Source of the DNA: Nocardia jinanensis
Lineage (GTDB): Bacteria > Actinomycetota > Actinomycetes > Mycobacteriales > Mycobacteriaceae
Assembly: GCF_014645735.1 (NCBI RefSeq)
Contig: NZ_BMMH01000012.1
Coordinates: forward strand, 62,001 to 126,000
Direction: 5' to 3'
DNA: 64,000 nt
The notes under the pieces: generated by a model
The model's input: only the letters and a program-made list of their open reading frames with translations
Database searches by the model: none
What the model was told of the DNA's origin: nothing
Made by a program: the position numbers and the translations under genes
In this document: positions 1-64,000 of the stretch, in pieces
Position numbering within the stretch: position 1 is the stretch's first letter
Layout: every line of letters starts with the position of its first letter

Positions 1-656
1 CCCTTCTCGGTGAACAGCCGCGTCGAGGTGGTCTCGAGCATCATGCCCATCGACTGCGCCACCGGTTTCAGCCGCGAGATCTCCTCCCACGACATCACCC
101 CGGGATTCAGGTGCGGCAGCAGCCCGGTCTCCTCCAGCACCAGGATGGACACCGCGCGCAGGTAGTCCAGGGTGGAATCGTAACCACGTTCGTCCAGCCA
201 CTGCGCGGCCTCCGGCCAGCGGGCTTCGGGCCGGTCACCGAGGGTGAACAGCGCCTCCTTACAACCCAGTTCCGCACCGCGGCGGGCGATATCGAGCACT
301 TCGTCGGGTTCCAGGAACATCCCGCGACCCTGAGCACGCAATTTGCCCGGCACCGTCACGAAGGTGCAGTAGTGGCAGGTGTCGCGGCACAGATGGCTGA
401 GCGGGATGAAAACATTGCGCGAATAGGTGATCATGCCCACTCGCCCGGCCGATGAGAGCCCGGCGTCGCGCACCCGGGCGGCGCTGCGACACAGATCGGC
501 GAGGTCCTCGTCGCGAGCGTGCAACAGCACCGTCGCCTCGTCGACGTTCAGTGTGACCCCGTCGCGTGCCCGGCGCAGCGCCCGGCGCATGGCGGACGGG
601 GTCGGCACAGGGGTCGGGACGGTCGGTTCGGGTAGCTCGGTCACGCCCTCGATCAT
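1..656 (-). CDS. fbiC: FO synthase FbiC, N-terminal part (runs off left edge)
   Basis: Radical-SAM enzyme that makes the deazaflavin chromophore FO of coenzyme F420 from tyrosine and the flavin-pathway pyrimidine; cytoplasmic. About 218 residues are visible, reading off the window edge, so the C-terminal (CofH-like) half is missing. The [4Fe-4S] binding motif C-x3-C-x2-C is seen as CRDTCHYC at residues 90-97, followed by segments typical of the CofG half ([37 protein letters not shown]). The ATG at 656 was chosen; an in-frame GTG nine bases upstream is also possible, with a GGGAGGAG about 12 bases before it. In mycobacteria fbiC sits close to mshB, here about 10 kb away. Family assignment is secure. 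Confidence 0.95.
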
Positions 657-730
657 GCGGCACACATCCGGAACTGTCTCCTCCCAGGTCGTTGAGCGTT
701 CACAACCGCGGTGCATCTCGGGCTATTCCA

Positions 731-868
731 TGTTTATTTGCGGCGCCTTCGGCGCCGCTGGCGGGGCCCTATTAACCCCGGTTCTTCACTCCTTCGCTCA
801 GTCGCTGCGCTCCTTCGCTACGTCGCTCCAGAACCGGGGCGGGCCCCGCCGACTGAGGTGGACCATCC
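731..868 (+). repeat. Dispersed palindromic intergenic element, copy A
   Basis: Starts with TGTTTATTTG and a hairpin of GCGGCGCC, TTC loop, GGCGCCGC. Next comes a larger imperfect palindrome: GGGGCCC-TATTAA-CCCCGGTTC pairing with GAACCGGGG-C-GGGCCCC around a core of TCCTTCGCT direct repeats. It ends in a partly conserved flank (GAGGTGGACCATCC). It differs from the reverse complement of copy D by only a few bases. No coding sense. Confidence 0.85.
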
Positions 869-1140
869 GGAGTAGATGGAAGGTGTTCGCGAACGTACAC
901 CTCGATCGACCCGAGCAGGTTCACGACACTGCAAGTGCTCAATGGACGCCGACCCACGAACGGCCGACAGCACACGCTCGGTCGGTGCGCTCCCTCGCTC
1001 TGTCACTCCAGAACCGGAGCGAGCCCCGACTACGAACACCGACCATCCGGGGAAGACCGAAGATGCGCGCGAACGTACACCTCGATCGACCCGAGCAGGT
1101 TCACGACACTGTGAGTGCTCAATGGTTGCCGATCTACGGA
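791..1140 (+). repeat. 180-bp tandem duplication with a 44-bp identical core
   Basis: Positions 791-960 and 971-1140 align in register at an offset of exactly 180 bases. Bases 888-931 and 1068-1111 are identical (44 of 44), containing GAACGTACACCTCGATCGAC. The flanks diverge, including the palindromic-element half of the second unit (CTCCAGAACCGGAGC). The duplication is therefore old outside the core and conserved inside it. Confidence 0.85.
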
Positions 1141-1177
1141 CAGTAGAACGCACATCACGCCGTGCGACGATGAACAT

Positions 1178-1690
1178 ATGTCGCCGGACAGCTCGCCGCG
1201 GTCACCGAATCTCCTGGCCGATCCGTCGTGGCGGCCCAGCCCGCGCGCGAAGACCCTGTGGACCGTGCAGATCGCGTTGTCGTGGCTCGTCGTATTCGCC
1301 GTACTGCTCGGGTGGGTCGTCTTCGACCCCGGACGCCGGTCCTGGCAGGTCGCGGTGGCGGTGGGTGTGGTGCTGGCGGCCGCGCTCACCACTGTGGTGG
1401 TGCCCCGGTGGCGCTACCGGGTCCACCGCTGGGAGGTGACCGACGAGGCCGTGTACTCCCGATCGGGCTGGCTGACCCAGGAGAGCCGGGTGGCGCCGAT
1501 CTCCCGGGTGCAGACCGTGGATACCGAGCGCGGTCCGCTGGAACGGATGCTCGACCTGTCGACGGTCACGGTGACCACGGCCTCGTCCGCGGGCGCGGTG
1601 CACATCAGCCTGCTGGACCGGGCGGTGGCCGAGCAGACGGTGACCCGGCTGACCGAGATCGCCGCGCGGCATCGCGGTGACGCGACATGA
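1178..1690 (+). CDS. PH-domain membrane protein (YdbS-like)
   Basis: A 170-residue protein of the bacterial PH-domain (bPH2, YdbS-type) family. Two membrane segments lie near residues 28-50 and 54-77, ending in VVPRWRYRVHRWEVTDEAVY, where the PH domain begins; the PH domain fills the rest (SGWLTQESRVAPISRVQTVD). YdbS/YdbT pairs are known membrane proteins in many bacteria; in Bacillus they affect resistance to a bacteriocin, and a role in envelope stress is likely but unproven here. The ATG at 1178 is preferred over an upstream ATG because the extra residues come from the repeat region. Its stop overlaps the start of the next gene (ATGA), so the two are translationally coupled. Confidence 0.85.
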   Translation: MSPDSSPRSPNLLADPSWRPSPRAKTLWTVQIALSWLVVFAVLLGWVVFDPGRRSWQVAVAVGVVLAAALTTVVVPRWRYRVHRWEVTDEAVYSRSGWLTQESRVAPISRVQTVDTERGPLERMLDLSTVTVTTASSAGAVHISLLDRAVAEQTVTRLTEIAARHRGDAT

Positions 1691-3321
1691 CCGGACCCGA
1701 TGCGGCCGGCGGTGGGCCCCCGGCCCCGGAACAGGAGCGCGCCGCTTTCGATCGCGACGACGCCGAACCGTGGCTACGACTCGATCGCCGGATGCTGCTG
1801 GTACATCCGGTCCAGGAGGTCGTGAAGTTCCTGCCCGCGGTGATCGGCGCGGTGATCCTCGGTGTCAGTTCCGGGAACCCCCTGTACAGCCTTCTCGGCC
1901 TGGTGTTCGTGATCCCCTACGCGCTCACCCTCTGGTTCACCACCACCTACCGGGTCGGATCGACCCACGTCGAACTCCGCACCGGACTGATCCGGCGGAA
2001 ACGACTGTCGGTGCCGCGAGCGCGGATCCGATCGGTCGATATCGAAGCCGACCCGCTGCACCGGGTACTGGGGCTCGCCGTGGTCGTGATCGGCACCGGC
2101 CGGGAGGCCGATGCCGATGACCGTTTCCGGCTGGACGCACTCGCCGCCGAGCACGTCCGGCCGCTGCGTACCGAATTGCTCGCCCACACCCGCGAAGTTC
2201 ATATCGCGGCCGACGCTTCCGTGCCCGCCCACCTCCCGGATACCGGCGAACCCACCGGATCCGAGGAGCCCGGAGGCGAAGAGATCGCGCATTGGCAACC
2301 GGGCTGGGTCCGGTACGCACCGCTGTCATTGACCGGTTTCGCCCTCGCCGCCTCGGCGCTGGGCGTCGCCGCGCAATTCGGCTTCGGCTCCGCCGAGATC
2401 AGTATCAGCCGAAACACCGTCGACAGCGTGCGCGATATCGGCCTGCTGCCATTGCTGCTGCTCGCATTCGGCGCGCTGGCCGCCATGGTGGCGGTTGTGA
2501 GCATCGCCGCCTGCGCCCATTACCTGACCACCAACTTCGGGCTGCGCGTGACCGATTACGGCAGCACCCTGCAGATCCGCCGTGGGCTGTTCACCCTGCG
2601 CCGGATAACCCTGGACACCGCGCGGTTACGCGGCGCCACCATCCGCGAACCGCTGCTCCTGCGCCTGGCCGGAGCCGCGCAACTGGAAGCGGTGATGACC
2701 GGGGAGAATCCGCGCCAGAAGATCTTGCCGCAATCCCCGCGCGCGGCGGTCGAACGAACACTGGCGCGGCTGCTGAGCCCGCACCGGAACACGGACATCT
2801 CCGCCGTTCCGGCCGCTGCTCCAGCTCAGCTGTCGACCCTCGCCGACGTTCCGCTGACCCGGCACGGTCCGGCCGCCCGGCGACGCCGCTATATCCGGGC
2901 CTGCTGGCCGGTTCCGCTCAGCGCGGCGGTCCTGATCGCCACGTCGATGGCCGGCCCGCACGTCCCGGGCTGGTGGTGGTTGCTGCCGCTGGTCCTGACT
3001 GTTGTCTGCGCGCTGCTCGCCGAGGACCGCTACCGCGGCCTCGGCCATACCGTCGTACCCGCCGCCGACGGCTCCCCCACCTGGCTGATCGTCCGCTCCG
3101 GATCCCTCGACCGAGAACGCACCTGCCTGGAAGCGCCCGGCATCATCGGCTGGACTGTGCGGCAGACTTTCTGGCAGCGCCGGGCCGGGCTGGCCACGGT
3201 CGGCGCCGCCACCGCCGCGGGAAAGAAGCTGTACCTCATCGAGGACATACCCCTGGACCGGGCCTGGGATTTGCTGTATCTATCCGCCCCGCCTTCGGCG
3301 GGGCGGGCGGGGCACTGTTAA
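1687..3321 (+). CDS. Multi-PH-domain membrane protein (YdbT-like)
   Basis: A 544-residue partner of the preceding gene. I see three units of membrane hairpin plus bPH2 domain: hydrophobic pairs near residues 38-85, 215-260 and 395-440, each followed by a PH-like strand set (TTYRVGSTHVELRTGLIRRK; NFGLRVTDYGSTLQIRRGLF; and a C-terminal one). This is the usual YdbT arrangement. The last ten residues (PPSAGRAGHC) are encoded by the edge of a dispersed palindromic element, which supplies the stop codon. The native C-terminus may therefore have been replaced when the element arrived. Function is inferred only as envelope-associated. Confidence 0.85.
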   Translation: MTGPDAAGGGPPAPEQERAAFDRDDAEPWLRLDRRMLLVHPVQEVVKFLPAVIGAVILGVSSGNPLYSLLGLVFVIPYALTLWFTTTYRVGSTHVELRTGLIRRKRLSVPRARIRSVDIEADPLHRVLGLAVVVIGTGREADADDRFRLDALAAEHVRPLRTELLAHTREVHIAADASVPAHLPDTGEPTGSEEPGGEEIAHWQPGWVRYAPLSLTGFALAASALGVAAQFGFGSAEISISRNTVDSVRDIGLLPLLLLAFGALAAMVAVVSIAACAHYLTTNFGLRVTDYGSTLQIRRGLFTLRRITLDTARLRGATIREPLLLRLAGAAQLEAVMTGENPRQKILPQSPRAAVERTLARLLSPHRNTDISAVPAAAPAQLSTLADVPLTRHGPAARRRRYIRACWPVPLSAAVLIATSMAGPHVPGWWWLLPLVLTVVCALLAEDRYRGLGHTVVPAADGSPTWLIVRSGSLDRERTCLEAPGIIGWTVRQTFWQRRAGLATVGAATAAGKKLYLIEDIPLDRAWDLLYLSAPPSAGRAGHC

Positions 3322-3386
3322 CCCCGGTTCTTCACTCCTTCGCTCCAGAACCGGGGCGGGCTCCGCCCACGGATGCTGACCATCCG
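3284..3386 (+). repeat. Dispersed palindromic intergenic element, copy B (divergent, shorter)
   Basis: Shows the same order of parts as copy A. The small hairpin is CCCGCC, TTC, GGCGGG, and the larger palindrome (CCCCGGTTC ... GAACCGGGG) lacks part of the core. The ACCATCCG flank is followed by a weakly matching downstream segment. It overlaps the last codons of the upstream gene and could serve as its transcription terminator. Confidence 0.75.
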
Positions 3387-3502
3387 AAGTGCAGGTGTGG
3401 TGCGTACACGATACGAGCGCTTGCCGGCCGGGAAGGTCGACCGGGAACGTGCTCGTGGTCGCCGATCCCAGGACGATCGACAGTGAGCACGCCATCGGGA
3501 TA

Positions 3503-3853
3503 TCAGGTCTGGCAGTGCCGGGTGGCGGCTTCCCGCAGATCGGGTTCGTCGGCCACCACTCGCAGATCGGGGCGGGTATCCGGACTCGCGTGATCACCCA
3601 TCCAGGACAGCAGCGACCACCGGGACAATCCGGACAACGCCGAGCCGAGACTCAGGAACGATCCGCTGGAAATCGCCGAACCGAATGATCCGATGGAGCC
3701 GATCGACAGGACCGACCCCACGCTTCCGATGGACAGAATCGAATACGCGGAGCCGATGGACAGGATCGATCCCTCGGAGCGGATCGACAGAATCGACCGT
3801 GCCGAGCGCCGGCTCCGAATACTGGGCTTGCGCGAACTTTCGACAGTCGCCAT
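3503..3853 (-). CDS. Small protein with 9-residue SxLSIGSxG repeats
   Basis: A 116-residue protein of unknown function. After a basic N-terminus (MATVESSRKPSIRSRRSAR) it has at least four near-perfect nonapeptides (SILSIRSEG, SILSIGSAY, SILSIGSVG, SVLSIGSIG) and three degenerate ones (SFGSAISSG, SFLSLGSAL, SGLSRWSLL), ending in SWMG and an acidic tail. The regular Ser/Gly/Leu/Ile spacing suggests a short beta-solenoid or stacked hairpins; this is inference. I have the impression that similar repeat proteins occur as hypothetical proteins in other actinobacteria. The ATG follows a GTG immediately upstream (3856), which could also be used. It stands alone between a repeat region and a secreted-protein gene. 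Confidence 0.7.
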   Translation of the reverse strand: MATVESSRKPSIRSRRSARSILSIRSEGSILSIGSAYSILSIGSVGSVLSIGSIGSFGSAISSGSFLSLGSALSGLSRWSLLSWMGDHASPDTRPDLRVVADEPDLREAATRHCQT

Positions 3854-4033
3854 CACCCCGGTCTACCACAGCCGCGCGGCAGGCGTGGGACACCACGAGC
3901 CGACGCTCCGATTCCCCGGCGGAGGCCGCGGATCAGCTCACTGTTCGCGACCCGCGCGTCGCCGGGTGAACCCGACCTCCGCGAGAAGGAAACAGTGTCA
4001 CCACCGACCCGAGGCCGGTGGTTCTACGGCGGC

Positions 4034-4816
4034 TCAACCTACGGTGAAGAAACCGAGGGTCGGCATGAATGTGCAGCTGCGGGCTTCGGTTTCGGTGGCC
4101 TGGGTGGTGAGCCCGCCGCCGATCACCGCGACGACGCGGCCGGTGCCGGTGTTCGCGATGGCCGAGAGGGTGGCCGGGCCGTCGGGGTTGATCTTCGCCT
4201 CGTCGGTCAGCGGCTGCGAGCCCGTCTCACCCGTATCCAGGTTGCGCCACTGCACCGTCATCGGCTGTACCTGTTGGGCCGTCGGACGTTCGGTGCCCAG
4301 TGCGGTGAACACGAAACCGGTCTGACCGGCGGCCGGTCCGGGCGGCGGCAGCTGCGCCGGGCCGGGTACCGCGAGGGCCGTGCCGACCGAATCGCCGGAC
4401 GGCGCGATGCAGCCTTTGCCGATGGTCGGATACAGGAACTGGGCGATCGCCGGCCCGGATTCGGGGATCTCGGGACCACCGCCGCCGCTGCCGTCCAGGA
4501 ACGTGATGACTCGTTCCAGCGTCGATTTGATCTGCGGGGGCAGGTTCACCGTGGCCAGCAGCGCGCGGGCCTGGGACAGGATGGCCTCCTGCGGGCTGCC
4601 CGGCGCGGCGATGTCCTTGGCCGCCGGGGCGCTGACGATGGCCGGGGCCAGGGCGGCGAGAACGTCGACGGGGACCCCTTCGGGGACCATCGGGACGTTG
4701 TTCACCGACGCCTCGGTGGCCGGAACCGCGACGGCTGTCGCGGGCGCCACGAGGGAGGCGCCGGCCGCAATGGCGAGCGCGGACATTGCGATCCGCGATC
4801 CTCGGGTGCGAAGCAC
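4034..4816 (-). CDS. Secreted conserved protein of mycolata type
   Basis: A 260-residue exported protein. The N-terminus has a basic stretch, a hydrophobic core (MSALAIAAGASLVAPATAVA) and a likely signal-peptidase site after AVA or thereabouts. The mature part has two cysteines, in KGCIAPSGDSVGTALAVPGP and EARSCTFMP, plausibly a disulfide, and a proline/glycine-rich middle. I recall similar exported proteins of unknown function in Nocardia and Rhodococcus. No enzyme motif is visible. The start lies at an ATG followed immediately by LRTRGSRIA, a normal signal-peptide n-region. Confidence 0.8.
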   Translation of the reverse strand: MLRTRGSRIAMSALAIAAGASLVAPATAVAVPATEASVNNVPMVPEGVPVDVLAALAPAIVSAPAAKDIAAPGSPQEAILSQARALLATVNLPPQIKSTLERVITFLDGSGGGGPEIPESGPAIAQFLYPTIGKGCIAPSGDSVGTALAVPGPAQLPPPGPAAGQTGFVFTALGTERPTAQQVQPMTVQWRNLDTGETGSQPLTDEAKINPDGPATLSAIANTGTGRVVAVIGGGLTTQATETEARSCTFMPTLGFFTVG

Positions 4817-5199
4817 TGGTCTAGCCGTCCTTACCTCGGGTACATCTGGGCGACGCTGAAAAGCCGTCGTTTCGGGGTCACTCTAAGGACACTGACGCGC
4901 GTTGTACAGCACCGGGGTCGGGATTGCGACCCCCAATTCGCTGTGCTACTGGACAGTAGCTAATAACGCAAGTGGCTGATGTGAAAATTGAGGCGAATGT
5001 ATACCTGTGACACATTGGTTGCTCGATGGTTACCGGACCCGGTGCGCACTGTTTGCCGGGGGCGCCGTCGCGCACACTCCAGGCTCGCGATCGCGCGGAA
5101 AACGGTGGGGTTAATGTATTCCGGGCCGGAAAATCCGGCCGACGCGCCCCTCAGCACCGGGTCCGGCCGCCGGCCCGGACCGACTCGAAAGCTCGTGTA
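4817..5199. other. Intergenic region between secreted protein and pimE
   Basis: This 383-base stretch lies between divergently read genes. It contains an AT-richer patch at about 4960-5010 (TAATAACGCAAG, TGAAAATTGAGG, GTATACCTGTG) that is a reasonable place for promoter elements. I could not fix a -35/-10 pair. I see no gene in it. Confidence 0.5.
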
Positions 5200-6465
5200 T
5201 TGACTCAGCCCAGCGGCGCCCGGACCGATATTCGGGGGCTCGTACCGTTTCGCCTGGCCCTGGTAGCGCTCGGGATCACCGTGCTGGCGCGGCTGTTGTG
5301 GATGCTTCTTACTCCGAACGGCATGAATCTGGTCGACCTGCACGTCTATGTCGACGGTTCGGCGGCCCTGCTCACCGATCATCTCTACGATTTCACCTAC
5401 GCCGAGAAGACACCGGATTTCCCGCTGCCCTTCACTTATCCGCCGTTCGCCGCGGTGGTGTTCTTCCCACTGCACTTCCTACCGTTCACCGTGGTCGCGA
5501 TGCTGTGGTTGTTCGCCATCGTCGCGGCGCTGTACTGGGTGGTGCGAATCGCGTTCGAACTCATGCTCGGACGGGAGGCCCTGCGCGAACCGCGGTGGCG
5601 AGCCGCCATGGTGGCGTGGACCGCGGCCGGCCTGTGGTTCGAACCGGTCCGCACGACCATCGACTACGGGCAGGTCAACATCTTCCTGATGCTCGGGGTG
5701 ATGATCGCGATCCGCAGTTCCCGGTGGTGGCTGTCGGGAACCCTGGTGGGCGCGGTCGCGGGTATCAAACTGACTCCGGCGATCAGCGGTCTGTACTTCG
5801 TGGCGCGGCGTCGCTGGACGGCCGCCGTCTGGTCGGCGGTGGTGTTCGGACTGACGGTGGCGGCCAGTTTCCTCATCAATCCGGAGGAGACCCGGCGGTA
5901 TTTCGGCACCCTGCTCGGTGACGCCGACCGGATCGGGCCGGTGGGCTCGGTGTGGAACCAATCCATGCGCGGCGCGCTGAGCCGGCTGCTGGGCAGCGAT
6001 GTGGGTACCGGACCGTGGTTGACGGCCGGTGTTCTGGTGACGGCGACGCTGGGCTGGTTCGCGTGGCGGGCCCTGCGCCGTGACGATCTGCTGGGCACAC
6101 TGCTGATCGTGCAGTTGTTCGGGCTGCTGGTCTCACCCATCTCCTGGTCGCACCACTGGGGCTGGCTGCTGCCGACCGTCCTCTGGTTGCTCTACGGGCC
6201 GTACCGGGCAGTGGGCGGCGCGCGGATCCTGGCCGGGTATTGGCTGCTGACGACCCTGATCGGCGCGCCCTGGGTGCTGTCGTTCCTGCAGGATTCGATC
6301 TGGACCATCTCCCGCTGGGGCGTCTGGTCCTGGCTCGGCACGGTGTACGTGATCGGCGCGCTGGCCTTCTACGGCTGGATCATCTGGGCCGGTCGGGCCC
6401 CTGCCCGGACCGCTACCGCGCCAGCCGATCTATCTCCCGGGCCAGCGCCACGTCCCGTGCCGTGA
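5200..6465 (+). CDS. pimE: PIM alpha-1,2-mannosyltransferase PimE (GT-C, DUF2029)
   Basis: Polytopic polyprenol-phosphate-mannose-dependent transferase that adds the alpha-1,2-linked mannose leading to polar phosphatidylinositol mannosides; plasma membrane. About ten hydrophobic segments are visible. The conserved aspartate of the first outer loop lies in NLVDLHVYVDG, followed by LPFTYPPFAA and a central DYGQVN motif typical of the family. Neighbours pterin dehydratase, typA, lpqW and mshB match the Rv1159-Rv1170 order, which separates pimE from other DUF2029 transferases. The start is uncertain: a TTG at 5200 gives a normal N-terminus directly before the first membrane segment, whereas the ATG at 5026 adds 58 residues of non-coding appearance. 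Confidence 0.85.
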   Translation: MTQPSGARTDIRGLVPFRLALVALGITVLARLLWMLLTPNGMNLVDLHVYVDGSAALLTDHLYDFTYAEKTPDFPLPFTYPPFAAVVFFPLHFLPFTVVAMLWLFAIVAALYWVVRIAFELMLGREALREPRWRAAMVAWTAAGLWFEPVRTTIDYGQVNIFLMLGVMIAIRSSRWWLSGTLVGAVAGIKLTPAISGLYFVARRRWTAAVWSAVVFGLTVAASFLINPEETRRYFGTLLGDADRIGPVGSVWNQSMRGALSRLLGSDVGTGPWLTAGVLVTATLGWFAWRALRRDDLLGTLLIVQLFGLLVSPISWSHHWGWLLPTVLWLLYGPYRAVGGARILAGYWLLTTLIGAPWVLSFLQDSIWTISRWGVWSWLGTVYVIGALAFYGWIIWAGRAPARTATAPADLSPGPAPRPVP

Positions 6466-6700
6466 GCCCGCCCACGGAATGCGTGGACAGGGTGAAGGTG
6501 ACCTTGCGCCACCGGATATCGATATCGGGATGGTGATTCGCCGATTCCGCGATATCGGCGACCCGGCGCACGAGTTCGACCCCGGCGGGAAACGTGGCGG
6601 CCTCGACCGTGCGGGTCAGGGCATCACCGGACCGGCTCCACTCCGGCAGAGAGTCCAGAGCCGCGGTGATCTCGGATTCGGAGAGCAGTGTTGTGGTCAT
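6413..6700 (-). CDS. Pterin-4a-carbinolamine dehydratase family protein
   Basis: A 95-residue DCoH/PhhB-type protein that dehydrates 4a-hydroxytetrahydropterins. The family core is clear: ANHHPDIDIRWRKVTFTLST followed by HSVGGLTARDVALAREID, with the paired histidines of the active site. Such a gene follows pimE in mycobacteria (Rv1159A). The start at MTTTLLSESE is the usual family N-terminus; an upstream start would add 25 atypical residues. Its 3' end overlaps the 3' end of pimE by 53 bases, tail to tail. Confidence 0.9.
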   Translation of the reverse strand: MTTTLLSESEITAALDSLPEWSRSGDALTRTVEAATFPAGVELVRRVADIAESANHHPDIDIRWRKVTFTLSTHSVGGLTARDVALAREIDRLAR

Positions 6701-6732
6701 ACCGCCGTAATACCCCCGAACACAGTTCCTAC

Positions 6733-6843
6733 AACAACCCGATCCGTCTCCTACTACAACCCGAATCCCCGACAACCCGACCCGCCCAACAACCCGATCC
6801 GTTCAACAACCCGACCCGCCCAACAACCCGATCCGTCCAACCT
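6733..6843 (+). repeat. 17-bp minisatellite
   Basis: Tandem copies of CAACAACCCGATCCGTT and close variants. Three full-length units at about 6789-6838 are preceded by shorter or degenerate ones. Some units alternate GATCCGT with GACCCGC. It lies between convergently oriented small genes and codes for nothing recognisable. Confidence 0.8.
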
Positions 6844-6850
6844 TCGTGGC

Positions 6851-6900
6851 GGACGCCGGAGCGAAGGCGGAGGTCGCCCCGGAGCGAAGGCGGAGGTCGC
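6851..6900 (+). repeat. Two tandem copies of a 23-bp unit
   Basis: GGAGCGAAGGCGGAGGTCGC plus CCC is present twice in direct succession, immediately downstream of the small Lys/Cys-rich gene. Resemblance of GAGCGAAGG to the core of the dispersed palindromic elements is visible but short. Confidence 0.75.
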
Positions 6901-6904
6901 CCCC

Positions 6905-7093
6905 TCAGGCGGCACGCGCCTTCTTCAAGCCTTTTTTCAATTCCTTGCCGGAGGCGCCCGCGGCCTCCAGGCGCTTCATCCGCATGATGACCACAGGGCA
7001 TTTCACGCAGCGCGTCTTCTTACGACAGCACTTCTTCTTCGGCTTGAGGCTCGAAACCTCGCGCGCTTTGACCTTGCCCATGCGGGTTAGCAT
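6905..7093 (-). CDS. Small Lys/Cys-rich protein
   Basis: A 62-residue, strongly basic protein of unknown function. The middle reads KPKKKCCRKKTRCVKCPVV, with four cysteines in a CC-x4-C-x2-C pattern that could bind a metal; the C-terminus is Lys-rich (GKELKKGLKKARAA). Similar small proteins with a KKCCxxxxRCxxCPVV signature occur, as I recall, across actinobacteria. The ATG at 7093 was chosen because AGAGG precedes it by seven bases; an internal ATG (MGKVKAREVSS, 7081) is the alternative. It is divergent from typA and probably shares its promoter region. Confidence 0.75.
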   Translation of the reverse strand: MLTRMGKVKAREVSSLKPKKKCCRKKTRCVKCPVVIMRMKRLEAAGASGKELKKGLKKARAA

Positions 7094-7229
7094 ACCCTTA
7101 CCTCTGGGCGCCGCCAGCAGGCCACCGGGTTCCCGGTAGTCTGTAACCGGCCCAGATGCTTGGTGAGTTTCGAATCTCCCTGTCGCAGGGTCCGGCCGCA
7201 AGCAACAGTTAACAGCAGGAGGAACAGGC

Positions 7230-9128
7230 GTGTCGTCTGCACGCGATTTTCGCAACGTCGCCATCGTGGCCCATGTCGACCACGGTAAGACGACGCTCGT
7301 CGACGCCATGCTGAGGCAGTCCGGCGCATTCGCCGAGCGCGCCGAACCGGTCGACCGGGTGATGGATTCCGGCGATCTGGAACGCGAGAAGGGCATCACC
7401 ATTCTCGCCAAGAACACCGCCGTACACCGGCATCATCCCGACGGCAGCGTCACCGTCATCAATGTCATCGACACCCCCGGCCACGCCGACTTCGGTGGTG
7501 AGGTCGAACGCGGCCTGTCCATGGTCGACGGTGTGGTGCTGCTGGTGGACGCCTCCGAGGGTCCACTGCCCCAGACCCGGTTCGTCCTGCGCAAGGCGCT
7601 GTCGGCCTGTCTGCCGGTGATCCTGGTGGTCAACAAGACCGACCGCCCCGACGCGCGGATCGCCGAGGTCGTCGAGGAGAGCCACGACCTGCTGCTGGAC
7701 CTGGCCTCCGATCTCGACGACGATGCCGCCGAAGCCGCCGAACTCGCCCTCGACCTGCCGGTCCTCTACGCCTCGGGCCGCGCGGGCAAGGCGTCCAAGG
7801 AACAGCCCCAGAACGGCGAGGTGCCGAACGCGGAGAATCTGGACGCGCTGTTCGACGTGCTCCTGAACAACATCCCCGCCCCCAAGGGCGATCCGGCCGC
7901 ATCGCTGCAGGCCCATGTCACCAACCTCGACGCCTCGGCCTTCCTGGGCCGGCTCGCTCTGGTGCGGATCCACAACGGCGAGCTGCGCAAGGGCCAGAAC
8001 GTCGCGTGGATGCACGCCGACGGGGTGAAGACCGTCAAGATCACCGAACTGCTGCAGACCGTCGGCGTCGAGCGGCAGCCGGGTGAGCTCGCGGTGGCCG
8101 GCGATATCGTCGCCGTCGCCGGTATCTCCGACATCATGATCGGCGATACCCTCGCCGATCCGGACGAGCCCGTCGCGCTGCCCCGCATCACGGTGGACGA
8201 ACCCGCCATCTCGGTGGTCATCGGTACCAACACCTCGCCGCTGGTCGGCCGGGTCAAGGGCCACAAACTCACCGCCCGCATGGTGAAGTCCCGGCTCGAC
8301 CAGGAACTGGTGGGCAACGTCTCACTGCGCGTGCTCGATATCGGCCGTCCGGACGCCTGGGAGGTACAGGGCCGCGGCGAACTCGCGCTGGCCATCCTGG
8401 TCGAGCAGATGCGACGTGAGGGTTTCGAACTGACCGTCGGCAAGCCGCAGGTGGTGACCCGCCAGGTCGACGGCAAGGTGCACGAGCCCTACGAAGAACT
8501 CACCATCGATTGCCCCGACGAATACCTGGGCGCCATCACCCAGTTGCTGGCCGCCCGCAAGGGCAAGATGGTGCAGATGACCAACCACGCCGCCGGCTGG
8601 GTGCGGATGGAGTTCATCGTGCCCTCGCGCGGGCTGATCGGGTTCCGTACCGATTTCCTGACCGAGACCCGCGGCACCGGTATCGCCAACGCCGTCTCGC
8701 ACGGTTACGCGCCGTGGGCCGGTGAGATCCGGGCCCGGCACACGGGATCACTGGTTTCCGACCGGTCCGGCAGCGTGACCCCGTTCGCCATGATCCAACT
8801 GTCCGACCGCGGCCAGTTCTTCGTCGAGCCGGGTGCGGAAACCTACGAGGGCATGGTCGTCGGGATCAATCCGCGCGCCGAGGATCTCGATATCAATGTG
8901 ACCAAGGAGAAGAAGCTCACGAATATGCGCTCCTCCACGGCCGATGTCATGGAGACGCTCGCCAAGCCGCTGCAGCTGGACCTCGAGGCCGCCATGGAGT
9001 TCTGCGCCGCCGACGAATGCGTCGAGGTGACGCCGGAGTTCGTGCGGGTGCGCAAGCTCACACTGGGCTCCAACGAGCGCGCCCGGGAGCTGTCGCGCCG
9101 CAAGGCACGCGACCGGGCCGCGCTGTAA
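7230..9128 (+). CDS. typA: Translational GTPase TypA/BipA
   Basis: Ribosome-associated GTPase related to EF-G, involved in ribosome assembly and stress adaptation. It has 632 residues, normal length. The G1 motif is AHVDHGKTT (residues 14-22), the switch region contains EREKGITI, G3 is DTPGHADFGGEVER and G4 is NKTDRP. Domain II, the EF-G III/V-like part and the TypA-specific C-terminal domain follow (RGLIGFRTDFLTETRGTG). Start is GTG with a strong CAGGAGGA upstream. Followed closely by lpqW as in mycobacteria. Confidence 0.97.
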   Translation: MSSARDFRNVAIVAHVDHGKTTLVDAMLRQSGAFAERAEPVDRVMDSGDLEREKGITILAKNTAVHRHHPDGSVTVINVIDTPGHADFGGEVERGLSMVDGVVLLVDASEGPLPQTRFVLRKALSACLPVILVVNKTDRPDARIAEVVEESHDLLLDLASDLDDDAAEAAELALDLPVLYASGRAGKASKEQPQNGEVPNAENLDALFDVLLNNIPAPKGDPAASLQAHVTNLDASAFLGRLALVRIHNGELRKGQNVAWMHADGVKTVKITELLQTVGVERQPGELAVAGDIVAVAGISDIMIGDTLADPDEPVALPRITVDEPAISVVIGTNTSPLVGRVKGHKLTARMVKSRLDQELVGNVSLRVLDIGRPDAWEVQGRGELALAILVEQMRREGFELTVGKPQVVTRQVDGKVHEPYEELTIDCPDEYLGAITQLLAARKGKMVQMTNHAAGWVRMEFIVPSRGLIGFRTDFLTETRGTGIANAVSHGYAPWAGEIRARHTGSLVSDRSGSVTPFAMIQLSDRGQFFVEPGAETYEGMVVGINPRAEDLDINVTKEKKLTNMRSSTADVMETLAKPLQLDLEAAMEFCAADECVEVTPEFVRVRKLTLGSNERARELSRRKARDRAAL

Positions 9129-9160
9129 GCGGTTTCGCCGCCGGACGGGGCGGCGCGGGT

Positions 9161-10957
9161 ATGGGTAGAGTGCCGAACGTGATTTCGGGGAGGCGCGCGG
9201 CGCGGCGCGGGCTGCTTGTGCTCTTGGCGGTACTCGTTCCGGTCCTGGCCGGATGCACCGCCGACCCGCCGCCGCCCATCGCCAGTACGGACAGCCCGAA
9301 GACCGAACCGGCCCAGCCCACCAAGAACACGGTCGTGGTCGCTATCGACGACATCGGTATCGGGTTCAACCCGCATCTGCGGTCCGATCAGTCTCCGGCG
9401 ACCGCCGCGGTAGCGGCCATGGTGCTGCCGAGCCCGTTCCGGCCGACCCCGGACCCGGCGCTCCCGGGCGGCACGCTCTGGGTACCGGATAGCGCGCTGA
9501 TCGATTCGGCGTCGGTGACCGCCCAGGCGCCGTTGACCGTCACCTACAAGCTGAAGGATCAGGCCAACTGGTCCGACGGCGCGCCCATCGCGGCCGAGGA
9601 TTTCCACTACCTGTGGCAGCAGATGATCACCCAGCCGGGCGTTATCGATCCGGCCGGTTATCGGCTCATCTCCGAGGTCCGGTCCTCGGGTGGCGGGAAA
9701 ACGGTCTCCGTGGTGTTCGACCGGCCGTATCCGGCGTGGCCGCAACTGTTCGCGAATCTGCTGCCCTCGCATCTGATGAAGGATTCCCCGGGCGGTTTCC
9801 AGCGCACGCTGGTCGAGCAGATCCCGGTATCGGGTGGGAACTTCACCATCGAATCCGCCGACCCGGGCCGCGACGAGATCCTGCTGGAACGCAACGACCG
9901 GTTCTGGGGCACGCCGGCCCGTCCCGACCAGATCCTGCTGCGTCGCGGCGGGACCCCCGCCCAGCTGGCGGATTCGCTGCGCACCGGCGATACCCAGATG
10001 GCGCTCGTGCACGGTGGGGTGGCCACTCAGGCCCAGCTGGCCGCGATTCCCTCGGTCCGCACCGCGATCATGCCGCAGTCCCGGCAACTACGCCTCACCC
10101 TCAACGGACGCGAAGGAGTCCTCGCCGACCACCGGGTCCGGACCGCCATCCTGGCGCTGCTGGACCCCGCGCTGCTGGCCACGGTCGGCGCGCAGACCGG
10201 TAACTGGGTGGATCCGGTACGCGCGCAGGTGCTCTCCCCCTCCGATCCCGGCTATGCCCCGACCGAACCCCCCCGCCTCACCGCCGACCAGGCGTTCGGC
10301 CTGCTGGGCGAGGCCGGCTTCGGCCGCGCCCCGGAACCGCCGCCGGTCTCGGCGACCTCACCGGCCCCGCGCCCCCGCTCGCTGGCCCGTAACGGGGAAC
10401 CGCTGGTATTGCGGATCGGCGCGGTGACCGGCGACGATACCGCGCTCGCGGTGGCCAATACCGCCGCCGACCAGTTGCGCAGCGCCGGGATCGACGCGTC
10501 GGTGCGCAATCTCGCGGCCGACGAGCTGTACGGCAAAGGCCTGGTGGACAACGAAGTCGACGCCGTCGTCGGCTGGGAGGCGACCGGTGGTGATCCCGCC
10601 ACGGCGCTGGCCTCCCGCTACGGGTGCCCGCCCGCGGCACCCACCACGCCCACGACCGATGGTGAGACGACCGAGGTTCCGGCTGCCGTGGAAGCGGCCC
10701 GCCGGGCACCGAGCAATCTGTCGGGTCTCTGCGATCAGCAATTCCAGCCCTCGATCGACGGCGCCCTGCACGGAGTGGAGGTACCGCGGACCTTGGGCGA
10801 GGCCGAACCCCGGCTGTGGGGAGAGTCCACGGTGCTACCGATCGTGCAGGACAATGTGGTGGCCGCCGCCGGTCCGTCGGTGGACGGGGCTTCGCTGAGC
10901 GGCGCGATCCAGGCCGGGATCTTCGGCGACGCGGCGATGTGGCGGCGAGTCCCGTGA
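9161..10957 (+). CDS. lpqW: Lipoprotein LpqW-like (solute-binding-protein fold)
   Basis: Family-5 (oligopeptide-type) solute-binding-protein fold anchored as a lipoprotein: a basic N-terminus, hydrophobic core and lipobox LVPVLAGC near residue 32 (counted from 9161), then a Pro-rich linker. In mycobacteria LpqW helps set the balance between polar PIMs and lipoarabinomannan and is linked genetically to pimE, which fits this neighbourhood. No permease or ATPase is nearby, so a transport role is unlikely. ATG 9161 was chosen; GTG at 9170 or 9179 would also keep the signal peptide. Its TGA overlaps the GTG of mshB. Confidence 0.88.
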   Translation: MGRVPNVISGRRAARRGLLVLLAVLVPVLAGCTADPPPPIASTDSPKTEPAQPTKNTVVVAIDDIGIGFNPHLRSDQSPATAAVAAMVLPSPFRPTPDPALPGGTLWVPDSALIDSASVTAQAPLTVTYKLKDQANWSDGAPIAAEDFHYLWQQMITQPGVIDPAGYRLISEVRSSGGGKTVSVVFDRPYPAWPQLFANLLPSHLMKDSPGGFQRTLVEQIPVSGGNFTIESADPGRDEILLERNDRFWGTPARPDQILLRRGGTPAQLADSLRTGDTQMALVHGGVATQAQLAAIPSVRTAIMPQSRQLRLTLNGREGVLADHRVRTAILALLDPALLATVGAQTGNWVDPVRAQVLSPSDPGYAPTEPPRLTADQAFGLLGEAGFGRAPEPPPVSATSPAPRPRSLARNGEPLVLRIGAVTGDDTALAVANTAADQLRSAGIDASVRNLAADELYGKGLVDNEVDAVVGWEATGGDPATALASRYGCPPAAPTTPTTDGETTEVPAAVEAARRAPSNLSGLCDQQFQPSIDGALHGVEVPRTLGEAEPRLWGESTVLPIVQDNVVAAAGPSVDGASLSGAIQAGIFGDAAMWRRVP

Positions 10958-11850
10958 CCGTATCCCGCGACCGGGGTACGGGTGGACTGTTGCTGGTCCA
11001 CGCTCATCCCGACGACGAGACGATCACCACCGGCGGCACCATCGCCCGCTATCGGCGTCTCGGTGTGCCCGTGACCGTGGTGACCTGCACCCTCGGTGAA
11101 GAAGGCGAGGTGCTCGGCGAACAGTGGGCCGGGCTGACCGCCGATCGGGCCGATCAGCTGGGCGGGTTCCGGATCGGCGAACTCACCAGCGCCCTGGCCG
11201 AACTCGATGCCGGTCCGCCGTATTTCCTGGGCGGGGCCGGCCGCTGGCGCGACTCGGGTATGGCCGGGACCCCCGCCGCTGAACATCCGCGGGCATTCGT
11301 CGCTTCCGGTGCCGAAGCGGTGCGGGCCCTCACCGGCGTGATCCTCGAACTGCGGCCGCGGGTGGTGGTGACCTACGACCCGCACGGCGGATACGGCCAC
11401 CCGGACCATATCCACGCCAACCGGGTGACCACCGAGGCCGTCGAAGCCGCGGCCGAGACAGGCTGGGACACGCCCAAGTTCTATTGGACCGTGACCGACG
11501 CGGATATCCTGAGCGACCATCTGCGCGCGCTGGCCCGGCGCACGGTCGACGGCCTGCCCGGTGCGCTGCCGCCCGGCTGGCGGCTGCCCGCGGAGAACGA
11601 GTTGGCCTGTGTACCCGGTAATTCGGTGACCACGACGATCGATGTCGCCGACGCGCTGCCCGAGAAGCGTGCGGCCCTGCGGGCCCACGCCACCCAGCTC
11701 ACTGTCGCGCCGTCCGGCCGGGAATTCGCGCTGACCAATATGATCGCCCAGCCGGTCCTACCGGAGGAGCACTATATTCTGGTCCGCGGTCGCGCCTGGG
11801 CCGGCGGTCCGGACGGCCGGGAAGACGACCTCTTCGCCGGGTTGGTGTAG
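10954..11850 (+). CDS. mshB: GlcNAc-inositol deacetylase MshB (mycothiol synthesis)
   Basis: Zinc-dependent deacetylase of the LmbE/PIG-L fold that removes the acetyl group from GlcNAc-Ins in mycothiol biosynthesis. There are 298 residues. The metal motif HAHPDDE is at 16-22, and the third ligand lies in GGYGHPDHIHANR. The GTG start overlaps the lpqW stop (GTGA), so it is translationally coupled to it, and it starts directly before the Rossmann-like first strand. Mycothiol use is also suggested by the MDMPI-fold gene at 22126. Confidence 0.94.
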   Translation: MTVSRDRGTGGLLLVHAHPDDETITTGGTIARYRRLGVPVTVVTCTLGEEGEVLGEQWAGLTADRADQLGGFRIGELTSALAELDAGPPYFLGGAGRWRDSGMAGTPAAEHPRAFVASGAEAVRALTGVILELRPRVVVTYDPHGGYGHPDHIHANRVTTEAVEAAAETGWDTPKFYWTVTDADILSDHLRALARRTVDGLPGALPPGWRLPAENELACVPGNSVTTTIDVADALPEKRAALRAHATQLTVAPSGREFALTNMIAQPVLPEEHYILVRGRAWAGGPDGREDDLFAGLV

Positions 11851-11968
11851 CCGGACGGCGCCCGCGCCCGAATAGACTCGGCGTCATGCAGCACTCGGAT
11901 TCGGACAGCGGGATCGATCCCGGCGCCGCAGCGACCACGCGGTGGTATTCCGCGACTCGGTCGCGCCG

Positions 11969-12397
11969 ATGACCGCGGCCGTCGAGCAGGCGGGTGCGGA
12001 TACCCGTTCGCGATGGGCCGCACTGGCGAGCGGGATACTCGCTCCGGTGCTGATCGTGGTCCTGATCGTGGACGCGGTGATCACGCTGGCGCTGGAGGTG
12101 CTCTACCTGCCCCTCTATATCGGCAGTGTCGCGGTACCGCTGGCCGCGCTGATCGCCGCGCCGGTGAATGTGGCGCTGGTATGGGCGGCCGCCACGGTGA
12201 CTACCCGGTCGACCGTGTTGTTCCTGCCGATCGCGGCCTGGCTGGCCGCCTTCCTGATCGCGGCGAGCCGCGGGCCCGGCGGGGACGTCCCGCTACGCAG
12301 CGATCTGCCGACCCTGCTGTTGTTCCTGTGCGGAGCGGTGGCACCGCTGGTCTACATGTACGTAGCCGCCAACCGGGCGAAACGCCCGCTGCGGTGA
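11969..12397 (+). CDS. Small conserved membrane protein (Rv1171-like position)
   Basis: A 142-residue protein of unknown function with about four hydrophobic segments (ILAPVLIVVLIVDAVITLAL; SVAVPLAALIAAPVNVALVW; VLFLPIAAWLAAFLIAAS; LLLFLCGAVAPLVYMYVA). Its position after mshB corresponds to a membrane protein in the same place in mycobacteria. The start is uncertain: ATG 11969 or GTG 11942. A 28-codon frame beginning at ATG 11886 ends in a TGA overlapping ATG 11969 (ATGA) and might be a leader peptide, but has no good ribosome-binding site. Confidence 0.75.
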   Translation: MTAAVEQAGADTRSRWAALASGILAPVLIVVLIVDAVITLALEVLYLPLYIGSVAVPLAALIAAPVNVALVWAAATVTTRSTVLFLPIAAWLAAFLIAASRGPGGDVPLRSDLPTLLLFLCGAVAPLVYMYVAANRAKRPLR

Positions 12398-12419
12398 CCC
12401 GGTCGCCGGGCGGCGGTGG

Positions 12420-13136
12420 TCACCAGGCTCCGTATTCCGGGACGAGGATGTTGTTCACATCCACTCCCACCCCGTCGACCGTGCGATTGTCGATCTCGAA
12501 CTGGTGCAGATGCGCGGCCGGGTGGATATAACCCGGCGCCGTCCCCCAGTCGTGCTGCCAGAACCACGCGCCCACACCGGCCGTGCGGGCCAGATCGATG
12601 GTCGGGGCGTTGGCGTAGACACCGGTGTTCTCCCGGCCGATCACCGCCTGCCAGCCGAGCAGGTACGGCAGGATCATGGTCGCGAATTCCACCGCGTTCG
12701 GGTTGTCGTCGATCGAGGCGTAGATCGGCCGGTTGTCCGGCCCGCCGGCGGCCCGGTGCAGGGTCAGACCCCGCTCGGCGTGCCGGCGACCGGCGTCGTA
12801 TCCGCCCCGCCAGTCGGCCGTGGAGCCTTTGCCGAACTGGTAGCAGGACACGATCGTCAGCCCGGCGGCCCGCAGATCCGCGACTTCTCCGGCCAATAGT
12901 GGTTTCCCGGCCATCCATTCCGCCCCCGGCCTGCGGTCGGATACATAGCGGATGACACCGGTATGACCGGCCGCGGTGATGGCTGCCGCGGACGGCACAC
13001 CCCCGGCGTAGTCGAGCAGAGTTCCCAGCGCGGCGGCGCCGGCGCGGGGCGCTCCGAGGGCCGACCCCACAGCGCCCGCGGCCACGGCGGCAGCCGTGTA
13101 GCCGAGCAGAGCACGACGAGACAGTGCAGAAACCAT
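12420..13136 (-). CDS. Tat-exported DUF1906 (glycoside-hydrolase-like) protein
   Basis: A 238-residue exported protein of the Rv2525c-like family, whose fold resembles lysozyme-type GH25 barrels. The N-terminus has a Tat motif, SRRALLGYTAAAVAAGAVG, and a likely cleavage near GAAA. The mature part starts TLLDYAGGVPSAAAITAAG and contains the acidic strands IVSCYQFGKGS, IYASIDDNPN and the C-terminal QFEIDNRTVDGVGVDVN expected for the fold. A cell-wall-linked role is inferred. Start ATG is preceded by AAGGAG at proper spacing. Convergent with the preceding membrane-protein gene. Confidence 0.85.
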   Translation of the reverse strand: MVSALSRRALLGYTAAAVAAGAVGSALGAPRAGAAALGTLLDYAGGVPSAAAITAAGHTGVIRYVSDRRPGAEWMAGKPLLAGEVADLRAAGLTIVSCYQFGKGSTADWRGGYDAGRRHAERGLTLHRAAGGPDNRPIYASIDDNPNAVEFATMILPYLLGWQAVIGRENTGVYANAPTIDLARTAGVGAWFWQHDWGTAPGYIHPAAHLHQFEIDNRTVDGVGVDVNNILVPEYGAW

Positions 13137-13794
13137 CGCGGACTCCTTCGCACACCCCGGGTGAACAGAAACAGCGTGCCCGGCGCACCTTCCCCATGAG
13201 CACTACGTGCGCCGGGAGCCTCGAACGTGCGGTTATTCCACCATATGCACACCCCGACCGCCAGAACCAACGGCCCCACACGCCACAGCACTTTCGGCAC
13301 CACCTCCCACGGCGCAGGTCGAGGACCCGATACGCCGCCCCCAACGGGCGCATCGACGCACCTGCCGCAATCCAACGCGCTCACCCGACCCGAAGCCCGC
13401 GTCGCCGAGAACCCTCCGGTGGCCTATCCGTCGCTGATCGACCTCAGTGGCCGCCACCCGACCTGTTCCGGAGCGACGAGGCGCGGCCGCGCGGCAACCG
13501 AGTGCGTGCGACGTGCGCTCGGCCGTTCATAGATCGCCGACTTCGAGCACTACGCCGACTTCGAGCACTACACAGCACCGTCCACTCACTCCGGCCGACC
13601 GAGGCCTACTCCTGCAACCCTCTCCCGCATGCAACTCCTGCACACCCCTCCCGTACCCCGGATGGTCCACCTCGGCAGGCGGGGCCCGCCCCGGTTCTGG
13701 AGCGACGAAGCGAAGGAGCGCAGCGACTGAGCGAAGGAGTGAAGAACCGGGGTTGATAGGGCCCCGCCCCGCGGCGCCGAAGGCGCCGCCGAAA
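13137..13794. other. Gene-free stretch with repeats
   Basis: This 658-base stretch lies between two leftward genes. It contains an exact 18-bp tandem duplication (CGCCGACTTCGAGCACTA at 13535-13552 and 13553-13570) and copy C of the dispersed palindromic element at its right end. Open frames through it give low-complexity translations, and I see no gene. The promoter of the DUF1906 gene should lie at its left end. Confidence 0.6.
13660..13794 (-). repeat. Dispersed palindromic intergenic element, copy C
   Basis: Reverse orientation relative to copy A. The 111-bp core (13679-13789) matches copy D at 57039-57149 in 110 of 111 positions; the only change is GGTTGATAGG against GGTTAATAGG. It directly abuts the stop codon of the upstream leftward gene (TGA at 13795-13797), so its GCGGCGCC-GAA-GGCGCCGC hairpin may act as that gene's terminator. 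Confidence 0.9.
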
Positions 13795-14958
13795 TCACAG
13801 CAGCCGGTCTATGCGGTCGCCCACGTCCAAAGTCCGCATCGCCGGGTCGGCCAGTTCGGCCCGGACCACCCGGACCACCCGCGCGACGATCTGTTTCTTG
13901 ATTCCCGCCAGTACGCCGAGCACCGCCGCGCGCATACCCTGCGCCGCGTATTCGAGGCGGATGTTCTCCCGTACCGGCGGGTCGACCTCCACCACGATGA
14001 GCAGCGGATCGGCGGCATGCGCGGTGAGTTGCAGCGGTATCTCGACATCCGCGCGGTAGTGGTTGTCCTTGAGCACGCTGACCGTGATGTCGAGTGAGAC
14101 CGGGACGAGCAGGTCGAACCGGACCAGCGCGATATCGTCGTCGGCCGGCGCCGCCTCCGGTACCCGGTCGGTGAGTACGGGCCGTCCGACCTCACCGCGT
14201 ACCGTGACCTCGGCCGCCGCCCGGGGTCCGGTGCGCAGGGGGCCGATCTCGATCTGCCGGTCGGCGAGGTGGGTGACGAATTGTTCGAGGCGGTCGCGGG
14301 TGACGATGCGGGGGAAGAACCGCCGCCCGAATTCCGCGTAGTCGATCCAGTCGAATTCGGTGCGGGTGCGGTGTGGGGAGCGTGCACGGGCGACGATGGC
14401 CTCGACATCGTAGATACGGCTGCGCATCACCCCCGGGTCGCGCAGCATTGCGTTCACGCGGTACGCGACTTCGCGCTGCAACAACCCGGCGATCGGGTCG
14501 AGCAGCCATTCGGCCACCGAGTCGGCGGCGGACAGCCGCAGCAGCACACTGACATCCGTCGGCTGCACGCTCGGGATATCGATCACGATCAGCAGCGGGT
14601 CGGCGGTGCGGGCGTGGAAGGTGAGGCCGATCGACACCACTGTTTCCGACCGCAGTGGTTTACCACCGAGCAGGATCTTGACCCGAAGCGATACCGGTAT
14701 CCGCACGTCGAAGGCGATTTCGGAGCCGCGTCGCACTACCACCGGCCGGTCGATCCGGCCTTCGGCGAGGAATCCGGCCAGCCCGGCGGGCGCCAGGTTG
14801 ACCGGTCCGATGGTCAGCCCGCGGCCGGTGATCCCGGCGACCGCCGCCTCGATCCGCCGTTCGGTCACCGCGTGGGTGACGAACCGCTTGCCGAACTCGG
14901 CGTAGTCGATCCATCCCGGGTCGCCTACTTCGATCGGTTCCATGAGTCGTTCCGACAC
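13795..14958 (-). CDS. Protein with two tandem homologous domains of unknown function
   Basis: A 387-residue, apparently soluble protein without signal peptide. It is built from two repeats of about 188 residues. Each begins WIDYAEFGxRF (residues 16 and 204), continues through a xIxIGP strand, a GEx(G)RPV segment and an RIPVSL/LLVPVSL strand, and reaches HAxxADPLLIVxxxxP and a C-terminal helical stretch. The long amphipathic strand pattern recalls lipid-binding tubular (TULIP-like) folds, but that is speculation. GTG 14958 is preferred because AGAGG lies five bases upstream; GTG 14976 is the alternative. The stop abuts the palindromic element. Confidence 0.75.
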   Translation of the reverse strand: MSERLMEPIEVGDPGWIDYAEFGKRFVTHAVTERRIEAAVAGITGRGLTIGPVNLAPAGLAGFLAEGRIDRPVVVRRGSEIAFDVRIPVSLRVKILLGGKPLRSETVVSIGLTFHARTADPLLIVIDIPSVQPTDVSVLLRLSAADSVAEWLLDPIAGLLQREVAYRVNAMLRDPGVMRSRIYDVEAIVARARSPHRTRTEFDWIDYAEFGRRFFPRIVTRDRLEQFVTHLADRQIEIGPLRTGPRAAAEVTVRGEVGRPVLTDRVPEAAPADDDIALVRFDLLVPVSLDITVSVLKDNHYRADVEIPLQLTAHAADPLLIVVEVDPPVRENIRLEYAAQGMRAAVLGVLAGIKKQIVARVVRVVRAELADPAMRTLDVGDRIDRLL

Positions 14959-15024
14959 CCCTACCTCTACCTCCACCGGATGAGGGTCACGCTACGCGTA
15001 GAAGGTATCGACCCGGCAAGCCCG

Positions 15025-15500
15025 TCACCACCCGGGTTCGAGCCGCCCGTAACCGACGATGTGGATATCGGGTACCGCGGTGGGGTTCCAGCGTTCGATA
15101 CCGACCGTGTCGCCCTCGTTACCGCCGATCGTGGTGAGGGTGCCGTTGTCCGCGGTGAGCACGATATTGGTGTGCTGGCCGAATCTGCTCGCCGGGGGAT
15201 CACATCGCCGGTCGCCGGCCGGTATCCCGACCCGACGCCGGCGAAGCGGCCCGAACTCTCGTAGTACTCCTGCAAGGTGGAGACCCCGGGGATCCGCCAC
15301 GACCCGGAATTCGGGTTGGCCAGCGGAATCCCGGCCGCGCGCATTACCCAGCTCACGAAGTTCGCGCACCACGGTTCGTCGTTTCCCTCCGAATACCCGC
15401 TTCCGGTTCGGGGGTCGGCGAATTCGGCCGCGGCGCCGTCGACGACGCGGGCCTGTTCCGGCGCCAGCGCGGTCCGGTCGATGACGGGGAAGGCGGTGAG
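15025..15500 (-). pseudogene. Broken CHAP-domain (amidase/endopeptidase-like) gene
   Basis: Two leftward frames together encode a CHAP-like cell-wall hydrolase domain. The first reads DEPWCANFVSWVMRAAGIPL, with the catalytic-type cysteine, through to GYRPATGDVI. The second reads SRFGQHTNIVLTADNG to GDTVGIERWNP and VGYGRLEPGW. They are joined only if one base is added in a run of five C (plus-strand GGGGG near 15194-15198). No usable start codon lies upstream in the first frame before it merges with the end of the MFS gene. I call it a pseudogene; a sequencing error at the homopolymer would explain the frameshift but not the missing start. Confidence 0.65.
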
Positions 15501-15504
15501 GCGA

Positions 15505-16944
15505 TCACCGGCTCTCGACGGCGTCCGTTCGCATGGGAATCAGGGTGGTGAGCGCTATGGCGACACCGGCCGCGGTGACCGAGATCAGGAACGCGGTCTG
15601 GAACGCGTCTCGGGACGGCAACTGATGGGTGCCCAAGGTGATGGTCATATTGGCCAGGACCGCGCTCATCACCGCCGCCGAGGTGGAGGTGCCGACCGAA
15701 CGCATGAGCGCGTTCAGGCCGTTGGCCGCGGCGGTTTCGGTAATCGGCACCGCCCCCATGATCAGCGCGGGCATCGCCGCGTAGGCGAGGCCCACGCCGC
15801 CCGCCACCAGCACCGACGCGATCATGATCTGCCAGACGCTGTCCATGAGCGCCGCGGCGAACAGGTATCCGAGGCCGATCACCGCCGAACCCACTCCGAG
15901 GGTCAGTTTCGGTCCGAAGCGCGCCGAGATCCGCGCGGAGACCGGTGAGAGCAGCATCATCACGCATCCGCTGGGGGCCAGCGCGAGTCCGGCCGCCACC
16001 ATCGACAGTCCGAGGCCGTAGCCGGTTTCGGTGGGAGCCATCAGCAGCTGCGGGAAGCTCAGTGACATGCCGTAGAGCGCGAAACCCACGGCGATCGAGG
16101 CGATATTGGTGAACAGCACCCGGGGTCGCGCCGATATCCGCAGATCCACCAGTGGATGCCGCCGCCCGAGTTCGTATCGGCCCCAGCCGAGGAACACCAG
16201 GATCGAGACCGCGAACAGGGTCATGATCGACGGGCTGGTCCAACCCCATTGCGCGCCCTGTGTGATCGCCAGGAGCAGCGCCAACAAGGCGGTGGCCAAG
16301 CCCGCGGCGCCGCCGAAATCGAAGGGAGCCGGGGTGCGGACCGATGATTCCGGCACGAACCGGAGGATCAGCAGCGCACCCGCGCCGCCCAACGCCGCAG
16401 CGGCCCAGAACAGGACATGCCAGTCGGCGTGTTCGACGATCAGCGCGGCGATCGGCAGTCCGATCGCGCCGCCCACGCCGAGTGTGGAGCTCATCACGGC
16501 CATCGCCGAACCGACGCGCTCCGGCGGAAGTTCGTCCCGCATGATGCTGATACCGAGCGGTATGGCGCCGATCGCCACTCCCTGTAGGGCGCGCCCGGCC
16601 ACCGAGGGCAGCAGCGACGAGGACATCGCGCACAGCACCGAACCGACGATCATGGCCGCCAGATCCAACAGCAGGATGCGGCGTTTGCCGAACATATCGC
16701 CGAGGCGGCCGCTGATCGGTGTACACACCGCGGAGGCCAGCAGGGTCACCGTGATGACCCAGGAGGCATTGGTCGTAGTGGTGTTCAGCAGGGTTGGCAG
16801 GCTCGGGATGAGCGGTACGACCAGAGTCTGCATGAGCGAGACGACGATGCCGATGGTGCTCAGAGTGGCCACCAGCACGGTCGGTACGACGTGGGGACGA
16901 TCCCGTTCGTCCGATCTGGAAGGGTCGTCGGCCACAGCAGTCAC
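15505..16944 (-). CDS. MFS drug exporter, DHA2 type (14 TM)
   Basis: A 479-residue proton-driven exporter of the EmrB/QacA group. About 14 hydrophobic segments are present. Motif A, GRLGDMFGKRRIL, follows segment 2 and motif C-like glycines (STLGVGGAIGLPIAALI) lie in segment 5. Substrate is unknown. The GTG at 16944 (VTAVADDPSRS) gives a normal cytoplasmic N-terminus; a longer frame would run into the divergent promoter. Divergent from a MarR regulator whose operator-like dyad lies between them, so repression by that regulator is likely. The 3' end merges with the broken CHAP gene. Confidence 0.88.
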   Translation of the reverse strand: MTAVADDPSRSDERDRPHVVPTVLVATLSTIGIVVSLMQTLVVPLIPSLPTLLNTTTTNASWVITVTLLASAVCTPISGRLGDMFGKRRILLLDLAAMIVGSVLCAMSSSLLPSVAGRALQGVAIGAIPLGISIMRDELPPERVGSAMAVMSSTLGVGGAIGLPIAALIVEHADWHVLFWAAAALGGAGALLILRFVPESSVRTPAPFDFGGAAGLATALLALLLAITQGAQWGWTSPSIMTLFAVSILVFLGWGRYELGRRHPLVDLRISARPRVLFTNIASIAVGFALYGMSLSFPQLLMAPTETGYGLGLSMVAAGLALAPSGCVMMLLSPVSARISARFGPKLTLGVGSAVIGLGYLFAAALMDSVWQIMIASVLVAGGVGLAYAAMPALIMGAVPITETAAANGLNALMRSVGTSTSAAVMSAVLANMTITLGTHQLPSRDAFQTAFLISVTAAGVAIALTTLIPMRTDAVESR

Positions 16945-16949
16945 GAATA

Positions 16950-16978
16950 TGCACGTTACATAACCTGTGTATCGTGCA
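16950..16978. promoter_or_regulatory. Probable MarR operator between MFS and marR
   Basis: Inverted repeat TGCACG (16950-16955) and CGTGCA (16973-16978) around an AT-rich centre, in the 74-base gap between divergent genes. Location and symmetry fit a MarR dimer site controlling both directions; inference only. Confidence 0.5.
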
Positions 16979-17018
16979 CAATTTTGTATTCGGGCGAAAC
17001 AGGCGACATAGTGTCCAA

Positions 17019-17540
17019 ATGTCCGATTCGGCTGCACTGCCCGCCACCACCGCGGTGGACCGCCGGGACCCCGCCGTCCTGGCGCGGCTCGTCCTGGAAC
17101 TGAACCTGCTGTCCCGGCAGTACCCGGCCGCCCGCCGGAATTCGCCGTTCCAGCTGGACAGATCCGCGTACCTGATCCTGACCCGGCTGCGTCTGGGCGA
17201 TCCGCTGACCCTGCGCGAGCTGGCCGAAGCGTTCGGACTGGACGTATCCACCGTGAACCGTCAGGTCGCCGCCATGCTCGACCAGGACCTGGTGGAACGG
17301 GTACCCGATCCCGACGGCGGAGTCGCCCGCAAGGTCCGCCCCAGCGAAAAAGGGCTGCGGCTGTTCGAAGCCGATCTCACCCTGCAGCGCCGCGGCGTCG
17401 GCTCGGTGCTCACCGGCTGGCCCGACGACGAAGTCGAACAGCTGGTCCGGCTGCTGGGGCGGTTCAACGAAGGGGTCGAGGGCCTGGCCCGCCACCCCTG
17501 GCCGCGGCCCCATCCGAGCACCGGTTACCCGCTCCTCTGA
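17019..17540 (+). CDS. MarR-family transcriptional regulator
   Basis: A 173-residue winged-helix repressor-type protein. The HTH is LTLRELAEAFGLDVSTVNRQ (about residues 65-84), followed by the wing with the family signature DLVERVPDPDGGVARKVRPS. A C-terminal dimerisation helix follows. Starting at ATG 17019 (MSDSAALPATT) avoids reading through the intergenic dyad. It presumably controls the divergent DHA2 exporter and itself; the ligand is unknown. Confidence 0.88.
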   Translation: MSDSAALPATTAVDRRDPAVLARLVLELNLLSRQYPAARRNSPFQLDRSAYLILTRLRLGDPLTLRELAEAFGLDVSTVNRQVAAMLDQDLVERVPDPDGGVARKVRPSEKGLRLFEADLTLQRRGVGSVLTGWPDDEVEQLVRLLGRFNEGVEGLARHPWPRPHPSTGYPLL

Positions 17541-17592
17541 CTGCGAACCCGGTGGTCACCCGGTGTTCTCCGGCAACCGGTACCGTTGAGCC

Positions 17593-18186
17593 ATGATCAC
17601 GCTCAAAAAGGAAGACGGCGCAGCGGATCTCGCAGGGATCGCCAAGCTGAGTGTCGGTGTCAGCTGGGACCCCTCCGCGGGCGCCAGCGGTGGTGCGCTC
17701 GGCTGGGCGCGCCGCAAGAAAGGCGTCGACCTGGACCTGATCGCCATTCTCATGCAGGGCAGCGAACCGGTCCGTTTCGCCGGACTGGATTCGCTGGACC
17801 CGCTGGGCAACGGCTCGGTCCAGCACTCCGGCGACGAGCAGACCGGCGCGGCGGCCGGTGACGACGAAACCGTCCACGTCACCTTCTCCGAGATTCCCGG
17901 CGGTATCGACGCCATCGTCTTCGTCGCGGCAGCCTTCAAGAAGGGCAGCTCGTTCGAGAAGGCGAACAACATCTCCTTCAAGGTCTACGACGCCACCGGC
18001 GGCAGCAGCCAGCAGGTGGCCGATATCTGGCCGTCGCTGCTGGGCAGCGACAATGCCAACGCCGTGGCCCGCACATTCCGCAACGGTGATATCTGGCAGC
18101 TCGAGGTACTCAACCGCAAAGGCAAGATCAAGCAGGGCGATAAGCAGGCGCTGCTGCGGTTCGCCATGGGCGGCGGCGGTGCCTGA
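17593..18186 (+). CDS. TerD-family protein
   Basis: A 197-residue member of the TerD/TerE/CABP family, calcium-binding proteins tied to tellurite resistance and general envelope stress. It starts MITLKKEDG and contains the family pattern ISFKVYDATGG, with an acidic ligand-type segment GDDETVHVTFSEIPGGIDAI. Family members usually occur in ter clusters; here it is single, between a MarR gene and a PPOX-fold gene, so a specific role cannot be inferred. Confidence 0.9.
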   Translation: MITLKKEDGAADLAGIAKLSVGVSWDPSAGASGGALGWARRKKGVDLDLIAILMQGSEPVRFAGLDSLDPLGNGSVQHSGDEQTGAAAGDDETVHVTFSEIPGGIDAIVFVAAAFKKGSSFEKANNISFKVYDATGGSSQQVADIWPSLLGSDNANAVARTFRNGDIWQLEVLNRKGKIKQGDKQALLRFAMGGGGA

Positions 18187-18199
18187 GCCGCGGAGGTGA

Positions 18200-18613
18200 T
18201 CAGCCCGCCGCCCAGCCCGACCAGCGCGTGATATCGAGCGCGAGAACCGGTCCGGGCGGCGGTTCCGATACATAGACGGGATAGCGCGCGGTCAGCTGTG
18301 CCAGACCTGCGTCGGCCTCGTCTCCCGTCACGATGCGTGCGGTCCCGTCGGCGCGCACCCACCACAGTCGGGACCAGTCCTCGTCGTAGAAATCGGCCAG
18401 CACGGTGATATGTGGGTCGGCTTCGATATTGGCGAGCCGACGCAAGGCGGTGGTCGTTTTCGGTTTGGCGTCGACCGCGGTGTAGACGGTATCGCCGGCG
18501 AGCACGAACACTATCGGCACGATATGCGGGGTCCCCTCGGCGGTGACGGTGGCGAGCCGGGCCACCCTGGCCGCGGCGAATCGTGCGCGCGCCCGAGCCC
18601 GATCCAACCGCAT
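18200..18613 (-). CDS. PPOX-fold, probably F420-dependent oxidoreductase
   Basis: A 137-residue split-barrel protein of the actinobacterial TIGR03668-like group. Seen: RARFAAARVARLATVTAEGT, the flavin-type strand HIVPIVFVL, the VDAKPKTTTALRRLANI segment with phosphate-contacting Lys/Thr, and the C-terminal ITRWSGWAA that closes the barrel. Members are thought to bind F420 rather than FMN, in keeping with fbiC in this genome; the substrate is unknown. ATG 18613 follows GAGGAGGTCTG. It lies just downstream of the VWA gene. Confidence 0.85.
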   Translation of the reverse strand: MRLDRARARARFAAARVARLATVTAEGTPHIVPIVFVLAGDTVYTAVDAKPKTTTALRRLANIEADPHITVLADFYDEDWSRLWWVRADGTARIVTGDEADAGLAQLTARYPVYVSEPPPGPVLALDITRWSGWAAG

Positions 18614-18656
18614 CAGACCTCCTCGCTCACCGACCCCAGGCATCCGCGGCACCGTG

Positions 18657-20609
18657 TCAACGCCGCCGGCCCCGCAGATAATCGCTGACCACCGCGGCAC
18701 CGAGACCGTCCAGGTCGGGTGCCACCACCCGTCCGCCGCTGCGCCGGGCCACCAGATCCACGAACGCCGCCAGGCGTGGTTCCTCACCCAGCATGAACAC
18801 CGAGACCGAGGCTCCCGAGCGGGCCAGCGAATCCACCTGGGCCACGGTCACCGCCAGCGTCCGGCGGTCCGGCGGCCAGTTGAAATAGGCCGTACCGTCG
18901 GACTCCAGGTGCGCGGTCGGCTCACCGTCGGTGACCACCAGCACCACCGGGACCGCGTCCGGGTGCCGGCGCAGATGCCGGTCGGCCAGCAGCAGCGCGT
19001 GGTGCAGGTTGGTGCCCTGCTCCCAGACCGGTTCCAACCCGGTCAGTTCCGCGATATCCACCGTCGCGGCGTGCCTGCCGAAGGTGATCAGTTCCAGGGC
19101 GTCGGATCGGAACCGGGTGCTGATCAGATGTTGCAGGGCCAGCGCCGTCCGCTTCATCGGCACCCAGCGCCCGTCCTGCACCATCGACCACGAGGTGTCG
19201 ACGCAGAGGGCGACCGCCGCCCGGGACCGCTGTTCGGTTTCGGCGATCTCCACATCCGCGACATCCAGGGTCACCGAAGGGCTCCCGGTGGACGCCGAGC
19301 GCAGAACCGCGTTACGCACTGTGCGCGAGACATCCCACGGCTCGGTATCGCCGAACTGCCACGGCCGGCTCGCGCCGGTCGGCTCCCCCGCGGCCCCGGC
19401 CAGCGCTGTCTCACGCTGTCCCTTTCGGCTGCGGAGTTTTCCGACGATATCGCGGAGCGCGACCTCCCCCAGCCGCCGCAGCGCCTTGGGGGTCAATCGC
19501 AGCGAGCCGTCCGGGGCCCGCTCGAACAGTCCCTGCCGTCGCAGTTCCCGTTCCAGTTCGGCCAGCCGGGCCGCATCCATCCGGGCATCGACACCCAGCT
19601 GCCGCTCCAGCATCTCCAGATCGATATCCTCCAGCCGCGCACCGGGATAGGACTGGGCGAGCTGAGCGGCGAGTTCGTCGAGTTCGCCCAGGTCCTGCAT
19701 GGCTTCCACGGCCTCGCCCATACCCAGCGGATCCTGGCCGCGGAAACGCCGCGCCGACTCCCAGTCCTGTCCGGGGCGCAGTGCGCGCAGGTTCGCATCG
19801 AGCTCGGCGATCTGCTGCGCGATCCGCGGATCCCCGAACGCCTGGCCGACGAGCTCGTTCAATTCCGCCTGCTGCTGTGCCGACATCGAATTCATCATCC
19901 GCTGCGCCGCCGCCGCACGCGCGGCCAGCGTATCGATCAATTCCTCGGTATCGCGCGGATTCTCCGGGAAGAACTCCCCGTGTTCGTCCATGAACTCGGC
20001 GAACTGCTCCTCGGTATCCGCACCGCGGGCGTGCGCGGCCAGCAGATCGTTGAGGTCCGACATCATTCGCCGGACCCGCTCCACATCGTGCGGAGTAGCG
20101 CTCTGCAAAGCCTGTTTCATCCCCTGGAAGCGGGATTCCAGCAGTTCTTCGCCGAGTAGATCGCGGATCTTCTGATAGTTCTCCCGGCCCGTTTCCGAGC
20201 GCCAGGGGTACTCGCCGAGCTCGTTCACCGCACCCGCCGTGCTCGACGGCAGAGCGTCCAACTGCATTTCGGCGAACCGCGCATCGTCGGACGGATCCGG
20301 GAACAGTGCACGGCGCTCGGCCTCCAGCGCCCGGTCCAGCAGTTCTCGTACCTGCTGCAGGGTGCCGTCCAAGCGGTGCGACCGCGAGATCTCGGCCCGC
20401 CGCTCCCACAGGCGACGCGTCAGTTCTTCCAGTCCGGGCATCCCGGACGTGCCACGCCGCAACAGTTCCTCGAGCGCCGAACGCGGCGAGGAACCTTCCA
20501 TCACCTCACGCCCTATCTCCGAGAGTGCCTCCCGCAGATCGAGCGGGGGCGCCAGCGGATCGGGCCCTTCGTGATAGGGCCCGTAGGAATATCGGTCGGC
20601 CGCTGTCAT
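18657..20609 (-). CDS. VWA-domain protein, partner of the upstream AAA+ ATPase
   Basis: A 650-residue protein with a mainly helical, Glu/Arg-rich N-terminal two thirds and a C-terminal von Willebrand A domain. The MIDAS metal site DTSWS (in VALCVDTSWSMVQDG) is near residue 470, with the later motif VVTDGEPTAHL. It resembles the VWA subunits of Mg-chelatase/MoxR-VWA pairs, which remodel or insert cofactors into partner proteins; the target here is unknown. The ATG after GAAGAGGTGTG was chosen. The upstream ATPase gene ends 28 bases before it, so the two form an operon. Confidence 0.85.
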   Translation of the reverse strand: MTAADRYSYGPYHEGPDPLAPPLDLREALSEIGREVMEGSSPRSALEELLRRGTSGMPGLEELTRRLWERRAEISRSHRLDGTLQQVRELLDRALEAERRALFPDPSDDARFAEMQLDALPSSTAGAVNELGEYPWRSETGRENYQKIRDLLGEELLESRFQGMKQALQSATPHDVERVRRMMSDLNDLLAAHARGADTEEQFAEFMDEHGEFFPENPRDTEELIDTLAARAAAAQRMMNSMSAQQQAELNELVGQAFGDPRIAQQIAELDANLRALRPGQDWESARRFRGQDPLGMGEAVEAMQDLGELDELAAQLAQSYPGARLEDIDLEMLERQLGVDARMDAARLAELERELRRQGLFERAPDGSLRLTPKALRRLGEVALRDIVGKLRSRKGQRETALAGAAGEPTGASRPWQFGDTEPWDVSRTVRNAVLRSASTGSPSVTLDVADVEIAETEQRSRAAVALCVDTSWSMVQDGRWVPMKRTALALQHLISTRFRSDALELITFGRHAATVDIAELTGLEPVWEQGTNLHHALLLADRHLRRHPDAVPVVLVVTDGEPTAHLESDGTAYFNWPPDRRTLAVTVAQVDSLARSGASVSVFMLGEEPRLAAFVDLVARRSGGRVVAPDLDGLGAAVVSDYLRGRRR

Positions 20610-20637
20610 CACACCTCTTCGAAACCGGTCGACGCGG

Positions 20638-22035
20638 TCACGCGCCGTACACCGCGCTACCCTCGTCGTCGGAATCCTTGGCCACCTGCCGCGCCAGATA
20701 CAGGGACTCCAGGGCGAATTCGACCGCCGCCGCGATGCGCTGCGGCGGATCACCCACCGCTACGCCCAGCCGCAGCGCCACCTCGTGCAGCACCGGCAGC
20801 TCCGGCAGCGCCGACAGCACCTGCGTGCCGGGGACCCGCTCGCCCGTGGTCACCAGATGGCCCTCGTCCACCGCGTCGGCCAGCGGCCGCAGATCCAGTC
20901 CGCCCAGCCGGTCGCGGGCGGTATCCGCGAAAGCCCGCCGCAGCATATGGGTGAGATGCTCCTGCTCGCGGCCTTCCTCACCGGATTCGAATTCCAGTTT
21001 CCCGCGCAGTACCGCCGGCACCGATTCCAGATCCACCGGCCGGGCCACCGCGGGGTCCTCTCCGGTCAGCGCGGCCCGCCGCAGCGCGGCCGCGGCCACA
21101 GTCTCGGCCGCCGCCACCGCGAAGCGGGCCGACACACCGGAGCGCTGGTCGATGGCGGGAGACTCGCGTAGTCGCCGCACGAACCGGGCCAGCACCTCGA
21201 TCAGCGGGTCGCCCACCTCGGCGACCAGTTCGGCCTCCTGCCGCACCAGCGCCATCTCCGCCTCGACGGTCAGCGGGTAGTGGGTGCGGATCTCGGCGCC
21301 GAACCGGTCCTTCAGCGGCGTGATGATCCGGCCGCGGTTGGTGTAGTCCTCGGGGTTGGCGGTCGCCACCAGCAGCACATCCAGCGGTAGCCGCAGCGTG
21401 TAGCCGCGCACCTGGATATCGCGCTCCTCCATCACATTCAGCAGCGCCACCTGGATCCGCTCGGCCAGGTCGGGCAGCTCGTTCACGGCCACGATCCCCC
21501 GGTGCGCACGCGGCACCAGCCCGAAATGAATGGTTTCCGGATCACCCAGCCTGCGCCCCTCGGCGACCTTCACCGGATCCACATCGCCGATCAGATCGCC
21601 CACCGAGGTATCCGGAGTCGCGAGCTTCTCGGCGTAACGCTGCGAACGATGCCGCCACACCACGGGTAGATCGTCGCCCAGTTCGGCGGCCAGCCGCCGC
21701 CCCTGCGGACTGATCGGTTCCAGCGGATGTTCGCCGAGTTCGGCGCCCTCGATCACCGGGGTCCATTCGTCGAGCAGTTCGACGACCGTCCGCAACAGGC
21801 GGGTCTTACCCTGACCCCGCTCACCCAGCAGCACCACATCGTGACCCGCCAGCAAAGCGCGCTCCAACTGGGGCAGCACCGTCCGATCGAAGCCGACGAT
21901 CCCGGGCCACGGATCGTCTCCCGACGCCAGCCGGGCCAGCAGATTTTCCCGGATCTCGGCCTTCACACTCCGCGGCGCGTACCCGGCCGCCCGCAACGCG
22001 CCCGCGGTGGCGGGCAGGTCTGTTGGCACAGTCAC
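20638..22035 (-). CDS. AAA+ ATPase of the Mg-chelatase/MoxR type
   Basis: A 465-residue ATPase. Walker A is GERGQGKTR (residues 71-79). It also shows a Walker B-like GIVAVNELPDL, sensor 1 (LLVATANPEDYTN), an arginine-bearing KDRFGAEI and a lid domain with SGVSARFAVAAAE. The sensor-1 ATANPEDY region and insertions are typical of the ChlI/MoxR clade. It is encoded directly upstream of a VWA protein, the standard two-subunit chaperone-like arrangement. The start is GTG at 22035, preceded by GGTGAG. Confidence 0.9.
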   Translation of the reverse strand: MTVPTDLPATAGALRAAGYAPRSVKAEIRENLLARLASGDDPWPGIVGFDRTVLPQLERALLAGHDVVLLGERGQGKTRLLRTVVELLDEWTPVIEGAELGEHPLEPISPQGRRLAAELGDDLPVVWRHRSQRYAEKLATPDTSVGDLIGDVDPVKVAEGRRLGDPETIHFGLVPRAHRGIVAVNELPDLAERIQVALLNVMEERDIQVRGYTLRLPLDVLLVATANPEDYTNRGRIITPLKDRFGAEIRTHYPLTVEAEMALVRQEAELVAEVGDPLIEVLARFVRRLRESPAIDQRSGVSARFAVAAAETVAAAALRRAALTGEDPAVARPVDLESVPAVLRGKLEFESGEEGREQEHLTHMLRRAFADTARDRLGGLDLRPLADAVDEGHLVTTGERVPGTQVLSALPELPVLHEVALRLGVAVGDPPQRIAAAVEFALESLYLARQVAKDSDDEGSAVYGA

Positions 22036-22125
22036 CTCACCGACGCTACGACTATTTCTCCCATCGGTCGACAGGTACTACGCCGGACCCGCCGCTCGGA
22101 GCGCACCGGCAGCGCCGCGAGGGTG

Positions 22126-22764
22126 TCAGGAGGGCTCGGCTTCCAGCCGTCGCCGCAACGTATCCAGACCGTCCCCGTGCAGGTCGGCGACCGCGACGGC
22201 GCGCCCCGAGGACGCCAGCAGTAGCGACAGCAGCGGGCCACGCACCTGCGGCCCGGCGCCTGCGCTGAATTCCGCGTCATCGGCCACCAGTGTGAGCCCG
22301 GCGGCGAGTTCCTTCCCGCCGCCGAAGCTCGCCGAGGTCCGCAGCTGGAGCCGCAACGCGTCGGCCGTGGCCTCCATCGGGTATGCACGGGTGATTCCCA
22401 GCGGCCGCCGGATGTCCTCCCCGTGCACGATCATCTCGACCAGTCTGCTGTCCCGGGGAGCGGGTGGGCTCACCGTGCGGCCCAGCTCCACCCGCAACCG
22501 GTCCAGAGTTTCGGCGGGTGTCGCGGCGCGTTCCCGTGCGACCCCGGTCTCGGTGAACCGGTCGAAATCGAAGCGGGCACGGGCGAACTGCCAGAGGAAG
22601 ACGGGTACGGAGGTTTTCGCGGTGGCCACGATATGCGCGAGCACATCGTGCACGGTCCACCCGGGGCACAACGACGGAGTCGCCCACTGGTCGCCGGTGA
22701 GCCCTTCGAGATCCGCGATGAGCGCCGTCCGCTCGGACCGGACGGTCGGCCACACGTTTTCCAC
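22126..22764 (-). CDS. Maleylpyruvate isomerase-fold protein (mycothiol-dependent type)
   Basis: A 212-residue DinB/MDMPI-fold protein. The N-terminal four-helix part shows LTGDQWATPSLCPGWTVHDV and LAHI, giving the metal-binding histidine pattern with a later EMIVHGEDIRRPLG. Such proteins use mycothiol or are structural relatives without known substrate; mshB in this window shows mycothiol is made. GTG start follows GGAGGCGCT. It is read in the same direction as the AAA+ gene but 90 bases separate them, so co-transcription is uncertain. Confidence 0.85.
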   Translation of the reverse strand: MENVWPTVRSERTALIADLEGLTGDQWATPSLCPGWTVHDVLAHIVATAKTSVPVFLWQFARARFDFDRFTETGVARERAATPAETLDRLRVELGRTVSPPAPRDSRLVEMIVHGEDIRRPLGITRAYPMEATADALRLQLRTSASFGGGKELAAGLTLVADDAEFSAGAGPQVRGPLLSLLLASSGRAVAVADLHGDGLDTLRRRLEAEPS

Positions 22765-22901
22765 AGCGCCTCCAGATCGGCTCGAACCCCGGGTCGCGGG
22801 GTGACGAACCGCACACTACGGACCGGCACCGACAATTCCGCCGGTCCGCGCCGCACATCGAGGACGCCGCCGGAGTGCGGCGCCATCGAGTTGGTGGTCG
22901 A

Positions 22902-23945
22902 TCAGCCGCGCGCCGCCCCGGAGACCAGCGCCTCGTCCCAGAGCCGCCGCAGAATCGTCCCCGCCGGATCCGGCGATGCCTCCCGGAACCCCGTACCCGC
23001 CCACAGCGCCATATCGCCGGCGATGTACTTCTCGGCCGCGGCCGCCCGGATCGGACTGGTGAGGTGATGGATCTGCGGGTACGCGGCCGGCGCCGTGCCG
23101 TATTCGGCGATGAATTCATTGGCCAGCCCGCGGGCGGGCCGGCCGGAGAACACGCGTGTCACCACTGTGTCGGTGAACTGCGGATCGGCCAACGCGTCCT
23201 TGTGCGCCGTTCTCGCGCCGGATTCGGTACTGCGCAGGAATGCGGTGCCGAGCTGGACGGCCACCGCCCCGTGCGCGAGTGCCTCGACGATGCGCGCTCC
23301 GTCGGAGATCCCGCCCGCGGCGACCACCGGCAGCGGGCACCAGGCGGTGATCTCGTCGAGCAGTTCGATCAGCGGTGTCGTACCCGGCTCGTCCTCGACC
23401 CGGAACGTCCCCCGGTGACCCCCACCCTCGGGCCCTTGCAGGCACAGCGCGTCGACTCCCGCCTCCACCGCGGCACGCGCCTCGTCCGGACCGGTTACCG
23501 TCGCGATCACCGCGGACCCCGCGTCACGTAACCGTCGCACGGTGTCCACCGGGGGCAGGCCGAAGGTCAGCGAGACCACGGGCACCCGCTGGTCGACCAG
23601 CAGATCCACCTTCTCGGCGAACCGATCGTCGTCGAATTCCCGGACGGCGGGCAGATCGATCCCGTACCGGCGCGCGGTCTCCCCCAACCTGGCCCGGTAC
23701 TCCTCCACTGCTGCGGCGTCGTACGAATTACGTTGCGGGACGAAGAGATTCACACCGAATGCCGCATCGGTACGCGCCCGGACCTCGCGTATCTGCAGCG
23801 CCACCGCCTCGGGGGTCTTGTACCCGGCTGCCAGAAAGCTCAGCCCGCCCGCCTCCGTGACACCGGCCACCAACTCCGGGGTCGAGGGCCCACCGGCCAT
23901 CGGCGCCGCCACGATCGGCACGGCGAGATCTCCGAAATCGAACAC
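22902..23945 (-). CDS. Nitronate monooxygenase (2-nitropropane dioxygenase family)
   Basis: An FMN-dependent TIM-barrel enzyme of 347 residues that oxidises alkyl nitronates. The family pattern is clear: PIVAAPMAGGPSTPELVAGV, GVNLFVP, the FMN phosphate-binding CLQGPEGGGHRGT, VVAAGGISDGARIVEALAHG and AVQLGTAFL. The start at GTG 23945 is supported by GGAGGTGGAC directly upstream; a longer frame would add 16 residues rich in V/D. Monocistronic as far as can be seen. Confidence 0.92.
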   Translation of the reverse strand: MFDFGDLAVPIVAAPMAGGPSTPELVAGVTEAGGLSFLAAGYKTPEAVALQIREVRARTDAAFGVNLFVPQRNSYDAAAVEEYRARLGETARRYGIDLPAVREFDDDRFAEKVDLLVDQRVPVVSLTFGLPPVDTVRRLRDAGSAVIATVTGPDEARAAVEAGVDALCLQGPEGGGHRGTFRVEDEPGTTPLIELLDEITAWCPLPVVAAGGISDGARIVEALAHGAVAVQLGTAFLRSTESGARTAHKDALADPQFTDTVVTRVFSGRPARGLANEFIAEYGTAPAAYPQIHHLTSPIRAAAAEKYIAGDMALWAGTGFREASPDPAGTILRRLWDEALVSGAARG

Positions 23946-24187
23946 GTCCACCTCCACGTCGACACCGACTCGGTCGACACCCACCCTCCTCACCTACCGG
24001 TACGGCGCGAACACCGGGTGGTACCGCTGTTCCCTCCGTCACGGATCGGGCCGGGCCCGCTTCGGCGAGGTTCGCCCGAAACGGGTGAACCGTGGCAGCG
24101 GTACCCGGACCTCATATCGATGCATAATTCCGGTGACCGTGGCGCATCTCGTGACCTCGCGCCTACCTCCCCGTAGGAGAAGAGGGT

Positions 24188-24658
24188 ATGTCCGATTCGA
24201 GTACGTTCATCGTCGAACGCGCGACCACCATCGCCGCGCCCGAGCCCCGGATACGAGCACTCGTCGACGACTTCCATCACTGGCGTGACTGGTCGCCGTG
24301 GGAGGACGCCGACCCCGACCTGAACCGGACCTATTCCGGTCCGGGATCGGGAGTGGGCGCCCGCTACGACTGGGAGGGCAATCGCAGGGCGGGTGCCGGC
24401 ACGATGACTATCACCGCGTCGGAACCGGGCCGGGTCGGGATCGACCTGGCCTTCCGCAAACCGTTCCGGAATCAGAACGAGGTGACATTCCGGCTGGTGC
24501 CGACCGGCGACACCACCGAGGTGACCTGGCGGATGACCGGCCGCAAGAACCTGTTCTTCAAAGTGTTCGGCTTCCTGTTCCCCATGGACCGGTTCATCGG
24601 GCCGGACTTCGAGAAGGGCCTCGTGCGGTTGAAGGGCCGGGCCGAAGCGGCTACCTGA
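24188..24658 (+). CDS. SRPBCC (START-like) family protein
   Basis: A 156-residue polyketide-cyclase/AHSA1-like hotdog-groove protein. It begins with the family strand STFIVERATTIAAPEPRIRA, then LVDDFHHWRDWSPWE, a glycine-rich turn region and a C-terminal helix (GPDFEKGLVRLKGRAEA). Ligand unknown. The ATG follows AGGAGAAGAGGGT. It is convergent with the next gene across a strong terminator hairpin. Confidence 0.88.
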   Translation: MSDSSTFIVERATTIAAPEPRIRALVDDFHHWRDWSPWEDADPDLNRTYSGPGSGVGARYDWEGNRRAGAGTMTITASEPGRVGIDLAFRKPFRNQNEVTFRLVPTGDTTEVTWRMTGRKNLFFKVFGFLFPMDRFIGPDFEKGLVRLKGRAEAAT

Positions 24659-24712
24659 GCGCCGCCGGTCGATTCGCGCCGGGGCACCGGCGGAAGCGAA
24701 AACGATGAACAA

Positions 24713-24748
24713 CAGCGCGGTCGCGGTGAAGATCACGCGACCGCGCTG
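24713..24748. terminator. Bidirectional terminator hairpin
   Basis: Perfect 13-bp stem CAGCGCGGTCGCG / CGCGACCGCGCTG with a 10-base loop between two convergent genes; no strong T-run, as usual in this GC range. Confidence 0.75.
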
Positions 24749-24765
24749 CCGGACCGGCACGGCCG

Positions 24766-25188
24766 TCAGTCGGCGGTGTTCGCGGCGGGATCCGGTGCGG
24801 AGAACCCGGTGATCCGCTCGGGTGTCACGCGGACGATGAACCGCAGGAGATCCGCGGGTTCGGCGGGCGGGTCCTGACCGAGGTACTTCCGGGAAAGCCG
24901 CAGCGGCAGCGCCTTGTCCGGGTCCTCGATCAGTTCGGCGGTGCCCTGGATATCCACGGAATGATAGGGGTTCGCGGAATCGAATACGGTGAGCCCGATC
25001 CGTGGGTCCCGGGCCAGGTTCCGGACCTTGCGGCGGTTGGTCGTCGAGGAGAACACGATCGAGTCGCCCTCCCGGTCCATCCAGACCACCGAGGTCTGCG
25101 GCCGGCCGTCCGGTTCGACAGTCGCCACCGTGGCGAAGTTCTTCCCGTCCAGCAGGCGGCGCGCTTCGTCGTTCAATTCGATCGTCAT
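24766..25188 (-). CDS. PPOX-class, probably F420-dependent oxidoreductase
   Basis: A 140-residue split-barrel protein of the TIGR03618 type. MTIELNDEARRLLDGKNFAT is the usual beginning; VATVEPDGRPQTSVVWMDRE, SSTTNRRKVRNLARDPRIGL and the C-terminal ERITGF match the group. It probably uses F420 on an unidentified substrate. ATG 25188 follows AAAGGA at good spacing. Directly downstream of a MFS exporter gene read in the same direction, 70 bases away. Confidence 0.88.
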   Translation of the reverse strand: MTIELNDEARRLLDGKNFATVATVEPDGRPQTSVVWMDREGDSIVFSSTTNRRKVRNLARDPRIGLTVFDSANPYHSVDIQGTAELIEDPDKALPLRLSRKYLGQDPPAEPADLLRFIVRVTPERITGFSAPDPAANTAD

Positions 25189-25258
25189 GACAATTCCTTT
25201 GCTGGTTTCCGATGGATACGCGGACGAGCGGGGGTGGTCCGGTGAGAGCCGGCCGGGG

Positions 25259-26695
25259 TCAGGCGGCCGGAGCGGCCGCGATATGCGCGCGAGCCGGGAG
25301 AGCGGCCGCGGCCACAGGTCGCAGCACTGTGGCCGCCACACCCAGCGCGGCCACCAGCAGTCCGGCCGCGATGGCGAAGGCCACCCGGTAACCGCCGGTC
25401 AGCGCGTCGGCAACGGGCGCCCCGGAGTTCAGCAGAGCACCGCTGCGGGACGCGGCGAGAGTGGTCAGGACGGCGACGCCGAGCGCCATCCCGATCTGCT
25501 GGGTGGTGTTGAACAACCCGGAGACCAGTCCGGCATCGTCGGCCGCGGCGCCGGACATACCCAGTGCGGTGAGCGCGGGAAGTACCAGCCCGAATCCGGC
25601 GAGCAGCGCCGTCACCGGCAGCAGGTCCGGCAGGTAGGACGCGTCGACCGGCAACCAGGCGAGCCGGACCATGGCGGCCAGCAGCAACAACAACCCCGCG
25701 ATCAACACGGCGCGTTCGCCGAATCGGATGATGAGCCGAGCCGAGCCGAACAGCGAAACCCCGCCGATCGCGACGGCCGCGGGCAGCATGGCCAGGCCGG
25801 TTTCCAGCGCCCCGTATCCGAGCACACGCTGCAGATAGAGCGCGAGCAGGACCTGGAACGCGAACATCGCCGAAACGGTCAGCATCTGCACCAGATTGGC
25901 CCCGGAGACATTGCGCGAACGGAAGATCCGCAGGGGGAGCAGCGGATCACCGATCCGGGACTGCCGAAGCACGAACACCGCCAGCAGCGCGAGGGATACG
26001 GCTCCGAAACCGAGGGTATGGCCCGAGGTCCAACCGTGGTTCTCGATCTCGACCACCGTGTAGATACCGAGCATCAGTCCGGCGGTGACCAGCGCGGCGC
26101 CGGGGAGATCGGGTCGGCGGGCGGTACCGGTCGCGTGATCCGCCGGCAGGACCGCGATCGCCAGAGCCACCGTGGCCAGGCCGATCGGCACATTGATCAG
26201 GAAGATCCAGTGCCAGCCGAAAGCGTCGGTCAACACCCCGCCCAGCACCTGCCCGATCGCGGCACCGGCGGCACCGGTGAAACCGAAGACCCCGATCGCG
26301 GCCTTGCGCTGCCGGTTCTCGGTGAACAGTGTCACCAGGATGCCGAGCGCGACAGCGGAGGCGAAGGCGCTACCCACGCCCTGGAGAAAGCGGGCGGCGA
26401 TCAGCTTCGCGGGAGTGGTGGCCGCACCCGCCATCAGCGACGCGGCCGTGAACACCGTGTTCCCGATGAGGAAGATCGTCTTGCGGCCGACGAGATCACC
26501 GAGGCGCCCGCCCAGCAGCAGCAGTCCGCCGAAGGCGATCAGGTAGGCGTTGACCGTCCAGCTCAACCCCGCGGCGGTGAACCCCAGGTCACGCTGGATC
26601 TCCGGAAGTGCCACGGTCACGATGCTGCCGTCGAGGACGGTCATCAGCGTGGCGGCCGACAGAACGGCCAGGGCGAGACGTGCGGGAAAGCTCAT
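25259..26695 (-). CDS. MFS drug exporter, DHA2 type
   Basis: A 478-residue exporter with about 14 hydrophobic segments. LDGSIVTVALPEIQRDL at segment 1 is the classical DHA2 motif, GRLGDLVGRKTIFL is motif A, and GFTGAAGAAIGQVLGGVLTD corresponds to motif C. It is the second gene after a MarR regulator (26769) and carries an operator-like dyad in its leader. The leader also folds the ribosome-binding site into a perfect hairpin (separate entry), which suggests expression control at translation. Substrate unknown. Confidence 0.92.
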   Translation of the reverse strand: MSFPARLALAVLSAATLMTVLDGSIVTVALPEIQRDLGFTAAGLSWTVNAYLIAFGGLLLLGGRLGDLVGRKTIFLIGNTVFTAASLMAGAATTPAKLIAARFLQGVGSAFASAVALGILVTLFTENRQRKAAIGVFGFTGAAGAAIGQVLGGVLTDAFGWHWIFLINVPIGLATVALAIAVLPADHATGTARRPDLPGAALVTAGLMLGIYTVVEIENHGWTSGHTLGFGAVSLALLAVFVLRQSRIGDPLLPLRIFRSRNVSGANLVQMLTVSAMFAFQVLLALYLQRVLGYGALETGLAMLPAAVAIGGVSLFGSARLIIRFGERAVLIAGLLLLLAAMVRLAWLPVDASYLPDLLPVTALLAGFGLVLPALTALGMSGAAADDAGLVSGLFNTTQQIGMALGVAVLTTLAASRSGALLNSGAPVADALTGGYRVAFAIAAGLLVAALGVAATVLRPVAAAALPARAHIAAAPAA

Positions 26696-26700
26696 GGTGT

Positions 26701-26726
26701 TCTCCTGTCCGGAACCCGACAGGAGA
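26701..26726 (-). promoter_or_regulatory. Leader hairpin that buries the ribosome-binding site of the MFS gene
   Basis: Perfect 9-bp inverted repeat TCTCCTGTC / GACAGGAGA with an 8-base loop. In the leftward mRNA the 3' arm is GACAGGAGA, five bases before the ATG at 26695, so the AGGAGA ribosome-binding site is paired with UCUCCU. Confidence 0.65.
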
Positions 26727-26732
26727 GACTGT

Positions 26733-26762
26733 AATAGATAGTTTCGTTGCAGACAATCTATT
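26733..26762. promoter_or_regulatory. Probable MarR operator before the MFS gene
   Basis: Dyad AATAGAT (26733-26739) and ATCTATT (26756-26762). The central sequence AGTTTCGTTGCAGA is nearly repeated in front of marR itself at 27259-27282, which argues for one regulator binding both. Confidence 0.6.
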
Positions 26763-26768
26763 GTAGAG

Positions 26769-27257
26769 CTATTGGCGCGCGCGGCGCGCGGCCGACGGCG
26801 CCTCCACCGTCTCGGCGAGATGCCCCTCGGTGAGGTTCCGCAGCGCACGTACCAGGGCCGCCCGCTCGGTCGCCGGTAGCGATTCGAGTGCCGCGCTGTG
26901 CACGCCGTCGACGATCCGCTGACTCCGTTCGGCGACCTCGCTCCCCGCCTCGGTGACGGCGATGATCCGGGCACGGCGGTCGGCAGTGGAGGGTCGACGC
27001 TCGGCCAGCCCGGCCTTCTCCAGCGCGTCGACAGTGACCACCATCGTGGTCTTGTCCATATCGCCGATTGCCGCGAGTTGGGCCTGGGTGCGCTCCCCCT
27101 CCAGCGCGTGGACGAGTACGCAGTGCATACGGGCGGTCAGCCCGATCTCCGACAGCGCCGCCGCCATCCGGGTGCGCAGGGCGTGGCTGGTGCGGTCGAG
27201 CAGGAACGACAGATCCGGTTCGGCGCGGACAGGAGCCATGGCAGTCATGAATCCCAT
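26769..27257 (-). CDS. MarR-family transcriptional regulator
   Basis: A 162-residue winged-helix regulator. The HTH lies in RTQAQLAAIGDMDKTTMVVT and the wing in LAERRPSTADRRARIIAVTE (residues about 75-115). It precedes the MFS exporter gene in the same orientation, and both leaders carry the same AGTTYCGTTGCAGA-centred dyad, so it likely represses both until a drug-like ligand binds. The start may be ATG 27257 or the nearby ATG 27248 (MTAMAPV). Confidence 0.9.
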   Translation of the reverse strand: MGFMTAMAPVRAEPDLSFLLDRTSHALRTRMAAALSEIGLTARMHCVLVHALEGERTQAQLAAIGDMDKTTMVVTVDALEKAGLAERRPSTADRRARIIAVTEAGSEVAERSQRIVDGVHSAALESLPATERAALVRALRNLTEGHLAETVEAPSAARRARQ

Positions 27258-27258
27258 G

Positions 27259-27282
27259 ATAGTTCCGTTGCAGATCTTCTAT
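27259..27282. promoter_or_regulatory. Probable MarR operator before marR
   Basis: ATAG ... CTAT ends enclosing TTCCGTTGCAGATCTT, matching the dyad in front of the MFS gene. It begins two bases upstream of the ATG at 27257, so a bound repressor would cover the start region. Confidence 0.55.
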
Positions 27283-27651
27283 GGCGAACCCGGCCCGCCT
27301 CCGGCCGAGCCGCAGGGCCCACCGCGAGCGCGCGCGTGGAGTGGCTCAGGTGGTGTCCACGGTCAGCGGGTCCGTCTCCGTTCTCCGTCTACGTCGCGCG
27401 CCGCTTCGGCCGCCGACCGGCCCGCGCGCATCACCGCGGCCGCCCGGCGCACCGGACGCCGCCCCGGTCGGGCAGCTCGGCACGTTCCGGACACACGCGG
27501 ACTCCGGATACCGCCGACCCTCTAGGATTGCCGTACAACTCGAAGCGTTAACCGTTCTCTCTGGACGCGCGCCGCCGGATTCGTGGTGCGCCGACGAGTG
27601 CGCCCGCCCGCGCGGCGGCCGCGCACGAAACTTCGACCCGAGGCGGCGCTG

Positions 27652-29058
27652 ATGACAGACGTCGACTATTGCGTAATAGGTGGGGGATTTGCCGGACTGA
27701 CCGCGGCCCTGCGCCTGAAACAGGCGGGTCGCACCGTGGCGCTGCTGGAAGCCCGCGACAGGCTCGGCGGGCGCACGTTCACCGAAACCCGCGCCGACGG
27801 GTCCTGGATCGACCGAGGCGGAGCCTGGATCGGACCCGGCCAGGAGCGGATTCGCGCCCTGATGCAGGACTACGGGGTGCCGAGCTACAAGCAGTACACC
27901 GACGGTGAGGCGATGATGCTCGTCGAGGGCAAACAGTATCGCTATACCGGCACAATTCCGTGGTCGATGAGCCCGTGGGTGGCGATGAACCTCGGTGCCG
28001 CCCTGCTCGATCTCGGTCACCTGTGCAAATCGATTCCGCTCGACGCACCGTGGACGGCCGAGCAAGCCGACCGCTGGGATCGCATCACCCTGGCACACTG
28101 GCTGAACACTCACGTCGTGTCCAAAGCCGCGCACGAACTGCTCGAAACCGCCATCGCCGGTGCCTACACCTCCGCCGCGTCGGAAGTGTCGCTGCTCTTC
28201 GCGCTGTACCAGATGGCGTCCGGCGGCGGGCCCGGGTTCGTCCTGGGTATCGAGGACGGCGCCCAGGATTCCCGGCCGGTGGGCGGTATGGGTGCCATCT
28301 ATCGCCCGATGGCCGCCGAACTCGGCGATGCGGTCCATCTCGCGCGGCCCGTGAAGCGCATCCAGCAAGATGCCGACGGGGTCACCGTCTTCTCCGGCAA
28401 GACCACCGTGCGCGCCCGCCGCGTGATCGTCGCGGTGCCCCTGGCCATCGCGAGCCAGATCCGTTACGAACCGCTACTGCCGGTCGACCGATCCTTCCTG
28501 CACCAGCGGATGCCCAGCGGCGCCATCATCAAGATCTCCTTCATATACGACGAACCCTTCTGGCGCGACGACGGTTTGTCGGGCCAGTCGGCGGCCCCGG
28601 GCTCACCGGCCACCATCACCATCGACGCCTGCACCGACACCGGCCGACCGGGCGTTCTGTGCGTCATCGTGGAAGGTCCCATCGCACGGCGGATCGGACA
28701 GCTCGACCCCGCCGAACGGCGGCGAACGATTCTCGATGCCCTGGCCGACCGATTCGGCGACAAGGCCCGCACCCCGGCCGACTGCATCGAACAGGACTGG
28801 AGCGCCGAGCGCTATTCCGGTGGCGGAATGCTCAGCCACGCACCGACGGGCGTTCTCACCCAGTTCGGCCACACCCTGCGGACGCCGTGCGGCCGGATCC
28901 ATTGGGCCGGCACCGAGAGTTCCGCGGTGATGTGCGGGTGGGTGGACGGCGCGGTGCGTTCGGGTGAGCGCGCGGCCGACGAAGTACTGGAACAAGACAT
29001 GGTGACCGCTTCCGGAAGTCCCGCGAACGACAGGGGGGCGCACCGAGGGAACCCGTGA
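27652..29058 (+). CDS. Flavin monoamine oxidase family protein
   Basis: A 468-residue FAD-dependent amine oxidase. The N-terminal dinucleotide motif is VIGGGFAGLTAAL (8-20), followed by EARDRLGGRT and the GAWIG substrate-domain marker. The C-terminal FAD-binding segment is RIHWAGTESSAVMCGWVDGA. The cysteine in VMCGW is at the place where covalent flavin attachment occurs near the C-terminus in some MAO relatives; attachment here is not shown. The ATG after GAGGCGGCGCTG was chosen. The 3' end overlaps sequence upstream of the arsR gene; the arsR promoter lies just downstream. Confidence 0.92.
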   Translation: MTDVDYCVIGGGFAGLTAALRLKQAGRTVALLEARDRLGGRTFTETRADGSWIDRGGAWIGPGQERIRALMQDYGVPSYKQYTDGEAMMLVEGKQYRYTGTIPWSMSPWVAMNLGAALLDLGHLCKSIPLDAPWTAEQADRWDRITLAHWLNTHVVSKAAHELLETAIAGAYTSAASEVSLLFALYQMASGGGPGFVLGIEDGAQDSRPVGGMGAIYRPMAAELGDAVHLARPVKRIQQDADGVTVFSGKTTVRARRVIVAVPLAIASQIRYEPLLPVDRSFLHQRMPSGAIIKISFIYDEPFWRDDGLSGQSAAPGSPATITIDACTDTGRPGVLCVIVEGPIARRIGQLDPAERRRTILDALADRFGDKARTPADCIEQDWSAERYSGGGMLSHAPTGVLTQFGHTLRTPCGRIHWAGTESSAVMCGWVDGAVRSGERAADEVLEQDMVTASGSPANDRGAHRGNP

Positions 29059-29113
29059 CCACGGCGACCGAACGTATCGGGCGAGCGATCACCGCGGGCG
29101 GCCCGGACGTGAC

Positions 29114-29138
29114 AGGCAAGTCCCCACTTGCCTATAGT
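29114..29138 (+). promoter_or_regulatory. arsR promoter with overlapping operator, leaderless start
   Basis: A perfect palindrome AGGCAAGT-CCCC-ACTTGCCT (29114-29133) leads directly into a -10 hexamer TATAGT (29133-29138). The GTG start follows six bases later, the spacing of leaderless transcripts in actinobacteria. A regulator on the palindrome would block the promoter. Confidence 0.65.
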
Positions 29139-29144
29139 GGCGGC

Positions 29145-29432
29145 GTGAGCGAAGGTACCGACCCGGGCGAGGTGTTCAGAGCACTGGCCGACCCCACCCG
29201 CCGCGTGATCCTCGACGAACTCGCCGAACGCGACGGGCAGACATTGTTCGAACTCTGCGGCCGGTTGACGATGCGCCACCAGCTCTCGTCCACCCGGCAG
29301 GCCATATCCCAGCATCTCGACGTACTCTCCGGCGCCGGCCTGGTACGGACGAGCCGGGAGGGCCGGTACAAGTTCCACTACCTGAACCGAGAACCGTTGC
29401 GGAATCTCACCGACCGCTGGCTGAAGGAGTAG
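29145..29432 (+). CDS. ArsR-family transcriptional regulator
   Basis: A 95-residue winged-helix protein. It begins with the family strand EVFRALADPTRRVILDELAE; the recognition helix lies in SSTRQAISQHLDVLSGAGLV, followed by the wing TSREGRYKFHYLNREPL. No CxC metal-binding motif is present, so it is of the non-metal (SdpR/autorepressor) type often paired with VOC or SRPBCC genes. GTG 29145 was chosen because promoter and operator occupy the sequence upstream; a longer frame from 29055 would read through them. The VOC gene follows three bases later. Confidence 0.85.
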   Translation: MSEGTDPGEVFRALADPTRRVILDELAERDGQTLFELCGRLTMRHQLSSTRQAISQHLDVLSGAGLVRTSREGRYKFHYLNREPLRNLTDRWLKE

Positions 29433-29435
29433 CAG

Positions 29436-29825
29436 ATGCGGATAAACGTCACCAGCGTCTGGGTCGACGACCAGGCCAAGGCCCTGACCTTCTATACCGA
29501 CACGCTCGGCTTCGTGAAGAAGATCGACGTCCCCGCCGGTGAGTACCGCTGGCTGACCGTCGTCTCCCCACAGGCACCCGACGGGGTCGAGCTACTTCTG
29601 GAACCCGACGCGCACCCGGCTGCCAAAACCTTCAAGAACGCGCTGGTGGAGGACGGTATCCCGTTCACCTCCTTCGCCGTCGACGATGTGCACGCCGAGT
29701 ACGAACGGCTGCGGGGGCTGGGCGTGCTCTTCACCCAACCGCCGGTCGACCACGGCCCTGTCACCACCGCAGTCCTCGACGACACCTGCGGCAACCTCAT
29801 CCAGATCGCGGAGCACAAAGCCTGA
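29436..29825 (+). CDS. VOC-superfamily (glyoxalase/bleomycin-resistance-like) protein
   Basis: A 129-residue protein made of two beta-alpha-beta-beta-beta units: NVTSVWVDDQAKALTFYTDT LGF at the start and IPFTSFAVDDVHAEYERLRG, then DDTCGNLIQIAEH at the end, where the metal ligand glutamate usually lies. Function within the superfamily (lyase, dioxygenase, drug binding) cannot be told. It is co-transcribed with the ArsR regulator, three bases apart, so it is the likely regulated target. Confidence 0.88.
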   Translation: MRINVTSVWVDDQAKALTFYTDTLGFVKKIDVPAGEYRWLTVVSPQAPDGVELLLEPDAHPAAKTFKNALVEDGIPFTSFAVDDVHAEYERLRGLGVLFTQPPVDHGPVTTAVLDDTCGNLIQIAEHKA

Positions 29826-29897
29826 CCCCGCACGACCCGGCACCGGTGATCGCCGAATACGATCCGGTGCCGGGCGATCCGGCGGGGAAGGCGCCGC

Positions 29898-30704
29898 TCA
29901 GAACCGATCCTTGTGTTCGCGGACCCAGTCGGCGAAAGTCCGGGCGGGCCGGCCCAGGATCCGGTCGACAGTGCCGTCCGGAATCCGCGCCTCCGGCGGC
30001 GGGTCGGCATGCCAGCCCACCACATACTCGGCATCGGACAGCGAGACCCCTTCGCGCAGGAACCTTTCGATCGCCCGCTCGCGGCCGATCTGCTCGAAGG
30101 CGATCTCACGACCGAGCGCCCCGGCGAGCAGCGCCACCCGCGCTCCGGTGGTCAGCGCCTCGGGACCGTTCAGGTTGTACGCACGACCCGAATGCCCCTC
30201 CTCCGTATGCGCGATCGCGGCCACGGCGCCCAGGTCCCCCTCGTGAACCACGGCACTGGGGATATCGAACGGCTCCCGCACTACGCCCTCGTCGCGAATG
30301 GATTCGGCCCAGGTGAGCGCATTGGACATGAATTCCTGCGGTTCGAGCCGCGTCCAGGCCACCCCGGATTCCTCGACCGCCTGCTCGGCCGGGCCGACAT
30401 ACCCGCCCCAGAGGACAGTGATCCGCTCTACCCCCGCGGCGACCGCGCGCCGGACCAGTTCGGGACCGGTATCGGCCACACCGGCCGTCACGGTGATGTG
30501 GAGTCCGGTGACACCGTCGAACGCGGCATCCAGCGACCCCGGCTCCGTATGGGTTCCGCCGGCCAGCTCCGTCCCGGCAGGCAGCAGATCCGCGGCCCGT
30601 CCCGGGTCCCGGGTCAGCGCCCGCACCCGGCTGCCCCTGCGGAGCAGTTCGGCCACCACATGCCTACCGGTGTTTCCTGTTGCGCCCGTTACCAAAATCG
30701 TCAC
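29898..30704 (-). CDS. NmrA-like NAD(P)-binding reductase
   Basis: A 268-residue atypical short-chain dehydrogenase of the NmrA/QorB type. The nucleotide motif GATGNTG is at residues 7-13 with LTRDPGRAADL following; LWGGYVGPAEQAVEESG and EPQEFMSNALTWAESI mark the substrate half. The catalytic YxxxK of classical SDRs is not evident, as expected. GTG start follows GGGAGTCATC. A MerR-type promoter with a 19-bp spacer lies just upstream, so induction by a redox or electrophile signal is plausible. Confidence 0.88.
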   Translation of the reverse strand: MTILVTGATGNTGRHVVAELLRRGSRVRALTRDPGRAADLLPAGTELAGGTHTEPGSLDAAFDGVTGLHITVTAGVADTGPELVRRAVAAGVERITVLWGGYVGPAEQAVEESGVAWTRLEPQEFMSNALTWAESIRDEGVVREPFDIPSAVVHEGDLGAVAAIAHTEEGHSGRAYNLNGPEALTTGARVALLAGALGREIAFEQIGRERAIERFLREGVSLSDAEYVVGWHADPPPEARIPDGTVDRILGRPARTFADWVREHKDRF

Positions 30705-30725
30705 GATGACTCCCTTCCGCGGGCG

Positions 30726-30756
30726 ACGTTAGGACCTCAACAAATGTTCAGGTCAA
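30726..30756 (-). promoter_or_regulatory. MerR-type promoter with 19-bp spacer
   Basis: On the minus strand TTGACC (30756-30751) and TAACGT (30731-30726) are separated by exactly 19 bases. The spacer region holds a dyad, ACCT ... AGGT, of the CCTCAA-N6-TTGAGG class. The long spacer plus dyad is the hallmark of promoters activated by MerR-family proteins; no merR gene adjoins it. Confidence 0.55.
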
Positions 30757-30870
30757 ATCGGGAATGCGAGCCCCCGGCCAGCGCCATCCGGCTACCGGTG
30801 AGCGAGCGCCGCGCCGACCTCCCCCTCCGAGCCGTCGGCGGAGATCGCACGGGTCTGCCAGGATTGCCGC

Positions 30871-32133
30871 ATGAGAACCACGGCTCACCCCGGCACGATC
30901 CCCGCCGGGACTCTGGTTCTGCTGACCGCTCTCTATTTCGCGCAAGGCCTGCCGTACGGCTTCTTCACCCAGGCACTGCCCGTCGTGCTCCGCGAATCCG
31001 GTTTCTCGCTGATCGAGATCAGCGCCACCGGTGTCCTGTTCGCGCCGTGGGCGCTGAAATTCCTGTGGGCGCCCTACGTCGACCACTACGGCACCCGGCG
31101 GCAGTGGTTGCTCTGCCTGCAACTCGCCGCTTCGGCCGTGACACTCGGGCTCGCCTGTCTGGACCTGTCGTCCTCGCTGCGCTGGCTGCTGGTGGGCATC
31201 GCCGTCGTCAACGCCGTCTCCGCGACCCAGGATATCGCCACCGACGGTCTCGCCGTCCAGCTACTCGGACCTCGGCAACGGGGGCTCGGCAACGGTATCC
31301 AGGTCGGCGCCTACCGGATCGGCATGATCGTGGGCGGCGGCGCACTGCTGTGGCTGTTCGCGCTCGCCGGGTGGCGAAGCCTGTTCCTGGCGATGTCGAT
31401 CCTCCTGCTGGCCACCGCGATCCCGGTGTGGTGGTCACCGCGCACCCCGATCCGCAGCACGCCGACCGAAGCGTCACCGAATCCCGGCCGGTTGCTGCTG
31501 GGCTGGTGGCAGCGGTTACGCCGGCCCGGAATGCTCGCCTTCATCCTCCTCATCGGCGGCTTCAAGTTCGGCGACTCCATGGGATCGGCGATGGTCGGCC
31601 CGTTCATGTCCGATACCGGACTCACGCTGACCCAGATAGCCCTGGTCAAGGGTGTTCTATCCTCCGCCGGGGCGCTCGCGGGCGCGGCACTGGGCGGCTG
31701 GCTGTGCTACCGGCACGGCCGCCGCCGCGCCCTGCTGATCGGCGGTGTCACCCAGACCGCGAGCCTGGCCCTCTACCTGTTCTGCGCGCTCGGGATCGGC
31801 GGATTCGAGTTGATCGTCACCGCGAGCCTGGCCGAACACATCCTCGGCGGCGCCGCGACGGTGGCTGTGTTCACCCTCATGATGGACGCCTCCGACCCCG
31901 ACCACGCCGGAAGCGATTACACCCTGCTGGCCTGCGCGGTGGTGACGGTGCAGGGTATCGCGGGATTCGCCGCGGGGACGGTGGGCGAACTGCTCGGCTA
32001 CCCGGCACTTTTCGGAACGAGCCTGGTGCTGTCGGGAATCGGTTGCGCGGCACTACTCATCGCGACGGATCGGGGAGCCGGGCCGGCCGGAGTCCACGCG
32101 GTGTGGGCGGCACCTACCCCGGCTACCCGCTGA
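30871..32133 (+). CDS. MFS transporter (AmpG/RhtX-like)
   Basis: A 420-residue, 12-segment transporter. ALYFAQGLPYGFFTQALPVV at the first segments and ATQDIATDGLAVQLL in the middle resemble the AmpG (muropeptide) and RhtX/FptX (siderophore) branches of the superfamily. The conserved aspartates of that ATQDIATDG motif are intact. Which substrate it carries cannot be told; no siderophore or wall-recycling gene adjoins it. ATG 30871 (MRTTAHPGTIPAG) gives a short cytoplasmic start. Confidence 0.85.
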   Translation: MRTTAHPGTIPAGTLVLLTALYFAQGLPYGFFTQALPVVLRESGFSLIEISATGVLFAPWALKFLWAPYVDHYGTRRQWLLCLQLAASAVTLGLACLDLSSSLRWLLVGIAVVNAVSATQDIATDGLAVQLLGPRQRGLGNGIQVGAYRIGMIVGGGALLWLFALAGWRSLFLAMSILLLATAIPVWWSPRTPIRSTPTEASPNPGRLLLGWWQRLRRPGMLAFILLIGGFKFGDSMGSAMVGPFMSDTGLTLTQIALVKGVLSSAGALAGAALGGWLCYRHGRRRALLIGGVTQTASLALYLFCALGIGGFELIVTASLAEHILGGAATVAVFTLMMDASDPDHAGSDYTLLACAVVTVQGIAGFAAGTVGELLGYPALFGTSLVLSGIGCAALLIATDRGAGPAGVHAVWAAPTPATR

Positions 32134-32348
32134 AGCGCGACGCGCCCCGGGCCTACCCGCACACGCTGGTCCCGGGCGCGTGCCCGGCGACCGGAAACGA
32201 ACGGGACGGCCGATAACCGGTGAGCCGGCGGCCGGGCGGCTGGGTGGTGCGTTATCGTCTGCTCCCTGATGGACCTGCCGACCGGCCCGGAGCGCGGCCC
32301 GCCCCGGCGTTCGGTACCGACCCGAAGTGCGGCACCAGGGAGGGAAGC

Positions 32349-32930
32349 ATGGACATTACCGACCTGATCCTCGACGACCACCACGAGCAGCGGCGATTGT
32401 TCGCGATCCTGGAGCAGATCGACCGCGGGGATACCGCCGCGCTGTCCGCGATCTGGGGCAGACTGGCCGCCTTCCTCGAACTGCACGCGCAAGCGGAGGA
32501 GGAGATCTTCTACCCAGCGCTGCTACAGGTCGGTATCGCGGCCCGGCGCGCGGCCGGGGTGGAGGAAGAGACCCTCGACGCTGTCCACGACCACAACGAG
32601 ATCAGGGATGCTGTCGCGGAAGTGGCGCGGCACCGAGTCGGCTCCGAGGACTGGTACACGGCCGTCGCGGCAGCCAACACGGCCAACAGCGACCATATGG
32701 CCGAGGAAGAACGCGAGGGCCTCACCGACTTCCGCCGCCTGGCGAAGCTGCCACGCCGTCATCAGTTGGCCGTCACCTTCGCCGCGTACGAGGCAATCAA
32801 CTACGCCGGTGTCCGACCGGTCGACAAGGATCCCGCCGGTTACGTCCGCGCAGCCGAGGAAAAATCGCGGACCGCTGCGAGTGGATCGCTGAGTGTCGGC
32901 ACCCTGAAGCAGAATCGAGCCTCCACCTAA
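32349..32930 (+). CDS. Hemerythrin-domain (HHE) protein
   Basis: A 193-residue four-helix protein. Iron-ligand residues are visible as LDDHHEQRR, LELHAQAEEEIFYPALL, HDHNEIRD and SDHMAEEE, in the order expected for an HHE cation-binding domain; a C-terminal extension of about 50 residues follows (PVDKDPAGYVRAAEEKS). Such proteins sense or handle oxygen, nitric oxide or iron. ATG 32349 after AGGGAG was chosen; an upstream GTG at 32220 would add 43 residues of non-coding look. It is the last intact gene before a decayed region. Confidence 0.9.
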   Translation: MDITDLILDDHHEQRRLFAILEQIDRGDTAALSAIWGRLAAFLELHAQAEEEIFYPALLQVGIAARRAAGVEEETLDAVHDHNEIRDAVAEVARHRVGSEDWYTAVAAANTANSDHMAEEEREGLTDFRRLAKLPRRHQLAVTFAAYEAINYAGVRPVDKDPAGYVRAAEEKSRTAASGSLSVGTLKQNRAST

Positions 32931-33039
32931 AAGAAGACCGCCCGGCCTCCCTGGAGTTCGCCCGCATCCGGCGGCCTATCCCGAAACTCGTGTTCTCGCG
33001 CACGCTGAATTCGGTGGCAGGCAACACGCGCCCGGGGCT

Positions 33040-33189
33040 ATCGACGACCTCGCCACCGAGGTCGACAGGCTGCGCCGACGGCCGGGTGCCGGGGTGGTAT
33101 CCCTCGGCCGACCTCTGGATCTGCGCCTGACCGAGTCCCGAATTCTCGGCACCCGCGTCGTCTACCTTCGCTACCAGCGCACGCGCTGA
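33040..33189 (+). pseudogene. Remnant resembling the C-terminal part of a DHFR/RibD-like reductase
   Basis: A 49-codon in-frame run without start codon: IDDLATEVDRLRRRPGAGVV, then SLGRPLDLRLTESRI and GTRVVYLRYQRTR before TGA. The pattern LAxEVxRLRxxPGGxxV is typical of the middle of dihydrofolate-reductase-family proteins and LxLTESRxxGTxVVYLRY of their end; the 40-50 residues that should separate them are missing. This is from memory of the family, so moderate to low certainty. Confidence 0.4.
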
Positions 33190-33195
33190 GCAGGT

Positions 33196-33245
33196 TATAC
33201 CGCCGATACGAACGTGGTGTCGGAGCTGTGCGAACCCGCCCCGGA
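33196..33245 (+). pseudogene. Possible N-terminal scrap of a VapC-type PIN toxin
   Basis: YTADTNVVSELCEPAPDARG matches the start of PIN toxins (xxLDTNVVSELxxPxPD), including the first catalytic aspartate. It begins seven bases after the stop of the preceding remnant and loses similarity after about 17 codons. Too short to be certain. Confidence 0.3.
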
Positions 33246-33259
33246 CGCCCGAGGCTCGC

Positions 33260-33415
33260 CTGGCCGGCAAATTTCGCGGCGGCCTGCGCGGTGACCGGGG
33301 TGAAGAGGTTGATCAGATTGCCATCGGGGTCGCGAAACAGCAACGACCGGTTCCCCCATGGCATCGTCGTGGGCTCGTTGACGAAATCGTTCGCTCCGCC
33401 CACCGGCTTCGAGCC
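33260..33415 (-). pseudogene. C-terminal remnant of a VOC-family protein
   Basis: Leftward frame with VNEPTTMPWGNRSLLFRDPD followed by GNLINLFTPVTAQAAAKFA, the unmistakable end of a glyoxalase/VOC protein. The N-terminal two thirds are absent: similarity stops at about 33415, exactly where the rightward WYL remnant begins. Beyond about 33260 the frame runs on into unrelated sequence. Confidence 0.65.
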
Positions 33416-33419
33416 GGCC

Positions 33420-33737
33420 GCTCATCTGCTGTCCGCACTTGCCACGGCGCCCTACCGGCACGAGGTATCGATCCGAGTTCAGGGCACACTCACCCAAGTC
33501 CGCGCACTGCTCCCCGCGACGATCGCGACCGTGCGCGAGATCGACTCCCCACCGCCTGACACTCGCCCGTGGGTGCGGGTCCGAATACGGGCCGAACAAC
33601 TGGACTGGATTCCCCCCGTACTCGCCGGTCTGAACCGCCCGTTCGTCATCGAGCACCCCGATATTCTCAACGACGCTGTGCGCGCCCTGGCCCGCCGACT
33701 CACAGCGGCCGCCGACGAATCCGAAACCCACGGGTAG
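33420..33737 (+). pseudogene. C-terminal remnant of a WYL-domain (YafY-type) regulator
   Basis: The rightward frame from 33420 reads AHLLSALATAPYRHEVSIRV, QGTLTQVRALLPATIATVRE and RPFVIEHPDILNDAVRALAR: the end of the WYL domain and the WCX dimerisation extension. HTH and most of WYL are missing. WYL regulators are often divergent from a VOC gene, and here only the two 3' ends survive back to back, as if the shared 5' regions were deleted. A 169-codon frame starting at 33228 runs across the junction but is unlikely to be functional. Confidence 0.65.
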
Positions 33738-33838
33738 AAACCGGATGCCGGAGCAGGTTACCTGCCCCGGAACGGTTCGAGTAACAAGCGCGACCCCTGT
33801 GCGATGTGTTCAGACAACATCAAACCAGGAGGTTCCAA

Positions 33839-34156
33839 ATGCTGTCTGCGAAGCGGCTTGCCGCCGGCGCCGTCGTTGCCACCGCGACTGCGGCCACTGT
33901 GCTCGCCGGTGGTGGCGTGGCCCAGGCCGACGTACCGGTGTGGCAGGCCAACTGTCACGTTTACAACGTCTTCAATACCGGCGGAATGGCCAATTGCGAG
34001 CTGCCGACCTGGCACCAGGTGAAGCTCACCTGCGTTGCCTGGCCCGTCCCGTTCACCTACTGGAAGTACGGCCCGGTGCAATACGGGCAGAACCAGTCCT
34101 GGGCCAGTTGCGACTCGTTCAACGCACTGGTGGGGATCGAGGTCATCCAGGCGTAA
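33839..34156 (+). CDS. Small secreted protein with four cysteines
   Basis: A 105-residue exported protein of unknown function. Signal peptide MLSAKRLAAGAVVATATAAT continues to an AxA site before DVPVWQANCH. The mature part, about 70 residues, has four cysteines (NCHVYN, NCELP, LTCVAWP, ASCDSF) that could form two disulfides, and is rich in Trp, Tyr and Asn. A strong AGGAGG lies seven bases before the ATG. No homologue comes to mind; flanking sequence is decayed or empty. Confidence 0.75.
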   Translation: MLSAKRLAAGAVVATATAATVLAGGGVAQADVPVWQANCHVYNVFNTGGMANCELPTWHQVKLTCVAWPVPFTYWKYGPVQYGQNQSWASCDSFNALVGIEVIQA

Positions 34157-34580
34157 TTCGCGCCCGGCCGATCTGCCCGGTGCTCGTTCCCTCGCGGCCG
34201 GACACCATGCCGCAGCCGAGTCTGCCGCATGCACCGTTTTGCCGCATACCGCGATGACAGCGCCGCAGCGACCGGTGAGGCACGTCGCGAGAACGCGTCG
34301 TCGCACGAGCGCGGTCACGGTATGTGACAAACGGCCGGCCCCGTGGCGTTCGTACGACGCACCGCCACAACACCGCGAGGAGATGGTGCATCGTTCACAA
34401 CGAAACAGACAAACTATGTGATCCCGGGCCGTAGCCGCGCCCGCCGTCCGCTCACTAGCATTTCCGCCACGGCGTGACGAAAGCGGTAGTGAGCATGGCT
34501 GACACGATCTGGCAAGTTGTCCACCAGAGCACGCGCTGCGCCGACTCCCACCGGCTACCGACCGCGGCGCGCCGGCTCTG
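34157..34580. other. Gene-poor stretch before the metalloprotease-like gene
   Basis: This 424-base stretch lies between a secreted-protein gene and a membrane-protein gene read in the same direction. It holds one short frame worth noting (34495-34584, separate entry). I see no hairpin, repeat or promoter pair that stands out. Confidence 0.4.
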
Positions 34581-34584
34581 GTGA
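34495..34584 (+). CDS. Possible 29-residue upstream reading frame
   Basis: ATG MADTIWQVVHQSTRCADS ... ARRLW, whose TGA overlaps the GTG of the next gene (GTGA). GGTAGTGAGC precedes the ATG. The overlap suggests translational coupling, or a leftover N-terminus of a longer partner gene; by composition alone it could be chance. Confidence 0.3.
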   Translation: MADTIWQVVHQSTRCADSHRLPTAARRLW

Positions 34585-35495
34585 AGGCACCCGCTTCCGG
34601 GCCCGTCTCAGCGGCTCTGCGCCGGGCTGGAGCACAGTTGTCCCGAGCCCTGAACCCCGCGGCGATCCACACATCCGCCAAATACCGGAGTTTCGCTCGC
34701 GGCGTGCGGAGGACAGACGAACTGCCGGAGGCTGATCACCGCTCGATTCGCTCCAAATGGTATTTGGTGGGCGCAGCGGTGGGTGGATGGGCGGCCGGAT
34801 CGGCGATATTCCACGCCGTCTACGAGGACCAGCCGGCCCCGCCGGTTACCTCCGAGATCGACCCCGCCGTAGAACGCCTCGCCGAGATGTCTCCCTTTCT
34901 GCGACAACAGTTGGCGGATCTGCGAGCCGAAGGATGGACGATCGGGTACGGCGCCATCGATTCCCTCGGCGCGACCCGGATGAAGTCCAAAACGATAGTG
35001 ATCAACGAATCCCTGAAGAACGATCCGTTGGAAGCTACGTCCGTACTCGCGCACGAAGTCGGGCACGCATATCCCGGCCGCTTCGACGTCGAGCCCTTGT
35101 CACCCCGGTCCGATGAGGACTACGACGACTGGCTCGAACGGAATCTGTGGCTGCGCCGACTCTCCGAAGCCGAAAGCGAACTGGTAGCCGCTCAGGTGCG
35201 CTCGGAGATCAGGAGCGGAGGAGGCCCGGATATCGGACGGGTCGAAGACTATACGGTGGGCCTCTACCACGCGATCGGCGCAGGCGTTCTGTCGCGAGAC
35301 GAAGCGCGCGAGCGTATGACCGAACATCTCGACTGGTACTCGTTCGAGTACTACCGGTCGGAACACGAAAAGCTATGGGACAGGCAATACGCCGATACAC
35401 ACGGTCCGTCGGTGGAGCGGTGGGATCGCGCCGGGTCATCAGGCCCTCCGAAAATGCCCCAGCCCATTCCGGAGACAAGCAACCCCTACCAGTAG
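34581..35495 (+). CDS. Membrane-anchored protein with zinc-metalloprotease motif
   Basis: A 304-residue protein. A basic N-terminal 55 residues are followed by one membrane segment (KWYLVGAAVGGWAAGSAIFH, 59-78) and then a domain with TIVINESLKNDPLEATSVLA-HEVGHAYPG; H158, E159 and H162 form HExxH. A third ligand may lie in the EAESELVAAQ helix, as in several gluzincin-like minimal proteases (DUF6782-like, by impression). The C-terminal 90 residues are acidic and Tyr/Trp-rich, ending in a Pro-rich tail. Similar domains occur in polymorphic-toxin and secretion-system proteins, but no such context is seen here. The GTG start is coupled to a tiny upstream frame. Confidence 0.7.
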   Translation: MKAPASGPVSAALRRAGAQLSRALNPAAIHTSAKYRSFARGVRRTDELPEADHRSIRSKWYLVGAAVGGWAAGSAIFHAVYEDQPAPPVTSEIDPAVERLAEMSPFLRQQLADLRAEGWTIGYGAIDSLGATRMKSKTIVINESLKNDPLEATSVLAHEVGHAYPGRFDVEPLSPRSDEDYDDWLERNLWLRRLSEAESELVAAQVRSEIRSGGGPDIGRVEDYTVGLYHAIGAGVLSRDEARERMTEHLDWYSFEYYRSEHEKLWDRQYADTHGPSVERWDRAGSSGPPKMPQPIPETSNPYQ

Positions 35496-35578
35496 GGACA
35501 GAGTCACCGGGCCAACGGAGACCTACCGTCGAAATCCCGTAATGCCGATGAGCGTGTCCCGCTGCTAGAGGGCCGTTG

Positions 35579-35608
35579 TCCGACAATCAGTCGGCCCGAC
35601 TTGTCGGA
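35579..35608. terminator. Nested palindrome between convergent genes
   Basis: Outer arms TCCGACAA / TTGTCGGA enclose an inner AGTCGG-C-CCGACT hairpin. Situated between a rightward and a leftward gene end; likely bidirectional terminator. Confidence 0.6.
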
Positions 35609-35716
35609 TATCTCGCCCACTCGACACGATTTCTCGACACCGTCCGACTTCGATCGCACCCAGATGGTGCGGTCAGCCCTGGCCAGGGTGCAACAACCGA
35701 AACGATTCTCAGCAGG

Positions 35717-36316
35717 TCAGTCCACCTTCGACTTGGCGCGGGCGTAGGCGCGGGCTGCGCGAGCGCGGTCGCCACAGCGCGTCGAGCACCAGTGACGGCG
35801 GCCGTGGCGGATCAGGTACCGATTGCACGGGACGGAGGCGCAGGTGGTCAGGAAACCGGCCTCGGCGCCGGTGAGTAGGTCGGCCGTATCTGCGGCGAGC
35901 GTCGCGAGCGCGCGGTCGAGGATCTCGTTGGGCGGACACAGCGCAGCGCGGTAGGGGCCATTCGTCTCATCCCATCGCAGCAGGGCAGCCGTTGGGGTCC
36001 TGCTCAACGCGTCGTTGACGGCGGACAGCGCTGCAGGCAATACCGGCTGCCGCGCGACACGGGCGGCGAACAATGCCCTGATGTGTTCGCGCAGCACGCG
36101 CAGCTGCGTCGCGCACATCTCCTGCACTCCGGCATCGGCAGGCGCGAGGCCGCGTTCGGCGAGCCACCGATTCGTCGATTCGGGGGTGCCGAGCAGGTCG
36201 ATGAAGTGTCCGCCGGGCAGCACATAGGCGCTGTCGGCGAAGTCGAGAGCGAGGTACTGCTCAGCCCCGGGTGCGGGCGGTAACGCAGCGGTCGAGATCT
36301 CTCGCACGGCTCTCAT
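35717..36316 (-). CDS. ABATE/CGNR zinc-finger regulator
   Basis: A 199-residue protein of the stress-induced CGNR family. An N-terminal ABATE ligand-type domain (ALDFADSAYVLPGGHFIDLL at the start) is followed by the C-terminal zinc finger with C159, C164, C177 and C181 in CASVPC ... RRHWCSTRCGDRARAARAY. The family signature CGNR is CGDR here. ATG 36316 is preferred: a -10 hexamer TAACAT (minus strand, 36329-36324) precedes it by seven bases, giving a leaderless transcript. A perfect 12-bp dyad covers its -35 region, so it is probably autoregulated and also controls the divergent gene. Confidence 0.85.
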   Translation of the reverse strand: MRAVREISTAALPPAPGAEQYLALDFADSAYVLPGGHFIDLLGTPESTNRWLAERGLAPADAGVQEMCATQLRVLREHIRALFAARVARQPVLPAALSAVNDALSRTPTAALLRWDETNGPYRAALCPPNEILDRALATLAADTADLLTGAEAGFLTTCASVPCNRYLIRHGRRHWCSTRCGDRARAARAYARAKSKVD

Positions 36317-36341
36317 ATTTCTCATGTTACGGCTTGCTTTT

Positions 36342-36373
36342 ATCCGTGAGAACAGCCTACCGTTCTCACGGAT
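36342..36373. promoter_or_regulatory. Perfect 12-bp dyad operator between CGNR and MBL/MFS genes
   Basis: ATCCGTGAGAAC, an 8-base centre, then GTTCTCACGGAT; a further half-site ATCCGTGAG lies at 36386-36394, directly before the ribosome-binding site of the rightward gene. Likely bound by the CGNR protein; inference. Confidence 0.65.
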
Positions 36374-36404
36374 ACATGTAGCTTCATCCGTGAGGAGTTT
36401 GCTG

Positions 36405-37550
36405 GTGGCTTCTGCAGGCACAACTGATCGGCAGGTCTGCGTCCGCGTATTCGGCGGTCCGACCGCACTATTCGAATACGGCGGGCTCAGGTTCCTCACC
36501 GACCCGACCTTCGACGCGCCCCGCGACTACCAGCAGGCCGGCGGCCTGCTGACCAAGACAGCGCCGGCCGCCGCCGCGCCGGCCGACCTCGGCCGCGTCG
36601 ACGTGGTTCTGCTCTCACACGACGAACACCCCGACAACCTCGACCACTCCGGCCGGGCCCTGCTCGCCGACGTGCCGCTCATCCTCACCACGCCCGGTGG
36701 CGGGCAACGCCTCGGGAACCGGGCCAAAGGCCTGGTCGACTGGGAATCGATCGAGCTGGCTCGCCCCGGCGGCGGCACGATCACCGTGACGGGCGTGCCC
36801 GCGATCCACGGGCCGGGCGCACGCGAGGAGGTCGAACCGATCACCGGCCAGGTCGTCGGATTCGTACTGACCGGGAAAGGCCTGCCCACCGTCTATGTCA
36901 GCGGCGACAACGCCTCGCTCACCGCGGTCGAGGAGATCGCCGAACGTTTCGCACCGGTGGACACCGCCATCCTCTTCGCCGGAGCGCCCACTTCGCTGTT
37001 CTCTTCGACGGTGCGCCGATCGTCCTCGACAGTACCCAGACCGCCGCGGCCGCCGAACTCCTCGCACGACCACGGCCACAGTACCGCCGCCTCCGGCCTC
37101 GTCATTGCCATCCACATCGGCGCGATGTACCTGCCATCGCCGCTGACGGGCCGGCTCGTAGATCGCTATGGCCGCTCGACCATCGCCGCCGTCTCCGGGC
37201 TGACCCTGCTCGGCGCCGGAGTCGTCGTTTGTGCCGCCGGTGAATCCGTCACCCTGTCGGCGGCGGCACTCACGCTGCTCGGTCTCGGCTGGAACTTCGG
37301 CCTCGTCGCAGGCACCGCGATCGTCACCGACGCCGTGCCGCTGGCTACCCGTGCCAGAACCCAGGGCCTGGTCGACCTCACCATCGCCATCGCGGGCGCG
37401 GCCGGCGGCATGGCCTCGGGGCTGGTCGTCGCCGCTGCCGGCTATCCCGGACTGGCCATCGGCGGTGGCATCCTGGCATCGGCCACCGTGCCCGCCGTCG
37501 CCGCCGCGCGCAAATCCCCACCCGGCTGGGCGGTGTTTCACAAGCAGTGA
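36405..37550 (+). pseudogene. Chimeric frame: MBL-fold hydrolase start fused to MFS transporter end
   Basis: One open frame of 381 codons encodes parts of two unrelated families. Residues about 10-199 are a UlaG-like metallo-beta-lactamase-fold domain (FGGPTALFEYGGLRFLTDPT; SHDEHPDNLD; YVSGDNASLTAVEEI). Its last strands continue in the +1 frame as DGAPIVLDSTQTAAAAELLA (37005-37065), so a small insertion at about 37000 (TTCTCTTCGACGG) shifted the frame. From about residue 227 the frame is the C-terminal half of a MFS carrier (GLVIAIHIGAMYLPSPLTGR, VDRYGRS, five hydrophobic segments). Neither half is complete. GTG 36405 follows GAGGAG. Best read as a deletion fusion of two adjacent genes, though the frame is open. 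Confidence 0.65.
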
Positions 37551-37703
37551 AGATGTGGGCCCACCCAAGGCGCACGTTCGGCTGCCCGACTACGCGGGGG
37601 TGCTGGACTCCAGGGCGTCGACAGGACCACCGATCACCTCGCCGACGCCATAGGTGCCACCTCACGTGCCGCGAGGGACGACGCCTCGGTAGGTGTTGAG
37701 CCG

Positions 37704-37728
37704 CTACACGTTGAAGCGGAACTCGACC
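37704..37728 (-). repeat. Detached copy of the 3' end of ychF (25 bp)
   Basis: Identical to 38682-38706: the last seven codons of ychF (VEFRFNV) plus stop and one preceding base. The two copies lie 978 bases apart, in direct orientation, on either side of vapBC. Possible attachment-site-like duplication. Confidence 0.8.
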
Positions 37729-37776
37729 GGGTTCCGCAGCCTAACAACCTTCACAGCGCATAGCCCATTCGATCCA

Positions 37777-38190
37777 CTACAAGAGAGTCTCGACAGGCTG
37801 TCCAGTGATATCGGCGATCAGTTCGAAATCCTTGTCCACGGCGAGCACGGTCAGGCCGGCTTTCTCGGCGGTGGCGGCGATCAGCAGGTCGGGGATGGAC
37901 GGCGCCCGATGCTGTCCACGGTCAGCGAGCAGCATCTGCACCTCCCAAGCCCGATCCTCCATTGCGGGAGTCAGGTGCTCGATCGGCATCAGGGTCAGTG
38001 GCGGGGACGCGAAGGCACGTCGTCCCGCTGTTCCCGAACGAGCCGAGAACCCGAGTTCGAGTCGCGTGATCGTCGAGAGGTGCACGAGACCACGTTCGAT
38101 TCGCGCATTCCACTCATCGAGGTTCCGAGCCTGGCCCAACTGCATTCTCGCGTAGGCCGATTTGTCGACGAGCCAGCTCGTCACCGCCAT
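37777..38190 (-). CDS. vapC: VapC-type PIN-domain toxin
   Basis: A 137-residue PIN ribonuclease, toxin of a type II system. Expected acidic residues are present: D9 (WLVDKSAY), E45 (TRLELGFSA), D101 ([11 protein letters not shown]) and D119/D121 ([13 protein letters not shown]). The first motif reads VDKSA rather than the commoner VDTSA/LDTNV. The ATG at 38190 overlaps the end of vapB by ten bases, standard for coupled antitoxin-toxin pairs. It targets RNA, presumably a tRNA or rRNA site; unknown here. Confidence 0.9.
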
Positions 38191-38405
38191 GCGGAATCCA
38201 TTACCGAGGGGTCCGAAAGGTCGCTGAACGCTTCCGCAGACCGATCCCAATCCTCGGGAGTGAGAGTGGCGCCCTGCACGGGCGGCGTCCGACCCTCCAA
38301 CTTCCGACGCAGGTATTCGTTGCGCGACAGACCGAGGGCGGCAGCATCGGCATCGATGCGATCCACCGCTTCGTCGGACAGGCCGCGAATGAGAACGTTC
38401 GGCAT
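38181..38405 (-). CDS. vapB: VapB-type ribbon-helix-helix antitoxin
   Basis: A 74-residue antitoxin. The N-terminal ribbon-helix-helix motif is [36 protein letters not shown] and the C-terminal part ([20 protein letters not shown]) should wrap the toxin. GGGAGG lies upstream of the ATG, and a perfect 16-bp palindrome sits 22 bases before it as the probable autoregulatory operator. Confidence 0.9.
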
Positions 38406-38427
38406 GATTTCCCACCTCCCAAAAGAT

Positions 38428-38443
38428 TGATATCATGATATCA
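38428..38443. promoter_or_regulatory. vapBC operator palindrome
   Basis: TGATATCATGATATCA, perfectly self-complementary, AT-rich against a GC-rich background, 22 bases before the vapB start. Typical binding site for a ribbon-helix-helix antitoxin. Confidence 0.7.
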
Positions 38444-38471
38444 CCTGCGGGTGATGACACTGGCCAGGTCG

Positions 38472-38624
38472 CTACCACACAGCCGGCACATGCCCGGGCG
38501 CTATGAACCAGAACACCTCCGACGGCACCCCACCGCTGTCGAACGCCGACACGATCAGCCACGAATCGGTCGAAGTCGGCGCGTGCGTCGACGAGCCGTG
38601 CAGCCCTCCGCCCCGATACACCAT
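38472..38624 (-). CDS. Possible 50-residue protein or remnant between vapB and ychF
   Basis: Frame [20 protein letters not shown] followed by [20 protein letters not shown] and [10 protein letters not shown]. Most third positions are G or C, as in coding DNA here. It is in the ychF frame, directly after the ychF stop (the open run begins there), so it may be the residue of an inserted gene rather than a gene of its own. No family recognised. Confidence 0.35.
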
Positions 38625-38681
38625 ATCGGTGCGGAACCAGCGTGAGCCCGACCGATTGCCAGACGTTCGACCGGAACTCGA

Positions 38682-38706
38682 CTACACGTTGAAGCGGAAC
38701 TCGACC
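38682..38706 (-). repeat. 3' end of ychF: partner of the 25-bp direct repeat
   Basis: Native copy of the duplicated 25 bases within ychF, in the same orientation as 37704-37728. Flanking bases differ on both sides. Confidence 0.8.
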
Positions 38707-39761
38707 ACGTCGCCGTCGGCCATGACGTAGTCCTTGCCCTCCATCCGGACCTTGCCCGCCGCCTTCGCCGCGGCCATCGACCCCGCCTCGACCAGATCGC
38801 CGAAGGCGACCACTTCGGCCTTGATGAAGCCGCGTTCGAAGTCCGTGTGGATGACCCCCGCCGCCTTCGGCGCGGTGTCGCCCTGGTGAATCGTCCACGC
38901 CCGGGCTTCTTTCGGGCCGGCCGTCAGGTAGGTCTGCAGGCCGAGCGTGTGGAAGCCGGCGCGAGCGAGGGCGTGCAGGCCGGGTTCGGTCTGGCCGATG
39001 GATTCCAGGAGTTCGGCGGCGGATTCGTCGTCGAGTTCGAGGAGTTCGGATTCGACCTTCGCGTCCAGGAACACCGCGTCGGCGGGCGCGACGGAGGCTT
39101 TCAGCTCGGCGACCTTGGCCTCGTCGGTGAGTATCGACTCGTCGGCGTTGAACACGTAGAGGAACGGCTTCGTGGTCAGCAGCGAAAGTTCTTTCAGCAG
39201 TTCGCCGTCGATCTCCTTCGCCGCGGCGAACAGGGTGCGGCCGTTGTTGAGGATCTCCTGCGCCTGCTTGGCGGCGTCGGCGCTGGGCTTGCGGTCCTTT
39301 TTGACCTTGGCTTCCTTCTCCAGGCGGACGACCGCCTTTTCGAGAGTCTGCAGGTCGGCGAGGATCAGTTCGGTTTCGATGACCTCGATATCGGAGGCCG
39401 GGTTCACCTGGCCGTCCACATGCACCACATCGTCGTCGGCGAAAACGCGGACGACCTGGCAGATGGCGTCGGCTTCGCGGATGTTGGCGAGGAATTTGTT
39501 GCCCAGGCCGGCGCCTTCGGAGGCGCCCTTCACGATGCCCGCGATATCCACGAAGGAGACCGTGGCGGGCACGATGCGAGCGGAGTCGAAGATATCGGCG
39601 AGCTTGTCCAGCCGGGGGTCGGGCAGCGGGACCACCCCGACGTTGGGCTCGATAGTCGCGAACGGGTAGTTCGCGGCGAGCACGTCGTTGCGGGTCAGCG
39701 CGTTGAACAGCGTCGATTTTCCGACGTTGGGCAGGCCGACGATTCCGAGGGTGAGACTCAC
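38682..39761 (-). CDS. ychF: Redox-regulated ATPase YchF (OLA1 family)
   Basis: A 359-residue P-loop ATPase of the Obg-related family, ribosome-associated and linked to stress responses. P-loop GLPNVGKST is at residues 9-17, G3 is [17 protein letters not shown], and NADE (YVFNADESI) occupies the place of the GTP-specificity motif, as usual for this ATP-preferring family. A C-terminal TGS domain ends VEFRFNV. Start is GTG. The 3' end is the site duplicated on the far side of vapBC. In M. tuberculosis a vapBC pair also follows ychF, by memory. Confidence 0.96.
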
Positions 39762-39935
39762 GAGGACAGCAGTCTACGCGGGTAGCCGGGTGGGTCGGCG
39801 GTCGGCCGTACCGTGTGCGCGGGCGCCCGCTCGGAGGCTCGCGGCGTAGACGGTGAACTTCATACGGTCGCCCGGCTGCTCGGTGGATTCGCGGGCTCGA
39901 GCCCGATGCGCCCGTTCCGGCGTAGCGTGACACCT

Positions 39936-40778
39936 ATGGAGCCGACCTCACAGGTGGTGACGGCCCACCCCGCCCCCGCACTGGCCGCCTTCATCGACCG
40001 GTACGTCGGATACCGCATGTCCGGATTCGAGGCGGGACTGCACCGCGGGCTGCCGTCCCGGCATATGACGTTCATCGTCGCCATCGGACCCTCCATCGAC
40101 GTCATCAGCCAGACCGACGCCCGCCAATCCCCGGACGACTACCGCTGTGTGCTGAGCGGGCTCCAGGACACTCCGGCGATGATCGCGCACGACGGCACCC
40201 AGGAAGGTGTGGCCATAAAGCTCACTCCGCTGGGCAGCCGGGCGTTGTTCGGGCTGCCCGCGGCGGAACTGTGGAGTACCTCGATCGAGTTCGCCGACCT
40301 CATCGGCTCACCGGGTCGGCAACTATGGGAGGAACTGCAGGAGCAGACCGGGTGGCCGCAGCGGTTCGCGGCATGCGACCGGGTACTGACCCGGTTACTG
40401 GTCCCGGAGCGAGCGGTGGGACCGGAACTCAGCTGGGCGTGGCGCGCGGTGGCGGGATCGCACGGGACGATCGGGGTGGAAACGCTCGCCGAGCGCGTCG
40501 GCTGGAGCCGCCAGTACCTCACCAAACGGTTCACCGGCGAGTTCGGCTCGAGCCCGAAGGTAGCGGGGCGGGTGGCCCGGTTCGAGCGGGCCAAGCAGAT
40601 GCTGCTGCACACCCCGTCGTTCGTATCGATCGCCCAGGTTGCGGCCACCTGCGGTTATTACGACCAGCCGCATCTCAACCGTGAGTTCGCGCGACTGGCC
40701 GGATGCAGCCCGACGCAGTGGCTGGCCGAGGAGATTCCATCCGTCCAAGACCCGGAGATGGCCGGCGAGCCAGGCTGA
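39936..40778 (+). CDS. AraC-family transcriptional regulator
   Basis: A 280-residue regulator. An N-terminal sensor half (AFIDRYVGYRMSGFEAGLHR; DGTQEGVAIKLTPLGSRALF) resembles the AraC group paired with VOC or glyoxalase genes. The C-terminal double HTH has VETLAERVGWSRQYLTKRFT and FVSIAQVAATCGYYDQPHLN. ATG 39936 was chosen; an earlier in-frame start would cross the ychF promoter side. The VOC gene begins four bases after the stop, so they are co-transcribed and probably functionally tied. Confidence 0.9.
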   Translation: MEPTSQVVTAHPAPALAAFIDRYVGYRMSGFEAGLHRGLPSRHMTFIVAIGPSIDVISQTDARQSPDDYRCVLSGLQDTPAMIAHDGTQEGVAIKLTPLGSRALFGLPAAELWSTSIEFADLIGSPGRQLWEELQEQTGWPQRFAACDRVLTRLLVPERAVGPELSWAWRAVAGSHGTIGVETLAERVGWSRQYLTKRFTGEFGSSPKVAGRVARFERAKQMLLHTPSFVSIAQVAATCGYYDQPHLNREFARLAGCSPTQWLAEEIPSVQDPEMAGEPG

Positions 40779-40782
40779 GAAC

Positions 40783-41211
40783 ATGACCGCAACAGCGAAA
40801 ACCACCACGACAACCACCCCCGCGCCCACCGTCTGGCCGTGCCTGGCCTTCCGGGATGCCCGCGGCACCGCGGACTTCCTGGTCCGGGCGTTCGGCTTCG
40901 AACTGACGGCCATGTACGCCCGCGAGAGCGACCCGGCGGTGATCGAGCACGCCGAACTCCGCTGGCCGGAAGGCGGCGGAGTCATGTTCGGCACCGCGGA
41001 CAAAGGCGGCGGACTGCCGGAACGCCGCACGCCGGGAACCGAATCCGTCTACATCGTCTGCGCCGACCCGGACGCCCTGTACGAGCGGGCCACCGCGGCC
41101 GGGGCGGAGACCATTGCCGGATTGAAAGACGAGGACTACGGGTCGCGCGGGTTCACGGTCGCGGACCCGGAGGGCAACTTCTGGAGTTTCGGGACCTATC
41201 GGGGCCGATGA
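40783..41211 (+). CDS. VOC-superfamily protein
   Basis: A 142-residue glyoxalase-like protein. After a Thr-rich N-terminus it shows VWPCLAFRDARGTADFLVRA FGF, ESVYIVCADPDALYERATAA and GFTVADPEGNFWSFGTY, the last being the usual metal-binding end of the second module. Enzyme activity unknown. Forms an operon with the AraC-type gene upstream. Confidence 0.88.
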   Translation: MTATAKTTTTTTPAPTVWPCLAFRDARGTADFLVRAFGFELTAMYARESDPAVIEHAELRWPEGGGVMFGTADKGGGLPERRTPGTESVYIVCADPDALYERATAAGAETIAGLKDEDYGSRGFTVADPEGNFWSFGTYRGR

Positions 41212-41319
41212 GCCGCGTCGTTCCACGGGATCGGAGCCGGAGCGTGGTTCGCTGATCCGGGTGGCCGCGGCGGTGTCGAGCCCTGCCGCGGCGCCTCTGC
41301 AAATCGGCACTCGTACAGC

Positions 41320-41356
41320 TTGACCTTCAGGTTGCTCGAAGCCCGATGATGAGCGG
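41320..41356 (+). promoter_or_regulatory. MerR-type promoter, leaderless, in front of the MerR/beta-clamp gene
   Basis: TTGACC (41320-41325), a 19-base spacer with a CTTC-N9-GAAG dyad, then GATGAT (41345-41350); the GTG start follows six bases later. Spacer length and dyad are those of MerR-activated promoters, so autoregulation is likely. Confidence 0.65.
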
Positions 41357-42445
41357 GTGCCCGAATCCGACCTGATCACCATCGGTACGTTCGCCCGCTC
41401 GTGCGGTATCACGGCGAGCGCGCTCCGTTTCTACGACGACTCCGGTCTGCTGGCCCCGGCCGGGGTCGACGAGACCACCGGCTACCGCTACTACGCCCCG
41501 GCCCAGGTGGATCGGGCGGTGACCATCCGCCGGTTGCGGGATATCGATATGCCGCTGGACGGTATCGCCCGGGTACTCGCGGCCGACCCGCACGACGCGG
41601 CCCGGCTGATCGACCAACATATGACGCGACTGGTCGAACGCACCCAGCAGGCGCGTCGGACCGCCGAGGTCGTGAAGACCACACTGGGCGAACCCTCCGG
41701 GTGGTGGGTGGCGACCGTACGGGGGCCGGTGCTCGCGGCCGCGGTGGAGCAGATACTCGCCGCCACCGGGACCGACCCCGATCTGCCCGTCCTGGCCGGT
41801 GTCCGCCTGGAGGTGACACCGGAATCGCTGACGCTCACCGCCACCGACCGCTACCGGCTGTCCACCCGCACTCTCGTCCCCGAGCAGGCCGGGTCGCCCG
41901 ACTGGGCCGCCACGGTGGACGGCGCCGACCTGAGCGCGGCGCTCCCGGAGATCCGGGGCGCCCATCTGCTCGATATCGAAGCCGGAGAGCGCAATGTCCG
42001 GTTCCGCACCCCCGAGGGGGCGGCGCGCGGCTGCCGGACACTCACCGGTCCTTTCCCCGATCACCATTCGCTGCTGGCGGCGCTGCCCGAGGCCCGAACC
42101 CATGTGGTGGTCTCGAAGCAGGAGCTGATGGGCGCGCTGGAACAGCAGCGGGCGCGATATCTGCGGCTCACGGTGGCGGCGGACTCGCTCGCCGTCTCGA
42201 GTACCACCGAACAACCTGTGACGGCCCTGTCCGCGCTGGTCAACGGCCCGCCCGGCGACCTCGTCTTCGGTTTCACCATCCTGTACCCGGCCGTCGCCAC
42301 CGCCATCGGACCCGATGTGCGACTGGATATCGGCGGTCCCATCGACCCCATGGTCGTCCGGTCCGCAGACCACGGCGACCTCACCACCCTGGCCATGCCG
42401 GCCGACCCCGCGATCATCGACGCAGAGAACGGATCCCCCAGTTGA
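41357..42445 (+). CDS. MerR HTH fused to a DNA-polymerase beta-clamp-like domain
   Basis: A 362-residue two-part protein. Residues 7-75 are a MerR winged helix (ITIGTFARSCGITASALRFY, GYRYYAPAQVDRAVTIRRLR) followed by a coiled-coil helix. From about residue 120 it resembles the sliding clamp (DnaN): VRGPVLAAAVEQILAATGTD, GVRLEVTPESLTLTATDRYR, then a second module with VVVSKQELMGALEQQ and FGFTILYPAVATAI. True clamps have three modules, so this one is short. Such fusions are annotated in actinobacteria as MerR or as clamp proteins, but their effector is unknown to me. Probably acts as a MerR regulator with a clamp-like sensor. GTG start; overlaps the next gene. Confidence 0.85.
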   Translation: MPESDLITIGTFARSCGITASALRFYDDSGLLAPAGVDETTGYRYYAPAQVDRAVTIRRLRDIDMPLDGIARVLAADPHDAARLIDQHMTRLVERTQQARRTAEVVKTTLGEPSGWWVATVRGPVLAAAVEQILAATGTDPDLPVLAGVRLEVTPESLTLTATDRYRLSTRTLVPEQAGSPDWAATVDGADLSAALPEIRGAHLLDIEAGERNVRFRTPEGAARGCRTLTGPFPDHHSLLAALPEARTHVVVSKQELMGALEQQRARYLRLTVAADSLAVSSTTEQPVTALSALVNGPPGDLVFGFTILYPAVATAIGPDVRLDIGGPIDPMVVRSADHGDLTTLAMPADPAIIDAENGSPS

Positions 42446-42954
42446 CCTCCACCGAACAGTCGGCCCCCGACACCACCATGAACGCGATCACCGAAGCCGT
42501 CACGCTCGGTCGATCCGGTGAGATTGCCGCCGCCCGCGATCGTCTACTGGAGATCTGGCGCGATATCGGCGCTCTCGGAGATCCGCTGCACCGCTGCACC
42601 CTCGCCCACTACCTGGCCGACCTCTACGAGGACCCCGCCCGGGCCCTGACCTGGGATATCCGCGCCTTGGACGCGGCCGACTCCCTCACCGACGACCGGG
42701 TACAACGCCATCACGGGAGTTTGCAGGTCGCGGGGTTCTACCCGTCGTTGCACCTGAATCTGGCCGATAACTACCGGCGACTCGGGTCGTGGGACGCCGC
42801 GGACGAACATCTCGCCGCCGCACGGGAACGGCTGCAAGCCCTCCCCGACGACGCCTACGGCGCGATGATCCGGACAGCGCTCGCCGAAGTCGGGGAAGCG
42901 GTCGCGAGGCGCTCCACCGAGCGGCGCGCGAGTGCGCCGGGCCCGCACTCCTGA
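42442..42954 (+). CDS. TPR-like protein coupled to the MerR/clamp gene
   Basis: A 170-residue helical protein. Residues 15-160 show tetratricopeptide-like helix pairs (LGRSGEIAAARDRLLEIWRD; LAHYLADLYEDPARALTWDI; LHLNLADNYRRLGSWDAADE HLAAARERL). The TTG start overlaps the stop of the MerR/clamp gene (TTGA); an ATG twelve codons later is the alternative. Tight coupling suggests it is the working partner or target of that regulator. No enzymatic motif. Confidence 0.75.
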   Translation: MTSTEQSAPDTTMNAITEAVTLGRSGEIAAARDRLLEIWRDIGALGDPLHRCTLAHYLADLYEDPARALTWDIRALDAADSLTDDRVQRHHGSLQVAGFYPSLHLNLADNYRRLGSWDAADEHLAAARERLQALPDDAYGAMIRTALAEVGEAVARRSTERRASAPGPHS

Positions 42955-42970
42955 CGGCTCGGCACCATGG

Positions 42971-43492
42971 TCATTTCGCAGTGAGCTTCGTGAAGTCGGG
43001 TGCGTAGACGGTCATCCAATGCGGGCGCAGCCGGTAGAAGACCACATCGTTGTCCCAGTCGAAGGCGTCGTCGCCGTAGAAATCCTTGAAATAGGCGAGC
43101 AGTTCCGGCCACTCGGTATCCGGCTCGCCGCGCTCCGGATTCAGGATCTCCGCGGCGCCGTGGGTGAACACCCCCAGCTCCTCACCGCGCATATGCGCCA
43201 CACTGGCGGCCGGACGCGCGGCGAGATGGCGCGCCTTGGCGGCATTACGCGCGGTACCGAAGTACCACCGGCCGTGCAGGAAATGACCGTCGACACCGCT
43301 GATCCGCGGCTCACCCTTCGCGGTCACGGTGGACAGCGACAGGATGTGCATACCGGTGAGAACGGTGGTGAGTTGTTCGGCGGTCAGCGTGCGGTCGGTG
43401 GCGATGATCGAACGGAGATGGCTCGTCGAGCCCGTGAGGGACGCGTCGAGCAGAGCCTGCAATGCGATGAGTTCTTCCGGGGTTTCGCGCAT
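42971..43492 (-). CDS. Pyridoxamine-phosphate-oxidase-fold protein
   Basis: A 173-residue split-barrel flavin/F420-type protein. Seen: LSLSTVTAKGEPRISGVDGH, FGTARNAAKARHLAARPAAS and the middle strand VAHMRGEELGVFTHGAAEIL. A C-terminal part with YFKDFYGDDAFDWDNDVVFY and RLRPHWMTVYAPDF completes the barrel. Cofactor and substrate unknown; it is the third split-barrel protein of this window. Convergent with the TPR-like gene, 16 bases apart. Confidence 0.82.
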   Translation of the reverse strand: MRETPEELIALQALLDASLTGSTSHLRSIIATDRTLTAEQLTTVLTGMHILSLSTVTAKGEPRISGVDGHFLHGRWYFGTARNAAKARHLAARPAASVAHMRGEELGVFTHGAAEILNPERGEPDTEWPELLAYFKDFYGDDAFDWDNDVVFYRLRPHWMTVYAPDFTKLTAK

Positions 43493-43579
43493 CGGCCCAC
43501 CGTAAGCGCGCCGGTCCTGTTACCGCTCGACCGAAATTGCTCGGTTGATGCGGAGGTCGCGTCCGTCTAGGTTCGGTGG

Positions 43580-44947
43580 GTGATCTCCTTCCGGAGCGCA
43601 GTGGGGGCTCTGTACGTCGCTGTCGCATTGGTTCTCACCCTCTTGATCGCCGTCCCGCAGGTCCGGCTGTACCGCGATGAACAGCCGCGCGCCGATATCG
43701 TCGGCCAGTTGCGATTCCTGCGTTCGGAATTGGGTTCAGGGCTCGGAGAAGAGATGCAGGCGATGTTCCCCGAGGGATACTTCTTCTCGTACGCCCTGTA
43801 CGGGCTGGCGTGGACCGATATCGCACGCGGCGATACGACGTACCGGGACGAGGCCCTGCGCGAGGCCCGCTGGGCGCTGGCACGCCTGGAATCCCCTGCG
43901 GGAAAAGCGATTTTCGACGATTCCCTCCGCCCGGCGCACGGGGTCTTCTACGTCGGATGGTCCAGCCGGTTACGCGGGGCCGTGATCGAACTGGCCGGAC
44001 CGGACGCGCCGGAGACCGTGCGGTTCGTCGCGGACTGCGCGGCCCTCGCGGCGGCCTTCGATACGGAGGGTCCGTTTCTCGAGGCGTATCCGGGCCAGGC
44101 CTGGCCGGTCGACAGTGTGGTGGCCGTGGCCGCGCTGAGTCTGCACGACCGCATCGCCGGGCCGCCACGTTTCGGGACGGTGATCGCCGAGTGGTCGAAA
44201 TCGGCTCGCACCCGGCTGGACCCGGCGACCGGACTGCTACCGCACCGGGCGAAACCGGTGACGGAGGGCGCGCGCGGCTCGTCGCAGTCGGTGATCCAAC
44301 GGTTCCTGCCCGAGATAGATACCGAATGGGCTCAGGAGCAATACCGCGCGTTCCGCGGTTCGTTCGTCGATATTCCACTCGGCCTGCCGGGAGTGCGGGA
44401 GTATCCGCGCGGCCGGAACGGGACGGGTGACGTGGACTCCGGACCGCTGATCCTGGGCGTCAGCGCCTCGGCCACGGTGGTCGCCATCGGTGCGGCCAGG
44501 GTGCACGGAGACAGGGCACTCGCCGGCCCACTCACCGGTCTCGGTGAAGGCCTCGGCGTCCCGGTCGGCGCCGGCGATACCAAGCGCTACGCCTTCGGCC
44601 TCCTCCCCGTCGGCGACGCTTTCCTCGCCTGGTCCTTCGCCGCGCCTTCCACCGCGGCACCGTCTTACCCCCCGGTGGTGCGCTGGTGGTGGCGGATGCC
44701 CTGGCACGTACTCGCGCTGACAATCGTCGCCGTGCTCCTGCTCCCGGCGATTCGCGTCGTCATCCGGAAGCCACGACGAGCCGGTATCCGAGGCAGCGAC
44801 CCGGGTCGTCGGAGTCGAGGGAGTTACTCAGTCGCTACTCGGGGTCGTCGGGCAGGAGCCGGAAGGCCGCGTACCCGGTCAGCGGCCGCAGCGCACGGAA
44901 ATCACGACGGTCCGGCGTCCGCACTGTCCCCTGGGGACAATCGCTGA
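43580..44947 (+). CDS. Membrane-anchored helical-barrel protein, function unknown
   Basis: A 455-residue protein. One membrane segment lies at the N-terminus (LYVAVALVLTLLIAVPQVRL, 11-30) and another near 374-396 (PWHVLALTIVAVLLLPAIRV). Between them lies an all-helical domain with aromatic- and glycine-rich turns (GYFFSYALYGLAWTDIA; HGVFYVGWSSRLRGAVIELA; LEAYPGQAWPVDSVVAVAAL) resembling alpha/alpha-barrels such as the linalool dehydratase-isomerase family, by pattern only. The last 55 residues are Arg/Gly-rich and may be read-through of non-coding sequence. GTG start. Divergent from the preceding PPOX gene; cstA follows at 45088. Confidence 0.7.
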   Translation: MISFRSAVGALYVAVALVLTLLIAVPQVRLYRDEQPRADIVGQLRFLRSELGSGLGEEMQAMFPEGYFFSYALYGLAWTDIARGDTTYRDEALREARWALARLESPAGKAIFDDSLRPAHGVFYVGWSSRLRGAVIELAGPDAPETVRFVADCAALAAAFDTEGPFLEAYPGQAWPVDSVVAVAALSLHDRIAGPPRFGTVIAEWSKSARTRLDPATGLLPHRAKPVTEGARGSSQSVIQRFLPEIDTEWAQEQYRAFRGSFVDIPLGLPGVREYPRGRNGTGDVDSGPLILGVSASATVVAIGAARVHGDRALAGPLTGLGEGLGVPVGAGDTKRYAFGLLPVGDAFLAWSFAAPSTAAPSYPPVVRWWWRMPWHVLALTIVAVLLLPAIRVVIRKPRRAGIRGSDPGRRSRGSYSVATRGRRAGAGRPRTRSAAAAHGNHDGPASALSPGDNR

Positions 44948-45087
44948 TTCGCGACAGCTCGGGCGAAACGAAGGCAGACCCGCTCGCCGCGTCACAACGA
45001 CCGTTCATCGCAATCGGCGCGGCGCCGAGTGGCGATCGGTTACGTTCGTGTGACCGGCATGTCCGCTCGCTGTACAGGAGTTGCCCG

Positions 45088-47349
45088 ATGGGGACTATCA
45101 AATACCTCGAGACCGACCCCGACCTACCACCTGTGGGTGTGGTCGACCGGTCCCCGATCACGCCTGTGAAGAAGGCGATCTTCGCGGCTATCGGCGTGCT
45201 CGGCGCCGTGGCCTGGACGATTCTCGCCGTCGCGCGGGGCGAATCCGTGAACGCCGTCTGGATCGTGATCGCCGCGGTATCCACCTACATCATCGCCTAC
45301 CGGTTCTACGCGCGGCTCATCGAATACAAGGTGGTCAAACCCCGCGACGACCTGGCGACTCCGGCCGAGATCCTGGACAACGGCAAAGACTTCATGCCGA
45401 TGGACCGCCGGGTGCTGTTCGGGCACCATTTCGCGGCCATCGCGGGTGCGGGGCCGCTGGTCGGGCCGGTGCTCGCCGCCCAGATGGGGTACCTGCCGGG
45501 CACGATCTGGATCATTGTCGGCGTCGTGTTCGCCGGCGCGGTGCAGGACTACCTGGTGCTGTGGGTGTCGATGAAACGGCGCGGGCGCAGCCTCGGGCAG
45601 ATGGCACGCGATGAGCTCGGGGTGATCGGCGGCGTCGCCGCGATCATCGGCGTGCTGGTGATCATGATGATTCTGCTCGCGGTCCTGGCGCTGGTCGTGG
45701 TGAACGCGCTGGCGCACAGTCCCTGGGGCGTCTTCTCCATCGCGATGACCATCCCGATCGCCCTCTTCATGGGCGTCTACCTGCGGTATCTGCGGCCGGG
45801 AGCGGTCGGCGAGATCTCGGCCATCGGCTTCGTGCTGCTGATCCTGGCGATCATCGCGGGCGGCTGGGTATCGCACAACGACACCTGGGCCGGATGGTTC
45901 ACCTTCCATCCGGTCACCATTTCCTGGATGCTGATCGGCTACGGCTTCGTGGCCTCGGTACTGCCGGTATGGCTGCTGCTGGCCCCGCGTGACTACCTGT
46001 CGACGTTCATGAAGATCGGCACCATCGGCCTGCTCGCGGTCGGCATCCTGGTGACTCTGCCGGTGCTGAAGGCGCCCGCGGTCTCGGAGTTCGCGACCTC
46101 CGGCACCGGGCCGGCCTTCGCCGGCAGCCTGTTCCCGTTCCTGTTCATCACCATCGCCTGCGGTGCGCTGTCCGGTTTCCACGCGCTGGTGTCCTCGGGT
46201 ACGACACCGAAACTGCTGGAGAAGGAATCGCATGCCAAGATGATCGGCTACGGCGGCATGCTGATGGAGTCGTTCGTGGCGGTGATGGCGATCATCACGG
46301 CCTCCATCATCGATCAGCATCTGTACTTCGCGATGAACGCACCGGCCGGCGCGACCGGCGGGACCGCGGAAACCGCGGCAGCCTATACGAACAGCTTGGG
46401 GCTCTCCGGTCCCCCGACGACCGGCGCGGAACTGAGCCAGGCCGCGACCGACGTCGGTGAGGAATCGGTGATCTCGCGCACCGGTGGCGCGCCGACGCTG
46501 GCCATCGGTATCTCCGAGGTGTTCTCCGGCTTCCTGGGCGGCAGCGGGATGAAGTCGTTCTGGTACCACTTCGCGATCATGTTCGAGGCGCTGTTCATCC
46601 TCACCACCATCGACGCGGGTACCCGCGTGGCGCGGTTCATGCTCTCCGATTCGCTCGGCAACCTGCGAGGCCCGGCGCGTAAATTCGCCGATCCGTCGTG
46701 GCGGGTGGGCGCCTGGTTGTGTTCGGCGGTCGTGGTAGCGGCCTGGGGATCGATCCTGTTGATGGGCGTGACGGATCCGCTGGGCGGTATCAACGCGCTG
46801 TTCCCGCTGTTCGGTATCGCCAACCAGCTGCTGGCCGCGATCGCGCTGGTGGTGGTGCTGACCATCCTGGTGAAGAAGGGCCTGACGCAATGGGCCTGGA
46901 TTCCCGGTATCGCACTGGCCTGGGACCTCATCGTCACCATGACCGCCTCCTGGCAGAAGATCTTCTCCGCCGACCCGAAGGTGGGCTACTGGAAGCAGAA
47001 CAGCATCTGCCGGGCCGCTCGCGATGCCGGTGAACTGTGCCTGACGGCGAAAACACCCGGCGACGTGGACGCGGTGATCCGCAATACGTTCATCCAGGGT
47101 GTGCTGTCCATCGTCTTCGCGGTGCTGGTGCTGATCGTGGTGCTGGCGGCGGCGTGGGTCTGCTATCGGACCGTGAAATCGGGTGATACCTCGACCACCG
47201 AATCGCCGGAGGAACCGTCGAAGATCTTCGCGCCCAGTGGTTTCCTGCCCACTCCGGCGGAGAAGGATCTGCAGCGGCAGTGGGATGAGCGGATCGCCGC
47301 GGGTGAGGTCGCGGTGCCCGGCGCCGCGCACGCGGAGGTGCGGAGTTGA
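45088..47349 (+). CDS. cstA: Carbon starvation protein A (pyruvate/peptide transporter family)
   Basis: A 753-residue polytopic transporter of the CstA/BtsT family, which imports pyruvate or peptides during starvation. About 17 hydrophobic segments are present. The CstA core starts near PMDRRVLFGHHFAAIAGAGP LVGPVLAAQMG, and GTTPKLLEKESHAKMIGYGG MLMESFV is typical of the family; the 5TM C-terminal domain follows. ATG 45088 after CAGGAG was chosen over a distant upstream start. The stop overlaps the start of a YbdD gene, the usual partner. Confidence 0.93.
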   Translation: MGTIKYLETDPDLPPVGVVDRSPITPVKKAIFAAIGVLGAVAWTILAVARGESVNAVWIVIAAVSTYIIAYRFYARLIEYKVVKPRDDLATPAEILDNGKDFMPMDRRVLFGHHFAAIAGAGPLVGPVLAAQMGYLPGTIWIIVGVVFAGAVQDYLVLWVSMKRRGRSLGQMARDELGVIGGVAAIIGVLVIMMILLAVLALVVVNALAHSPWGVFSIAMTIPIALFMGVYLRYLRPGAVGEISAIGFVLLILAIIAGGWVSHNDTWAGWFTFHPVTISWMLIGYGFVASVLPVWLLLAPRDYLSTFMKIGTIGLLAVGILVTLPVLKAPAVSEFATSGTGPAFAGSLFPFLFITIACGALSGFHALVSSGTTPKLLEKESHAKMIGYGGMLMESFVAVMAIITASIIDQHLYFAMNAPAGATGGTAETAAAYTNSLGLSGPPTTGAELSQAATDVGEESVISRTGGAPTLAIGISEVFSGFLGGSGMKSFWYHFAIMFEALFILTTIDAGTRVARFMLSDSLGNLRGPARKFADPSWRVGAWLCSAVVVAAWGSILLMGVTDPLGGINALFPLFGIANQLLAAIALVVVLTILVKKGLTQWAWIPGIALAWDLIVTMTASWQKIFSADPKVGYWKQNSICRAARDAGELCLTAKTPGDVDAVIRNTFIQGVLSIVFAVLVLIVVLAAAWVCYRTVKSGDTSTTESPEEPSKIFAPSGFLPTPAEKDLQRQWDERIAAGEVAVPGAAHAEVRS

Positions 47350-47609
47350 CCGGGCGGCTCGCGGCCGATCCGACTTCCCGGGCGGAGGCCCCCGGGTGGC
47401 CGGGTCTGCGCGGCGCCCCGGCGGCGCTGGCCCGGGGCGTGCGGGCGGTGTTCTGGTACCTGGATTCCGTCGTCGGCGGACAGGACTATCAGCGCTACAG
47501 CGCGCATATGCACCGGGTGCACCCCGATCGCCCGATCGCGAGTGAGCGGGAGTACTGGCGCGAACGGTACGCCGACGCGGAACGTAATCCGGGCGCACGC
47601 TGCTGCTGA
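47346..47609 (+). CDS. YbdD/YjiX family small protein
   Basis: An 87-residue protein of the DUF466 family, almost always encoded after cstA or btsT. The signature is intact: YLDSVVGGQDYQRYSAHMHR, HPDRPIASEREYWRERYADA and a C-terminal NPGARCC with the paired cysteines. Start TTG overlaps the cstA stop (TTGA). Role unknown; may assist the transporter. A strong terminator follows 15 bases downstream. Confidence 0.88.
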   Translation: MTGRLAADPTSRAEAPGWPGLRGAPAALARGVRAVFWYLDSVVGGQDYQRYSAHMHRVHPDRPIASEREYWRERYADAERNPGARCC

Positions 47610-47624
47610 GTGTCCGTCCCGGAT

Positions 47625-47651
47625 AGCGGGGCCGGTCGAACCGGCCCCGCT
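47625..47651 (+). terminator. Intrinsic terminator of cstA-ybdD
   Basis: Perfect 12-bp stem AGCGGGGCCGGT / ACCGGCCCCGCT with a CGA loop, followed by GTCACGTTTT. Confidence 0.85.
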
Positions 47652-47784
47652 GTCACGTTTTCGCGGCCGGCGGGTGGACCCCGCGACGGCGACCGGACCT
47701 GCGCCGCACGGTGCTGTTGCCACTACGCCACGTTCGGCGTTGATGTCTGTTTTCCGCTAGCTCGAGACCTCGCGAACTGACATC

Positions 47785-49326
47785 GTGTGTGGGGTGAGCA
47801 TCACGGCCTTGGATTTCGAACGCTGCTATCGCGCGGTCTCGGCCCGCGACTCCCGTTTCGACGGACAGTTCTACACCGCCGTGCGCACCACCGGAATCTA
47901 TTGCCGGCCCTCCTGCCCGGCGATCACTCCGAAGCGCACCAATGTCACCTTCCTGCCCACGGCGGCCGCGGCCCAGCAGGCGGGCTACCGCGCCTGCCGC
48001 CGCTGCCTACCCGATGCCGCACCAGGCTCGCCCCTGTGGAATACCCGCGCGGATCTGGCTGCCCGGGCCATGCGGCTCATCGGGGACGGTGTGGTGGAAC
48101 GCGGCGGCGTACCCGCGCTGGCCGCGGCGCTCGGCTACTCCCAGCGCCAGCTCACCCGGGTACTCACCACCGAACTCGGCGCCGGGCCCCTGGCGCTGGC
48201 CCGGGCACACCGGGCGCATACCGCGCGACTGCTGATCCAGACCACCGCCATGTCGATGTCGGATATCGCCTTCGCCGCGGGCTTCGCCAGTATCCGGCAG
48301 TTCAACGACACCGTGCGCGAGGTGTTCGCGGTCAGTCCGAGCACCATGCGCACCGAAGCGCAGCGCACTGCCGGCCGCCCCGCCGCGGTGAACGGCACAC
48401 TCTGCCTGCGCCTGCCCTACCGGGCTCCCCTGGACCGCGACTGGCTGGACTGGTTCCTGTCCGCCCATGTGGCGCCCGGTCTGGAACTCTGGCAGACCAG
48501 CTCCGACGGCGAGAACCACTACCTGCGCAATATTCGCACCCCGCACGGCCACGCCGGAGTGCGGCTGGCGGTCCGGCCCGGATACGTCCACGCGGAACTG
48601 ACCCTGCGCGATATGCGCGATCTCGCGCCCACGGTGGCCCGGGTCCGGCATCTGCTCGACCTCGACGCCGACCCCGTAGCGATCGACGAGGCGCTCAACA
48701 GGTCGGATGAGGACACCGGCGCACCGCCCGGCCCCGGCACTCGTTTCGATCCCGGGATACGAGTGCCCGGATCCGTGGACGGCCCGGAATTGTTGCTGCG
48801 CACCATGATCGGTCAACAGATCTCGGTGGCGGCGGCCAATACCCACACCGCCCGGCTGGTCGCCGCACTCGGCGAACCGGTGGACGGACCGGTGAGCCGC
48901 CTTTTCCCCACCTCGGCCGTAATCGCCGAACGAGGCGCCGAAGTGCTCACCGGACCCGCCCAGCGGATCCGGTCCATCACCGCCGCCGCGGCGGCGCTCG
49001 CCTCCGGCGACCTGGTCCTGCACCAGGGTCGTACCGCGGCCGAGCTGCGACGCGATCTGCTCGCGCTCGACGGGATCGGTCCGTGGACCGCCGACTACGT
49101 CACGATGCGGCTGCTCGCCGACCCCGACATCATGCTGCACACCGACCTGGTCATCCGCCGCGGCGCTGTCCGGCACGGTATCGAGCTGACCGATACGACC
49201 CGCTGGTCGCCCTGGCGGTCCTATCTCTGTATGCACCTGTGGCGGACCGAACTGCGCACCCGGACCGAGTCCCGGGCCTCCGCCACACTCACCACCGATT
49301 CCGACGCGAAAGCGAGTACCGACTGA
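47785..49326 (+). CDS. alkA: Ada-AlkA bifunctional alkylation-repair protein
   Basis: A 513-residue fusion. The N-terminal Ada zinc domain (C40, C44, C71, C74; FYTAVRTTGIYCRPSCPA) can take methyl groups from phosphotriesters. Then comes an AraC-type HTH (VPALAAALGYSQRQLTRVLT; MSDIAFAAGFASIRQFNDTV) and a C-terminal HhH 3-methyladenine glycosylase with LLRTMIGQQISVAAANTHTA and the LDGIGPWTADYVTMRLLADP-D motif holding the catalytic aspartate. This is the mycobacterial AlkA layout. It regulates and performs repair of alkylated DNA. GTG 47785 or 47794 may be the start. Overlaps ogt (TGATG). Confidence 0.93.
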   Translation: MCGVSITALDFERCYRAVSARDSRFDGQFYTAVRTTGIYCRPSCPAITPKRTNVTFLPTAAAAQQAGYRACRRCLPDAAPGSPLWNTRADLAARAMRLIGDGVVERGGVPALAAALGYSQRQLTRVLTTELGAGPLALARAHRAHTARLLIQTTAMSMSDIAFAAGFASIRQFNDTVREVFAVSPSTMRTEAQRTAGRPAAVNGTLCLRLPYRAPLDRDWLDWFLSAHVAPGLELWQTSSDGENHYLRNIRTPHGHAGVRLAVRPGYVHAELTLRDMRDLAPTVARVRHLLDLDADPVAIDEALNRSDEDTGAPPGPGTRFDPGIRVPGSVDGPELLLRTMIGQQISVAAANTHTARLVAALGEPVDGPVSRLFPTSAVIAERGAEVLTGPAQRIRSITAAAAALASGDLVLHQGRTAAELRRDLLALDGIGPWTADYVTMRLLADPDIMLHTDLVIRRGAVRHGIELTDTTRWSPWRSYLCMHLWRTELRTRTESRASATLTTDSDAKASTD

Positions 49327-49862
49327 TGTCCGCATCCACCGCCACCCTGCCCGCCCCGGTCGCCACCGGCACCGCGGATTTCGCGACCGTCGACACCCCG
49401 CTCGGCCCGTTCACCACGATCGTGGCGTCCGACGGCGCGGTGCTGGCGTCCGGGTGGACCGCTGTGACCGAAGAGCTGCGCACCGTGGTCCATCCCGGTC
49501 TGCGCCCCGCCGACCTGCGCGCCCGCCGTGAACTGGGGGCTGTGACCGACGCGGTCATCGCCTACCACCGCGGCGACCTGACCGCGATCGATCCGATCGC
49601 GGTGCGTCAGCGGTCGGGTGAATTCCTCCAGCACGCGTGGGATGTGCTGCGCACGGTTCCCGCGGGCGAACCGATCACCTACACGGCCTTCGCCGCGCGC
49701 TCCGGTCGTCCGGCGGCCACCCGCGCCGCGGCGAGCGCCTGTGCCCGCAACGCGGCCGCGCTGTTCGTTCCCTGTCACCGGATCGTGCGCACCGACGGCA
49801 CGCTCGGCGGTTTCCGCTGGGGCCTGGACATCAAGCGGCGGCTCCTCGACCTCGAGGCCTGA
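49326..49862 (+). CDS. ogt: Methylated-DNA-protein-cysteine methyltransferase
   Basis: A 178-residue suicide repair protein that removes methyl groups from O6-methylguanine. The acceptor motif PCHRIV holds C150, preceded by ITYTAFAARSGRPAATRAAA, the DNA-binding helix region with its arginine finger. The ATG overlaps the TGA of the Ada-AlkA gene, so both are induced together, presumably by the Ada part. Convergent with sbcC at eight bases. Confidence 0.94.
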   Translation: MSASTATLPAPVATGTADFATVDTPLGPFTTIVASDGAVLASGWTAVTEELRTVVHPGLRPADLRARRELGAVTDAVIAYHRGDLTAIDPIAVRQRSGEFLQHAWDVLRTVPAGEPITYTAFAARSGRPAATRAAASACARNAAALFVPCHRIVRTDGTLGGFRWGLDIKRRLLDLEA

Positions 49863-49870
49863 GATCCGGG

Positions 49871-52800
49871 TCAAGCGATGGTGGCGTGCAACTGGGAACC
49901 GTTGCGGCCGCGTACGACGTGCAGGCGGCTGGGAATACGCTGGCGCATCTCGTCGACATGGCTGACCAGACCGACCACCCGGCCACCGGCGCGGAGTTCG
50001 TCGAGTACACCCATCACCGCGTCGAGAGTGTCCGCGTCCAGGCTCCCGAATCCTTCGTCGATGAACAGGGTATCCAGAATGATGCCACCGGCCTCGGCCG
50101 CGACGGTATCGGCCAGACCCAGCGCCAGCGCGAGAGAAGCCATGAATGTCTCACCGCCGGAGAGGGTGCGGGCGGGCCGGACGGCACCGGTGTAGTCGTC
50201 GCGGATGTCCAGGCCGAGCCCGCCGCGGCGGCCGTGTGTGCCGGCCCGATCGGTGTGCACGAATTCGTACCGGCCGCCCGACATCCGGCGCAGCCGGGCC
50301 GAACCCGCCACCGCGACCTCCTCGAGCCGCGCCGCGAGAACATAGGAGCGCAGCGACATACGCCGGTTGTTCTCGCCGCGACCCGCGACCACTTCGGCCA
50401 GCTCCGCCAGTTCCTGATGGGCCCGCTGCGCCGGGGCGATCAGATCCACCGCCGCCCACAGCTGTCCGCACAGGGTCTCCAGCTGGGTGACCCGGTGCAC
50501 GGCGGCCGAATGGGCCGCCACCGCCTCGTCCAGGGCGATCCGCGCGGTCCGCACGGCCGCGGCCAACGCTTCCGGATCACCGGGCGCGGCAGCCGCGGCC
50601 GCCCGGATCTCCGGTTCGTCGAGTACCGCCTGGGCGGCGGCGCGGATCTCGTCGGCCGCGGCCAAGGCCGAGTTCAGCGCGTCCTGCCGCTGCGGGGTCC
50701 GGGTGGCGGCGCCGATGAGCGGGGAGTACACCCGCAGAGTCTCGAGTACCTCCGCCGACGTGGAATCGGATTCATGCCCTTCGTCGCTCGGACCACCGGC
50801 CCCGGCGTCCGGATCGGCATCGGTGGAACTCGTGGGCGGAACCAGTCCCGCCGATATAGCCAGCCGCTCGACCCGTACGACGCAGCCGGCCACGCGCTCC
50901 CAGCCCGTCCGCACCGCGGCATACGTATCCCGCCGATCACCGGCGGCGGCGATCAGCATGTGCAGGCGCTCGCGACGACGCCCGATGGTCCCGTCCCGGC
51001 CGGCGGCGGTACGGAGCTTGCCCTCGATCTCGGTGAGCCGGGCTTCGACGGCCTGGATCCGCGCCGCCACGGATCCGGCGCGCGTCTCGGCGTCCCGCAA
51101 CGCGTCGTGCAACCGGGTCTCGTCGGTGCGCAGGCGAGCGACCTCGGCGGTGCAGGCCACCGCCGATTCGGCCAGTTCCTCCGCGTCGCCGCACCTTTCG
51201 GTGGCTTCCCGCAGGGCCGCGGCGAGTTCGACCCGGTCGGTATCGCCGCCGCGCGCGAGCAGTGCCTCGATCTCGCGCTCCACCTCGGTCAGTGCCGTCT
51301 GGGCGCGATCGCGCGACGCCTCGGCGGTACGTTCGGTGGCGACCGCGGCCGTCTCGTCCTCCTTCGACACCGCGCCCGCCGCAAGTCGCGCGGGGTGGGG
51401 ATGTTCGGCCGATCCGCAGACCGCGCACGCCTGCCCGTCCACCAGATTCCCGGCCAGCTCCGCCGCCATTCCGGCCAGTCGCCGCTCCCGCAGGTCCAGG
51501 ACATGTTCGCGGGCCGTCAGGTGCCGGGCTCGCGCGGTATCGAGATCCACCCGCAGCCGATCGAGCGCGGACCGCGACCGGGCCAGCTCCACGGCCGCGG
51601 TCGCGGCCTCCTGCAATCGCTTACGTTCGGCCCGCAGGCCGGGCAGCGCCGCTTTCGCATCGTCGGCCTCGCGCGCCCGCGCCTGCGCACCGGCGATGAT
51701 CGCGGGCAGCCGGGCCCGGTGGTCGGTGAGTTCGGCCGAGCGCTCGCCGAGGTCTTTCGCGGTGGTGTGCAGTCCGGCCAGTTCATCGCGCAGTGTATCG
51801 GCGGTCGCCGCGTCGGCGCGGATCTCGTCGAGTTTGCCCAGTACCGCGCTCCATCCGCGGATCGCGGTATCCAGTCCGAGATCCTCGTCGTAGCCGGCCC
51901 GATCGTCGACCGGGTCCGGTTCGTCGGCACCCGGATCGAAACCCTCCCGCGGCGGACCTTCGACGGCCACGTCGAACAGCGCGAATTCGTCCTGGCCGGT
52001 GCTTCCGACCGGCAGCTTCCGGATTTCCTCGTCCGCGACCCGGGCAGCGGCCGGGCCGGGCCGATCATCCGGATCCTCCTCGGAGAGGCTCGATACCAGA
52101 TGGATGCCCGGGATATCGACGCTATCGGGTTCGGCGGCCAACCGGGCCAGCCGTTCGGCCGCCGCAAGGGATTCCGCTTCACGATCACGAGCCGCGCGGA
52201 CCGCGGTCTCGGCCTCTGCGAGCGCTCCGGCCACTGGTTCGGCGCGCCGGGCACGATCCAGTTCGCCGCGGTCCGCGGCCCGTACCTCGGCATCGGCGGT
52301 GTACCGCGCGAGCTGCTCCTGGGCCGACTCCAGCCGGCGCCGCTGCTCGGCGGCCCGCCGTTCCCGTTCCGCCCGCTCGTCCGCGCGCGCCGACTCCGCG
52401 CGCCGACTGTCCAGTTCGCGCTGCGCGGTCTCCAGGTCGCCCCGGGCGGCGGTGAGCAGATCCTGCGACCATTCGACCGCGTCGAGGATATCGATCCGCT
52501 CGGTGCGGTCGATACCGGCCGTCACCGCGACCCGGGTGATCAGATCCTCCACATTGCGCTGCTGAGTGCCGATCTGCTCGCCCGATGCCTTGCGCTGCGC
52601 GGTCAGCCACTGTTCGGCCGACCCGAAACGACCCGTATCGAACAGTTTCTCGAGCAGCCGTTCCCGGTCCTCGTTCTCCGCGCGCAGGAACTTCGCGAAA
52701 TCCCCCTGCGGTAGCAGCACCACCTGGAAGAACTGATCGGCGCTCATCCCCAGTAGCCGCACGATCTCGTCGCCGATCTCGTTGATCCGCGACAGGTTGG

Positions 52801-53170
52801 TGCCCTGCCCGTCCAACCATGCCAAAGTGGCCTTGGCGTGCTCCACCCGCGTCCCGCTGCCGCGCAGTTTCGGCCGTTCGAATTCCGGCTGCCGGGTGAG
52901 CCGGATCCGCCGCCCGCCCAAAGTCGCCTCGAGCACCACCTCGGGGCGGATATGCGCGGCCGCGTGATCGGAGTGCAGCCGCTTGTCACCCCGCGCTCCC
53001 GGTACCCGCCCGTAGAGCGCGTAGGCGATGGCGTCGAGCACCGTGGTCTTACCGGCACCGGTCTGCCCGTGCAGCAGGAAGAGTCCGTCCGCGCCGAGTT
53101 CGTCGAAATCGACGGCGGCCGTCTCGGCGAACGGGCCGAAGGCCGTCATCTCCAGCCGGTGCAACCTCAT
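49871..53170 (-). CDS. sbcC: SbcC-type SMC ATPase of the SbcCD nuclease
   Basis: A 1099-residue ATPase arm of the hairpin-cleaving nuclease. Walker A GQTGAGKTT lies near residues 35-43, long coiled coils run on both sides of the zinc hook C582-A-V-C585 (QACAVCGSAEHPHPARL), and the C-terminal signature LSGGETFMASLALALGLAD precedes Walker B (LFIDEGFGSLD). Unusual: an acidic, Pro-rich stretch at about residues 353-440 (SEEDPDDRPGP; DPGADEPDPVDDRAGYDEDL) interrupts the first coiled coil. Its ATG overlaps the sbcD stop (ATGA). Confidence 0.94.
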   Translation of the reverse strand: MRLHRLEMTAFGPFAETAAVDFDELGADGLFLLHGQTGAGKTTVLDAIAYALYGRVPGARGDKRLHSDHAAAHIRPEVVLEATLGGRRIRLTRQPEFERPKLRGSGTRVEHAKATLAWLDGQGTNLSRINEIGDEIVRLLGMSADQFFQVVLLPQGDFAKFLRAENEDRERLLEKLFDTGRFGSAEQWLTAQRKASGEQIGTQQRNVEDLITRVAVTAGIDRTERIDILDAVEWSQDLLTAARGDLETAQRELDSRRAESARADERAERERRAAEQRRRLESAQEQLARYTADAEVRAADRGELDRARRAEPVAGALAEAETAVRAARDREAESLAAAERLARLAAEPDSVDIPGIHLVSSLSEEDPDDRPGPAAARVADEEIRKLPVGSTGQDEFALFDVAVEGPPREGFDPGADEPDPVDDRAGYDEDLGLDTAIRGWSAVLGKLDEIRADAATADTLRDELAGLHTTAKDLGERSAELTDHRARLPAIIAGAQARAREADDAKAALPGLRAERKRLQEAATAAVELARSRSALDRLRVDLDTARARHLTAREHVLDLRERRLAGMAAELAGNLVDGQACAVCGSAEHPHPARLAAGAVSKEDETAAVATERTAEASRDRAQTALTEVEREIEALLARGGDTDRVELAAALREATERCGDAEELAESAVACTAEVARLRTDETRLHDALRDAETRAGSVAARIQAVEARLTEIEGKLRTAAGRDGTIGRRRERLHMLIAAAGDRRDTYAAVRTGWERVAGCVVRVERLAISAGLVPPTSSTDADPDAGAGGPSDEGHESDSTSAEVLETLRVYSPLIGAATRTPQRQDALNSALAAADEIRAAAQAVLDEPEIRAAAAAAPGDPEALAAAVRTARIALDEAVAAHSAAVHRVTQLETLCGQLWAAVDLIAPAQRAHQELAELAEVVAGRGENNRRMSLRSYVLAARLEEVAVAGSARLRRMSGGRYEFVHTDRAGTHGRRGGLGLDIRDDYTGAVRPARTLSGGETFMASLALALGLADTVAAEAGGIILDTLFIDEGFGSLDADTLDAVMGVLDELRAGGRVVGLVSHVDEMRQRIPSRLHVVRGRNGSQLHATIA

Positions 53171-54366
53171 GCGATGAGTTCCGTATCGGCCCCCGCCGGG
53201 GGCGCTGCGAGATCCTCGCGGACGACCTCGGTTTCCCGCACGGACGCGGCCATGGCCCGGGACAGCCAGCCCATCTCGGAGGTGTTCGGTTCACCGCGAA
53301 CATCGGTGAGAAAGGTGCGGGCGATATCGGTATCGTCGCGGCCGCGCACGCGCTCCCGGTAGCGCAGCGCCGGGTCGCCCTGCGGTCGATCCCATTCCAC
53401 ATGCACCGCGTACGGGAAGCGTTCGCGCAGCTTACGCATGGCGTCCACCGGCCGGGCGTAGTCGGTGAGCGATACCGAGACGTAGTGCTGTTCGGCCGTC
53501 GCCCATACGGGGTCGGCCAGCAGTTCCGCCAGTGTCCCGGTGAGCTGGCTCAGCCCGCGCACCAGCGGTAGTTCCCGGCCCCGGACCCGGGCGGGACCGG
53601 TGGCGTCCAGATCCACCAGCCAGGCCTGTTTACGGTGTGTGCTCTCCCCGAACGAATACGGTAGCGGCGATCCCGAATACCGCACCGCCTCGGCCAGGGT
53701 CTGCGGCGAGTGCAGATGCCCCAGCGCGACGTAGTCGAACCCGGGCTCGGTGAACATCCCCAGCGATACCGTCTCCACCCCACCCACCGAGATGGATCGC
53801 TCCGAGCCGGTGGCCGCGCCACCCACCACGAAGGCGTGGGCCAGCAACACCGTCCGGGTGCCGGGCCGCTGCTCGCTATCGGCCCGGATGCGGTCCAGGA
53901 CCGCCGCGAGCACCTCGGCGTGCGAACGCGCCTGCGGAACGCCGAGCTCGGCCCGGCATATCTCCGGCTCCAGATACGGGATGCCGTAGAAGGCCACCTC
54001 GCCGTGTTCGTCGGCGAGCAGTACCGGCCGCCGCGAATCGGCCACCGTGGTCCGCAGATACAGCCCACCGGCCGCCGCGAAACTGGCGCCGGCGCCGAGC
54101 CTGGTCGGCGAATCGTGGTTACCGGAGGTCGCCACGATGCGCGCCCCCGCCGCGCGGATGGCCTCGAACCCCCTGTTGCACACCGCGATCGCATCGGCAC
54201 TGGGGATGGATCGATCGTAGACATCGCCGGGGAGCACCACGGTGTCCACGGCTTCGGCGGCGACGAGCTCGGCGATCGCTTCGAGTACCCGCGACTGGTC
54301 GGCCAGCAGGTCCACGCCGTGAAAGGTGCGACCGATATGCCAGTCCGACGTATGCAGGATTCGCAT
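53167..54366 (-). CDS. sbcD: SbcD-type exonuclease subunit
   Basis: A 399-residue Mre11-like metallophosphoesterase subunit. Metal motifs are HTSDWHIGR (5-13), LPGDVYDR, SGNHDSPTRL and, further on, LAHAFVVGG and ALGHLHSPQ. A capping domain ends the protein. The start is the ATG directly before RILHTSDWHIG; no clear ribosome-binding site is visible. Operon sbcD-sbcC. Confidence 0.95.
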   Translation of the reverse strand: MRILHTSDWHIGRTFHGVDLLADQSRVLEAIAELVAAEAVDTVVLPGDVYDRSIPSADAIAVCNRGFEAIRAAGARIVATSGNHDSPTRLGAGASFAAAGGLYLRTTVADSRRPVLLADEHGEVAFYGIPYLEPEICRAELGVPQARSHAEVLAAVLDRIRADSEQRPGTRTVLLAHAFVVGGAATGSERSISVGGVETVSLGMFTEPGFDYVALGHLHSPQTLAEAVRYSGSPLPYSFGESTHRKQAWLVDLDATGPARVRGRELPLVRGLSQLTGTLAELLADPVWATAEQHYVSVSLTDYARPVDAMRKLRERFPYAVHVEWDRPQGDPALRYRERVRGRDDTDIARTFLTDVRGEPNTSEMGWLSRAMAASVRETEVVREDLAAPPAGADTELIA

Positions 54367-54639
54367 GACCGCGAATTTAGGGCAACTCACCGACAGCTTC
54401 AACGCCGGTGTCGATACCCGGGACGCCACACCGGCAACACGCCGAGAGTCTCCCTGTCCCTGGCGGTACCGGACCTGCGACCGGCGTGCGATATGTCTCG
54501 AATGCGCCATCGTGTTGCGCGCCACCCATATCCCTTGACGGTATGAACAACGCGGCCGACCACCGTTTCCGCACAATCGTGCGGCCGGACCCGCCGTGCC
54601 GTAACACGGTCGACCCTTCCGGACGATAGTGTTCAATAC

Positions 54640-55611
54640 GTGGCTGCTTCCCAACGAGTGAATTCCCGGGTGCCCGCGCCGCAACGTTCGTTATTGCCGA
54701 CGGTGCCGGGTGTCCCGGCCTATGCCGCGGTTCTCATCGCTGCGGCCTGCACCTTCCTGGGTTTCCTCATCGATGCCCTCGGCGACGTCACGGACCTCAC
54801 CGGCACCTTCAGCGCGTTCTACATCCTCGGATGTCTGGCGGCGGTGGCGGCGGTGCGGTTCCGCGGCCTGTTCACCACGATGGTGTTACCGCCGCTATTG
54901 CTGTTCGTCGCCGTACCGATCGCCTATCGCCAGCTCACCGGGACCAGCACCGCCTCCCTCAAGGACATCCTGCTGAACCTGGCGATCCCACTGGTGCACC
55001 GCTTCCCGCCGATGATGCTGGCCACCGCGCTGGTGCTGATCGTGGCCGGTATCCGGATCGCGCAGTTCCGTTCGGAACACGCGGCCCGCGAAACCGCCGC
55101 CGCCCGGCGGGGGACGAGCTGGGGCCGCAGCGATCGGCGCGCGACCCGCGGCGAATCGAAGGAACGGGCAGAGACCCGGTCGCACCGCGAGACCACGAAA
55201 CGGCCGAGCCGCGGACAGTCGAAGCGTCCCGTGGGCGGTGAGGGCAAACCGGCCCGCGCGAACAAGCTGTCGCGCGCCGAGACCCTGGCGGCCCGTTCCA
55301 AGACGAACGGCAGAACGAAGGCGAAATCGCGGCCGAAGCGGCCCGAACCCCCCGAGCCCGACTACACCCACGAGTCGTTCGAAGAACCCCCACGCCGGGG
55401 TGGCCGGGGCCGTCCGCCCGCCGAACCGGCCGCGCGGGGCGCCGCACCGCGCACCCGCGAGATGCGTCAGCACCCGCCCGCCCGGCCGGCGGCGCCGGTT
55501 CAGGAGGAACCGGTACGCGCGAACGTCCGCCGCGGGGAGCCGGCGCGGGCACCGCAGGCCGCCCGGGTCCGGGAACCGATCCCGGAGCGGCGGCGACCCG
55601 AACGCAGGTGA
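54640..55611 (+). CDS. DUF6542 membrane protein with basic C-terminal tail
   Basis: A 323-residue protein. About four membrane segments lie in residues 25-145 (VPAYAAVLIAAACTFLGFLI; FSAFYILGCLAAVAAVRFRG; TMVLPPLLLFVAVPIAYRQL; MMLATALVLIVAGIRIAQFR). A disordered Arg/Lys/Pro-rich cytoplasmic tail makes up more than half the length. Position beside ispH matches Rv1111c in M. tuberculosis, by memory. Function unknown. The start codon is GTG or close by (MAASQRVNSR). Convergent with ispH, ten bases apart. Confidence 0.82.
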   Translation: MAASQRVNSRVPAPQRSLLPTVPGVPAYAAVLIAAACTFLGFLIDALGDVTDLTGTFSAFYILGCLAAVAAVRFRGLFTTMVLPPLLLFVAVPIAYRQLTGTSTASLKDILLNLAIPLVHRFPPMMLATALVLIVAGIRIAQFRSEHAARETAAARRGTSWGRSDRRATRGESKERAETRSHRETTKRPSRGQSKRPVGGEGKPARANKLSRAETLAARSKTNGRTKAKSRPKRPEPPEPDYTHESFEEPPRRGGRGRPPAEPAARGAAPRTREMRQHPPARPAAPVQEEPVRANVRRGEPARAPQAARVREPIPERRRPERR

Positions 55612-55621
55612 GCGTGGCGCG

Positions 55622-56629
55622 TCAGTGCCGCGCGGCCCGCAGTTCCCGCGGCAGCGCGAATACGAGTGTCTCGTTCGCCGTGGTCACCGGCTGGACCTCG
55701 CCGAACCCGTGTTCGGCGAGCATGTCCAGCACCCCGCGCACCAGGATCTCGGGGACCGACGCGCCGGAGGTGATCCCGACCGTGCGCACGCCTTCGAGCC
55801 AGGCCGGGTCCACCTCGCGCGCGTAGTCCACCAGATACGACGCGCGGGCGCCCGCACCCAGCGCGACCTCCACCAGGCGCACCGAGTTCGACGAGTTACG
55901 CGAGCCCACGACGATCACCAGATCGCATTCCGGCGCCATCGCCTTCACCGCGACCTGCCGGTTCTGGGTGGCGTAACAGATATCGTCGCTGGGCGGATCC
56001 TGCAGCGCCGGGAACTTCTCCCGCAGCCGCGATACCGTCTCCATGGTCTCGTCCACACTGAGCGTGGTCTGCGACAGCCAGATCACCTTGGCCTCGTCGC
56101 GCACGGTCACCTTCTCGACCGAGTCGGGACCGTCGACCAGTTGCACATGATCGGGGGCCTCACCGGCGGTTCCCTCGACCTCCTCATGTCCTTCGTGGCC
56201 GATCAGCAGGATGTCGTAGTCGTCACGGGCGAAGCGCTTGGCTTCCTGGTGGACCTTGGTCACCAGTGGACAGGTCGCGTCGATGGTGCGCAGGTTGCGT
56301 TCGGCGGCGGTCGCGTGGACCGCGGGCGAGACACCGTGCGCGGAGAACACCACGAGTTCTCCCTCGGGCACCTCGTCGGTGGTGTCGACGAATATCACTC
56401 CGCGGTCGCGCAGGGTTTCCACCACATGGCGGTTGTGCACGATCTCCTTGCGGACATAAATCGGCGCGCCGTGTTTCTCGAGGGCCTTTTCCACGGTTTC
56501 GACCGCGCGGTCCACACCCGCGCAGTACCCGCGGGGTTCGGCGAGCAGTACTCGTTTTCCTTCGGGGTCGGCGGTCGCGGCGCCGGCCGAGCGAGTGATT
56601 CCGACATTCAACGGTATTGCCGAGGACAT
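55622..56629 (-). CDS. ispH: HMBPP reductase IspH (LytB)
   Basis: Last enzyme of the MEP isoprenoid pathway, making IPP and DMAPP. It has 335 residues. The [4Fe-4S] cysteines are C36 ([10 protein letters not shown]), C120 ([12 protein letters not shown]) and C218 ([11 protein letters not shown]); conserved histidines ([17 protein letters not shown]) and ESRNSSNS-type [11 protein letters not shown] are present. ATG 56629 ([10 protein letters not shown]) is the normal start; a longer frame would reach into repeats. In mycobacteria two ispH copies exist; this one corresponds by position to Rv1110. Confidence 0.96.
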
Positions 56630-56910
56630 GCCCCACAGAATACGTGCGTACCGCCGCGGCCGCTCCGGGCGTACGCTCCCCCGCTCCAGACTCGATCCAC
56701 ACCCATGTCCGGCTACATTCGCGCCGGTCATCCACCGCCTGCGCCACCTCCGCGAGACGCGGGCGGGCCGTCGCGCCCTCGCCGCGAGGGTGGGCGGATT
56801 CACCCGCTCCAGTCCGCCGCCCGCGCCGGCACGACATCGAGGTGACCGCGCATCAGGAGTCTCCACAGCTCGAACTCGGAACACAACGACGCCCACATCA
56901 CCCGCAGCCC

Positions 56911-57018
56911 CAGTCTCCCCAGTCTCCCCAGTCTCCCCAGTCTCCCCAGGCTCCCCAGGCTCCCCAGGCTCCCCAGGCTCCCCAGGCTCCCCGGGCTCCC
57001 CGGGCTCCCCGGGCTCCC
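56911..57018 (+). repeat. 9-bp minisatellite, 12 units in three variant blocks
   Basis: Four units CAGTCTCCC, five CAGGCTCCC and three CGGGCTCCC in uninterrupted series. Each block is homogeneous, which indicates stepwise expansion of successive point variants. It ends four bases before a dispersed palindromic element. Confidence 0.92.
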
Positions 57019-57021
57019 CGA

Positions 57022-57160
57022 AAGGTCCACCTCCGTGGGCGGGGCCCGCCCCGGTTCTGGAGCGACGAAGCGAAGGAGCGCAGCGACTGAGCGAAGGAGT
57101 GAAGAACCGGGGTTAATAGGGCCCCGCCCCGCGGCGCCGAAGGCGCCGCAAATAAACACA
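57022..57160 (-). repeat. Dispersed palindromic intergenic element, copy D
   Basis: Its 111-bp core (57039-57149) differs from copy C at one base and from the reverse complement of copy A at a few. The element shares TGTTTATTTG (read on the minus strand) with copy A next to the GCGGCGCC hairpin. It lies 49 bases before the start of the next gene. Confidence 0.9.
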
Positions 57161-57208
57161 GCCCGCACCCTCTTTTGCGGACCAAGCCATATCGGGCAGG
57201 CTATTACC

Positions 57209-57940
57209 ATGTTTCGACCACCGTTCCTGGCCCGCGTCGCCGCCGGAGCCGCCGTCTACGTCCTCGAGGAGACGCGACGGTTGCCTTCGACCGCGGCGAA
57301 ATTACCCCTCACCGCGGTAAGTCAATTACTGCAGACCGGGATGCACATCCAGCAGTTCGTCACCAGCCTCGCGATCAAGGGCGATTCCGTTTTCGACCGG
57401 ATCGTCAACCGCCCGGAGGAGCAGCCCGAATGGGCCACCTTCGATGAGGACGACGAATTGCCGATCCGCGAGCCGGGAGCCACCACCACCCGCGTCCGCA
57501 GCAGTGGTTTCGACCGCTTCGAATCCGATCCGGTCGAGGTGGAACTGGCTCTGCAGGAAACCCTGGCGGGCCTGCGCGCGATCCAGAACAACGGCAGCAC
57601 GGTGCCCGCGGCGCAGACCTTCGACGCCGAGGCCACCTTCGACCTCGGTGCCGCCGATACCCCGGGCGATGACGTGGTACCCGACGCCTTCGTGGTCGAC
57701 GGGCCCGAATCCGCCGCGACGGCCGATCCCGAACCCGTCGCCGAACCCGAGCCCGAACTCCCCGAGGTGGGCGCCCGCTACGACTACCCGCACATGACCC
57801 TCGCCCAGTTGCGCGGCCGGCTGCGCACGCTCACGGTCGCCGACCTGGTCACCTTGCTCGACTACGAGCAGCGCACCCGGGACCGCGCGGCGTTCGTGAC
57901 CATGCTGACCAACCGGATCGCCACCGTGCGAGCCCAGTGA
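57209..57940 (+). CDS. Rv1109c-like protein (lipid-droplet-associated type)
   Basis: A 243-residue protein. The N-terminal 50 residues form an amphipathic or mildly hydrophobic stretch ([40 protein letters not shown]). A long acidic, Pro-rich linker follows ([17 protein letters not shown]) and a C-terminal helical domain, [31 protein letters not shown], resembles the short helical module that follows the linker in this family. Related proteins in Rhodococcus are annotated as lipid-droplet-associated; I cannot confirm this. Its TGA overlaps the GTG of xseA, so it is the first gene of that operon. Confidence 0.75.
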
Positions 57941-59286
57941 CCGGGGCCGATCCCGCGCCCACGGTCGGCCGAACCGGTTCCGGCCGACCCGGGCAGGCAC
58001 CCGCCCCGGCCAACTCCGCCGAGCAGCCGTGGCCGGTGCGCTCGGTGTCGATGAAGGTCGCCCAGTGGATCGACCGGCTCGGCAGTATCTGGGTGGAGGG
58101 GCAGCTGACCCAGATCAATCTGCGGCCCGGCACCCGCACCGCCTTCCTCGTCCTGCGCGACCCGGCCGCCGATATGTCGCTGTCGGTGACCTGCGACCCC
58201 GCGCTACTGCGTAATTCCGCCGTCCCGCTGCAGGAGGGCAGCCGGGTGGTGGTGTACGGCAAGCTCTCCTTCTTCCCCGGCCGCGGCACCCTGTCACTGC
58301 GGATATCCGAGATCCGCCCGGTCGGTGTCGGCGAACTGCTGGCGCGGATCGAACGACTCAAGGCGCTGCTGGACGCCGAGGGCCTGTTCGACCCGCGACT
58401 CAAACGTTCGGTCCCGTTCCTGCCCGGCACGATCGGGCTGATCACCGGCCGCGGTAGTGCCGCCGAGCACGATGTGCTCAGCGTGGCCCGGGACCGCTGG
58501 CCCGCGGTGCGTTTCGAGGTCCGAAATACCGCTGTGCAGGGGCCGTCCGCGGTCCCGCAGATCCTCGACGCCCTGGCCGCGCTGGATCGCGATCCGGCGG
58601 TCGAGGTGATCGTGCTGGCCCGCGGCGGCGGCAGTGTGGAGGATCTGCTGCCGTTCTCCGACGAGACCCTGTGCCGGGCCATCGTCGCCGCGACCACCCC
58701 CATCGTCAGCGCCATCGGCCACGAACCCGATTCCCCGATATCCGACCTGGTCGCCGATCTGCGGGCGGCAACCCCGACCGACGCCGCCAAACGTATCGTC
58801 CCCGACGCCGCCGCGGAAACCGCGACCGTCCGCGAACTGCGCGCCCGATCGGCGGCGGCGCTGCGCGGCTGGGTCGAACGGGAGACCGCGGCGCTGCGGC
58901 AACTGAGATCGCGGCCCGTACTGGCCGATCCGCTGCGTGATCTCGGCCACCGGCACGACGAGATCGAACGCCTGCGTACCGCGGCCCGCCGCAGTGCCGA
59001 GAGCCTGGTCCGGGCGGAGTCGGTGACCACCGGCCATCTGCGACGACAGCTGACCGCGGTCGGCCCGGCCGCGACCCTGGCCCGCGGCTACGCTGTGGTG
59101 CAGCGGGTGACCGGGCCCGAACGGCACGTGGTGCGCGAAATCGGCGACGCCCCAGCCGGAAGCCAACTGCGTATCCGGGTCGGCGACGGCGCGATCTCCG
59201 TCGCCGTCCTCGGCACCACCCCGCTCGGCGAACGCGGCTCTCCCGCCCGCCGGACCACCGGCCCCGACCACCCCGAGAGGACCTGA
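57937..59286 (+). CDS. xseA: Exonuclease VII large subunit
   Basis: A 449-residue subunit of the single-strand exonuclease. An N-terminal OB domain ([46 protein letters not shown]) precedes the catalytic core with [37 protein letters not shown] and [28 protein letters not shown]. Coiled-coil and a C-terminal segment with LARGYAVVQ end it. GTG start coupled to the upstream gene; xseB follows one base after the stop. Confidence 0.96.
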
Positions 59287-59287
59287 C

Positions 59288-59521
59288 GTGTCCGACACCA
59301 GCGCCGAAGACCTCGCCGATATCGCGAGCCTCGGCTACGAACGCGCCCGTGACGAGCTGGCCAACGTGGTGAAGATGCTGGAGCAGGGCGGTATGGATCT
59401 CGACGACGCCCTGGCGCTGTGGGAACGCGGCGAAGCGCTCGCCAACCGCTGCGAGGAACATCTCGCCGGAGCGCGGCAGCGGATCGAGAACGCCCTCGCC
59501 GAATCCAACGATCCGGACTGA
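59288..59521 (+). CDS. xseB: Exonuclease VII small subunit
   Basis: A 77-residue small subunit. The family pattern is clear: [20 protein letters not shown], then [20 protein letters not shown] and [12 protein letters not shown]. Acts only in complex with XseA. GTG start immediately after xseA. Confidence 0.95.
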
Positions 59522-59536
59522 CCGGCGGCCGGCCGG

Positions 59537-60121
59537 TTATGTGGCCGGCAGCGGCCGGGCGGCGACCACCGCGGCGGCCAGGGTCTCGAAAGCTTCGGTA
59601 TCGCCGGCACCCCGGATCAGCACCCGGCTGTCACCGAAATCCGCGACCCACGCGGGTTCGGCGCCGGGCTCTTCGTAGACCACCCATTTCCGTCCGGCGA
59701 TATCCCGGGTCCCCGAGGGATATTTCCCACCCGCGATATGTCCGGCCAGCACTTGCTCGGTGGCGTCGCTCTGGTCGAGTTCCATATAGGTGCCCGCACC
59801 GGTGACGTATCCGATGGTGCTCACCGTGCCGCCGCCGCGTTCGGTGATGGTGTCGCGGCTCCCGGAATTCGGCTGCCAGTTCGCCGGGAGTGCCGGTTCA
59901 CGGATCGGGAACGAGAGGTTCTGCGCGTCCGAACGCAATGCCGCGGCGACGTCGAAACTCGGGATCGTGCCCTGTGTCGGCCCACTCGCGGAGAAACTGC
60001 ACTGACTGGTCAGCCCGGCGAACACCACGGCGATCAGCACCAACGGGATCAGCGACCAGACCAGATCCCGGTAGTCGTTCATGATGCGTGGCTTCTTGTT
60101 CGGCACGGCTCCAGTATCCAT
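59537..60121 (-). CDS. DUF4245 membrane-anchored protein
   Basis: A 194-residue protein with a short basic N-terminus, PNKKPRIMNDYRDLVWSLIP, a single membrane segment (LIPLVLIAVVFAGLTSQCSF) and an outer domain of about 150 residues (FDVAAALRSDAQNLSFPIRE; ADFGDSRVLIRGAGDTEAFE). Position between xseB and glpX matches Rv1100, by memory. Function unknown. The start may be ATG 60121 or GTG 60106. Convergent with xseB. Confidence 0.82.
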   Translation of the reverse strand: MDTGAVPNKKPRIMNDYRDLVWSLIPLVLIAVVFAGLTSQCSFSASGPTQGTIPSFDVAAALRSDAQNLSFPIREPALPANWQPNSGSRDTITERGGGTVSTIGYVTGAGTYMELDQSDATEQVLAGHIAGGKYPSGTRDIAGRKWVVYEEPGAEPAWVADFGDSRVLIRGAGDTEAFETLAAAVVAARPLPAT

Positions 60122-60237
60122 CGTGGTAGGGACGGGGCCCCGCACTACCCCCGGTACTGCCGTACCAGGTGATCACCGGCGGGTATTCCGGCGATGCGAC
60201 AATTACGGCAAGTTACACAACCTAGGAGGCACCCGCT

Positions 60238-61281
60238 ATGACGGCATCTTCGAACGCTTCGAGCCGCCGCGAGGCACCTGATCGCAACCTCGCGCTCGAA
60301 CTCGTCCGCGTCACCGAGGCCGGTGCTATGGCGGCGGGCCGCTGGGTGGGCAAGGGCGACAAAGAAGGCGGTGACGGGGCGGCCGTGGATGCCATGCGGC
60401 AGCTGGTCAGCTCCGTATCCATGAGTGGCGTGGTGGTGATCGGCGAGGGCGAGAAGGACGAGGCGCCCATGCTGTACAACGGCGAGAGCGTCGGTGACGG
60501 CACCGGTCCCGAGGTCGATTTCGCCGTCGATCCGATCGATGGGACCACCTTGATGTCGAAGGGTTCCCCCGGCGCCATCTCGGTGCTGGCGGTCGCCGAA
60601 CGCGGTGCCATGTTCGACCCGTCGGCCGTGTTCTACATGGAGAAGATCGCCGTCGGACCCGATGCCGCCGATGTCATCGATATCTCGGCGCCCATCGGTG
60701 CGAACATCCGCAAGGTCGCCAAGGCCAAGAGTGCCTCGGTGTCCGATATCACGGTGTGCATCCTGGACCGGCCCCGCCACAGCGACCTGATCCAGGAGGT
60801 CCGCGACGCCGGCGCCCGGATCCGGCTCATCTCCGACGGTGACGTGGCCGGCGCCATCGCCGCGTCCCGGCCCGATTCCGGTACCGACATCCTGGTCGGC
60901 ATCGGCGGCACCCCCGAGGGCATTATCGCCGCGGCCGCTATCCGCTGTATGGGTGGCGCGCTGCAGGGCAAGCTCGCCCCCAAGGACGACGAGGAGCGGC
61001 AGAAGGCGATCGACGCCGGACACGATCTGGACCGGGTCCTGGTCACCGAGGATCTGGTGGCCGGGGACAATGTCTTCTTCTGCGCGACCGGCGTCACCGA
61101 CGGCGACCTGCTGCGCGGTGTCCGCTACTACGGCGGCGGTGCGTCCACCCATTCCATCGTGATGCGGTCCAAGTCGGGCACCGTGCGCATGATCGACGCC
61201 TACCACCGCCTCACCAAACTGCGCGAGTACTCGTCGGTCGATTTCCACGGCGACGAGCACGCCAACCCGCCGCTGCCCTGA
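60238..61281 (+). CDS. glpX: Class II fructose-1,6-bisphosphatase
   Basis: Gluconeogenic phosphatase, 347 residues. Metal-binding motifs are GEGEKDEAP (69-77) and DPIDGTT (98-104), with later [20 protein letters not shown] and [20 protein letters not shown]. Mycobacteria and relatives use this class as their main FBPase. ATG follows CTAGGAGGCACCCGCT, a good ribosome-binding site. A terminator hairpin follows. Confidence 0.96.
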
Positions 61282-61289
61282 TCCCGCCG

Positions 61290-61321
61290 CGCGGTCCGGG
61301 GTTCTCCGGTACCGGACCGCG
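61290..61321 (+). terminator. Terminator hairpin after glpX
   Basis: 10-bp perfect stem CGCGGTCCGG / CCGGACCGCG with a 12-base loop, eight bases after the stop codon; no T-run. Confidence 0.7.
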
Positions 61322-61555
61322 GGCAGGCGGCATTCCTGCCGCCGCCGCGGGCCGCCGGTCGGCCCGGTACGGCACCCTGCGATACGAGGCCCTCGGGTTC
61401 CCCTCCGATCGCGACCGCGGCACATTCCGCCGCGTCTCAGCAAATTTCCGGCATCCCGCCACATCCTCGGCCGTTGCGGGTAATATCCGCGTGGCCACCG
61501 AACTGGCAGCGTCACGGATCTTGCGCTGGGTAGCCGTTTCGTTGCCGAATTCACA

Positions 61556-61599
61556 GCCGGCGTGATGAACCACAGGGACCAGTCCTCCATCACGCCGGC
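61556..61599 (+). promoter_or_regulatory. Leader hairpin upstream of the LGFP lipoprotein
   Basis: Perfect 12-bp inverted repeat GCCGGCGTGATG / CATCACGCCGGC with a 20-base loop, ending nine bases before the GAGAGG ribosome-binding site. May be an RNA structure, an operator or an mRNA-stabilising stem. Confidence 0.6.
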
Positions 61600-61618
61600 C
61601 TGTCGCGAGAGGATGGAC

Positions 61619-62242
61619 ATGCACCACTTCGCTCGACGTTCGGCCGGATTCACCATGGCACTCGCCGCCGCGGGCCTGCTCGTCGCCGGCTGCGGTGACG
61701 ACGACACGTCGGTGTCGGACACGGTCGGTTCCGTGACCTCGGCGGTGATGCCGGGCAACGGCACCGCCACCAACGGACCGTCCGCGTCCCCCGGCGCCGA
61801 GGGTTCGGCCACCGAGACGACAGGCGCCGAGGGTTCGGCGACCCCCGACGAGGACCCCAATGCCGATGCCGGTGAGACCACCGTGCAGACCCCGGACGGC
61901 AACGAGGTCACCGTGAAGGGCAGCATCTACCAGAAATACACCGAGGCGGGCGGCCCGACCGGCACGCTCGGTATGCCCGAGGGCGAGGAGCAGGTCGCCG
62001 GTGACGGCGGCCGGTACCAGAACTTCGTCGGCGGCACCATCTTCTTCAGCGAGGACACCGGTGCCCATATCGTCTGGGGCGATATTCGTGAAGCCTGGGA
62101 GGCCAACGGCGGCGCCGACGGCCAACTCGGATTCCCGACCTCCGACGAGGAGACCACCCCCGAGGGCAAGGAGAGCCAGTTCGAGGGCGGCACCATCACC
62201 TGGAACTCCTCGGACCGTTCCACCACGGTCACCGAGAACTGA
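61619..62242 (+). CDS. LGFP-repeat lipoprotein
   Basis: A 207-residue exported protein. Lipobox LLVAGC (cysteine near residue 26) follows a hydrophobic signal. A long Gly/Ser/Thr/Glu linker (GSATETTGAEGSATPDEDPN) comes next, then LGFP-type modules: YTEAGGPTGTLGMPEGEE, YQNFVGGTIFFSEDTGAHIV and EANGGADGQLGFPTSDEETT. LGFP repeats bind cell-wall components in corynebacteria and relatives. ATG 61619 (MHHFARRS) was chosen for GAGAGG six bases upstream; ATG 61613 is the alternative. Confidence 0.85.
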   Translation: MHHFARRSAGFTMALAAAGLLVAGCGDDDTSVSDTVGSVTSAVMPGNGTATNGPSASPGAEGSATETTGAEGSATPDEDPNADAGETTVQTPDGNEVTVKGSIYQKYTEAGGPTGTLGMPEGEEQVAGDGGRYQNFVGGTIFFSEDTGAHIVWGDIREAWEANGGADGQLGFPTSDEETTPEGKESQFEGGTITWNSSDRSTTVTEN

Positions 62243-62253
62243 GCAACAACGGC

Positions 62254-62284
62254 ACGGGGCGCCCGCCACGGCGGGGCGCCCCGT
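62254..62284 (+). terminator. Terminator hairpin after the LGFP lipoprotein
   Basis: 10-bp perfect stem ACGGGGCGCC / GGCGCCCCGT with an 11-base loop, 12 bases after the stop codon. Confidence 0.75.
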
Positions 62285-62448
62285 CGCTGCCCGGGGACTC
62301 CGCGCCGCGCAATCCGGAATACTCGTTCACATCCGGCGAGCCGTGCCGATTGTGCGCGACCCCCACCCCCACCAGCCCGGTCACCCATATCCCCCAACCC
62401 GCCCCCGGGGCTCACCCCACATCCGGTACGACCCGCTACCGTGTGTGC

Positions 62449-63306
62449 GTGCAGAAACTGTTGACCGACCGCGACCTGCTGGAATCGCTCGCGGTAGAGG
62501 TGGAACTGACCATGCGGCGCCATACCGAGATCGCCGATGAATGGCAGCCGCACGACTTCGTCCCGTGGGACGACGGCCGCAACTTCGCGTTCCTCGGCGG
62601 CGAGGACTGGGATCCCACGCAGTCCGAGCTCAGCGATACGGCCCGGCTAGCGCTCACCGTGAGCGTGCTGATCGCCGACAATCTGCCCTCGTATCACCGA
62701 GAGGTCGGCAAGTACCTGCGCACCGGTGCGTGGTGGCGCTGGGTCGGCCGCTGGACCGCGGAGGAGGCCCGGCACTCCGTCCTGATCCGCAACTACCTGA
62801 TGGCCACCCGCGCCTGCGACCCGGTGGAGCTGGAACGGCTGCGGATGGGCCATATGACCGACGGTTTCCGGCGCGAGTCGCTACATCTGCTGGATGTGCT
62901 GGCCGCCAGCGCGTTCGAGGAGACCGCCGCCGCCATCCGTCACCGCAATACGGCCGCGCTCGGGGAGAACCCCCTGGTCACGGCGATCAGCGAGCGGATC
63001 GCGAAGGACGACGAGCGGCAGGCAGCTGTCTTCGCCGACCTCGTCGCCGCCGGTTTCGCCGAGACCCCGGACCAGACCATGCGGGCCGTCGCCGACCAGG
63101 TCGCCGCGTTCCGGGTCCCGTCGCTCACCCTGCCCGGCGGGCGCAGCAGCGACGAGGTGCTGGCCGAGGCCGGTATCTACGATCCCGAGAAGCAGGACGA
63201 ACTGGTTCTGGCGCCACTGTTGCGGCGCTGGGATGTGTTCGGCCGCACCGATCTCGGCGAAGCCGGCGAAGCGGCGCGCGAGGAGCTCGCCCGGTTCCGG
63301 TCCTGA
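62449..63306 (+). CDS. desA2: Acyl-ACP desaturase-like protein (DesA2 type)
   Basis: A 285-residue ferritin-like diiron protein of the FA_desaturase_2 family. Ligand segments are visible as VEVELTMRRHTEIADEW, RWTAEEARHSVLIRNYL and AASAFEETAAAIRHRN, the last two giving the ExxH pairs. In M. tuberculosis DesA2 (Rv1094), close to fum and glpX as here, is needed for mycolate synthesis. GTG 62449 is supported by a leaderless arrangement: -10 hexamer TACCGT (62437-62442) six bases upstream. Confidence 0.88.
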   Translation: MQKLLTDRDLLESLAVEVELTMRRHTEIADEWQPHDFVPWDDGRNFAFLGGEDWDPTQSELSDTARLALTVSVLIADNLPSYHREVGKYLRTGAWWRWVGRWTAEEARHSVLIRNYLMATRACDPVELERLRMGHMTDGFRRESLHLLDVLAASAFEETAAAIRHRNTAALGENPLVTAISERIAKDDERQAAVFADLVAAGFAETPDQTMRAVADQVAAFRVPSLTLPGGRSSDEVLAEAGIYDPEKQDELVLAPLLRRWDVFGRTDLGEAGEAAREELARFRS

Positions 63307-63315
63307 ATCCGTTCC

Positions 63316-63355
63316 CGGTGTGACGCGATCGATGATCCGCGATCGCGTCGCACCG
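63316..63355. terminator. Bidirectional terminator between desA2-like gene and fumarase
   Basis: 16-bp stem, one G-T pair, from CGGTGTGACGCGATCG and CGATCGCGTCGCACCG around an 8-base loop, placed between convergent genes. Confidence 0.8.
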
Positions 63356-63423
63356 GCACCGCTCACCCTCGCGTGCGGGGTAGGCGCCGTTTCACCGGCA
63401 GGTGAGCCGGTTTCCGCCCGCAT

Positions 63424-64000
63424 TCAGTCCTTGTCGATATTCGTCATGGACAGTACGTCCAGGCGGCGATCGAGTTCGGCTTCACTGAGACCGTCCCCGA
63501 TCAGCCCACGATCGATCACCGTCTGCCGGATCGTCTTCTGCTCGCGCAGCGCCTGTTTGGCCACCGCCGCGGCCTCCTCGTAACCGATCGCCGAATTCAG
63601 CGGGGTCACGATCGAAGGGGAGGATTCGGCCAGCGTGCGCAGCCGTTCGGTATTCGCGGTCAGTCCGTGTACGCACCGGTCGGCGAACAGTCGCGAGACC
63701 GCCGCCAGCAGCCGGATGGATTCGAGCACATTGCGCGCCATCACCGGGATGTAGACGTTCAGTTCGAAATGCCCGCCCGCCCCGGCGAACGCGACCGCGG
63801 CATCGTTTCCGATCACCTGCGCCGCGACCTGGGTAACCGCCTCCGGCAGTACCGGATTCACCTTCCCGGGCATGATCGAACTACCCGGTTGCAGGTCGGG
63901 CAGTTGCAGTTCGCCCAATCCCGTCAGCGGTCCCGAACCCATCCAGCGAATATCGTTGGCGATCTTGGTCAGGCTCACCGCGACCGTCCGCAGTGCCCCG
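63424..64000 (-). CDS. fumC: Class II fumarase, C-terminal part (runs off right edge)
   Basis: TCA-cycle enzyme interconverting fumarate and malate. About 191 C-terminal residues are visible, the 5' part lying beyond the window. The superfamily signature [20 protein letters not shown] is intact with its catalytic loop, preceded by [20 protein letters not shown] and followed by the C-terminal domain ([15 protein letters not shown]). Position relative to glpX matches fum (Rv1098c) of M. tuberculosis. Confidence 0.95.

What the first reader, a model, noticed from the sequence alone, without database searches (positions are those of the whole stretch)
26695..26762. Drug-exporter mRNA whose ribosome-binding site is sealed in a perfect hairpin
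The leader of the DHA2 exporter folds TCTCCTGTC onto GACAGGAGA, pairing the whole AGGAGA site, just downstream of a MarR-type dyad. This implies a second layer of control, for example opening by a small RNA, a ribosome stalled on a short leader, or a drug effect on translation.
Basis: seen in the sequence. Interest (0 to 1): 0.6.

Follow-up and report, generated by a model that had tools for sequence, protein, structure and literature searches.

The report
Start-site-dependent seal on exporter mRNA
The hairpin that hides the ribosome-binding site of a Nocardia drug-exporter gene is real and conserved in many actinobacteria, but the gene's own promoter seems to start inside it, so it probably silences only messages that leak in from the regulator gene upstream.

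Summary
In detail: on the minus strand TCTCCTGTC (26726-26718) pairs perfectly with GACAGGAGA (26709-26701), covering the exporter's whole SD, just after a MarR-type dyad. The interpretation needs revision. marR lies upstream in the same direction; the exporter's own -35/-10 (26756-26751, 26733-26728) sits at the dyad and the -10 ends 1 nt before the 5' arm. In 17 distinct tandem orthologues the exporter start codon follows that -10 by 6 or 7 nt (leaderless), and marR shows the same spacing in 204 of 207 loci. This puts the exporter start site inside the 5' arm (about 26720), so its own mRNA should lack most of the seal. Only marR read-through RNA carries it: predicted cost to open the SD is 12.4 versus 3.9 kcal/mol here. 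The seal exceeds all positional controls in 196 of 210 distinct tandem loci, but in 6 of 26 where marR is divergent. Most likely it insulates the exporter from leaky marR transcription, as in T4 lysozyme gene e. Phylogenetic power is low (3 supported contrasts), some divergent loci keep a stem, and no RNA ends were measured. Small-RNA, leader-peptide or drug triggers found no support.

The parts
25259..26695 (-). drug exporter gene, MFS, DHA2/EmrB-like, 478 aa
   Evidence: Pfam MFS_1 7e-48; NCBIfam TIGR00711 229 bits, just under its 230.2 cut-off
26693..26695 (-). exporter ATG
   Evidence: conserved SD spacing in orthologues
26701..26706 (-). Shine-Dalgarno AGGAGA inside the 3' arm
26701..26709 (-). 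3' arm GACAGGAGA
   Evidence: conserved
26710..26717 (-). loop of 8 nt; 6-30 nt in 85 orthologous leaders once one anchor and two 1-nt shifts were corrected
26718..26726 (-). 5' arm TCTCCTGTC, overlaps the inferred transcription start
26720..26721 (-). inferred transcription start of the exporter's own promoter (7th or 8th nt after the -10)
   Evidence: inference from -10 position, leaderless orthologues and marR geometry
26728..26733 (-). -10 TACAGT of the exporter promoter
   Evidence: operator-anchored hexamer is TAnnnT in 188 of 189 loci; not called by the sigma-70 consensus scan
26751..26756 (-). -35 TTGTCT, 17 nt from the -10
26733..26762 (-). MarR-type dyad AATAGAT...ATCTATT over the promoter
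   Evidence: by eye; conserved in orthologues
26769..27248 (-). marR regulator gene, probable leaderless start ATG at 27248 (open frame reaches ATG 27257)
   Evidence: Pfam MarR_2 8e-11; start inferred
27256..27261 (-). -10 TATCAT of marR, 7 nt before its ATG

Best explanation
The hairpin is a start-site-dependent translation seal. Read-through mRNA from the upstream, probably self-regulated and leaderless marR gene contains both arms, so the exporter's SD is closed and little exporter is made. When the regulator releases the DNA (ligand unknown), the exporter's own promoter fires and its mRNA begins inside the 5' arm, so most of the seal is missing and the SD is about as accessible as in orthologues without a seal. 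Exporter synthesis is thus tied to its own promoter and insulated from marR leakage. Leaderless orthologues would achieve the same end differently, since a start codon with no SD should be poorly used inside a long mRNA. Shown: hairpin, promoter-like geometry, conservation, co-variation, association with gene order. Inferred: the exact start site, the existence and amount of read-through, the effect on translation, MarR binding.
For: (1) Promoter geometry: operator-anchored hexamer TAnnnT in 188 of 189 loci; marR has TAnnnT 6 or 7 nt before its ATG (one of them 5 or 7) in 204 of 207 located starts and an SD-like motif in 3 of 207. 17 distinct tandem orthologues are classed leaderless, exporter start codon 6 or 7 nt after the -10; three of them start with GTG exactly at the conserved G, the 8th nt (L320, L321, L330). 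(2) Conservation: of 210 distinct tandem SD loci, stem score at least 18 in 186, above every positional control in 196, reached by at most 5 of 100 shuffles in 170. (3) Gene order: 26 divergent loci give 2, 6 and 8 (Fisher p 4e-15 on the positional-control split, not corrected for relatedness). (4) Co-variation on 50 of 85 leaders: 91.4% of cells paired; 22 cells changed on both sides against 10.3 in shuffles and covariation score 0.230 against 0.193, each reached by 0 of 500 shuffles; pairs with such a change 5 against 2.8, reached by 16 of 500. (5) Parsimony on 85 leaders: 30 C/T changes opposite G (positions 3, 5, 6) but 3 opposite A (positions 4, 7, 9) in the 5' arm. (6) Folding: median cost to open the SD 3.5 kcal/mol in own mRNA and 11.3 in read-through for 153 tandem loci, difference at least 3 in 140; 25 divergent loci 5.0 and 6.4, at least 3 in 7; window 3.9 and 12.4. 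(7) No terminator-like site between marR and the exporter. The marR stop lies at least 32 nt upstream of the end of the -10 in 163 tandem loci, so a terminating ribosome should not open the stem.
Against: No RNA ends, read-through or translation were measured. The simple sigma-70 consensus scan lists no promoter-like site here (0), so the promoter rests on conservation and spacing. Gene order changed about 6 times on the tree, but only 3 contrasts are on supported branches; the seal follows gene order in about 1.8 of them, opposes it in 0 and does not differ in 1.2, too few for significance. Six of 26 divergent loci still exceed the controls, above all L139 (score 27, 12 of 13 pairs), and a Streptomyces group keeps CCAGTC/GACTGG. 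In 14 of 210 tandem loci the seal does not exceed the controls. Part of the 5' arm pattern (pyrimidines, T at position 4) also occurs in leaderless orthologues, so promoter preferences may share in it. The folded own mRNA of the window is not fully open (P unpaired 0.11-0.19). The outer pairs into the -10 are often broken (positions -2 and 1 paired in 35 and 37 of 85 at fixed offset).
Confidence: 0.6

Rival explanations
1. One reading: the exporter's ordinary mRNA carries the complete hairpin and is opened by a trans factor (small RNA, stalled ribosome, drug-slowed translation).
For: The stem is strong in an RNA that contains it. The consensus scan does not call the promoter on which my objection rests.
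Against: The -10 ends 1 nt before the 5' arm; marR and leaderless orthologues place start codons 6 or 7 nt after such a -10. The seal is lost in most divergent loci, where the same drug control should still apply. No leader peptide fits the gap.
Confidence: 0.12
2. Start-site switching as recalled for E. coli pyrC/pyrD: own transcripts that begin 2-3 nt earlier (C5/C6) keep a 5-6 bp stem, those from G8 do not, so nucleotide pools or drug stress tune translation.
For: RNAalifold keeps only positions 5-10, which straddle the start; divergent loci of one group keep just these six pairs. A start at position 5 closes the window's SD (P unpaired 0.02).
Against: Needs a start 4-5 nt after the -10; leaderless start codons lie at 6 or 7. 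Over 153 tandem loci a start at position 5 does not close the SD (mean P unpaired 0.34 against 0.28 from position 8).
Confidence: 0.1
3. The hairpin ends or pauses transcription coming from marR (terminator or attenuator) rather than blocking ribosomes.
For: Would also explain the association with gene order.
Against: No U-tract follows the stem in the window and no terminator-like site is scored there. In the leaders compared the 3' arm holds the SD, which a terminator would not need.
Confidence: 0.1
4. The inverted repeat is a DNA site for a second regulator or a promoter element, and its RNA pairing is incidental.
For: It lies at the inferred transcription start; parts of the 5' arm also persist in leaderless orthologues.
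Against: Spacing between arms runs from 6 to 30 nt, G-U pairs are common, and position 7 changes as a pair, C-G in L100 and A-T in L139.
Confidence: 0.05

Closest known systems
Phage T4 lysozyme gene e leader (also soc, 49, I-TevI)
   Same: Longer upstream transcripts seal the SD in a helix; transcripts from late promoters immediately upstream lack the 5' part and are well translated (PMC3014915, passages read).
   Different: Phage late genes with sigma switching; here a chromosomal MarR-exporter pair in Actinomycetota, with leaderless orthologues as an alternative. Not experimentally shown here.
Tn10/IS10 transposase protection from outside transcription
   Same: Recalled, not read (search 26 was aimed at it): read-through RNA from neighbouring genes folds over the transposase start while the element's own transcript does not.
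   Different: Mobile element ends rather than an operon-internal promoter.
E. coli/Salmonella pyrC and pyrD leaders
   Same: Recalled, not read; among the 10 listed of 23 and 10 listed of 21 no title or abstract start deals with it. The start nucleotide decides whether an SD hairpin forms.
   Different: Choice within one promoter by nucleotide supply; here the contrast is between two promoters.
S. coelicolor SCO4121 MFS pump and its MarR regulator
   Same: A MarR-regulated MFS multidrug pump in a relative; only a citing passage and the reference title were seen, the paper is not held.
   Different: Whether it is the orthologue of this pair and what its leader does were not tested.

Membership tests
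T4 gene e-type start-site-dependent SD seal | SD closed by a helix in the longer transcript | tested here: met
   Predicted only: median 11.3 kcal/mol to open in read-through for 153 tandem loci, 12.4 in the window
T4 gene e-type start-site-dependent SD seal | promoter placed so that its transcripts start inside the 5' strand | tested here: met
   By promoter geometry only; no mapped 5' end, and the consensus scan calls no promoter
T4 gene e-type start-site-dependent SD seal | same-strand upstream transcription reaches the gene | not testable with these tools
   Tandem marR, no terminator-like site in between, but no RNA data
T4 gene e-type start-site-dependent SD seal | long transcript poorly translated, short one well translated | not testable with these tools
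   needs reporter assays
pyrC-type start-site switch | two own start sites, one giving an SD-closing stem | tested here: inconclusive
   Position 5 start closes the window's SD (P unpaired 0.02) but not the mean of 153 tandem loci (0.34)
Rfam riboswitch or other known RNA family | match to a covariance model | tested here: not met
   0 matches at E up to 1 for window 25000-28000
Leader-peptide attenuator | short reading frame with start codon in the leader | tested here: not met
   no ATG or GTG in 26696-26768, one TTG at 26756 without SD that runs on past 26641
Intrinsic terminator | GC stem followed by U-tract | tested here: not met
DHA2/EmrB exporter (TIGR00711) | score above curated cut-off | tested here: inconclusive
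   229 against 230.2 bits; MFS_1 clearly met
MarR regulator | MarR domain above gathering score | tested here: met
   PF12802 42.4 against 27 bits

The most novel reading that the evidence does not exclude
Across Actinomycetota, tandem MarR-exporter pairs use one of two interchangeable insulators so that an exporter is translated only from its own induced promoter: a leaderless start codon, or an SD sealed by a hairpin whose 5' arm the gene's own promoter leaves out. Gene order decides whether the seal is kept, so cells would read out the origin of an mRNA through its first nucleotides.
Probability: 0.4. Interest if true: 0.72.

Novelty: new variant of a known kind. Interest (0 to 1): 0.58.

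Why it matters
If true, a control scheme known best from a phage lysis gene works on chromosomal drug-efflux operons in Nocardia, Streptomyces, Nonomuraea, Microbispora, Actinomadura and relatives. It would explain how a leaky, self-repressing regulator can sit directly upstream of a costly exporter without switching it on, and why leaderless and SD-led orthologues coexist. It also warns that an SD hairpin read from genome sequence may be absent from the main mRNA. Ten searches of the held library listed no description of such a seal on an exporter. This rests on titles and abstract starts of capped lists (for example 15 of 122), and most subscription papers are not held.

Tried and rejected
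Fold energy alone: longer segments of the leader are not unusual, so energy was not used as proof; one search folded the plus strand, which is not the mRNA, and is not used. Pairing against shuffled rows: 723 of 884 cells against 707.9 (sd 4.0, maximum 724), a modest excess because the arms are conserved. The C/T against T argument was weakened after seeing that leaderless orthologues share part of the pattern. The first version of the model, purely marR read-through, was challenged by divergent L139 and then tested on more divergent loci. Independent-pair tests on two trees had too few contrasts. A second placement of the element: the class search gave 21 matches at 19 places in 18 of 296 genomes; 18 places lie beside marR and exporter, one (L143) before a PNPOx gene. 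In the own genome the model finds this place (E 3e-9; its opposite strand 0.34) and one hit at E 6.4. A thought that L066 holds two marR genes came from a misplaced stop and is withdrawn (one search shows one match). The second set of loci gave no divergent case, so it tests conservation only.

Rows dropped: one search located the promoter in 96 of 107 loci. Of 210 loci, 14 had no exporter in reach, 1 no marR, 3 were convergent (1 usable). One search tabulated 165 of 166 tandem loci (L141 promoter score too low; L158 among the 165 has no SD assigned) and 25 of 26 divergent ones (L166, no promoter). L139 was left out by my mistake as a duplicate and added; 88 of 90 matching genomes were read as loci (30 from the search, 58 fetched), G555 as L139, G741 not at all; of 171 matching genomes 30 came as loci and 60 were fetched, taken from the lower end of the listed matches, and the list itself was cut; 35 of 298 genomes matched; 6 matches without a locus were not fetched. 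In one search, 5 loci were set aside as repeats and 27 of 112 were dropped (24 no exporter found, 2 no promoter, 1, L305, no SD assigned although its leader shows the stem). Alignment A1 used 50 of 85 leaders, near-duplicates and long-loop ones left out by eye. Species occur in both genome collections, so one search counts each distinct marR DNA once (255 of 277 rows).

Full report
WHAT IS THERE. The exporter gene runs on the minus strand from ATG 26695 to 25259. Its SD AGGAGA (26706-26701) is inside the arm GACAGGAGA (26709-26701), which pairs with TCTCCTGTC (26726-26718) across an 8-nt loop. The encoded protein is an MFS exporter nearest to DHA2/EmrB models. A MarR-family gene lies upstream on the same strand, 73 bp away. 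The nearest named marR relatives are in Nocardia sienata, N. fusca, N. rhamnosiphila, N. grenadensis and N. testacea (89-90% identity).

PROMOTER GEOMETRY. TTGTCT (26756-26751), 17 nt, TACAGT (26733-26728) lies at the MarR-type dyad, and the -10 ends 1 nt before the 5' arm. The tool's sigma-70 consensus scan does not call it. Anchoring on the -35 and dyad without asking for a -10, the next hexamer is TAnnnT in 188 of 189 loci while its middle varies. Where transcription starts was inferred in two ways. First, in 11 of 165 tandem loci of the first set and 6 of 85 of the second the exporter is classed leaderless: the start codon follows the -10 by 6 or 7 nt. Three of these use GTG at the conserved G that is the 8th nt, here 26720 (L320, L321, L330). 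Second, marR has TAnnnT ending 6 or 7 nt before its ATG (one of them 5 or 7) in 204 of 207 located starts, and an SD-like motif in 3 of 207. A start at the 7th or 8th nt puts most of the 5' arm upstream of the mRNA. PMC3898074 (passages) reports TANNNT at three quarters of M. tuberculosis start sites and leaderless mRNAs for 26% of genes with a primary start site.

CONSERVATION AND CO-VARIATION. Of 96 loci with a located promoter, 85 leaders were compared at fixed offsets from the -10 and from GGAG, without regard to structure: positions 3-9 pair in 78 to 85 of 85 (one wrong anchor and two 1-nt shifts, corrected). On an alignment of 50 of these, 91.4% of cells pair, 5 of 13 pairs show changes on both sides, 22 cells changed on both sides against 10.3 in shuffles, and sliding the register by 1-3 columns drops pairing to 43-58%. 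RNAalifold on its own keeps positions 5-10 only. On a marR tree, C/T changes in the 5' arm number 30 opposite G and 3 opposite A. Position 7 changes as a pair to C-G in L100 and to A-T in L139; by eye L085 and L301 have largely new stems, though L301 does not exceed its controls. A model built from 50 leaders matched 18 of 296 genomes of the class, at this gene pair in 18 of 19 places. Rfam has no counterpart at E up to 1.

THE GENE-ORDER TEST. Among 210 loci, 166 are tandem, 26 divergent, 3 convergent. The best stem between the region after the -10 and the SD was scored against windows elsewhere in the same locus and against shuffles. First set: 153 tandem SD loci, median 23, above every positional control in 146, at most 5 of 100 shuffles as high in 128; 25 divergent loci, median 14, 5 and 7. 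Second set, fetched afterwards: 79 tandem SD loci, median 22, 71 and 57; no divergent locus. Counting each distinct marR DNA once: 210 tandem SD loci 196 and 170, score at least 18 in 186; 26 divergent loci 6 and 8, at least 18 in 2; 17 leaderless tandem loci. Relatedness limits this: the switch happened about 6 times on the best tree, 3 contrasts are well supported, and the seal follows gene order in about 1.8 of those, opposes it in none and does not differ in 1.2.

PREDICTED EFFECT. For 153 tandem loci the median cost to open the SD is 3.5 kcal/mol in RNA starting at the 8th nt and 11.3 in RNA coming from 90 nt upstream; the difference is at least 3 in 140. For 25 divergent loci the medians are 5.0 and 6.4, at least 3 in 7. 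The window gives 3.9 and 12.4. Mean probability that the SD core is unpaired is 0.28 (own) against 0.03 (read-through) in tandem loci, and 0.28 against 0.22 in divergent ones. In the window the own mRNA is not wide open (0.11-0.19); in the predicted fold coding sequence pairs with the SD.

MECHANISM. The best reading is a seal that works only on read-through RNA from marR. It keeps the exporter off when marR, which by eye has a related dyad at its own promoter, is transcribed at a low level. When the regulator lets go, the exporter's own mRNA starts inside the 5' arm and escapes. The T4 review PMC3014915 (passages) describes the same logic for lysozyme gene e: long early transcripts form the inhibitory structure, transcripts from late promoters immediately upstream lack its 5' part and are well translated. 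The likeness is in how it would work; membership is shown only for sequence features.

LIMITS. Start sites, read-through, translation and MarR binding are inferred. Six of 26 divergent loci keep a stem above controls, including L139 (score 27), and a Streptomyces group keeps CCAGTC/GACTGG; these may reflect recent inversion, other upstream transcription or a role in the own mRNA. Part of the 5' arm may be conserved as promoter sequence. These leave real room for the rivals listed.

Noticed in passing
window 24766-25188 (-): A PNPOx-like gene (pyridoxamine 5'-phosphate oxidase fold; start chosen by eye) follows the exporter by about 70 bp on the same strand and may share its transcript. In one other genome an orphan operator-promoter copy (L143, about 1480-1545) stands before another PNPOx-like gene, hinting at a shared regulon.
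   Followed up: partly
window 27246-27257: The marR start is probably the second ATG (27248), giving a leaderless mRNA starting MTAMAPV, not the first ATG of the open frame.
   Followed up: yes
L074, L095, L123 and L320, L321, L330: By eye, these leaderless orthologues still carry stem letters with the start codon in the loop or next to the arm; the former SD letters are now coding.
   Followed up: no
L186, L202, L227, L218 (divergent Streptomyces): By eye these divergent leaders may form bulged stems of new sequence over the SD that my ungapped scoring would miss.
   Followed up: no
window 27661-29055 (+): A flavin amine oxidase gene (PF01593) lies on the opposite strand, upstream of marR.
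   Followed up: no
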